Source: a virus. Taken from it: a DNA stretch of 30,992 nucleotides. The stretch lies in the IMG/VR virus record IMGVR_UViG_3300047287_000482, positions 1 through 30,992 of that record; one strand, given 5' to 3'. Made by a program: the position numbers and the translations under genes. Of this stretch, positions 1 to 30,992 are shown one piece after another. Below the pieces are notes generated by a model. That model did no database searches. It had not been told where the DNA came from and saw nothing but the letters and a program-made list of their open reading frames with translations. The stretch's first letter is position 1. Each line of letters begins with the position of its first letter.

Positions 1-172
1 GGGTGGGAGAGGTTGCTGGGGACCGCGGGCTCGGGGGATGAGGCCGTTTGGTGGGGCACCCTGCGTGTTGGGGCTGGCGAGGTTCTCGTGCGAATGACGA
101 GCGGAGCGGCCAGCTTTTCGGCTCAGGTGGTGGTGGGCGCCGGCGGTGGGCCGAGGGAGCGGGCTCGGGGGG
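1..172. other. left edge, no confident gene
   Basis: No reading frame here looks coding. On the minus strand there is no ATG; one GTG at 57-59 opens a frame of about 19 codons that runs off the left edge and could be the start of a truncated gene, but nothing else supports it. The stretch contains two copies of the CTCGGGG heptamer (30-36 and 164-170), the second three bases beyond the stop codon of the dCTP deaminase gene. Confidence 0.4.
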
Positions 173-685
173 TTAGCCCTTGCTCGCCTCGACGGTCATT
201 GCATTCTGGTAGCGGCCAGTCATCGAGTAGGGCCGCATAGGAGGTGTCTCCATTCGGCTGAGGACAATCTGGCCGATTCGCATGTTGGGCCAGATAGGGA
301 CTGCGTGGAGTTGGCGAGAGTTGTGGAGTTCGAGTGTAATGACGCCTTCGAATCCGGGGTCTAGATAGCCAGCCAAAAGATGTTCGATACCCTCTCTTGC
401 TCTGGAGCTTTTGAGGACGAATTGGGCGTTGTGCGTGTTGGGAATGCGGACGAACTCTTTCGTTTGGGCTAGCACGAATTGGCCGGGGACGAGGTAGTAG
501 GGGTTGAGCTGGTTGTGGTCCTCCAGGGGGTAGGGGATCAGGGAGGGGCCGGAGGCGGATTCGATCAGGAGGGTGCCGCCGAGGCGGACGTCCAGGGAGG
601 CCGGGTTGACCATCGTCGGGTCGAAGGGCTCGACGAGGCCGTCGAGGCAGAAGGCGTGGATGAGGTGGTCAGGCAGAACGGCCAT
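173..685 (-). CDS. dcd: dCTP deaminase / dUTPase-family protein
   Basis: This 170-residue protein matches the dCTP deaminase branch of the trimeric dUTPase superfamily, which converts dCTP to dUTP for dTTP synthesis. Seen in the sequence: an N-terminal NPASLDVRLG block (27-36), an SSRAR substrate-loop motif (93-97), and YLDPGFEGVITLEL (107-120), where E119 aligns with the catalytic glutamate. Length is near the family norm of about 190. The ATG at 685 lies inside the 3' end of the upstream gene (17-base overlap), so it should be co-transcribed with the dNMP kinase operon. A bifunctional dCTP deaminase/dUTPase cannot be excluded from sequence alone. It is the last recognisable gene of the minus-strand early operon. 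Confidence 0.88.
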   Translation of the reverse strand: MAVLPDHLIHAFCLDGLVEPFDPTMVNPASLDVRLGGTLLIESASGPSLIPYPLEDHNQLNPYYLVPGQFVLAQTKEFVRIPNTHNAQFVLKSSRAREGIEHLLAGYLDPGFEGVITLELHNSRQLHAVPIWPNMRIGQIVLSRMETPPMRPYSMTGRYQNAMTVEASKG

Positions 686-947
686 GGGTGGGTTCGGGCG
701 GATTGGCGGGGGCGGCGTGCAGCGAGGCCGCCCAGCGGAGGCGGGCGACCACTTCTTGGACGGTGCGGCGGGGGAGTTCGGCCGCGGGCTCGGGGGGAGC
801 CCAGGTTTCGATCTCGGTGGCGAGGAGGTTGAAGACCGAAGCCATGCGGACCTCGGAGGACATGGTGAAGGTCGCGTTGCCGTCGGACCAGTAGGTGAGG
901 AGGGCGCGGCTGATGAGGTCGGGCTCGGGGGGCTGCACGGTTTGCAC
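669..947 (-). CDS. small hypothetical protein in early operon
   Basis: A 92-residue protein of unknown function, not recognised. It starts with GTG at 947, 3 bases after the stop of the upstream gene, and its end overlaps the dcd start, so position and spacing fit translation within the operon. The N-terminal two thirds look like a helical domain (LISRALLTYWSDGN, then a run with ASVFNLLATEIETW). The last 20 residues are proline- and alanine-rich. The nearby CCCCGAG heptamer is read here as Pro-Glu pairs twice. The case for a real gene is the tight packing between its neighbours. Confidence 0.55.
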   Translation of the reverse strand: MQTVQPPEPDLISRALLTYWSDGNATFTMSSEVRMASVFNLLATEIETWAPPEPAAELPRRTVQEVVARLRWAASLHAAPANPPEPTHGRSA

Positions 948-950
948 GGT

Positions 951-1286
951 TCAGGCGGGGCGGATGAGCGAGCGCCAGATGGAGATGGGGCGGCTGTTGG
1001 CGCAGGGCCGGCGCGTGGGACGGGTGCGGTCGGTGCGGGTGGCGATGCGGTCGTGGGCGAGGGAGCGCATGACCGCGCCCATCGCCCGGTGCTCGGGGGT
1101 GGCCTCGGTGGTGAGGGTTTTGAGGACCTCCCACACCTCGTCAGTGGTGAAGTAGAGGCTGTCGGCGGCGACGCGGCGGGCGGCGCGGACGGCGCTCAGA
1201 TACCAGTCGGGGTTTGCCTGGCGGCGAGCTCGGGCGACTGCGTCGCCAACGAGGTCGGGGTCGTAGGGGTCGAAGAGAACGCTCAT
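951..1286 (-). CDS. small basic phage protein, possible winged-helix
   Basis: A 111-residue protein with ATG at 1286. The central part (about 45-75) is a predicted helical block containing FTTDEVWEVLKTL and EHRAMGAVMRSL, which has the look of a compact helix-turn-helix. The C-terminus is strongly basic and ends in SRPISIWRSLI, a type of tail I associate with small phage replication-module proteins. DNA binding is an inference from composition; no catalytic motif is visible. It sits between dNMP kinase (5 bases upstream) and the small gene before dcd, so it belongs to the early operon. Confidence 0.6.
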   Translation of the reverse strand: MSVLFDPYDPDLVGDAVARARRQANPDWYLSAVRAARRVAADSLYFTTDEVWEVLKTLTTEATPEHRAMGAVMRSLAHDRIATRTDRTRPTRRPCANSRPISIWRSLIRPA

Positions 1287-1291
1287 GGCTC

Positions 1292-1912
1292 TCAGGCGGC
1301 GCCGGCCGCCGTGGCGACGGTGGCTTCCACCGCGCTGCTGCGCAAGCAGCGGGCGACGTTGGCTTCGAGGACTTCGAGGCCCTGGGAGTTGGAGATGATG
1401 CGGTGGAAGGAGGCGGATTCCAGGGCGCCCTCGGAAGCGTGGGAGACGACCTCGGGGTCGGCGCGGTGGGAGGGGCGGGTGATGCGCCAGAGCTCGCCGG
1501 AGAGGCTGTGGACCATGGCGGCCTCCTCGGGGAAGCGGACGTCGTCGCAGACGATGCGCTCGCCACGGGCGATCAGGGCGGAGGCGCGGCGATACCAGAG
1601 CTGGGCCCAGACGTCGGGGCTGACGCAGTTGCGACCGAACTCCGTTCCGAGCGTCTGCATGAGGTGACGGGTGGTCACCCTGTGCAGACCCGGGAGTTCG
1701 ACTTGTTTACCGAGTGGCGACATGAAATGATCAATCGCACCGGCGCTATAACCAGCAGATTCGAGAAAGACACGAATCATCTTTTTGATCGGACCGGCAA
1801 ACGGAAGATGTGTGTAGCCGTGGTTATCGATCAAAAAGCTGGCCACGGTGGTTTTGCCACTGCCTGGCACCGAGGAGTACAGGCCGATGAGTTGCGGGAA
1901 GTTGGTGGACAT
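1292..1912 (-). CDS. deoxynucleoside monophosphate kinase (T4 gp1-like)
   Basis: A 206-residue P-loop kinase. The Walker A motif SSVPGSGKTT sits at residues 13-22, followed by a hydrophobic strand and FAGPIKKMI, which matches the nucleoside-binding part of phage dNMP kinases. LMQTLGTEFGR (about 84-94) is the most diagnostic block. This family phosphorylates dGMP, dTMP and hydroxymethyl-dCMP to diphosphates, recycling nucleotides from degraded host DNA. It fits with dCTP deaminase two genes downstream. The ATG at 1912 follows the nuclease stop by 5 bases. The 5' half (about 1690-1870) is visibly lower in GC than the 3' half. The last 20 residues are alanine- and valine-rich and probably outside the fold. 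Confidence 0.87.
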   Translation of the reverse strand: MSTNFPQLIGLYSSVPGSGKTTVASFLIDNHGYTHLPFAGPIKKMIRVFLESAGYSAGAIDHFMSPLGKQVELPGLHRVTTRHLMQTLGTEFGRNCVSPDVWAQLWYRRASALIARGERIVCDDVRFPEEAAMVHSLSGELWRITRPSHRADPEVVSHASEGALESASFHRIISNSQGLEVLEANVARCLRSSAVEATVATAAGAA

Positions 1913-1917
1913 GGGGG

Positions 1918-2625
1918 TCAGCCTCGGGAGTAGGTGAATCGCTCCAGGCGGGCCTGGAAGTGGAGGAGGAGTTGGGGGAGGGCTTCGTCGTCGATCAGCT
2001 CGATCTGCGGCTCCTGGGAGGGGAAGGCGACGACGACGAGGGCGCGGCGGATCTGGAGGCCCTGCTTCGCGTAGACCTCGTTCGCCGCGGCGGCGTAGGC
2101 GGCGGCTTGGAGGCGGTAGTCGTAGAGCTTCAGGGGCTTCAGAGGCTTGCGGTCAGCTGTCTTCCAGTCGAGGAGGGTGGGCTGATCGGTGTCGTCGTCC
2201 AGGTAGGCGAGGCAGTCGAGGGTGCCGGCGTAGCCGAGGCTGTGCCAGACAGCGCCCTCGGTGAGGACGGGTTTGCGGACTCGGGAGAGGAACGAGCGGA
2301 TCGAGTTCCAGTAGGGGGTGCCGACGAAGGAGAAGGGGGGCTCGTTGCCATTGAGGAGGAGGTCTTCGGTCCAGCCGTGGATGAGGGTGCCGCGGTAGCA
2401 GGCGGCGGCGAGGATGGCGTTGGCGCGGTCTTCGCCGACGGATTCACGCCAGAGATCGAGGCTGGTGCGGTCCTTGGAGTTGGAGAGGATGGTGGTGACG
2501 GAGTGGCAGTTGCCGCCGGGCGTCGTGTAGATCCGCTCTCCAGTGACGGGGTCGGTCTGAGTGAAGAGTTCGTATCGGGGTAGAGCCGAGATGCGGAACT
2601 CAGATGTAGGTGTAAAGGAGCTCAT
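1918..2625 (-). CDS. RecB-family PD-(D/E)XK nuclease
   Basis: A 235-residue exonuclease-like protein. The nuclease core reads in order: GTLIHGWTED (79-88, motif I-type H83), E124, GYAGTLDCLA with D137, LLDWKTAD with D153 and K155 (the D-x-K pair), and LQAAAYA with Q172 (motif IV). This is the Cas4/RecB/MGME1-type arrangement; such phage enzymes usually process DNA ends in recombination or replication, next to an ssDNA-binding protein as here. I start it at ATG 2625 because the longer open frame to 2742 adds 39 low-complexity residues that read over the upstream HTH gene. The chosen start still overlaps that gene's 3' end by 26 bases. Confidence 0.85.
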   Translation of the reverse strand: MSSFTPTSEFRISALPRYELFTQTDPVTGERIYTTPGGNCHSVTTILSNSKDRTSLDLWRESVGEDRANAILAAACYRGTLIHGWTEDLLLNGNEPPFSFVGTPYWNSIRSFLSRVRKPVLTEGAVWHSLGYAGTLDCLAYLDDDTDQPTLLDWKTADRKPLKPLKLYDYRLQAAAYAAAANEVYAKQGLQIRRALVVVAFPSQEPQIELIDDEALPQLLLHFQARLERFTYSRG

Positions 2626-2845
2626 CCTGTTCCGTGAGGAGATCGTTCGGGGTGCAGCCGAAGACGTCGCAGAGCGCCTGGAAGATCTCGGGGTCGATCC
2701 GGTGGGTGCTGGCTGTGCGGAGGCGGCTGACGGTTCGGACATCGAGGCCGAGCTCGGTGGCCAGCCGCTGTCCGTTCCAGCTGCGCTTGAAGAGCTGGTA
2801 GTCGATGTTGCGGGCGAGAACCCGCATCAGGCGGTGCTGCGACAT
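2600..2845 (-). CDS. small Cro/CI-type HTH protein
   Basis: An 81-residue helix-turn-helix protein of the XRE (Cro/CI) family. The HTH is at about residues 20-41, with RLATELGLDVRTVSRLRT carrying the helix-turn-recognition helix pattern, followed by RIDPEIFQALCDVFGCTPNDLL, a typical fourth helix and end of this domain. The ATG at 2845 is chosen because upstream codons in the same frame are low-complexity Arg/Pro/Ser and read over the gap. No Shine-Dalgarno is visible. It lies between ssb (46-base gap) and the nuclease. Possible roles are control of this operon or of the lysogeny switch; the sequence does not decide between them. Confidence 0.8.
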   Translation of the reverse strand: MSQHRLMRVLARNIDYQLFKRSWNGQRLATELGLDVRTVSRLRTASTHRIDPEIFQALCDVFGCTPNDLLTEQDELLYTYI

Positions 2846-2891
2846 GGCATGAGAAAGGGGCGGAGGGAGCCGCCCCAGAGAGGTGAGGTGA

Positions 2892-3488
2892 TCAGGCTTC
2901 CTCGTTCTTGAACGGGTCTTCCCCGGACATGAAGGCCGCCAGGTTGATGGAGCCTTCCTCCTTCTCCCATTGGGCGGCCAGGGCCTTGCTGACGGCCTTC
3001 GGAGGGGCGGCGACGAGCTTGTACTCGGTCTTGAGCTTCTCACCGGTGCGGCTCAGCTTGAAGTCGTAGCCGCTGGGATCGCCGTAGTCCTTGTCAGCAA
3101 TGCTGCGGAAGAGCTGATCCATGATGCTCTTCTGCGTGATATTGATGATCTTGAACTGGCCTTCGTCCTCGATGACATCGCCGTCTTTGTCGAGCTTGTA
3201 CTCGTAGACGACGCCCGCGACGAAGCGCTTGATCTGGGGTTTGCCGTCGAGGCCGGCGCGGATGGTGGCGGGCAGGTCCTCGTCGTTGGGAAGGGTCTCC
3301 CAGCGGACGGGGCGGGACTTGCCGTCCTCGGTTTCGATCCAGCCCTCGTAGCCGGTGATGCCGGCGCCGAAGAAGCGGAAGCGGATGGTGCCTTCGACCT
3401 TGCTCGGGTTGACGTAGCGGCCGGAGCTGGAGGCGATCGACTCCTTGATCTCCTCGATCAGGGTGGGCTTGAGGAAGGTGGCAGTCAT
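2892..3488 (-). CDS. single-stranded DNA-binding protein (phage type)
   Basis: A 198-residue protein that resembles phage gp32/gp2.5-like ssDNA-binding proteins rather than bacterial SSB. Supporting blocks are SGRYVNPSKVEG near residue 25, GVVYEYKLDKDGDVIEDEG (92-110), and DFKLSRTGEKLKTEY (about 142-156), followed by a short linker and an acidic C-terminal tail (GEDPFKNEEA), the usual protein-interaction tail of SSBs. It is the first gene of the minus-strand early operon. The promoter at 3573-3601 gives a leader of about 78 bases, which contains the inverted repeat at 3532-3551. Assignment rests on domain look and context, not on a catalytic signature. Confidence 0.72.
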   Translation of the reverse strand: MTATFLKPTLIEEIKESIASSSGRYVNPSKVEGTIRFRFFGAGITGYEGWIETEDGKSRPVRWETLPNDEDLPATIRAGLDGKPQIKRFVAGVVYEYKLDKDGDVIEDEGQFKIINITQKSIMDQLFRSIADKDYGDPSGYDFKLSRTGEKLKTEYKLVAAPPKAVSKALAAQWEKEEGSINLAAFMSGEDPFKNEEA

Positions 3489-3531
3489 GAGAGGGATGGG
3501 CAGTGTTTGGGACGGGGGTGACAGGATGGGT

Positions 3532-3551
3532 GAATGGCCCGCTGGCCGTTC
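3532..3551. promoter_or_regulatory. inverted repeat in ssb leader, candidate operator
   Basis: GAATGGCC (3532-3539) and GGCCGTTC (3544-3551) form an 8-bp inverted repeat with one mismatch around a 4-base centre. It lies about 15-34 bases downstream of the expected start of transcription from the promoter at 3573-3601. It could bind a repressor, possibly the HTH protein of the same operon, or fold as a short hairpin in the leader RNA. Confidence 0.35.
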
Positions 3552-3572
3552 AGAACTTGGTCACCCAGGGAG

Positions 3573-3601
3573 ACCGTACTAAGGATTTGGTCGGCTGTCA
3601 A
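3573..3601 (-). promoter_or_regulatory. sigma70-type promoter for the early operon
   Basis: On the minus strand a perfect -35 box TTGACA (3601-3596) is followed by a 17-base spacer and TACGGT (3578-3573) as -10. The start point would be near 3566, giving a leader of about 78 bases before the ssb ATG. This is the clearest promoter in the window and sits exactly where a promoter for the ssb-HTH-nuclease-kinase-dcd operon is expected, just downstream of a terminator-like hairpin for the preceding gene. Confidence 0.7.
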
Positions 3602-3625
3602 GCAATGGGGTTTTACGGGCTGTAA

Positions 3626-3675
3626 CGAAAAGAACGGCGGTCTTTCAGTCCCTGAACGACTGGTGAGAGTCGCCG
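3626..3675 (-). terminator. terminator-like two-part hairpin
   Basis: Reading on the minus strand, CGGCG (3675-3671) pairs with CGCCG (3639-3635), and nested inside it CAGTC (3662-3658) pairs with GACTG (3650-3646) around a 7-base loop. The RNA then continues with the T-rich run TTCTTTTCG. It lies just after the stop of the small gene at 3689-3988 and just upstream of the early promoter, so it would insulate the two units. The stem is interrupted, hence modest confidence. Confidence 0.42.
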
Positions 3676-3688
3676 CTTTCGGAAACGG

Positions 3689-3988
3689 TCAGGCTCGGGG
3701 GTAGTCGTAGCGGGCGCCGGCCAGGGAGAAGGTCCACTGGCTGTCGGCGGTCAGTTGGACGGGGAGGTAGGCGGGGCCGTTGGTCCAGGGGTCCTGCTGC
3801 TCCAGGCGGAAGAGGTCCAGGTAGGGCTGGAGAAGCTCGACGTCCTCGGGGGCGGCGACCTTCAGGCGGACGGGGAACCCCAGGCGCTCATCCGTCAAAG
3901 TGAGTGTCACGACACCGCCGGCCTGGTGGACGTGGGTGATGGGGAGGTAATTCCAGACAACGAGCGGAGTTTCAGCGGTTGGAGTCAC
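3689..3988 (-). CDS. small hypothetical protein
   Basis: A 99-residue protein, not recognised. It starts with GTG at 3988; an AGGAAG run lies immediately before it, closer than an ideal Shine-Dalgarno. The sequence alternates beta-like segments (VVTLTLTDERLGFPVRLKV, then SQWTFSLAGARYDY) with one helical stretch (EDVELLQPYLDLFRLEQQD), suggesting a small globular alpha/beta protein. There is no signal peptide or membrane segment. It stands alone between the candidate regulator at 4119-4829 and the early operon, with terminator-like structure after it. Confidence 0.6.
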   Translation of the reverse strand: MTPTAETPLVVWNYLPITHVHQAGGVVTLTLTDERLGFPVRLKVAAPEDVELLQPYLDLFRLEQQDPWTNGPAYLPVQLTADSQWTFSLAGARYDYPRA

Positions 3989-4096
3989 CTTCCTGCGGTC
4001 AGTACCGGCCGCACCCTACATGCCAACTTCGGGGGTGTTGAGTAACAGTCCGCAGCAAACGCTGGTTTCAGTCGGAAAAAAGGCTCAAACGATGTG

Positions 4097-4119
4097 ACCT
4101 ATGCATTTTTCGCATAGGT
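4097..4119. promoter_or_regulatory. perfect 8-bp inverted repeat at gene end
   Basis: ACCTATGC (4097-4104) and GCATAGGT (4112-4119) are perfect inverted copies separated by 7 bases (ATTTTTC). The element abuts the stop codon of the gene read leftward from 4829. On that strand a T6 run follows only about 16 bases after the stem, which is too far for a textbook terminator. A dimeric repressor operator, or a loosely built terminator, are both possible. Confidence 0.45.
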
Positions 4120-4829
4120 TACGGCTTCGAGAGCAGCTCGATGAGGTCCTCCTCGGTGGAGGGGCCTTGGAGTGCGGCGCTGAGTGTGATGAGGTAAGGG
4201 AGCTCTCGCTGGAACTCCTCCCCAGTCCAGACCTGACCTTTGCCCATGAGGATCTCGTTGAGGCGGGTGCGGCGGGTGCCGGTTGGTTGGAAGTGCTCCT
4301 GGAGGATCTTCCCCAGGTCGTCGATCGGGTCGAAGCCCGCCGTGGCCATCTGCCGGCGGAGGAGGCGGGCGAGATTGCGGGTGAGCTGGGCTGCCTCGGC
4401 GTCTGAGTAGAAGGAGCCGCTCAGGTCGTACTCGGTGGGGACGCGGACTCCGGTGAAGACTTCGAACCACCAGCCCGGCGGTGGCGGGACACCGTCTTCG
4501 AGGATGACGAGGGGGTCGGAATAGTGGTTGCTGCTGGTCGTGCCGGGGACGAGAGTCCTGGTGGTGCGGTAGCGGTGCAGGTAGAAATTCAGCCGCTCGA
4601 TGGCGATGAAGGGCCGGGGGCCCGGGTTGTGGAGGCGGCCGTGACGGAAGCCGCTGATCTGGGAGCTGTGGAGCCAGCCGCAGCCGTCCAGGCAGCCACG
4701 CAGGAGCTGGGTCATGACCGGATGCGACCACTGGTTGCCGTCCATCCAATGCCTGAACAGCTGAGCGAAGTTCTTGATTCCTGTCTGGTACTGGCCGGCG
4801 TAGTCGAATTTTTCGGTCTGCTCAGACAT
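4119..4829 (-). CDS. possible DNA-binding regulator, unknown family
   Basis: A 236-residue protein that I do not recognise by name. ATG 4829 is preferred over an in-frame TTG at 4853 that would add eight residues; neither has a Shine-Dalgarno. Residues about 20-70 look like a helix-turn-helix region: an amphipathic helix FAQLFRHWMDGN, then LLRGCLDGCG, then LHSSQISGFRHGRLHNPGP, where the SSQISGFRHGRL part resembles a recognition helix. The C-terminal half (145-235) is mainly helical with many charged residues. The gene faces away from the primase gene, leaving a 243-base control region between the start codons, a layout typical of a regulator beside its target. Function is inference. Confidence 0.6.
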   Translation of the reverse strand: MSEQTEKFDYAGQYQTGIKNFAQLFRHWMDGNQWSHPVMTQLLRGCLDGCGWLHSSQISGFRHGRLHNPGPRPFIAIERLNFYLHRYRTTRTLVPGTTSSNHYSDPLVILEDGVPPPPGWWFEVFTGVRVPTEYDLSGSFYSDAEAAQLTRNLARLLRRQMATAGFDPIDDLGKILQEHFQPTGTRRTRLNEILMGKGQVWTGEEFQRELPYLITLSAALQGPSTEEDLIELLSKP

Positions 4830-5072
4830 GGGCGACCACTGCGTGTTGCTCAAGAGATAGGCGGGATTCTATAGGCGAGTCCGTTCTACAACAATGTGTA
4901 ACGCGATCTGGATGCTGTCCAGCTCGTTCACGATCTGGTCGGAGCCGGTAGGGTTGGGGTCCGGTCTCGGGGGCTGAGCCAGGGTCCCCCCGAACACGCG
5001 AAAGCCCGCCGGTCAGGGCGGGCTCTGCGCTCCAGCCGGGGCCGGAGTTCCAAATCACAACGTGAAAATAGC
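4830..5072. promoter_or_regulatory. divergent control region before primase gene
   Basis: This gap separates the leftward candidate regulator from the rightward primase gene. It holds a perfect 8-bp inverted repeat AGCCCGCC/GGCGGGCT (5003-5010 and 5017-5024, 6-base loop). Read on the minus strand the hairpin is followed by TTTCG; read on the plus strand there is no T-run. There is also a copy of CTCGGGG (4966-4972). A weak rightward promoter could be TTGCTC (4846-4851) with TATAGG (4870-4875), spacing 18. No ribosome binding site is visible before the primase ATG. Confidence 0.4.
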
Positions 5073-7952
5073 ATGTCTGACCGGAATCAGCCGGAGATTG
5101 CCGGCAAGAAATCCGAACCAGATCCGAGGATTTCCGCCATCGCGATGGTGATGCAGGGCTTCTTCCCAGAGGGGTGGAAGTTTGTGCCGGTGAAGGGGAA
5201 GGCGACCTTCATCAAGAACTGGACGGAGGCGCCGCTGGACTCGAACCAGGCGCTGCATGAGGCGTACCACCAGCGGCCCGGGTTCTACCGGGGCGTGGGG
5301 GTGCTGACGGGGCGGCACTCGAAGGGCCTGGTGGCCATCGACATCGATGGGCTGACGGCCGACGAGCGGTACCGCCAGGCGCTGGACGAGCTCGGGGGCA
5401 GCTACGAGCCGCTGGGCGAGGAGTCGACGATGAGCTGGACCTCCGGCAAGGAGGGAAGGCGGCAGCTGCTGTATCAGGTGCCGTGGCATGCGTGTGAGCA
5501 GCTGAACGACCTGAAGACCCTGATCCTGCGGATGGATGGGTCGTGGGAGAAGGGGCAGGGGGACATGGAGCGGACGAAGGGCGGTGCCGACTACGAGGAG
5601 GTGGTGGTGCGGTTCAACGGCTGCCAGTCGGTGCTGCCGGGCTCGCCGCACCCGAGTGGGAGCCGGTATCGGTTCCTCAACTACAACGGCGGCAAGGTGG
5701 CGCCGGCCCCGGGGTGGCTGATCGAGCTGCTGCGGCCGTACTACAAGCCGGTGGCCTGGCTGGATGACGACCAGATCGCCGAGCTGCGCGACGAGGTCGG
5801 CGAGACGCTGGTGCCGGCCAAGCAGATCCGGGGGTGGGTGTTCCGTGAGGACAGCCCCTTCCACAAGCTGCTGATGCCACGGCTCGACGAGCTGGTGTTC
5901 AAGAAGGACCTGTTCCCCGAGCCGTGGCAGGAGCGGGATGGGGACCGGCCGCAGCGGCTGAACTTCTGCCCCTGGCATGGAGGCCTGAGTGGGACGTCGT
6001 TCCAGTACAACCCCGAGAACGGCTGCTGGGACTGCAAGGCGTGCGCCGTCGGTGGGGACTGGCTGGACTTCCTGTACAAGATCCACAAGAAGGACATCAA
6101 CGCCAAGCGGCCGATGGGGCCGACCCTGGAGAAGCTGGTGGCGGAGCTGTCAGGCGAGCTCGGGTTGGTCTACCCCGACGCGGCGCGGGAGGAGCAGACG
6201 GTGAAGAACGCGCCGCTGCTGTCGCTGACGCCGTTCCAGTTCTTCGAGTCGTGCCAGCAGATCCTGGATCGGAACGGGAACTCCGAGGTCGCCCACTTCA
6301 TGCTGATGCGGCTGGTGCGGGACTGCGGCATGCAGTGGATGTACCGCAACGGCACGGCCGTGGAGATGGCGCTGGACCGCTTCCTGCGCAAGAAGAAGCA
6401 GGCGGACAGCCTGTACGACCCGCAGTGGCAGGCGAAGGCGCGGAATGCCAGGGCGTATCTGATCCCGGATTTCATTTCGGCACCGAGCTCGGTGATGCTC
6501 CACGCTCGGGGTGGCATGGGCAAGACGCGGGTGGCGCTGGCCCTGGCGAAGGTGGTGGGGCGGCGGCTGCCGATGCGGATCCGCGGTGCCGAGGTGCTGC
6601 CGACCCAGCAGGGGAACGTGCTGCTGATCGGCAACGACATGTCGATGGCCGACTACGCCGAGTACCTCGACCAGCAGGGGATCCACACGGATCAGGGGGA
6701 CAGCTGGCTGAAGTTCCACGCTGACTGGCAGCAGGACGAGTACAAGCGGCTGGTCAAGTGGTTGCAGCAGTACAAGCCGGCGATGGTGATCATCGACTCG
6801 CTGACGAGCTGCTCGACGGAGATCGAAGCGAAGGAGAACGAGAAGGAGTACAGCAACACCATGTACAAGCTGGCGCGGGAGAACGGCGTGGAGTTCCCGC
6901 CCACCGTGTTCCTGTGGATCCACCACAACACCAAGGACGGGAACAACTTCCGGGGGACCGACACCCTGCGGAACGCCGTCCATGAGACCTGGGAGCTGCT
7001 CGACCTCGGGGAGGAGGAGCGGCACGACTTCCCGGAGAACTCAATCATCCTGCAGGTCGACAAGAGCCGCTCGAACCGGTCGCGGGCTCGGTTCCTGATC
7101 GAGGAGTCGATCGACGAGGTGCTGTCCATCAAGGACCTGACGCCGGCGGTGGAGCACTACCGCGGCGGCCAGGGCCCAGCCAAGCCCTCCACGGTGCTGC
7201 TGGGCCTGCTGGGGGAGGCGGACGGACCGATGACCATGAAGGAGCTGAAGTACGCCCTCGATGCCCGCCTGTCGGGGGAGAGGGGTGAGGGGGTGGTGAT
7301 CCACCGGACCACGGTGCTGCGCTGGCTGGAGGGCTGGATCTCGAAGGGCCTGGTCGAGAAGGGGACGATGAGACAGCCAGGATCAGGTCCGGGACGGCCG
7401 GAAGCCACCTACAGGAGGGTCTCTCCTTCTTACGAGGGAAATTCCACACAAAACCCCCCTTCTTTCTTCCAGACCCCTTCGGGTGCAGGGGAAGAGGAAG
7501 AGTGCAGCGATTTGCACGTAACCACCCCCGAGGACGACCTGCACACTTCCGACGACGGGCCGGAAGGCCGTCTCACGGAGACTCCTGAGACGACCAGTGA
7601 CACCCCCGAGGTCGTGTTGCAGGACGAAACGCCAGTGGGCAACACCACGCCTGATTTAGCCGCACTCGGGGGGCACCCCGAGGACGACTCAGCTCTCTCG
7701 GCGCCCGCCGCGCCGGATCCGACCGATAAATGTGCGGAGGGGGTTTTGGTCACCCCTGCGCACAAAACCGAAACCCTTGAAACCTCGTCCGCGGCAGGGG
7801 TTTTCGAGGATCGGTCGGAGTTCTGTGCCGCTGAGACCCTCGTAAGAGAGCAACCCGTTCCTGAACGGGTGGATCAGCCCCGCTGGATGGGCTACCGAGG
7901 CGGCCGGAAGGTCGTCCCCGAGGGCGATTTCGACGAGGCGTTCGGCGGTTGA
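5073..7952 (+). CDS. primase-polymerase / RecA-fold helicase fusion
   Basis: A 959-residue replication protein. The N-terminus is an archaeo-eukaryotic-type primase (Prim-Pol): GVGVLTGRHSKGLVAIDID (74-92) with acidic D90/D92, and VLPGSPHPSG (187-196) with H193. A zinc-binding module follows: C299-x2-H302 and C321-x2-C324. The helicase domain has Walker A GGMGKT (480-485) and Walker B MVIIDS with D575, then FLWIHHNTKD, of the RepA/KaiC-like AAA_25 type. A small winged-helix-like segment (about 710-780) precedes a roughly 170-residue tail rich in Pro, Glu, Ser and Thr. Primer synthesis and DNA unwinding at the fork are inferred from these domains. It is the first gene of the rightward replication block. 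Confidence 0.87.
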   Translation: MSDRNQPEIAGKKSEPDPRISAIAMVMQGFFPEGWKFVPVKGKATFIKNWTEAPLDSNQALHEAYHQRPGFYRGVGVLTGRHSKGLVAIDIDGLTADERYRQALDELGGSYEPLGEESTMSWTSGKEGRRQLLYQVPWHACEQLNDLKTLILRMDGSWEKGQGDMERTKGGADYEEVVVRFNGCQSVLPGSPHPSGSRYRFLNYNGGKVAPAPGWLIELLRPYYKPVAWLDDDQIAELRDEVGETLVPAKQIRGWVFREDSPFHKLLMPRLDELVFKKDLFPEPWQERDGDRPQRLNFCPWHGGLSGTSFQYNPENGCWDCKACAVGGDWLDFLYKIHKKDINAKRPMGPTLEKLVAELSGELGLVYPDAAREEQTVKNAPLLSLTPFQFFESCQQILDRNGNSEVAHFMLMRLVRDCGMQWMYRNGTAVEMALDRFLRKKKQADSLYDPQWQAKARNARAYLIPDFISAPSSVMLHARGGMGKTRVALALAKVVGRRLPMRIRGAEVLPTQQGNVLLIGNDMSMADYAEYLDQQGIHTDQGDSWLKFHADWQQDEYKRLVKWLQQYKPAMVIIDSLTSCSTEIEAKENEKEYSNTMYKLARENGVEFPPTVFLWIHHNTKDGNNFRGTDTLRNAVHETWELLDLGEEERHDFPENSIILQVDKSRSNRSRARFLIEESIDEVLSIKDLTPAVEHYRGGQGPAKPSTVLLGLLGEADGPMTMKELKYALDARLSGERGEGVVIHRTTVLRWLEGWISKGLVEKGTMRQPGSGPGRPEATYRRVSPSYEGNSTQNPPSFFQTPSGAGEEEECSDLHVTTPEDDLHTSDDGPEGRLTETPETTSDTPEVVLQDETPVGNTTPDLAALGGHPEDDSALSAPAAPDPTDKCAEGVLVTPAHKTETLETSSAAGVFEDRSEFCAAETLVREQPVPERVDQPRWMGYRGGRKVVPEGDFDEAFGG

Positions 7953-8005
7953 CACGGTGTTGTGGGGAGGGGCAACCAGATCCCGAATGAGGGGGTAGAG
8001 TGACC

Positions 8006-8039
8006 ACACGCAGAGTCCCGGGCTCGGGGCCCTGTGTGT
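8006..8039 (+). promoter_or_regulatory. leader hairpin before helicase gene
   Basis: ACACGCAG (8006-8013) and CTGTGTGT (8032-8039) form an 8-bp stem with one G-U pair, enclosing a GC-rich 18-base interior with a CTCGGGG copy (8023-8029). The RNA then continues TTCTTC. It lies between the primase stop and the helicase ATG at 8060, and could be an imperfect terminator or a leader structure. Its presence is one reason for not starting the helicase at GTG 8000. Confidence 0.4.
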
Positions 8040-8059
8040 TCTTCATCAGAGGTGCCGAC

Positions 8060-9493
8060 ATGGCAGTCATGACATCCCCCTCGACCGTGCGTACCCCCGA
8101 GGACGCTCTGAATCGGGTTGAGGTTCAGTGGGGGGCGGCTGGACGGCCGCCTCTCACCCCCACACAGCGGCGTTTCGTCCTCGGGGTGCTGGATCCGCTG
8201 CATCGCGACCAACTGCGGGGTTCAGTGGTTCTGGAGGGGCCTGCGGGCACCGGCAAGACCACGACACTGTTGGCATTGATCCAGGCGGCCCACCTCCTTG
8301 ACCTGGAGGTGGGCGTTGCCGCTCCGACTCACAAGGCGGCCTCGGTGCTGCGGGAGAAGCTGGAGGAGGCCCGGGAGGACTATCCCGGCCTCCCCGAGCC
8401 TGTGACCCTCCATTCGCTGCTGTGCCTCAAGCCGCAGCGGAGCACCTACGGGGAGCCCGAGACGTTCAGGCAGAGCAAGCCGCCTCAGCTCGGGCACCTC
8501 GATCTGCTGATCGTGGATGAGTGCTCGATGGTGGGTGCTGACCTGCTGGAGCACATCCAGGTGGCGGCGCGGACCTTTGTGCTGCCGGTGTTGTTCGCTG
8601 GGGATCCCCACCAGTTGCGGCCGGTGAATGAGAACAAGCTCTCGCGGGCCTTCTTAGGAGAGCCAAAGACGACGCTCGACGAAGTTCTGCGTCACGACGG
8701 GGCTGTCCTGAACCTGGCCACGCGGATCAGGACCTTGAATTACGTCCCGCAGGTCCATCCAGGGGTCGGTGGCGGAACCGAAGTCAAGGTCTACGACACC
8801 ATGGAGGAGATGGAGTCCACATGGTTGAAAGCTGTCATGCAGGCTGAAGGAGCTGGGGCTATCAGGGACACAATGATGTTGTGCTGGAAAAACAAAAATA
8901 GACGCAAGTACAACGACATGGCCAGAACTAGTATATATGGGGTGAATGCTCCTAGGTTCATGAAGGGTGATGTGGTTGTGACTCTTTCGGCGATCGAGCA
9001 GGATCATCGTCTAATGCACATGAATAATGAGGATCTGCAGATCAGGGACGTTAAATACTTGCCGGAATACATGCCTGTAGGAGCGCTGGGAGAGGACGTA
9101 ACTTTCAAGGTATGGTCTTTGTTTACAACAGCGGAGACTGTGCTTTACGTATTAGACGATTCAGAGACAGAGCGGTACAGACAAATTCTCAAGGCTCTTG
9201 GGCAGGCCATCAAGGCCGAAGGAGAGAAAGCTAAGAAGACGTCAGATAAAAAGCTCATGCATGAAGTACGGGAGGCGTGGGCTACCCACTATTTCCCGCT
9301 GAAGGGGGCATTCGCTGAGGTGGACTTCCGGTATGCGTTGACAGTCCATAAGAGTCAGGGCAGCACTTACAACAGGGTGTTTATCTGTGATGACTACGCC
9401 GGATCACGGGACGAGGGAACGCGGCTGCTGTATGTGGCTGTGACGAGGGCCGCGAAAGAGGTCCATCACATCGACAACAGGATCAAGCGCTGA
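8060..9493 (+). CDS. SF1 DNA helicase, RecD/Dda type
   Basis: A 477-residue superfamily 1B helicase. Motifs in order: Walker A GPAGTGKTT (60-68), APTHKAA (88-94, Ia), Walker B VDE (152-154), AGDPHQLRPV (180-189, motif III), HKSQGST (about 430-436, motif V) and YVAVTRA (458-464, motif VI). This is the order of Dda and the C-terminal half of RecD, which unwind DNA at forks or during recombination. ATG 8060 is chosen over GTG 8000 because GAGGTG stands just before it and the GTG frame would translate the leader hairpin. An internal stretch (8870-9250, residues about 270-395, between motifs III and V) has far lower GC than the rest, suggesting mosaic origin. Its stop overlaps an ATG (TGATG). Confidence 0.88.
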   Translation: MAVMTSPSTVRTPEDALNRVEVQWGAAGRPPLTPTQRRFVLGVLDPLHRDQLRGSVVLEGPAGTGKTTTLLALIQAAHLLDLEVGVAAPTHKAASVLREKLEEAREDYPGLPEPVTLHSLLCLKPQRSTYGEPETFRQSKPPQLGHLDLLIVDECSMVGADLLEHIQVAARTFVLPVLFAGDPHQLRPVNENKLSRAFLGEPKTTLDEVLRHDGAVLNLATRIRTLNYVPQVHPGVGGGTEVKVYDTMEEMESTWLKAVMQAEGAGAIRDTMMLCWKNKNRRKYNDMARTSIYGVNAPRFMKGDVVVTLSAIEQDHRLMHMNNEDLQIRDVKYLPEYMPVGALGEDVTFKVWSLFTTAETVLYVLDDSETERYRQILKALGQAIKAEGEKAKKTSDKKLMHEVREAWATHYFPLKGAFAEVDFRYALTVHKSQGSTYNRVFICDDYAGSRDEGTRLLYVAVTRAAKEVHHIDNRIKR

Positions 9494-9523
9494 TGCGGAG
9501 CGTCCTCGGGGTGTGGGCCCGTG

Positions 9524-9616
9524 CGGTGGCCCACTTAGCGTTGGGGCAAATGCGGCGACGGGGTGGGTCTGTCATCCCGTCGCTGGGCCACCGTCGTAGA
9601 GGGGGGCCTGGCCACC
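9524..9616 (+). promoter_or_regulatory. nested hairpin leader with alternative partner
   Basis: CGGTGGCCCA (9524-9533) pairs perfectly with TGGGCCACCG (9584-9593), and just inside its 3' arm GCGACGGG (9555-9562) pairs perfectly with CCCGTCGC (9576-9583). The result is an 18-bp two-part stem with a 21-base bulge on the 5' side. A second copy of the outer 3' arm, TGGCCACC (9609-9616), could compete for the same 5' strand. No T-run follows, so it is not a simple terminator. It occupies the gap between the helicase stop and the next gene's ATG at 9670. Confidence 0.55.
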
Positions 9617-9669
9617 ACCCAGCTCACAGTCCGGGTTGGAGCTGGATTCACTCTAGTGGGGTTACACCA

Positions 9670-10095
9670 ATGGTCTGCAATGTTCGGCTGGAAAAACCAC
9701 ACCTGCCTATGCGGATCGATGACCTGCTGGTGAAGCTCACCTGTAAGGGGTACATCAAGGGGCCGGACATGCTGCCCCCTGATGAGCATGGGATCTGCAC
9801 GGTTCATGGACCGAAAGACGGCGTCGCTCACTGGAGAACGCGGGCTTTATGGCAGGACCTGTTCGATGAGATGGACTACATCTCTATCTATCCCTGCACG
9901 AAGCGAGATTTGGCCGGGGACACTTTCATCTTCGTTCTGTTCAACCCACGAAATGGGGTGGTTGAGCAATGGCGTATCGCGGAGCACTGGACTGGAGACG
10001 AGTTCATTGTCCGGGGCTGTAACTCCCTGGATATGGCGTTGTCGATCCATGCCAACTGGCTGATGGAAGTGACTAATCGGGCTGACTACGACTAA
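9670..10095 (+). CDS. hypothetical protein after structured leader
   Basis: A 141-residue protein, not recognised. It reads as a small alpha/beta protein with four to five cysteines (C3, C29, C47, C74 and one near residue 116), tryptophan-rich (WRTRALWQDLF, QWRIAEHWTGDEF), and without membrane segments. ATG 9670 is preferred. The frame is open back to an ATG at 9493 that overlaps the helicase stop, but those 59 extra residues are arginine-, glycine- and proline-rich and read through the nested hairpin, so they look like untranslated leader. Base composition is close to 54% GC, below its neighbours. Position among replication genes suggests a DNA-metabolism accessory role, but nothing in the sequence shows one. 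Confidence 0.62.
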   Translation: MVCNVRLEKPHLPMRIDDLLVKLTCKGYIKGPDMLPPDEHGICTVHGPKDGVAHWRTRALWQDLFDEMDYISIYPCTKRDLAGDTFIFVLFNPRNGVVEQWRIAEHWTGDEFIVRGCNSLDMALSIHANWLMEVTNRADYD

Positions 10096-10285
10096 CGTGG
10101 CTGCGGGCGCTGATCTCCTTCAGCATCGAGTCAGCTAGCAGCGATTTCAAGGCGGCGTTGCATTCGAGCAGCATGAGCGCTGTTCGACGAAGCGCTTCGG
10201 GATCATCACAGGACCGGATCATACGGATGTTTCGCTCCATGGCGAAGTCCGATGAGAACTGGTCCATACGAACACCAACTCTCAT
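10073..10285 (-). CDS. possible small helical protein, antisense to replication block
   Basis: A 70-residue frame on the opposite strand, starting at ATG 10285 (alternative ATG 10267). It fills the 196-base gap between the plus-strand gene ending at 10095 and the polymerase ATG at 10292. The sequence is protein-like: FAMERNIRMIRSCDD, then EALRRTALMLLECNAALKSL, two amphipathic helices of the kind found in short cyanobacterial conserved proteins. Against it: no ribosome binding site, a start only 7 bases from the polymerase start, and no room for its own promoter unless that lies in the polymerase gene. If it is not real, the gap holds no other visible element. Confidence 0.45.
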   Translation of the reverse strand: MRVGVRMDQFSSDFAMERNIRMIRSCDDPEALRRTALMLLECNAALKSLLADSMLKEISARSHVSRSQPD

Positions 10286-10291
10286 CGCATT

Positions 10292-12238
10292 ATGAAGAGG
10301 TCTATCCAAATCGGCAAAGAGACGTGCGAGTTCACGTTCATTTCAGGCTCAGGGGAAGACTCCGTCCTGAATGCCGCGCTGCAGCAGCTGGAGACGCTCC
10401 CGGGGCCGGTGGCGATTGATACCGAGACCACAGGGCTGAATCCGGTGGTGGATCAGGTGCGGCTGGTGCAGGTCGCAGTCGGTGATCAGGCGGTGGTTGT
10501 CGACCTCGGGGCCTATCGCATGGTGCCCGACGAGAAGCCGCTGGCGGCCAGGGGACTTCCAGGGTTGCGTGCCCTGGCGGCGCTGCTGGAGGGGGATCGG
10601 CCCAAGGTTCTGCAGAACGCGGCGTTCGACCTCGGGTTCCTGGCCTTCGAGGGCGTGAACATCGGCGGGCCGCTGTTCGACACGATGATCGCAGCGAAGA
10701 TCGTCAACAACGGTACGAATGCGAAGAACGGCCTCGGGGAGATCACCGAGCGCGAGACGGGGATTGAGATTCCCAAGGAGCTGCAGAAGTCGGATTGGAG
10801 CAAGGAGCTGACCGACGAGATGATCGAATACTCGGTGCGGGATGCGCTGATCCTGCTGCGGCTGGTGACTCCTCTGCGGGAGAAGTTGCGGGGGGCGGCC
10901 GTCACCAAGGAGGTGTCGCTGTGGGACGTGTTCCGGCTGGAGATGTCAGCTCTGCGCGGGGTGGCGTCCATGCAGATCCACGGGTTCCGCTTCGACCTAC
11001 CCCGAGCTCGGAAGCTGCACATGGAGCTGTTGGCTGAGGTGGAGGAGGCGAAACAGGCGTTCCTCATGGAGCTCGATGCGGAGATCAAGCGGAAGCACCC
11101 GGATGATCCGCAGAAGTGGTTGCCGCGGGATGAGGATGGGTCGTTCAACACCAGGGAGAAGACGTCAGGCTCGGTGCGGCTGGGGACGAAGAAGTACGCC
11201 GGCTTCAACCCGAGGGCGCCGATCCAGATGGCCGCTGCGTTTGAGAAGGCGGGCATCATCCTGCCTCCCAACGCCAAGGGGAAGACATCGCTGGATCAGA
11301 ATCTGCTGGCCTTCATCAGGAAGCAGTATCCATTGGTGGAGCGCTACCTGGGATTCAAGGAGGTCAGCACGAGTGTGAGCGCACTCGAAACGCTGATGGA
11401 GCATGTGAATGAGATGACGGGGCGGATCCACGGCTCCTACAGGCAAGTCGGGACGGAAACGGGAAGGCTGAGTGCGGCAAAGCCCAACCTTCAGCAAGTT
11501 CCGAGAACCGAGAAGTTTCGCTCTCTGTTTATTGCCGAGGAGGGTTACGTCCTCGTGGTGGCGGACTTCTCGCAGGTTGAGCTGCGGGTGGCGGCGGAGC
11601 TGAGCGGGGAGCCGAGGATGATTGAGGCGTACCGGGCAGGGAGAGATCTACATACAGAAACGGCCGCTCTTATGACTGGAGTACCGTTTGATCAGGTCAG
11701 TAAATCCGATCGCCAATCAGCCAAGATTGCTAATTTCGGTCTGCTTTACGGTGCGGGTCCAGCTACACTGAGGAAACAAGCCGTTGCGCAGTACGGCTTG
11801 GACATGAGCCTGAATGAAGCCAAGGAGATCGTCGAGGGTTTTCGTTCTGCTTATCCGACGCTACACAAGTGGCAGACACGGGAAGGCAACAAGACCACTC
11901 CGTGTGTGTTCACCGGTTATGGACGTCGGAGGATCCTTGTCAACTTCAACGACAAATTCACTACACGCATCAACACCCAGGTGCAGGGGACAGCGGGGGA
12001 CATTGCCAAGATCGCCATCGCCAAGCTGTGGGAGCAACTGGGTGAGGTCCCCGAGGACGAAGCGCGTCTCATTGCCTGCTGTCACGATGAGCTTGTCCTG
12101 GAGGTGAGAGCAGACGTCGAGGACAAGTGGAAGCAGACCCTCAAGAGGTCGATGGAGGAGGCGGGCTCGGTGGTGTGTCATGAGGTGCCGATCGTTGCTG
12201 AGGCGTCCTCGGGGTCGAGTTGGGCGGAAGCGAAATGA
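10292..12238 (+). CDS. family A DNA polymerase with 3'-5' exonuclease
   Basis: A 648-residue replicative polymerase of the Pol I family without a 5' nuclease domain. The proofreading exonuclease shows all three motifs: IDTETTGL (D43, E45), LQNAAFDLGFL (N109, D113) and YSVRD (Y180, D184). In the polymerase domain, TGRLSAAKPNLQQVP leads into motif A ADFSQVELR (D425), motif B RQSAKIANFGLLYG (R474, K478, F482, Y486) and motif C CCHDELVLEV (H598, D599, E600). Position 482 is Phe, as at E. coli 762. GC falls to about 50% around motif B (11640-11990) against nearly 70% upstream, so the gene is compositionally mosaic. It probably extends primers made by the primase-helicase. Confidence 0.93.
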   Translation: MKRSIQIGKETCEFTFISGSGEDSVLNAALQQLETLPGPVAIDTETTGLNPVVDQVRLVQVAVGDQAVVVDLGAYRMVPDEKPLAARGLPGLRALAALLEGDRPKVLQNAAFDLGFLAFEGVNIGGPLFDTMIAAKIVNNGTNAKNGLGEITERETGIEIPKELQKSDWSKELTDEMIEYSVRDALILLRLVTPLREKLRGAAVTKEVSLWDVFRLEMSALRGVASMQIHGFRFDLPRARKLHMELLAEVEEAKQAFLMELDAEIKRKHPDDPQKWLPRDEDGSFNTREKTSGSVRLGTKKYAGFNPRAPIQMAAAFEKAGIILPPNAKGKTSLDQNLLAFIRKQYPLVERYLGFKEVSTSVSALETLMEHVNEMTGRIHGSYRQVGTETGRLSAAKPNLQQVPRTEKFRSLFIAEEGYVLVVADFSQVELRVAAELSGEPRMIEAYRAGRDLHTETAALMTGVPFDQVSKSDRQSAKIANFGLLYGAGPATLRKQAVAQYGLDMSLNEAKEIVEGFRSAYPTLHKWQTREGNKTTPCVFTGYGRRRILVNFNDKFTTRINTQVQGTAGDIAKIAIAKLWEQLGEVPEDEARLIACCHDELVLEVRADVEDKWKQTLKRSMEEAGSVVCHEVPIVAEASSGSSWAEAK

Positions 12239-12296
12239 GCGTTTGCAGTTCAGCCATCGCATCCGTATCATGAATGGGTCGTTGTTTGACCATCGC

Positions 12297-12644
12297 ATGG
12301 CGCTCAAGGGTGCTGAACTGCTGGAGTTCGTCCAGGAAAACGAGGGAATGGGGCGCATCTCCCTGGCTCGTAAGGCCGGGTATGTACGGACCAACAAGAA
12401 GGGTGATGAAGTCGCCAACGTCGGCGCCTTCTACAACGCCCTCTTTGATGCGCAGGGTCTGAAGCTGGCGTCGAAGCGCGGTTTCCGCGGCTCGAACAGC
12501 AAGTCCTACGAGACCTCGGTGCATGCCAGTGGCATCCTCCTGATCGGGAAGAGCTACACGGAAGAGGCTGAGCTGCAGCCTGGCGATGTGTTCCGCATCA
12601 AGACGGGGCCGGGCAAGATCGCCCTGGAGCTTGTCTCGGCGTGA
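12297..12644 (+). CDS. cyanobacteria-type AbrB (cyAbrB) transcription regulator
   Basis: A 115-residue protein that closely follows the cyAbrB family, known only from cyanobacteria and their phages. The start MALKGAELLEFVQE matches the family's N-terminal LTGKxLL block, RKAGY (25-29) its CGY segment, and NVGAFYNALFDAQGL (41-55) its central helix. The C-terminal DNA-binding half has SYETSVHASGILLIGKSYT (70-88) and LQPGDVFRIK (93-102). Host cyAbrBs control nitrogen, carbon and stress genes. ATG 12297 is chosen by family alignment; ATG 12270 in frame would add nine residues. It follows the polymerase by 58 bases and is followed by a strong terminator, so it is probably the last gene of that transcript. 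Confidence 0.9.
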   Translation: MALKGAELLEFVQENEGMGRISLARKAGYVRTNKKGDEVANVGAFYNALFDAQGLKLASKRGFRGSNSKSYETSVHASGILLIGKSYTEEAELQPGDVFRIKTGPGKIALELVSA

Positions 12645-12675
12645 GCCGTAGGCTGGAGTGAACGCAGCGATCCGA

Positions 12676-12696
12676 GGGGGCGAAAGCCCCCTTTTT
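12676..12696 (+). terminator. intrinsic terminator
   Basis: GGGGGC (12676-12681), a GAAA tetraloop, GCCCCC (12686-12691), then TTTTT (12692-12696). This is a textbook rho-independent terminator, 31 bases after the cyAbrB stop codon. It should end the rightward replication transcript. Confidence 0.93.
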
Positions 12697-12711
12697 CATC
12701 GGCGGAAAAGG

Positions 12712-12930
12712 ATGGATCCGGCGGCCCGAGAGTTCATGCGGCAGGTGCAGTTCGATCTGCTGCGGCGGCTGGACACGATCGCAGCGCAGCTCCCCAATGG
12801 CGTGCTGCAGCGGTTGGTTGCCGACGCGGAGTTCTACCGAGCCTGGTCACGCGGCAAGAAGGATGCCCGGCGGACGGCGCGGCTGGCCCAGGCGCGGGCT
12901 CGGGGGCCGGTCAGGCGGCGGAGCGCTTGA
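12712..12930 (+). CDS. small basic hypothetical protein
   Basis: A 72-residue protein from ATG 12712, placed 15 bases after the terminator. A longer GTG frame from 12658 would translate the terminator stem and is rejected. The N-terminal 45 residues form one or two amphipathic helices (REFMRQVQFDLLRRLDTIA, LQRLVADAEFYRAW); the rest is Arg/Ala-rich and strongly basic (KKDARRTARLAQARARG), which suggests nucleic-acid binding. No known family. Its end overlaps the convergent excisionase-like gene by 20 bases. It must be transcribed either by read-through or from a promoter hidden in the terminator region. Confidence 0.5.
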   Translation: MDPAAREFMRQVQFDLLRRLDTIAAQLPNGVLQRLVADAEFYRAWSRGKKDARRTARLAQARARGPVRRRSA

Positions 12931-13201
12931 CACTCCTCGCCCTGTTCAGGAACTGGTTTACGGCCTTCACTCGGTGGAAGCGGTAGCGGGGCCGGAGTGG
13001 CGTGCCGATGTTCTTGATGGCGTCGCCGTGGATGATGCCCTTGGACATCTGGTAGGTCAGGGCTTTGGTGTCCTTGAGGCCCACCAGGCGACAGAACTCG
13101 GCTGAGGTCACCCAGTCGGCCTCGGGGGCTGGGCCGTGCAGCCGGATGAGCTGTTCCAGGTGGCCCTCGATGTCGTCGAGGCGGCTGAGGATTTCGTCCA
13201 A
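12911..13201 (-). CDS. excisionase-like HTH protein
   Basis: A 96-residue protein starting with TTG at 13201, the only reasonable start. After an N-terminal helical segment (EILSRLDDIEGHLEQLIRL), residues about 29-85 resemble a MerR/excisionase-type winged helix: WVTSAEFCRLVGLKDTKALT (the HTH), then a basic segment with RPRYRFHRVKAVNQFL. It lies directly downstream of the integrase in the same direction (39-base gap), the usual place for a recombination directionality factor. The role of tipping the integrase toward excision is therefore inferred from fold and context. It could instead be a repressor of the lysogeny module. Confidence 0.62.
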   Translation of the reverse strand: MDEILSRLDDIEGHLEQLIRLHGPAPEADWVTSAEFCRLVGLKDTKALTYQMSKGIIHGDAIKNIGTPLRPRYRFHRVKAVNQFLNRARSVKRSAA

Positions 13202-13240
13202 AGTCGGTTCAACCAGATCTGAATAGACCTTAGCGCGACC

Positions 13241-14278
13241 TCAAAGGGTCATGCCCTGCATGGCCCTCTGTATCCGGTCCGCTTCGATCCAGCGCTGGTA
13301 GGTCTGTTGGTGGACTTGCAGGCTGTGTCCCATGAGTCTTGCCCCGAGGTCGGCGGAGACGCCGCGGTCGAGGAGGCGGAGGGCGTAGGCGTGGCGGAGG
13401 TTGTAGGGCTTGATCGTGACGCCGTACCGGTCCAGGGCGTCGTTGAAGGCTTTGGTGATGGTTCGGGTGGCTTGAGGTGGCCGGGGAAGATCGCGGAGCG
13501 CCCAGGTGGTGACCCACGCGCTTGGGCAGGGGGTGACGCGGCGGGAGCCGGTTTTGGTGGCGTCGGCGATTTCGATCCAGTCGCCCTCGGGGAGCCACAC
13601 GAGGTCGGCGCATTCGTGGGGGCGGAGGCCGTAGGCGGCGCACATGCCCCAGGTCCATTTCCAATGGGGGAGGCGGATGGAGCGGAAGGCGGCCTCGATG
13701 GCGGCGTCGGGGGGAATGTCGCGCTCGGTGAGGCGGTCGACGCCGTAGCCGCGGCACGCGGCCAGGAGGGGTTCGTGGTCGAGGCCTAGGGATTTCGCCA
13801 CCTGGGCGAGCAGATTGCCTTGGTCCCGGCGGGAGGCGGAGCCTTCGGGCAGTTTGCGGATGCAGCGGAGCAGGACGGCCTCGGTGATCACCCCCGAGGG
13901 CGGGAGCTTGCGGAGGGCGGGGGCCCATTTCTTCGACCAGGCGGCAGCGCCGCGCTCGGGGGTCTTGAGGTACTTGGAGGCGTGGAGGCGGCGGGCAGCT
14001 TCTTGGAAGTCGGCGACGGTGAGGGCGGCCTGCTGCTCGGGGGCGTCCCAGAGGTCCCAGGAGAAGGTGCCCTTGCGGATCTGGTGCCCGAGCTCGATGG
14101 CCTTGCGTTCGGCCTCCACCACCTCCAGTTCACCGAGGGGGATGCGCTGTTGTTTTCGGCCCGTGCCGTCTCGTAGGGGCAGAGTGGCCACCAGGGAGAA
14201 GGTGCGACCACGCTGCTGGAGGGAGCAGCGAGCTCGGGTCGCTTTGAGGCGGGAGTTGGCGGCTTCCAGCTCGGACAC
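13241..14278 (-). CDS. int: tyrosine integrase
   Basis: A 345-residue tyrosine recombinase. The catalytic domain carries R219 (YGLRPHE), K242 (TKTGSR), R295 (YNLRHAY), H318 (LMGHS) and the nucleophile Y327 (QQTYQRW). The first His of the usual HxxR box is Tyr292, a change tolerated in many integrases. The N-terminal part (about 1-75) would bind arm sites, and about 85-180 is a core-binding helical domain. It starts with GTG at 14278; the first candidate arm-site repeat begins on the same base, so integrase binding could repress its own gene. The attP lies about 130 bases upstream. It should catalyse integration into the host tRNA-Pro(GGG) gene. Confidence 0.93.
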   Translation of the reverse strand: MSELEAANSRLKATRARCSLQQRGRTFSLVATLPLRDGTGRKQQRIPLGELEVVEAERKAIELGHQIRKGTFSWDLWDAPEQQAALTVADFQEAARRLHASKYLKTPERGAAAWSKKWAPALRKLPPSGVITEAVLLRCIRKLPEGSASRRDQGNLLAQVAKSLGLDHEPLLAACRGYGVDRLTERDIPPDAAIEAAFRSIRLPHWKWTWGMCAAYGLRPHECADLVWLPEGDWIEIADATKTGSRRVTPCPSAWVTTWALRDLPRPPQATRTITKAFNDALDRYGVTIKPYNLRHAYALRLLDRGVSADLGARLMGHSLQVHQQTYQRWIEADRIQRAMQGMTL

Positions 14279-14300
14279 CTGGCTTAAACCCTGGCTTAAA
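14278..14300. repeat. left candidate integrase arm sites, tandem pair
   Basis: CCTGGCTTAAA occurs twice as direct repeats 12 bases apart (from 14278 and 14290). The same CCTGGCTTA appears again on the other side of the attP core at 14520-14528. Direct repeats flanking a core are what lambda-type integrases bind with their N-terminal domain. Confidence 0.55.
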
Positions 14301-14310
14301 AGCCTGGTCA

Positions 14311-14334
14311 GGCTAGGTCCAAGCGGGCCTAGCC
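14311..14334. promoter_or_regulatory. inverted repeat upstream of int
   Basis: GGCTAGG (14311-14317) and CCTAGCC (14328-14334) are perfect 7-bp inverted copies with a 10-base centre, placed between the left arm sites and the attP core, in the expected control region of int. Candidate operator or accessory-factor site; no clear promoter boxes were found beside it. Confidence 0.35.
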
Positions 14335-14340
14335 AGCTTG

Positions 14341-14374
14341 AAACAGAAAAGCCGCCTCTAGGTGAGAAGCGGCT
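14341..14374 (-). terminator. terminator downstream of the tRNA-derived core
   Basis: On the minus strand AGCCGC (14374-14369) pairs with GCGGCT (14355-14350) around a 13-base loop and runs into TTTTCTGTTT. It lies 30 bases beyond the 3' end of the tRNA-Pro sequence in the attP core, in the orientation of that tRNA. After integration it would replace the host tRNA's own terminator and also shield int from tRNA transcription. Confidence 0.55.
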
Positions 14375-14404
14375 CAGGGACTGGGGTTACGGGATTTGAT
14401 TGGA

Positions 14405-14451
14405 TCGGAGCGACAGGATTTGAACCTGCGACCCCCACTACCCCAAAGTGG
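14405..14451 (-). other. attP: attP core: 3' half of tRNA-Pro(GGG)
   Basis: Read on the minus strand, these 47 bases are the 3' half of a tRNA-Pro gene: anticodon stem CCACT, loop TTGGGGT with anticodon GGG, closing stem AGTGG, variable region GGGTC, T stem and loop around GGTTCAAATCC, and the 3' acceptor strand CGCTCCG plus discriminator A ending at 14405. There is no D arm or 5' acceptor strand, so it is not a tRNA gene. Together with the adjoining integrase and flanking repeats this is the attP core; insertion would rebuild the host tRNA. Confidence 0.9.
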
Positions 14452-14483
14452 ATGTGTGACCCTAAGAAGGGCCGCTGAGACTG

Positions 14484-14531
14484 ATCTAAGCCTTCCGGGC
14501 GGCGCTGATATGGAGTAATCCTGGCTTAGAT
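14484..14531. repeat. right candidate integrase arm sites, inverted pair
   Basis: ATCTAAGCC (14484-14492) and GGCTTAGAT (14523-14531) are perfect 9-bp inverted copies, 30 bases apart. Both contain the GGCTTA hexamer of the left tandem repeats. The rest of 14452-14566 shows no gene. Confidence 0.5.
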
Positions 14532-14566
14532 GGCTGCCTAATCTGGGTGCAGTCTTGGGTTCTGAG

Positions 14567-14938
14567 ATGGCCACCACCAGACGGCGTTTTGAGGTCAACC
14601 AGTCGGAAGAGCCTGATGAAACTCTCCATCAGCTGGAGAGTCAGATCGTCATGGGGGAGGAGCTGGTCGAGGAGTATCACCAGGAAGTCGTTCCTGAGCC
14701 CGAGGAGGAGGAGGAGGAGCGCCCTCACGAGCCGGAGGCGCCGGCCGCTTACCTACTGGCCCTGCCCGGGGCGCTGCTCCGCAAGCAGGACGGGACCACC
14801 GAGGCCGTGGAGGCGGGGACGCTGCTGTCGACCTCGGGGTGGGTGCCGCTTGGGGAGGGCCTGGTGGCCGTCAACCTCGGGGACCGGGGGAAATGGACGG
14901 TGCTGGTCAGTGAGTGGGTCGTTTATTTCAAAGGGTGA
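14567..14938 (+). CDS. acidic hypothetical protein next to attP
   Basis: A 123-residue protein, not recognised. ATG 14567 is preferred over an in-frame TTG four codons earlier. The N-terminal half is highly acidic with a Glu run (EEEEEE near residue 50) and probably unstructured. The C-terminal 55 residues look like a small beta domain (ALLRKQDGTTEAVEAGTLL, then LVAVNLGDRGKWTVLVSEW). No signal peptide or membrane segment. It is followed 5 bases later by the peptidase gene, so the two form one short rightward unit placed between attP and the convergent tail operon, a common site for accessory genes. Confidence 0.65.
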   Translation: MATTRRRFEVNQSEEPDETLHQLESQIVMGEELVEEYHQEVVPEPEEEEEERPHEPEAPAAYLLALPGALLRKQDGTTEAVEAGTLLSTSGWVPLGEGLVAVNLGDRGKWTVLVSEWVVYFKG

Positions 14939-14943
14939 AGGAA

Positions 14944-15648
14944 ATGACAGACAGCAAAGTGACGATATCGGGGGACAAGTGGTTGGATGTATTCCGCTAC
15001 TTCAAAGGGGAGCCGCAGCAAGTTGAAGGAGCGAAGCTCCTGTATGCGGAGCTGTTGAAGGCTGAGCATGCAGTTCTCTCTACAGAGCACCCGTGGTTTG
15101 TGAAGTATACGGAGGTGCAGAAGCCGAAGAGTGTGCTGCTGAAGGTTCCGTATCAGAGTCAGTTGGACAATAGTTCAGGAACGGGCTATCGCGAGTGTTT
15201 CTCCTCTACTTGCGCGATGATCGCGATGTACTGGAAGAAGATTGCGAATGATGATGCTTACAACAGGATTCGGGCGAAGTACGGGGATTCGACCTCGGGG
15301 GAGGCGCAGCTGGCGGCGTTGAGGTCGCTCGGGCTGAAGGCAGAGTTCAGGACCGACGGAACGCCGGAGGTGTTGGAGGCGGAGTTGGCCGCCGGCAGGC
15401 CCGTGGGGGTGGGGTGGCTGCACAAGGGTTCCGTGGCCTCGCCCTCGGGGGGTGGGCATTGGACCTGCCTGATCGGGGCGACCGACGCTGCCTGGATCAT
15501 GAATGATCCGAATGGGGAGGCCCTTCTGGTTCAGGGTGGGTACACCCAGAACACGAACGGGGCAGGGGTGGTGTATTCGAGGGCGAACTGGAACCCGCGG
15601 TGGATGCCTGGGGGCAGTGGGGGCTGGTATCTGACGGCGCGGCCGTAG
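14944..15648 (+). CDS. C39-like cysteine peptidase, possible lysin
   Basis: A 234-residue protein with a papain-like Peptidase_C39_2-type domain from residue 67 on. LKVPYQSQLDN (66-76) supplies the oxyanion Gln, GYRECFSSTCAMI (81-93) the nucleophile (C85 most likely, C90 alternative), GGGHWTCLIG (169-178) the His (H172) and WIMNDPNGE (184-192) the third polar residue. Residues 1-60 are a separate helical segment. ATG 14944 has AAGGA close upstream. There is no signal peptide. Phage C39-like proteins are often annotated as cell-wall hydrolases, and no other endolysin is visible here, so a lysis role is plausible but unproven. Its stop abuts the convergent stop at 15649. Confidence 0.72.
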   Translation: MTDSKVTISGDKWLDVFRYFKGEPQQVEGAKLLYAELLKAEHAVLSTEHPWFVKYTEVQKPKSVLLKVPYQSQLDNSSGTGYRECFSSTCAMIAMYWKKIANDDAYNRIRAKYGDSTSGEAQLAALRSLGLKAEFRTDGTPEVLEAELAAGRPVGVGWLHKGSVASPSGGGHWTCLIGATDAAWIMNDPNGEALLVQGGYTQNTNGAGVVYSRANWNPRWMPGGSGGWYLTARP

Positions 15649-15957
15649 TCAGGGCTGGCGGCGCTTGAAGCGGCCGGATTCGTCTCGGTCGCCGGTGGTG
15701 CTTGCCCCGGGGCCGTTCTCGGGGCGGAGCGCCGGGTTGTAGGTGTTCCAGCCGAGGGAGAAGCCGCCGCGACCGGCGGCGCCGACGCCCATGATCGGGA
15801 GGGCTGTCATCCAGCACTGGTTCATCGAGTCGGGGCCCCGGTTGGAGAGGCGGCAGTCGAGAAGGTAGATGGTGCCGATGACCAGGGCCATGCTGCTGGC
15901 GGTCTTGAAGACGGCGGCGCCGCTACCGATGGCCCCGAGGACGGTGGTGAGCTTCAT
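15649..15957 (-). CDS. small membrane-associated hypothetical protein
   Basis: A 102-residue protein, the last gene of the leftward tail operon. Residues about 5-33 (AVFKTASSMALVIGTIYLL) can span a membrane; a second, weaker hydrophobic stretch follows (WMTALPIMGVGAAG). The C-terminus is basic and polar (STTGDRDESGRFKRRQP). One or two membrane segments at the end of a late operon would suit a holin or spanin-like lysis protein, but the sequence does not establish this. It begins 15 bases after the stop of the giant adhesin and ends flush against the convergent peptidase gene, with no terminator between them. Confidence 0.6.
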   Translation of the reverse strand: MKLTTVLGAIGSGAAVFKTASSMALVIGTIYLLDCRLSNRGPDSMNQCWMTALPIMGVGAAGRGGFSLGWNTYNPALRPENGPGASTTGDRDESGRFKRRQP

Positions 15958-15972
15958 GGGAGGAGGGAAGGA

Positions 15973-18900
15973 TCAGGACTCAGGCATGGCCATTGCGCCC
16001 TCCACGATGTCCGCCACTTCCTGGGTTGTGGAGGCGTTGGCGAGACGCGCCAGCTCTGGGGCAAGCTCGGTGCGTGTAGCGCCTGCGATTTCCTCCGGTG
16101 TTGGAACTGACGGAGCATTGACGAGGGTGTCGATCGTCCCTCCAGTCACCTCTTTAGTGGTGGTGCTCCACACCTCGGCCGCGATCTCCTCTGGCGTCGG
16201 AACGTCCGGCGCGTTGATGAGGTTGGTGACTGTTGCGAGGGTGCCGTCTGGCGCCAACCTGCTGCTGATGGTGGCGTCAATGCGGCCCAACTCGGTCGCC
16301 AGCTCTGATCGCACGGCGCTGGCGTTCTGGGCGCCTGTCGGCGGTGTGGTGTAGGCACTAGCCGCTAGGCGCGTGGCCAAGGTGCCTCCAGAGCGCTCCA
16401 AGTCGGCGCGGATCGCGGCCACCAGGGCCACCTGATCGATGTTCTGGTTGCCGATGGCGTTGACGATCGCGTTGAGGATCGCCTGCCCGTCGTTCTCGTT
16501 GAGGATGCCAGCCTGGACGGCGGTAGCGATGGCGGTGCGCTCGGCCTCGGTGAGGCTGTAACCCGTCTTGTCGGCGGCGGCCCAGACGGTTGCCGTGATC
16601 GTGGCGGCGGTTGGAGGCGTGGTGTAACTGTTGCTGGCAAGCCTGGTCGAAGTGGCCACGTCAATCCGGCCCAGCTCGGTATTGAGTTCGGTGCGGACTT
16701 GGCTGGCGATCTGGGCAGCGCTGGGAGCGTTGGTCAGGGTGTCGACCGTCCCGCCCGTGATGGTTCTGCCGCTGGCGTAGGTCCAAACCGCAGCGGCTAT
16801 TGTGGAGCTGTTGTCGATTGCGGTGGTCAGCGTCCTGGTTGCAGCGTTCCACACCGCAGCCGCCACGGTGCTGGCGCTGGGAACGTTGCTGGCCGTGTCG
16901 ACTGTCCCACCAGTCACGGTGCGAGTAGCAGCCGCCCACACGGCTGTGGCGATGTCGCTGGTGGTGTAGGCCACAGCGGTGAGCGTGCGCGTGGCGTTGG
17001 CCCAAACCGCCGTGGCGATGCTGCTGGCGCTGGGCGGGGCGGTATAGCCAGAGCTGGCCAGCCGGCTGCTCATGGTGGCGTCCAGGTTGTCTAGGTTCCC
17101 GGCACGGCCGCTGGTGAGCCTGCCCAGGAGCGTCGTCGTTCCGCTGGTGTCTCCGCCTGCGTACGTCGATCGGCTGGATACCGCGGCGTCAAGGTTGTCG
17201 AGGTTTTCAGCCCTGGTGCTGGTCAGGCGAGACAGCAGGGTGGTGGTGCCGGAGGTGTCGCCACCGGCGTAGGTGCTGCGGGAAGACACCGTGGCGTCGA
17301 TCCGGCCCAGCTCGGTGCTGAGTTCCGTGCGAACAGCGCTGGCATTGGTGGCCGCACTCGGGGGCGCCGTGTAGCTACTGGCTGCTAGGCGCGAATTGAC
17401 GTTGTTGTTGATTGTCGTCTGGCCGCTGCTCAGTGATGAGAGTTGCGTGTCAAGGTTGGCGTTGGCTAGGCCGACAGCTGAACGGATGTCGGCAGCGGCG
17501 ATCGTGACGGAGCCGGTGGTGGCATCAACAGGCACACCCAACAGAACAGAAGCAGCCGGCGGAACCGCACAAGTGCCTGTATAGCTATTATTAGGGCCGT
17601 ACTGAATACCACTGCGTACATTGGCCGCAGAAGGGTAGCTAGATGTATACGCAGCCGACGAATACAGAGCTAAAACAGGCATGCCGCCTGGACCAGGAAC
17701 GCCATCTTGCCCCCTTTCCCGTTGCGTCCATGACACGCTTCCTGGGCTGGTGTAATCAAACGACATGCTTAGGGCGATGCAGGGGTTAGCGCCCCCAATT
17801 CCAACCATAGCACAGGACAATACGGTTATTTGACTTACAGAACCTGGGCCAATCGCAGAAACCTGATCAGCCCAGGCATAACCGTAGCACACAAGTAGAC
17901 CGTTGGAATTGTTAACGGCTCCGTAGCCTGTTGCTGAGAAGACATTGGTTGCGCGAACTATTCCTGAAGCATTGTTCACAACACCATAAGAATCAGAAAC
18001 AGAGCCACCTGTTACATTACTGCTGATCACGATTGTTCCAGCTGCCCCGTTGTAGGCTCCGTGAGAGGCGCTGCCAGATCCACCAGCAACCCCCGATACG
18101 TTTACGGTTGCTGTCGAGGAGTTGTAAACGCCGAAAGTGTTTGCTGCAGACCCGCCGTAGACATTGGCTATTTGCACCGATCCCGAAGCTGCGTTTTGGT
18201 TGAATCCATAGGCATTAGCGATGGAACCGCCGTATACATTACCGCTAGCTGTTACTGCTGGAGTGGCTGTTGAAGTATTATAGATTCCGCATGTTGCGCT
18301 ACTTGTTCCTCCATAGATTGCATAGTTAATAGTGACAGTGCCGGTTCCGCTATTAAATACGCCATGGTTAGAGGCTTGTGTTGTTCCCCCTTTCAACGTG
18401 CTCCCTCCTATGTCTATCAGGTCAATAAGTCCAATGTTATTTATACCGTAACAGGCTCCACCCGACCCCGATCCACCGGTAACACTTCCTTGTATCAGTG
18501 CTATGCCTGCGTTATAGACGCCATAAGCGTTATTAACAGAAGTGCCGGTTCCGCCAAAAACATCACCAAGTGCCCATAAGGTTCCGGTGCTAGAATTCCA
18601 GATGCCTGAAGTTGAAGTATTGCTGCCACCACGTATATTTCCTGTAACTTGTATATTCCCGTTGTTGTAGATAGCGTGACAAGCGCCGCCGGAACCAGAT
18701 CCGCCATTGCAGGCGCCTTGGATGTTTCCGCTTACTGTAGATTGGCATAACAAACCGTAAGCGTTGTTCACACTCGTGCCCACCCCACCGTTAATGGTGC
18801 CCACAATCGTAACATTGCTTGAAGCACTGATGCCGTGACTGCTGTTACTTGATCCTCCGGTAACAGTTCCCGTAACTTGAATGGCACCGAGACTGCTGAC

Positions 18901-19398
18901 ACCGTAAGAGTTTCCAGTTGATCCGCTACCCCCTGTGATGTTTCCGGTTACGATTAGAGTTCCTAACGCGCTATTTAGTACGCCATAGTTATGGTATACT
19001 GAAGTGCCGCCGCCGCCGATAATGTTGCCTGTGACATAGAGTGTGCCGCTTCCCCTGTTATTAACGCATGATGTAGTATTTGTACTGAGCCCAGTTATAG
19101 GTCCGGCAATGGTAAAAGACTGACCAGCGCTAAGGTCCGAAAAGAAAACAGTTGTTGTTCCACCGACTACGCCACCGCTGGTCAGCGTAAGGGTAACGCC
19201 ATTCACGGCGTTAAAGCTACCGCCCGCCGTTACACCAGTTGTTGCAGCATTGCGGATACTATAGACACTTGTGGTGTAATCGCAGTTAATTGTAAAAGTG
19301 TTGCTATACACATCATCGATAGAAGCCGGCATCGCGCCGGTACTCCAGACCGTTGGATCGCTCCAGTTTCCAGATTTAAGAGCGCGTACGACAGCCAT
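15973..19398 (-). CDS. giant beta-solenoid tail adhesin
   Basis: A 1141-residue fibre-like protein. Residues 1-100 form an N-terminal cap (SGNWSDPTVWSTGAMP, common at the start of phage and surface beta-helix proteins). Residues about 100-490 are some 14 degenerate rungs of the type VTGNIxGGSGSxxxxYGVxN, a right-handed beta-solenoid. A short collagen-like GVPGPGG lies near 560. From about 620 to the end come stalk repeats: AxTVWxAATRTLT, VRTELxTELGRID and two near-identical 36-residue units. GAGGTG precedes the ATG at 19398. The solenoid part has about 50% GC against 62-65% for the stalk, so the receptor-facing part looks recently exchanged. Host recognition is inferred. Confidence 0.8.
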   Translation of the reverse strand: MAVVRALKSGNWSDPTVWSTGAMPASIDDVYSNTFTINCDYTTSVYSIRNAATTGVTAGGSFNAVNGVTLTLTSGGVVGGTTTVFFSDLSAGQSFTIAGPITGLSTNTTSCVNNRGSGTLYVTGNIIGGGGTSVYHNYGVLNSALGTLIVTGNITGGSGSTGNSYGVSSLGAIQVTGTVTGGSSNSSHGISASSNVTIVGTINGGVGTSVNNAYGLLCQSTVSGNIQGACNGGSGSGGACHAIYNNGNIQVTGNIRGGSNTSTSGIWNSSTGTLWALGDVFGGTGTSVNNAYGVYNAGIALIQGSVTGGSGSGGACYGINNIGLIDLIDIGGSTLKGGTTQASNHGVFNSGTGTVTINYAIYGGTSSATCGIYNTSTATPAVTASGNVYGGSIANAYGFNQNAASGSVQIANVYGGSAANTFGVYNSSTATVNVSGVAGGSGSASHGAYNGAAGTIVISSNVTGGSVSDSYGVVNNASGIVRATNVFSATGYGAVNNSNGLLVCYGYAWADQVSAIGPGSVSQITVLSCAMVGIGGANPCIALSMSFDYTSPGSVSWTQRERGQDGVPGPGGMPVLALYSSAAYTSSYPSAANVRSGIQYGPNNSYTGTCAVPPAASVLLGVPVDATTGSVTIAAADIRSAVGLANANLDTQLSSLSSGQTTINNNVNSRLAASSYTAPPSAATNASAVRTELSTELGRIDATVSSRSTYAGGDTSGTTTLLSRLTSTRAENLDNLDAAVSSRSTYAGGDTSGTTTLLGRLTSGRAGNLDNLDATMSSRLASSGYTAPPSASSIATAVWANATRTLTAVAYTTSDIATAVWAAATRTVTGGTVDTASNVPSASTVAAAVWNAATRTLTTAIDNSSTIAAAVWTYASGRTITGGTVDTLTNAPSAAQIASQVRTELNTELGRIDVATSTRLASNSYTTPPTAATITATVWAAADKTGYSLTEAERTAIATAVQAGILNENDGQAILNAIVNAIGNQNIDQVALVAAIRADLERSGGTLATRLAASAYTTPPTGAQNASAVRSELATELGRIDATISSRLAPDGTLATVTNLINAPDVPTPEEIAAEVWSTTTKEVTGGTIDTLVNAPSVPTPEEIAGATRTELAPELARLANASTTQEVADIVEGAMAMPES
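17077..17292 (-). repeat. two tandem 108-base units in adhesin stalk
   Basis: Two consecutive 36-codon units encode almost the same sequence (VSSRSTYAGGDTSGTTTLL, then LTSxRAxNLDNLDA). Their DNA differs at many third positions although the protein is kept, which points to an old duplication under protein-level selection rather than a recent one. A third, broken unit follows (TMSSRL). Confidence 0.75.
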
Positions 19399-19406
19399 AA
19401 TTCACC

Positions 19407-19694
19407 TCAAAGCCCCTTAATGTTGATGTACTTCTGTATTGCAGTCGAGATTTCGTTTAGGCAGCTTTTTGTGGCTTCGTCATTCTCTTGCGTGACATCA
19501 GCAAAAACGATGGGGGTCGCTTGATCGTCCAATGATGCAATTCCTTCATTATCGTCGGCATAGGGAGTAAGACGGATGGCTGCGGCTATGCCGACGCTAT
19601 CCTCTCGCCAGACAGGACTGAAAGCCATGTTGATGGCGAGCTTGTCGTAGGTGCGACCGTTCTGAAGGATGGGTTTGGTACTAATCAGTGCCAT
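19407..19694 (-). CDS. small hypothetical tail-region protein
   Basis: A 95-residue protein starting at ATG 19694; the long frame upstream of it is a shadow of the neighbouring genes. It reads LISTKPILQNGRTYDKLAI, then a beta-rich middle and an acidic helical end (EISTAIQKYINIKGL). Proteins of this kind, short and beginning with a request for a named input, recur in phage tail-fibre regions, but no family is recognised with certainty. It lies 5 bases downstream of the next gene in the operon, and its stop overlaps the Shine-Dalgarno of the adhesin, implying coupled translation. Confidence 0.7.
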   Translation of the reverse strand: MALISTKPILQNGRTYDKLAINMAFSPVWREDSVGIAAAIRLTPYADDNEGIASLDDQATPIVFADVTQENDEATKSCLNEISTAIQKYINIKGL

Positions 19695-19699
19695 GGTTG

Positions 19700-20035
19700 T
19701 CAGTTGTAGGTGTAGGAAACGCGGCCGGTCCAGGTGACAGCCGTCGCCGTGGTCCTGCTGGTGCGCACCCCGGCGGCGCTGTAGGTCGTGCGGGTGATGC
19801 TCCAGCTTTCCGATGACTCGGGGGTGCCGTAGGAAGCACGGCCTACATAGACCGTGCCGGCGGTTGAAGCGTCGACTCGAATAGCGGCGGTGGGTTGCTG
19901 AAGGAGCGGCGCGTTGAGCTCCACAACCACCGGGATGGTCGGTGCGTTCAGAATGAGCTCTGGGGTGGGACCTTCCTGGAGCTCGATCGAGACTTGGACG
20001 GCCTCGGGGGTGACGATCTCTACTTGGTTGCTCAT
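19700..20035 (-). CDS. hypothetical structural protein
   Basis: A 111-residue, beta-rich protein. The N-terminal half is acidic with repeated short strands (VEIVTPEAVQVSIELQEG); the C-terminal half is Ser/Thr/Tyr-rich and aromatic (SESWSITRTTY, WTGRVSYTYN), as in virion surface proteins. Its ATG overlaps the stop of the gene before it (ATGA), so the two are translationally coupled. Placement among the tail genes suggests a small tail or fibre accessory protein; no family is recognised. Confidence 0.68.
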   Translation of the reverse strand: MSNQVEIVTPEAVQVSIELQEGPTPELILNAPTIPVVVELNAPLLQQPTAAIRVDASTAGTVYVGRASYGTPESSESWSITRTTYSAAGVRTSRTTATAVTWTGRVSYTYN

Positions 20036-20382
20036 GCGACGTCATCCGTGAGTCCGCAGTCCAAGGTGGCGGGGCCTTCCAGCCAGTAGTCGCCGTCACC
20101 CCCGGGCTCGATGACGAGCATGTCCCAGAAACCGCGACGGGTGATCGATCGAGTCTGGGCGCGGGTGAGTTTGAGCTTGATCTGCCCGAGTACACGGTTG
20201 ACGTAAATGACTGAGATGTCGACGAGCTTTTCTGTACGGAGTTCGTCTTTCCAGACTTGTGCTAATACGGTGTAGCCCGTGAGGTTGACTGCAACTCCGC
20301 CTGCTTTCAATGTCATCGGCTCCTCAAGCGTTGCACGCTGAGGAATGCGAAGTTCGTAGCTGGCGGGAGAGATTCGGGCCAC
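20032..20382 (-). CDS. BppU-like N-terminal-domain structural protein
   Basis: A 116-residue protein starting with GTG at 20382. The pattern RATLEEPMTLKAGGVAVNLTGYTVLAQVW, seen across residues about 16-46, followed by a long strand-rich region and FWDMLVIEPGG, resembles the Ig-like N-terminal domain of phage baseplate or fibre-anchor proteins (BppU/DUF2479 type), which commonly read LTGYT-x-AQVR. The GTG is kept because an internal ATG at 20316 would cut this domain. It is probably a virion attachment module for fibres. Next to it lies the membrane coiled-coil gene (22-base gap). Confidence 0.65.
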   Translation of the reverse strand: MARISPASYELRIPQRATLEEPMTLKAGGVAVNLTGYTVLAQVWKDELRTEKLVDISVIYVNRVLGQIKLKLTRAQTRSITRRGFWDMLVIEPGGDGDYWLEGPATLDCGLTDDVA

Positions 20383-20404
20383 GGGAGGGATGCTCTAGGC
20401 CACT

Positions 20405-20788
20405 CTACGGACGCTGGTGTTGGGGCAGTTCCTGTTGCTGGAGGGCCTCCCGATTGAGGCCGACCCCCACCAGGGCGAGGACAGAGATGATCACGGCAAG
20501 CCAGGCGACGAGTTGGCCGGCGGACCATTGCGCGACGGCGGTGCCGCCCCGGCGGCTGGCGTCGGATGTGATCAGGCTGTCGACCTTCTTCGAGAGCGCG
20601 GCGATGTGCGCTGAGGTGACCATGTTCCGTTCGAGCTCGACCTGGCGCTGTTCAAGGCGCTCGACGCGGGTCATGAACGCCGCGGTGCCGGTCTGACTCT
20701 GGCTGATGGAGTTCTGGAGGCCAACAATCAGGCCCTCCAGTCTTCCAAGCCGGTCTACGACCGTCAGCATCGCGTCGGGGTCGTTCAT
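20405..20788 (-). CDS. XhlA-like coiled-coil membrane protein, holin candidate
   Basis: A 127-residue protein. Residues about 10-75 form a coiled coil (TVVDRLGRLEGLIVGLQN, RVERLEQRQVELERNM, SKKVDSLI), then one membrane segment at about 93-111 (LVAWLAVIISVLALVGVGL) and a short polar tail. This is the layout of hemolysin XhlA-type proteins, which act with or as holins in phage lysis. The start at ATG 20788 excludes an upstream basic shadow sequence. The bases just before the ATG contain CTCGGGG instead of a Shine-Dalgarno. Lysis function is inferred from topology only; a structural coiled-coil protein is the alternative. Confidence 0.68.
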   Translation of the reverse strand: MNDPDAMLTVVDRLGRLEGLIVGLQNSISQSQTGTAAFMTRVERLEQRQVELERNMVTSAHIAALSKKVDSLITSDASRRGGTAVAQWSAGQLVAWLAVIISVLALVGVGLNREALQQQELPQHQRP

Positions 20789-20844
20789 CGGGCTCGGGGG
20801 GTCCTCATCGAGGTTACCTGGGGTGAGATTTGCATTTGTGGATC

Positions 20845-20991
20845 TCAGCGGCCCTGGCCGCGGTACTTCTTGCGCCCGCGGCGGCGGGGCTTGGAGTGCT
20901 GGCCGTCGCCGATGGAGGTGCTCTTGGGAGGGCCGGGCTTGAAGGTGAGCTGACGGAGGCCGGAGATGCCTGTCTTCGATTTGGTGGCCAT
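20845..20991 (-). CDS. 48-residue basic phage protein
   Basis: A short reading frame of 48 codons from ATG 20991 to TGA 20845. The C-terminus is very basic and ends in RGRKKYRGQGR, a KPYRGQGK-like ending that I know from many small phage proteins in structural regions, which argues that it is real despite its size. The middle is Gly/Pro/Ser-rich with no predicted fold. It lies 5 bases downstream of the LamG-like fibre gene and 56 bases before the holin candidate. Function is unknown; nucleic-acid or capsid association is possible from charge alone. Confidence 0.7.
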   Translation of the reverse strand: MATKSKTGISGLRQLTFKPGPPKSTSIGDGQHSKPRRRGRKKYRGQGR

Positions 20992-20996
20992 GGTGT

Positions 20997-21773
20997 TCAG
21001 ACAAGGGTGAGATCCCACTTGCGGGCCAGGTAAGCCTGAAGACTGGTTCTGTTTTCAGAGCTGAGAACAGAGGAAAATGCCACTACTTCTCCGATGAGGC
21101 CACCCCAGCCACGACCGGAGTTGGTGCGGTCCATTCCGATTTGGAATCCGGCGGTTGAGGTGACAGGAGTTAGTTCGTTGATCGTCTTTAGGCGTAGCAG
21201 AGACCTGTTGTTGATGCCGGGAAGGACTCCTCCGCTAACAACGTTTGTTGAACCGTTGTTCAAGTAGACAGCGTTAAAATCAGAGAACAGGCCGGTGCCG
21301 CCGCTACTGCCGTCAACTTGCCAGCTGCTACCGGTCGTACCTGTGATCAATCCGCTGAAGTTGGGGAAAGTAGATCCGTAGTTGGCGTCCAGTACGATGT
21401 AGACATCGTAGAAAGACGTTGAAGTTGTACTGGTATTACGGAGGTAGTTGCTGTGGTTGGCTGTTCCCCAGTCACAACACGGAAGACCGTTGCTCCACGT
21501 TCCTTGAGTCGGACCGGTTGTGGATTTTGTCAGTGTCCACCCACGAGAACCTTTGTCGGTTATCTGACTTATCTGAGTCGATGAAAGCGTAATGGTTGAT
21601 GTGTCAGCAAAGTCATACCACAACACTGGGTTGAGTAGGGGTATGGGGTTCTGTCCCGCCCACTGGGTGAAGCGCTGCCTACTATATATATGCTCAGTGT
21701 TCCAAACACCAGGCAAGCTAGTAAGTAGCCAATTAGGTTTGGTGCCGAGATAGCCCCCTTCTAAGCGTTTCAC
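20997..21773 (-). CDS. tail fibre protein with LamG-like domain
   Basis: A 258-residue protein. The first 45 residues (GGYLGTKPNW, SLPGVWNTEH) are of the type seen at the start of many phage fibre genes, ending in GVW and then QRFTQW. From about residue 50 there is a concanavalin/laminin-G-like jelly roll: LWYDFADTSTITLSSTQ, ITDKGSRGWTL, then GLIGEVVAFSSVLS and LQAYLARKWDL at the end, the classical finish of such domains. It begins with GTG overlapping the previous stop (GTGA). Sugar or surface-polymer binding is inferred from the fold. GC is low, around 48-50%, as in neighbouring fibre genes. Confidence 0.77.
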   Translation of the reverse strand: MKRLEGGYLGTKPNWLLTSLPGVWNTEHIYSRQRFTQWAGQNPIPLLNPVLWYDFADTSTITLSSTQISQITDKGSRGWTLTKSTTGPTQGTWSNGLPCCDWGTANHSNYLRNTSTTSTSFYDVYIVLDANYGSTFPNFSGLITGTTGSSWQVDGSSGGTGLFSDFNAVYLNNGSTNVVSGGVLPGINNRSLLRLKTINELTPVTSTAGFQIGMDRTNSGRGWGGLIGEVVAFSSVLSSENRTSLQAYLARKWDLTLV

Positions 21774-22129
21774 GAAATATCCTCGTAGCTAATGATGAGG
21801 TCGATCTTGGCTGTCGTGCTGCTCTTGGCGTAAATGGCATCACCTTCTTCGAGGTAGAGATAATCTTCTTTGGAGGCTACAATTATGCTGGCTTTTGCTG
21901 GAATGCTAATTCCGTAAGCGATGTAGGTATGAGCAGAGCTGCGGTACACAGTCACATCAATATCCATGATGCTACTGCTATCGATATTTGCGGCGCGAAT
22001 TACGTTGACCTTAAGCAGTTTTCCGCTAGCAGCGCTGTTCGTCAGTGCAGCTGCCAGCGTCCCCGTGCAGTTGTAGACGGCTGTCTTTCCTGTAATCGTG
22101 GTTGGCGTCTTGAGGTTGGGGGCGGCCAT
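21770..22129 (-). CDS. small virion-associated protein
   Basis: A 119-residue beta-rich protein, starting at ATG 22129. The first part (TPTTITGKTAVYNCTGTLAA) is followed by KLLKVNVIRAANI, DIDVTVYRSSA, and a cupin-like end KEDYLYLEEGDAIYAKS. The pattern resembles short structural proteins common near the fibre genes of marine and freshwater phages, which decorate virions. Its stop overlaps the start of the LamG-like fibre gene, so the two are coupled. Function is not shown by any motif. Confidence 0.7.
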   Translation of the reverse strand: MAAPNLKTPTTITGKTAVYNCTGTLAAALTNSAASGKLLKVNVIRAANIDSSSIMDIDVTVYRSSAHTYIAYGISIPAKASIIVASKEDYLYLEEGDAIYAKSSTTAKIDLIISYEDIS

Positions 22130-22189
22130 GGACGCTCAGGATCTGGGCAAGCCTATCCACAGCGGGGGCAATCGCCAAACCAGAGGCGC

Positions 22190-22927
22190 CTAGCTGGCCC
22201 ACCAGTCGGTATAGACCAGTTCTTCCCATCCGTAAGACTGGGTGGTCCATACAGACCAATAGTTCGAGTCTGCGGGCGGGACGTAGGCAATGGGAACTAC
22301 AGAAACAACGATTCCTTCAAATTTACTACCATTCATGCCACTTACAAGGAAGTCCTGTAGTGTTGTCGTTGTATCGTTCTGGATGAACCCCAAGGTGACA
22401 GGATAGCCACTGTCTTTGACAAATATCTTCTTGTCTATATTGGTGACACTCCAGTTAATACTGCTTCTCAAAGAAGCTGCGAAGCCTACGATGTTTGCGG
22501 GTAAAGAGTCTGTTGTGATTGACAGGTTGACCGAGGATGGCGAGCTACGAGAGGCGTATGTGAATTTTTCGTATTTGGCGTTTCTATAAACGACTGTCAT
22601 GGCTCTCAAGTAGCCTGAATCAGATGTATTCAGTTTGTAAGACACGGCTCCCGCCAAGGTCGCTATGTTATATGCAAAGTACAGATTTGGAGCATCGTTA
22701 GCATCTTTGATCTCTGTAACCGGCCTGTTTGTGCAGGACCATGTGAGGTTATTGGAGGGGGAGTCTGAGCCGCTGGCGAAGACAAGGACGAGATCACCGA
22801 CTTGTGTCGCGCTCGGGGTTTGAATCGTTATGGAGTTAGCGTACCCTACAGAACTCTTGTTAGAGCCGACGTACATTGGCCCAGAAGCGCTGATGCCGCC
22901 GTAGAAAAGAAGCGCCTGACTTGTCAC
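22190..22927 (-). CDS. fibre-like appendage protein
   Basis: A 245-residue protein starting with GTG at 22927, which overlaps the upstream stop (GTGA). It is Ser/Thr/Asn-rich, strand-rich and has few charged residues. Blocks such as TQVGDLVLVFASGSD, YFAYNIATLAGAVSYKL and VVYRNAKY repeat a beta-sandwich rhythm found in phage appendage proteins. It ends in Trp/Tyr-rich sequence (YWSVWTTQSYGWEELVYTDW), which resembles the insertion tails of fibre tips. No enzymatic motif. Probably part of the receptor-binding apparatus. Base composition is low in GC, like the adjoining fibre genes. Confidence 0.7.
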   Translation of the reverse strand: MTSQALLFYGGISASGPMYVGSNKSSVGYANSITIQTPSATQVGDLVLVFASGSDSPSNNLTWSCTNRPVTEIKDANDAPNLYFAYNIATLAGAVSYKLNTSDSGYLRAMTVVYRNAKYEKFTYASRSSPSSVNLSITTDSLPANIVGFAASLRSSINWSVTNIDKKIFVKDSGYPVTLGFIQNDTTTTLQDFLVSGMNGSKFEGIVVSVVPIAYVPPADSNYWSVWTTQSYGWEELVYTDWWAS

Positions 22928-23700
22928 GACAGTCCAGCTCCGCTAATCACAAAAGTATTGGAGCCTACGCATAGAATTGTGCATATGCCTCTAGTGGCCA
23001 GAGTGAAACTGGCTTTTGCTGTCGATTGTCCAGGGAAGTAGGCAGTGACGGCTGTTGTGGTAATGGTCTGACTTGTTGCTGAGTTGTTGAACACCGTGAC
23101 TGGATCGCCGACGGAGAAAATACTCGCTGGGATGGTGATTCCCCCTGTCGTGGTGGAGATGTGTTTGCCTGCATCCGCTGCCTGCAGGGTGTAGGCCGAT
23201 GTCTGGGCGTTTTGTGGGATCGACCGGAGGTTTCCCTTGGAATCCGAGACCGTGGAGGAGCTGGTCACGGTCCCGGAGAAGGTGCCGCCGCTCTTGGGCA
23301 TGTAGGTGGTTGCCAGGTAGGCCGGAGTCACGGCCTTGAGGGTGTCGGTCCCGGTGGTGACTTCTGTCTGCGAGGCGATCTGGATCTTGCCCTTGACGCT
23401 CTCGGTGGCGTCGGGAGTGGTGGAGCTGGCGCTGCCGACGTAGGTGCGGACCCAGGCCGTGCTCGGGATGCGGTTGCTGTCGTCGGACGAGCTCGGGACG
23501 GCATCTGAGGTGAGCTGCGGGGCCCCGCGCAACCGCACGTTGGTGGGGTCGACCGTGGCGGTGGTGTAGGTGCCGGTCACATTCCCGAGGGCGCCGGCCA
23601 GGTACTCCAACAGCGAGCCCATGGCGGTGCGGAACTGCTCGCGGGTGACCGCGACGTTGTCCATGCTCGTCGACTGCCCTTTGGAGGGAAGGTTGGCCAT
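22924..23700 (-). CDS. tail fibre protein with lambda Stf-like repeat
   Basis: A 258-residue fibre protein. Residues about 12-40 are a helical anchor (TREQFRTAMGSLLEYLAG). The middle has the phage fibre repeat SVKGKIQIASQTEVTTGTD ... AVTPAYLAT (about 100-130), followed by YMPKSGGTFSGTVT, the stereotyped unit of lambda Stf/T4-like side tail fibres. The C-terminus reads DAGKHISTTTGGITIPAS and a final beta domain ending FVISG, as in short tail-fibre tips. ATG 23700. It follows J in the operon with a 41-base gap, the position of lambda stf. The N-terminal half is GC-rich and the C-terminal half AT-rich, matching exchange of tips. Confidence 0.82.
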   Translation of the reverse strand: MANLPSKGQSTSMDNVAVTREQFRTAMGSLLEYLAGALGNVTGTYTTATVDPTNVRLRGAPQLTSDAVPSSSDDSNRIPSTAWVRTYVGSASSTTPDATESVKGKIQIASQTEVTTGTDTLKAVTPAYLATTYMPKSGGTFSGTVTSSSTVSDSKGNLRSIPQNAQTSAYTLQAADAGKHISTTTGGITIPASIFSVGDPVTVFNNSATSQTITTTAVTAYFPGQSTAKASFTLATRGICTILCVGSNTFVISGAGLS

Positions 23701-23741
23701 CGGGTTCGCCTATCGGGGCTTTTTGTGAAGTCTAGGGCTAC

Positions 23742-26700
23742 TCAGTAGCCAGCAACTATGACATCGACAATGCCTGCTACTGCAGATCCTGAGGCGTCGA
23801 TTGTTTGTACTTCGATTGCCGATGCGGTCTTTGAGGTGACGATGGCTGACACTGCATTACCAGGTTGTAGATTATCGTCTTGAACGGTAAGGCTGACGGT
23901 CTTCACAGCACGGAATGTGTCTGTTGGGAAAGTGATCGCCGTCCCTGACGAGCTGATCGACACATCGTTGCTAGTCCAGATCACATCGGGGTAATCAAGG
24001 ATGATTGAGACTGCAGTGACCGTACTCGGGGTTGTGCCGTCGAGGGACGTCATTTCCAGCTTGAGCTCGTAGTACCCGGTCGAGAGCACTTCGTTTGGTG
24101 CGTAGGGGTGCCAGCCGGCGTCGCCGCCGATGGAGGCGCCCAGGTACATGTAGGTCGTGCTCAGGCTGCCGGATCCGTAGAAGGGGTCCGAGCTCGGGGA
24201 CGGGTACATCAGGGCGTCGTTTCCCACGAGGAAGCGGACGAACCAGCGGTAGGTCCCAGTCCCCGTGGTCAAGATCAGGAGCTGCGCATTCGCGGAGAGG
24301 ACATCCACCTGCGTGATGTAGGTGGACAGTGAGGAGCCGCTCGTCTGTTCGAGCTTGTTGCCACCGGTCGTCACCAGGGTGAAGTTTGTGAGGGTCCCCG
24401 GGAACGAGTCTGTGTGGAGGTCGTACTGCTCAACGACGTTCGTGGGGACTGGTTCGCCGATGTTGATGGTTGCGACGGCGTATTCATCTGATTCCCAGCC
24501 TGTGATGTCCTGGCTGCGGATCATTACACACCATGTACCGTAGTCGAAGAGGTTGGTGGCAAACCATGTCTGATCGGCTGAGATACCATCGCTGAACAGT
24601 GAGATGCTGTTCTCCCAGTCAGGTACAGCCCCTTTCCTGTAACGGATGTTGTAGCGGGCGATGTCGTTGACATTGCCCAGGGGCCAGAAGTTGTCGTAGG
24701 GGGTGGTGGGAACCTCCCAGGAGAAGCGTTTCTGGCCGACACGGGACTGGGATCCGCCCTCGGTGACGACGCGGAAATTGCCCGGGGTGGGTGGGACGAT
24801 CTCGCCGCGGCTCACGGTGATGACCTTGTAGCTGGTGCCGGAGAGGCCGGAGACGATGGTCGTCAGGGAGAAGCGGACCTCCCAGTTGCAGACGGCGTGG
24901 AACGGGAAGGCGTAGTAGTCGGCCAGAGGGGCCCGCACCACCTCGTACCAGCCGTCGCCGTCAGGGTCCCGCAAGCCGGCGGCCTCGGTGGAGGTGAGGG
25001 TGCGTTCGGGGCGGGCTTCCAGGAGGACACCGTCGACGAACCCCGGGACGGGGGCGTTGACCTTCCAGGTGTAGAGGTGCGAGCCGGAAGACTGGTTGAG
25101 GTGGACGAGGGTGGCGTTCTCGGTGACGGTGCCGTCGACGGCGATGCGCGAGGCGTTGAGGTTGGGCAGGGGTGAGCTGACCAGCAGGCTTTCCACCTCC
25201 ACCTCATCGGTCCAGGCGCTCTGGGCGCCCACCCGGCTGACCGACAGCATGCGGACTTTGTGGGCAGTGACGGCGGTGTACTGCCTGATGGGGATCTGAA
25301 CGACGGTGTCATCGACGACGTCGACTTCTGTCCAGTAGTCCTCCCAGATGACGGAGCCATCGCTTTGTCGCGTGCCGCCCTGGTACTGCAGCTGATACCC
25401 CCGAGTCTGGATGTCGAAGCCGTTGAGGATGCTGTTGATCAGGGCCGGCGTCCACTCGATGGCGAGCTGGACCGTGCCGTTGTCCCAGATGGTGCGGGCT
25501 CGGGTGATGGTCGGGGGCTCGGGGCTGGCGACCTTGAACAGGTAGGAGTCGCTCTCGTCGAGGGGCGTGCCGAAGTCGACCTTGTCGTAGAGGTCGCTGC
25601 GGTAGCGGAGGGCGGTGATGGCGAAGGTCTTCTCCTGCTCTTCAACCCCGAGGACGCGGAAGGTCTGGGCGGTGCGGGAGGGGACTTCGATCAGCCAGGG
25701 GAAGGTCGCACTCGGGGTGTCGGCGTTGCTGGTGAGTGTGACCGTGTTGTCCGTGATCGAGTCGATGGTGCAGGTCCGCAGTGCCGGGGTGCCGTCGGCC
25801 TCGGAGACCATGAAGGAGAAGGTGGAGCCGTCCCAGCCGCCGGGCGGTTCAGTGGGGGCGGCGTCGAGGACGATCTCGGTGGCGGAGGTGACGGAGGCGA
25901 TGCGGCCCCCCATGCGGGCGGCGGCTTTGGTGGGGTCGGCGATCTTGATGACGTCCCCGGGGCGGATGGCGCTGCCGATCTCGTTGGTGCGGAAGGTGAC
26001 GGTGTCGTCGAGCAGCTTCTCAGAGAGGAGGGCCCAGTTGGCGGCGCGGAGAGCCTGGCCCCGGGTGGTGACGCCCAGGAGGCGGAGGTCGAGGGAGCGG
26101 TAGCCGTAGCGGCGCAGGCCCTCCTCGTCGTAGACGATCTCGGTGCGGGGGTCGTAGTTGTTGTCGGGGTCGTCCCAGGAGGTGATGACCGCGGTGTGGC
26201 GGGCCCGTTTTGCGGGGCCGGCGTAGCTGAAGTTGCCGGCACTGACGCCGCCGTCTTCGCTGACGTCCTCGATGGTGTTGGCTTCCGAGAAGGTGTAGAC
26301 GGCGTCGCGGGGCGCATCGTTGACGGCGATGACGCTGCCGCCGGCGTAGTAGAGGAGGCCGCGGAAGATGGAGGAGAGCTGCTGCAGCACCGTCCAGGCT
26401 TCTTCCCCTGACTGCAGGAGGACGTTGCTGGTGAAGCGGGGCTCGTAGGTGCCGGCTGGCGTTGCTGCAGGAACCAGTTGGTCGCAGTATTGGGCGATTT
26501 GGTACAGGCTCCACTTGTCTACTAGGCTCGTCTCGATGTAATCACCGAGGCCGAAGCGTGCGTTGAGCATCAAGTCCCGCAGGATCCAGGCGGGGTTGTT
26601 GGTGTAGGCCGTCTTGAACGTGCCGTTCCAAGTGCCGGAGTAGGTACGGGTGGTCGGGTCGTAGTTTGTCGGTACTTCGATGCGCCGGCCCTTCATGTCA

Positions 26701-27482
26701 ATGCTGACATCGGGGATGGAAGAGTATTGGCTGGCGCTGATGCCGACGCTCAGGACTGAGCTGTGGGGGTAGCTCAGCTTCTGGTTGAGGAGTAGAACGA
26801 CGGAGGAAAAGTAAAAGGCTGTGCTGTAAACATTGATGTCCGAGCTGGCGTTCCTGACTTCGTCGTCGGCGGTCAGCCGCTCGACTTCGATGACCCAGGG
26901 GGAGGGACCTTGAAGTTCAAACTCATACTGTTGCTGGAACTGACCGCTGAAGCGGCTTTCGAGATTTCTGGTATCTGCTGTTCGGACGACTCCGTTGTTG
27001 TCTGTGTAGCGGATGACATAGGAAACCTCGGCCTTCTCCTGGCCTGTATCCTTATTGTCTCGGGTCAAAGCGCTGTGTGTGATGAGGACCCGAGCTCGGT
27101 AGTTGCCTTCGGGGTCGTCTGCCGTGACGGCTTGGGTGACAGGGAGGGACTTCCTGACGAGCTTGTTGACGTTGATCGTCGCGGCGACGCGGCCGAAACC
27201 GGGTACACCTGACTGCAGGGAGGCGGATCGGCCGTAACTGAAGACTAGATCCTTGGGTTTGGGCTGGACCTTGCTGTTGACGCTTAGGGGAGTGTTGTCT
27301 AGGTAGATCGACTTCTCCAGACCGCTCTTGGTGTTGCCGTGTGCGGGACCTTCGACCTCACCCTCGCAGAGCAGGAACTGGATCTGCGCGAATGAGATGG
27401 ATTTGAGTTTGGGGTCGTCGTCCCTGAGCTGGGGGCTGCTGGATTCCTGCGCACCACCGCCGGCGCCGTAGAGGTGCTTCAT
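23742..27482 (-). CDS. J: tail tip / host specificity protein J
   Basis: A 1246-residue homologue of lambda J, the central tail-tip protein (lambda J is 1132). The start (GAGGGAQESSSPQLRDDDPKL in part, then SISFAQIQFLLCEGEVEGP) is diagnostic, as is LDNTPL with the SFGRSAS-like FSYGRSASLQSGVPGF after it. The middle contains the baseplate-hub-like region with ARFGLGDYIE and WTVLQQLSSIFRGLLYYAGG. Residues about 640-1000 hold fibronectin-III-like domains, and the last 200 a beta-rich receptor-facing end. The ATG overlaps the I stop (TGATG). The last part of the gene (3' end, about 23750-24100) has lower GC than the hub, consistent with faster change at the host-contact end. Confidence 0.93.
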   Translation of the reverse strand: MKHLYGAGGGAQESSSPQLRDDDPKLKSISFAQIQFLLCEGEVEGPAHGNTKSGLEKSIYLDNTPLSVNSKVQPKPKDLVFSYGRSASLQSGVPGFGRVAATINVNKLVRKSLPVTQAVTADDPEGNYRARVLITHSALTRDNKDTGQEKAEVSYVIRYTDNNGVVRTADTRNLESRFSGQFQQQYEFELQGPSPWVIEVERLTADDEVRNASSDINVYSTAFYFSSVVLLLNQKLSYPHSSVLSVGISASQYSSIPDVSIDMKGRRIEVPTNYDPTTRTYSGTWNGTFKTAYTNNPAWILRDLMLNARFGLGDYIETSLVDKWSLYQIAQYCDQLVPAATPAGTYEPRFTSNVLLQSGEEAWTVLQQLSSIFRGLLYYAGGSVIAVNDAPRDAVYTFSEANTIEDVSEDGGVSAGNFSYAGPAKRARHTAVITSWDDPDNNYDPRTEIVYDEEGLRRYGYRSLDLRLLGVTTRGQALRAANWALLSEKLLDDTVTFRTNEIGSAIRPGDVIKIADPTKAAARMGGRIASVTSATEIVLDAAPTEPPGGWDGSTFSFMVSEADGTPALRTCTIDSITDNTVTLTSNADTPSATFPWLIEVPSRTAQTFRVLGVEEQEKTFAITALRYRSDLYDKVDFGTPLDESDSYLFKVASPEPPTITRARTIWDNGTVQLAIEWTPALINSILNGFDIQTRGYQLQYQGGTRQSDGSVIWEDYWTEVDVVDDTVVQIPIRQYTAVTAHKVRMLSVSRVGAQSAWTDEVEVESLLVSSPLPNLNASRIAVDGTVTENATLVHLNQSSGSHLYTWKVNAPVPGFVDGVLLEARPERTLTSTEAAGLRDPDGDGWYEVVRAPLADYYAFPFHAVCNWEVRFSLTTIVSGLSGTSYKVITVSRGEIVPPTPGNFRVVTEGGSQSRVGQKRFSWEVPTTPYDNFWPLGNVNDIARYNIRYRKGAVPDWENSISLFSDGISADQTWFATNLFDYGTWCVMIRSQDITGWESDEYAVATINIGEPVPTNVVEQYDLHTDSFPGTLTNFTLVTTGGNKLEQTSGSSLSTYITQVDVLSANAQLLILTTGTGTYRWFVRFLVGNDALMYPSPSSDPFYGSGSLSTTYMYLGASIGGDAGWHPYAPNEVLSTGYYELKLEMTSLDGTTPSTVTAVSIILDYPDVIWTSNDVSISSSGTAITFPTDTFRAVKTVSLTVQDDNLQPGNAVSAIVTSKTASAIEVQTIDASGSAVAGIVDVIVAGY

Positions 27483-28150
27483 CAGAGATCGTCCTCGTTG
27501 ACATAGCCGAGGAGGCCGACCGTGCCGCCGGTGTTGATGTCTCGTTTCGTCTGTATGGAGAGGTCGAAGCTGATCACCCTCGGGGAACGGACACGGCGCT
27601 GTCCGTACAGGACGGGGACGACTTCGCCGAAACCACCGTCATTGGAGTTGCGGGTGAAGAGGTTGGACTGGGTCGGGTCGCCTGTGGTGGGTTTCTTGGG
27701 GGTGGGGGTGATGAGCTGGGCCACCCCGCCCAGCAGGAGGCCGACGCCGATCAGGCCCATACTGATGGAGCTGATGCCGCCGCTCAGGACGCCGGCCAAG
27801 GCAGTGGTGCCGAAGCTGACGAAGCTCAGGGCAATCAAGGCGACCCCGAGGATGATCTGGAAGATGGACCCGGTGTTGCCGCCGGCGCCTTGGACGAGGG
27901 GGGCGAAGACGATGGTGGAGGCGCTGGTTTCGCGCTGCAGCTCTTCGGCGGCGATGCCGCGGGAATCGTCGGTGATGACGCGCCAAACCACCCCCTGGTC
28001 GTGCTGATTCAGCACCCAGGCTTGGAAGGAGGGGTAGAGGACGCAGAGGGCCCGCACAGCCTCGGCTGGGCTATTGACAGCCAGGCGGTGGATGCGCCCG
28101 AAGGTCCGCCCCGCAGCACCCAGGAGCTTGACCGTGATCAGGCGTTCCAC
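27482..28150 (-). CDS. I: tail assembly protein I
   Basis: A homologue of lambda tail assembly protein I, needed to start the tail tip. The N-terminal ubiquitin-like part shows ITVKLLGAAGRTFGRIHRL and a SPAEAVRALCVLYPSFQAW segment; a glycine-rich hydrophobic stretch follows (about 100-150, IFQIILGVALIALSFVSFG and GLIGVGLLLGGVAQLI), and the end has VPVLYGQRRVRSPRVIS. I use GTG at 28150 (222 residues). A GTG at 28174 in frame adds eight residues and a larger overlap with K; family alignment favours the shorter. Stop and J start share one base. Order K-I-J is as in lambda. Confidence 0.87.
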   Translation of the reverse strand: MERLITVKLLGAAGRTFGRIHRLAVNSPAEAVRALCVLYPSFQAWVLNQHDQGVVWRVITDDSRGIAAEELQRETSASTIVFAPLVQGAGGNTGSIFQIILGVALIALSFVSFGTTALAGVLSGGISSISMGLIGVGLLLGGVAQLITPTPKKPTTGDPTQSNLFTRNSNDGGFGEVVPVLYGQRRVRSPRVISFDLSIQTKRDINTGGTVGLLGYVNEDDL

Positions 28151-28851
28151 AGCTGATGAGGGCGGATGATGCACTTTACGTGCTCTTTCCAGTAGGGCGA
28201 AAAGCGGTCGAGTCGGCTTTTCTTCTGTGCTAAATGGTGCAGGAATGTTGTTGTTGAGTTGAAGACGCCGATGTGATCGATGTGGTTTGGGTATTGCCCG
28301 AGGTTGAAGCAGATGATGTCGCCCGTTCTGTAGTTGTCATCAGTGACTTCTACGCCCTGATTGTGGGCCTCGTTGTCGAAGGGAACGAACTCGGGGGTGT
28401 CCCACTCGCCCCAGGGGCCCCGCTGCCAGGTCGGCATGGTCACCCCGAGGTCGGAGAGGAAGTCGCTGACCAGGGAGTAGCAGTCGTAGAGGCCGTAGAC
28501 GAAGGGGCGGCCGATGAAGGGGGCGACGACCCCGGGGTTGGCCTGGCTGAAGGTGTCGGTGGCGAGGCAGAAGACGGCCCAGGGGAGGGAGTCGGTGCGC
28601 ATCACCGTCTGGTCGGCGGGGCTGAAGTCGGGCTCGGTGATGTGGGAGTGCCAGACGCCGGCGATCCCGAGGTCGTCGTAGGCGGCGTAGTCCTCGGGGG
28701 CGATCGAGAAGAAGTTGCGGGGGTCGGCGGCGGCGTTAGGCACCTGGGCCACGTCCCCGGAGGTGAGGACGAAGCCGCAGGTCTCGACCTCGGGGGTGGA
28801 GCAGGCGAGGCGGCGGATGGCGTTCTGTTGGCTGATGGTCAACCAGTTCAT
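28138..28851 (-). CDS. K: tail assembly protein K (JAMM + NlpC/P60)
   Basis: A 237-residue two-domain peptidase of the tail tip. The N-terminal MPN/JAMM domain has E23 (ETCGF), H68 and H70 in WHSH, S77 and D80 (HxH-x6-S-x2-D), so its zinc site is complete. The C-terminal NlpC/P60 domain has C124 (LYDCYS) and H193 (DHIGV). Lambda K is a tail-assembly protein with the same domain pair; local cell-wall cleavage at infection is a plausible extra role. The ATG at 28851 is coupled to the L stop (TAATG), and the 3' end overlaps I by 13 bases. Confidence 0.92.
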   Translation of the reverse strand: MNWLTISQQNAIRRLACSTPEVETCGFVLTSGDVAQVPNAAADPRNFFSIAPEDYAAYDDLGIAGVWHSHITEPDFSPADQTVMRTDSLPWAVFCLATDTFSQANPGVVAPFIGRPFVYGLYDCYSLVSDFLSDLGVTMPTWQRGPWGEWDTPEFVPFDNEAHNQGVEVTDDNYRTGDIICFNLGQYPNHIDHIGVFNSTTTFLHHLAQKKSRLDRFSPYWKEHVKCIIRPHQLWNA

Positions 28852-30077
28852 TAGTTGGTCAGGTAGAGGCCAGGAAAGCTGCCGAACGGCAGGGTCGCGT
28901 TGTTGCCGAAGCGGAGGCGGCAGGACTGGAGGCGCTTGCCGCAGACGTCGACCTCGGGGAGACCCTCGGGATCTTCGGCGAGGAGCGTCGCTTCCGCTGC
29001 GTTGAGTGTGGATTTGGCGGCGTCGTAAATGGCCTTGAGGCTGTTGTAATTGGTTTGGGCGTTGTTGACAGCAGTGGTGGCGTTGTTGACAGCGGTTGTG
29101 TTGAGCGTATAAACCTTGACTTTGTAGGTGGTGTCGAAGACAAGGTCGCCGACTCGGTATTGAGCGCCGTCCCCGGGTTTGGTTGTTCCGCGGTACACGG
29201 GGTCACCTTGGTACGTCCCTACCCATTCATCAGAGGTTGTGTTGGTTGTTGAGTCGTATATGTCTGTGTTCAGCACAAAAGCAGTTCTCACTGTACTGCC
29301 CGTTACGTTGTATGCCTGGTTGGAGAATACCGTGTAGCTCTGCTTCGTGGCGGCCAGGGCGTTCTGCTTCTCGACCAGGGTCGTGGCGCCGGCGTTCAGG
29401 TCGCTGAGGGCCTTCTTGTAGGCGGCCAGGGCGGCTTCGTAGTTGGTCCAGACGGCGTCGGTTCGGCCGCTGGTGGTGAAAGGGTTGTCGTTGATGTCGG
29501 CGACCGGGGGGCCGGTGTAGCCGCACTCGGTGCCTCGGTACTCCCACATGCAGGTGTAGCGGAGGCAGCGGCGGCGGGGGAGTTGGATGCCGTCGAGGTC
29601 GAAGGCGGTGGAGAGGCGGAAGGTGACGGCGAGCTTGTTTTCGGATTCCTTCTGCTGGACGAACCAGATCTCGTCGGGCCAGTGGTCGGTGCGGGGGCTG
29701 CCGGCGGAGCTGCTGAGGTAGCGGGCGAGGACCCGGCGGCGGGTGAGCTTGGCGCCGATCAGGTCCTCCCAGGTGTTGATCAGGCCGCTCCACTCCAGGC
29801 CGATGTTCCCGAGGACGATGGTGGGGTTGGGTGGGACGCCGTTCCCCTTGATCTGCCAGCCGCTGGATTGGTAGGGGAGGGGGACGTACTGGTCGGCGCC
29901 GTAGTAGACCGGCTGGCCGTCTGAAACCGTCCAGTTGCAGAAGTACACATATCGCTGGTCCGAGGGGATCGATGAGTCGATCGGGTACAGGTCGAGGATC
30001 ATCAGCTCGATGATCGCGTCGCCCGTCAGGCCCTGGAGGTCGGCCTGGTCCTTGAAGCTGCGGGTGGAGCTGGTCAT
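28851..30077 (-). CDS. L: minor tail protein L with inserted domain
   Basis: A 408-residue homologue of lambda L, which carries a [4Fe-4S] cluster bound by four Cys. The N-terminal domain (VYFCNWTVSDGQPVYYGADQ in part, WSGLINTWEDLIGAKLT, RRRCLRYTCMWEYRG) is L-like. C176-x8-C185 and C379-x6-C386 reproduce the two lambda Cys pairs with identical spacing. In lambda they are 22 residues apart; here about 190, because residues about 195-370 are an extra coiled-coil-rich domain (EAALAAYKKALSDLNAG, NNATTAVNNAQTNYN) around a beta segment. C171 is an additional Cys. ATG overlaps the M stop (TGATG). Confidence 0.88.
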   Translation of the reverse strand: MTSSTRSFKDQADLQGLTGDAIIELMILDLYPIDSSIPSDQRYVYFCNWTVSDGQPVYYGADQYVPLPYQSSGWQIKGNGVPPNPTIVLGNIGLEWSGLINTWEDLIGAKLTRRRVLARYLSSSAGSPRTDHWPDEIWFVQQKESENKLAVTFRLSTAFDLDGIQLPRRRCLRYTCMWEYRGTECGYTGPPVADINDNPFTTSGRTDAVWTNYEAALAAYKKALSDLNAGATTLVEKQNALAATKQSYTVFSNQAYNVTGSTVRTAFVLNTDIYDSTTNTTSDEWVGTYQGDPVYRGTTKPGDGAQYRVGDLVFDTTYKVKVYTLNTTAVNNATTAVNNAQTNYNSLKAIYDAAKSTLNAAEATLLAEDPEGLPEVDVCGKRLQSCRLRFGNNATLPFGSFPGLYLTN

Positions 30078-30439
30078 CAGGCGAAGAAGCGGCGCAGGGT
30101 GAAGCTGAGGGTGGCTCTCCCGTCACCGAGGTAGCGCCAGGACCACTTGTTGGGGAAGAGGATCCACTTCTTGGCTGTGGATTCGTAGGGGGGTGTCCAG
30201 GTGAAGTAGGAGGCGGCGAGGTTGACGAGCTCGGTTTCGACGGACTGGAGCTCGGCGATCGGCCTCGGGGGTGTGCTGACGTTCCAGGTCTCGATGACGG
30301 GGTTGATGCCGTCCTGCCGGCGGCTGACGTAGCCGTCGCCGTACTGCGCCTGGAGGGTGCGGAAGGCGACTTCTCGGGTGGCCTGCAGGTCGATGCGCAG
30401 GGTGCCGAGGGTGATGGCGGTGGTGCAGACGGAGGCCAT
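30077..30439 (-). CDS. M: minor tail protein M
   Basis: A 120-residue homologue of lambda minor tail protein M, which joins the tape measure region to the tip complex. Key blocks: TREVAFRTLQAQYGDGYVSRR (in part), DGINPVIETWNVST, and KWSWRYLGDGRATLSFTLRRFF at the end, a typical finish of the family. ATG 30439. Fifteen bases separate it from the tape measure stop, and those bases contain CTCGGGG on the plus strand (30446-30452), placed where a Shine-Dalgarno would be. The stop overlaps the L start. Confidence 0.9.
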   Translation of the reverse strand: MASVCTTAITLGTLRIDLQATREVAFRTLQAQYGDGYVSRRQDGINPVIETWNVSTPPRPIAELQSVETELVNLAASYFTWTPPYESTAKKWILFPNKWSWRYLGDGRATLSFTLRRFFA

Positions 30440-30454
30440 GGCGGGCTCGGGGGA

Positions 30455-30992
30455 TCAGCGGTAGGCGAGGACACCGCCGGGCCGGCGCTCGCGGTTGATG
30501 ACGTTGATGACGGCGCTGTCGATCATGCGGCCGAGCTGGGAGGCTTGGTTGCTGTCGGTGCGGGTGCCGGAGTCGGAGAGGTGGACGTTGACGACGCTGT
30601 TGACGCCGCCACCGCCCCCGGGGCCGGATCCGTGAGGCAGGACGATGCCGCTGCGGTTGGGGACGAACCACTCGGGACCCTGCTCCCCGACGATGTAGGG
30701 GGAGCTGGCGGAGACGGGGCCGCCGGCGGCGCGGAAGATGCCGGCGCTCTTCGCGCCCATGAGGGTGCTACCGAGGCCGATGAAGATGCTGGAGAGGCCC
30801 ATCAGGGTGTTGGAGGCCCCCTTCTTGCCCATCTGCTGGAAGCCGGCGACGATGCCGCCGATGCCCGCGGCCATGGTGGCGAGGCCGCCGAGGAGCTCCT
30901 GGGTGGAGACCTTGGCTTTGGCGGCACCTTTGCCCAGGTCCCCGAGGGCGGTGGTGGTGTCCTTGACCGCGGCGGCTGAGGCGGTGCTGGCT
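30455..30992 (-). CDS. H: tape measure protein, C-terminal part (truncated by window)
   Basis: The last 178 residues of a tail tape measure protein; the frame stays open to the right edge and the start is outside the window. The end has a small hydrophobic repeat region (GIGGIVAGFQQMGKKG, LMGLSSIFIGLGSTLMGAKS) and then AAGGPVSASSPYIVGEQGPEWFVP and IVLPHGSG, the well-known C-terminal signature of lambda-type tape measures (GGPV-x-AGxPYIVGExGPE). The tail (RRPGGVLAYR) fits a processed end. Function is length determination of the tail and DNA ejection. The gene directly precedes M, as in lambda. Confidence 0.9.
   Translation of the reverse strand, partial: ASTASAAAVKDTTTALGDLGKGAAKAKVSTQELLGGLATMAAGIGGIVAGFQQMGKKGASNTLMGLSSIFIGLGSTLMGAKSAGIFRAAGGPVSASSPYIVGEQGPEWFVPNRSGIVLPHGSGPGGGGGVNSVVNVHLSDSGTRTDSNQASQLGRMIDSAVINVINRERRPGGVLAYR

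Follow-up and report, generated by a model that had tools for sequence, protein, structure and literature searches.

The window, i.e. the whole stretch of DNA analysed here, comprises the 30,992 bases of the viral record G000. To the left of its att site, genes for a dCTP deaminase, an exonuclease, a PrimPol/helicase, a second helicase, a family A DNA polymerase and an AbrB-like regulator are located, together with those for a 96-aa protein and an integrase. To the right, genes for a C39/C70-type peptidase and fibre-like proteins as well as lambda-type tail genes follow up to a truncated tape measure. Since the att site is surrounded by phage DNA, it is placed as an attP would be. No head or packaging genes were seen in the window, so that the record looks partial. 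The first-pass annotation had taken the phage genes on both sides as a sign of the virion or circular form. While the genes on both sides do represent an unintegrated arrangement, the assumption of circularity goes slightly too far, since the 31-kb record comprises no terminal repeats and ends within the tape-measure gene. The features of the att region are as follows:

12911-13201, minus strand: putative excisionase of 96 aa, a conserved neighbour directly downstream of the integrase
13241-14278, minus strand: tyrosine integrase (P0001) of 345 aa, with PHROG_1, Pfam and AlphaFold fold matches
14278-14298, minus strand: integrase-side pair of arm-type repeats TAAGCCAGG (14278-14286 and 14290-14298), 12 bp apart and abutting the integrase start codon
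14349-14375, minus strand: intrinsic terminator after the tRNA half, with an 11-pair stem and a T run (-17.4 kcal/mol, z -2.7)
14405-14451, minus strand: 3' half of tRNA-Pro(GGG), an exact 47-mer match to cyanobacterial tRNA gene ends
14435-14451, minus strand: anticodon stem-loop CCACT-TTGGGGT-AGTGG, the presumed strict core and the only part common to both half types described below
14520-14541, minus strand: distal arm-type repeats, TAAGCCAGG at 14520-14528 (81 bp from the core) and the degenerate TTAGGCAGC at 14533-14541

Read on the minus strand, the 47-mer comprises the anticodon arm CCACT-TTGGGGT-AGTGG with the anticodon GGG at 14444-14442, followed by the variable loop GGGTC, the T arm GCAGG-TTCAAAT-CCTGT and CGCTCCG+A, i.e. 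the 3' acceptor strand and the discriminator base. Upstream of it, neither a D arm nor a 5' acceptor strand is present. This is the composition given in the first-pass annotation (anticodon arm, T arm and 3' acceptor strand present, D arm absent), and all of it could be read at 14405-14451. The attP holds the 3' part of the tRNA from the anticodon arm onwards, as in an anticodon-centred 3'-fragment tDNA element. ARAGORN called no tRNA in the window, which is expected since only a half gene is present, and Rfam and sigma-70 scans at the att site gave nothing useful.

A comparison with cyanobacterial genomes, as had been proposed, showed the 47-mer to be the exact 3' end of tRNA-Pro(GGG). A search of the GTDB genomes gave 46 stretches with the exact 47-mer. 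In 44 of these, the same 5' half precedes it and both together form an intact tRNA-Pro(GGG) gene, and the other two (L013 and L043) comprise a lone 3' half only. The genomes belong mostly to Cyanobium, Synechococcus and Vulcanococcus, with a few Leptolyngbya- and Acaryochloris-like ones. The sole non-cyanobacterial label among the 46 was that of L034 (CALPNT020000001.1), a MAG labelled Bifidobacterium breve; its contig matches a picocyanobacterial tRNA-Pro locus, and the bin label looks wrong or contaminated. The identity between the window and the host loci ends at the first anticodon-stem base and 1 base beyond the tRNA 3' end. Since the 47-mer is exact in 46 genome stretches, chance can be excluded and the observation of a tRNA half is real. 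Furthermore, the 44 intact cyanobacterial genes ending in it confirm the predicted host target, tRNA-Pro(GGG).

The integrase, rightly described as complete and adjacent in the first-pass annotation, is encoded by an open reading frame of 345 aa, with the half gene about 127 bp upstream of its start. It matched the PHROG_1 integrase with an E-value of 7e-10 and Pfam PF00589 with an E-value of 6e-6, the latter with 26.6 bits and therefore slightly below the curated cut-off of 27.1 bits. For an AlphaFold model calculated from an 11-sequence alignment (mean pLDDT 82, pTM 0.50), the best PDB match was lambda integrase (1z1g) over 344 columns, i.e. the full length. The model comprises an N-terminal domain of three strands (18-49) and a helix (53-69), followed by the core-binding and catalytic parts. 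Despite the Pfam score below the cut-off, the PHROG_1 match and the fold match support an assignment to the lambda-Int type, which is also indicated by the N-terminal domain, a putative arm-binding domain, in combination with arm-type repeats on both sides of the core. Across the 11 integrase homologues, R219, K242, R295, H318 and Y327 are invariant, and box II HxxR reads YxxR, with Tyr292 (Y292) replacing His in all 11 aligned sequences. Homologues of the 96-aa protein (35-72% identity) adjoin the integrase in every related phage examined for which that side is sequenced, and are also present in the integrated elements L108, L110 and L115. The homologue in L115 showed a weak HTH_17 match (E-value of 4e-4). 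Judged from the sequence, the 96-aa protein is probably an excisionase.

A search for elements at tRNA-Pro(GGG), likewise proposed in advance, revealed relatives with homologous integrases inserted there, bordered by a complete tRNA gene and a lone half, as well as empty sites in sister genomes. In Vulcanococcus limneticus LL (L009) and in a MAG near Synechococcus UW140 (L021), integrases with 50% and 51% identity to that of the window are located directly 3' of an intact tRNA-Pro(GGG), and decayed integrase copies were found at the same position in L030 and L031. V. limneticus LL and the UW140-like MAG each comprise one extra 47-mer, a lone half on a separate contig. The empty site for the V. 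limneticus element is represented by Synechococcus GreenBA-s (L044), in which the flanks are contiguous around the tRNA; compared to V. limneticus, the identity amounts to 90.5% upstream, ending 1 base before the tRNA, and to 75-93% downstream. For the UW140-like element, Baikal-G1 (L032) provides the empty site, with flanks of 94.8% and 86%, and both flank comparisons break exactly at the tRNA. Altogether, intact tDNA, displaced fragment and empty site are present for relatives whose integrases share 50-53% identity with that of the window. An element of about 80 kb, extending from the intact tRNA-Pro to the lone half on one contig, was found in G245 (contig C1, 686838-767310; L115, L209-L212), and its integrase is more distant (about 34-37% identity). 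This element carries DNA ligases, helicase/primase genes and a polymerase.

Among the genomes searched, no integrated copy was found, either of the window phage or of any relative with its tail genes. Tail gene J gave no match in four genomes with integrated relatives, a search that is uninformative without a positive control, and only 3 of 400 same-family genomes comprise a second 3' half. Since most distant integrases (~28-34% identity; L147-L167 and others) as well as the closer L141 and L113 have no tRNA-Pro half, the tRNA-Pro target is not universal. The integrase of L113 (G169 C49, 2847-3932) is 51-53% identical, has no tRNA-Pro half nearby, and the tRNA-Pro of its genome is intact elsewhere; this integrase may be a remnant or act at a different site.

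The arm-type repeats of 9 bp differ in sequence between phages, whereas within one site they match across the core. The relatives keep the repeat layout of the window with other sequences (TAAGCCAG, CGGTCCAC, TAGTCCA and TAGTGAACG). The repeats of a pair are 11-13 bp apart, corresponding to about one helical turn, and in most relatives ~81-83 bp separate the distal pair from the core. In a shuffle test covering 18 of 19 loci (L139 was left out), 0 of 40 shuffles were as good in 17 of the 18 sites, which included every phage site tested. Since the integrated L110, the distal side of which is host DNA, also beat the shuffles, though with a weaker score, this test is not decisive alone. Based on the repeat layout, the distal pair of an integrated element is predicted at attR, and in agreement with this prediction the attL of V. 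limneticus comprises no distal pair. In V. limneticus, the 23-mer ATCGGTCCACCATCCGGTCCACC occurs in two identical copies, one beside the integrase and one on a different contig, where it is located 66-78 bp upstream of the lone half. For the UW140-like MAG, TTAGGCAAGCC pairs are matched by AGGCAAGG pairs near -75, and TGCGTGTGAAT is common to both ends of the G245 element. In the distal arm of the window, inverted copies ATCTAAGCC/GGCTTAGAT were observed at 14484-14492 and 14523-14531. These overlap one arm-type site and represent a possible extra binding site.

The two integrated relatives with readable cargo, both of which are split over contigs, are defence islands. The V. limneticus element (L108, 437-7460) comprises integrase, 96-aa homologue, PrimPol and a homologue of window 4119-4853; next to these, type I restriction genes follow. 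One end of the UW140-like element comprises integrase, 96-aa homologue and PrimPol, and inside its lone-half end (L111, 4782-19208) DrmD, a Fic protein, DrmMI and DrmA were found (DISARM). Since phage and islands have the same attB, related integrases, an excisionase-like protein and PrimPol in common, they may compete for one chromosomal slot. The common slot and recombination module suggest either direct competition or a satellite-like use of phage machinery.

For a survey of the phage sites, those viral contigs were considered whose integrase reaches at least 60% identity and which extend upstream of this gene (n=27, near-copies included). All 27 showed a tRNA-Pro(GGG) half upstream of the integrase, which was the 3' half in 17 contigs and the 5' half in 10. 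The 5' half was determined for L052 7796-7838 (= L118), L054/L121, L122, L128-L131, L061 and L180. In L052, a NUMOD4/HNH endonuclease gene is located upstream of the 5' half. The 5' half of L122 (1601-1643) is diverged, with 8 mismatches and a loop of TGAAGGT compared to TTGGGGT, and possibly represents another target or a degenerate site. On the near side, the 5'-half contigs comprise integrase, excisionase-like gene, AbrB and polA in the order of the window, as well as PrimPol where the contig extends, and on the far side lysis or tail genes. Because of these far-side genes and the shared near-side gene order, the 5'-half loci are regarded as attP sites and not as host junctions. An interpretation as attL was ruled out by the upstream lysis or tail genes, the distal arm repeats and the same replication-side genes. 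No provirus carrying a 5' half was found in 400 same-family genomes, and for the two candidates with a duplicated 5' half (G126 and G385), the duplication was traced to MAG contigs present twice, in which the tRNA genes are intact.

The sole overlap of the 3'-half and the 5'-half attP sites is the anticodon stem-loop at 14435-14451, so that strand exchange must fall in this segment. With a loop of 7 bases enclosed by inverted arms of 5 bases, it would correspond to the overlap and core sites of lambda-type integrases; the nicking positions and the exact positions of strand exchange within 14435-14451 are putative. The first-pass annotation had equated the attP core with the whole 3' half. The attP as such stands, whereas the presumed strict core is narrower and corresponds to the 16-17 bp of this stem-loop, the remainder of the half restoring the gene.

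A terminator stem is located 60-64 nt past the anticodon loop in each of the 17 3'-half att sites considered, of which two are integrated, and its sequence varies between sites. In 2 of 3 5'-half sites, the terminator is found at 29-31 nt instead. The phage half supplies the tRNA 3' end together with the terminator, and the latter would keep transcription of the tRNA from reaching the integrase. Upstream of the phage 5' half, a host TGTGATAACTTC-like promoter is absent at the native place (scores of -35 to -45 compared to a host median of +23), and a promoter search up to 200 nt upstream gave weak best scores of 2-8.

A tree with the 5'-half integrases as one clade was rejected (lnL loss of 111, AU p of ~3e-44). 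Instead, they occupy two places in the tree, and at both of them a 3'-half phage is the highly supported sister. Two separate 5'-half clades imply either at least two switches of the half or an exchange of flanks between phages. Recombination between phages could also give the two-clade pattern, and the upstream flanks of the two 5'-half groups, which are similar in places, fit such an exchange. In the open-access papers searched, no integrase lineage was found for which a change between the two halves at a single crossover had been described. We regard the chances as evenly balanced that one integrase lineage with one anticodon-loop crossover has undergone at least two 3'/5' half switches, that lysogens of the 5'-half phages would have an essential tRNA under a phage flank, and that defence islands compete for the same attB.

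Altogether, it is assumed with a probability of about 0.93 that 14278-14541 is the attP of a temperate-type picocyanobacterial siphovirus, which recombines in the anticodon stem-loop of the host tRNA-Pro(GGG) and rebuilds the gene. In the proposed mechanism, the integrase (13241-14278) would bind the paired arm-type repeats on either side of the core and recombine 14435-14451 with the same stem-loop of the host tRNA-Pro(GGG). Integration would detach the host 3' half from its gene, and the phage 3' half with the terminator (14349-14375) would join the host promoter and 5' half. As a result, a complete tRNA gene would be rebuilt beside the integrase, and the displaced host half would mark the far end. 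The integrase of the window phage itself is presumed to be active. Points that count against this account are the lack of an integrated copy, the low number of genomes with a second 3' half (3 of 400), Y292, the degenerate second distal arm site, the imperfect control in the shuffle test and the T7-like cyanophages, in which integration does not entail stable lysogeny (PMC8776855).

The first of these points could also be explained by an integrase and attP that work, but only for a transient integration during lytic infection without a stable lysogen. The genomes searched yielded no prophage of the window phage, a classical repressor could not be recognised in the window, and for P-SSP7 and S-TIP37 integration at tRNA-Leu has been reported that does not lead to lysogeny (PMC8776855). 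However, the conserved excisionase-like gene, the arm sites and the tRNA restoration with terminator suit a stable residence, related elements are stably integrated, and an AbrB-like regulator is encoded nearby. An exclusively transient integration is considered rather unlikely. An origin of the contig from a prophage end or from a chimeric assembly, as might be supposed for a fragment without end repeats, is very improbable: integrase, excisionase-like gene, polA and PrimPol are located on one side and peptidase and tail genes on the other, independent viral contigs comprise the same replication-side genes, and the distal arm sites, which are absent from an attL, are present. Even less credible is a 47-mer left over from a phage-borne tRNA gene and without a role in integration. 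Although tRNA genes are common in phages and ARAGORN calls none here, all 3'-half relatives have their boundary at the anticodon stem, the distance from the anticodon loop to the integrase is conserved (~170-200 bp), and real integrated junctions use exactly the 47-mer segment.

With the attP interpretation, the insertion site of an uncultured cyanophage lineage is named and thereby its likely host group. The exact junction sequences can be used for the screening of genomes and reads. Moreover, a 3'/5' switch at one crossover offers a way into the question of how an attP acquires halves of host genes, and also bears on the phage takeover of an essential tRNA.

The occurrence of tRNA halves in attP sites is textbook knowledge. 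The window resembles the anticodon-centred islands of Islander class A in the tDNA fragment of the attP, in the intact tDNA and displaced fragment at the ends, and in the tyrosine integrase beside attL. In the Islander / Williams scheme, the 3'-fragment type is the common one, since 3760 islands with a 3' fragment were listed compared to 159 with a 5' fragment, and 2083 were anticodon-centred (PMC4383910); 5'-side recombination has also been described as rarer (PMC6563490). Compared to lambda, the domain layout of the integrase, the putative 7-bp overlap and the arm sites on both sides are alike, whereas the integrases share only ~16% identity and the window has a tRNA target and arm repeats in the form of direct pairs 11-13 bp apart.

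Within the phage collection, a similar integrase was found only in the cyanosiphovirus P-SS2 (27% over 45%). Its putative attP also includes part of a tRNA, namely 36 bp of tRNA-Met (PMC2784084). In contrast to the window, however, another tRNA is concerned, the host match is an intergenic copy, and no integrated relative was shown there. P-SSP7 and S-TIP37 likewise comprise an integrase and an attP whose sequence is identical to a section of a host tRNA gene, with integration shown by PCR, but are T7-like podoviruses that use the first (5') half of tRNA-Leu and form no stable lysogens (PMC8776855). In the papers considered, no inducible prophages are reported from Synechococcus or Prochlorococcus isolates (PMC6157547). 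In the isolated Planktothrix phage PaV-LD, a segment of 46 bp (L080, 5001-5046) matches this 3' half of tRNA-Pro(GGG) with 93.5% identity. A terminator-like stem comes after it, and the annotated integrase, which has the same orientation, is located downstream. This half is unannotated, and PaV-LD may also target tRNA-Pro(GGG), although its integrase gave no tblastn match to that of the window at an E-value of 1e-5. Since tRNA halves in attP sites are known from islands, P-SS2, T7-like cyanophages and PaV-LD, the attP of the window belongs to a known kind. Unlike the Islander islands, phages with related integrases show both the 3' half and the rare 5' half at one crossover.
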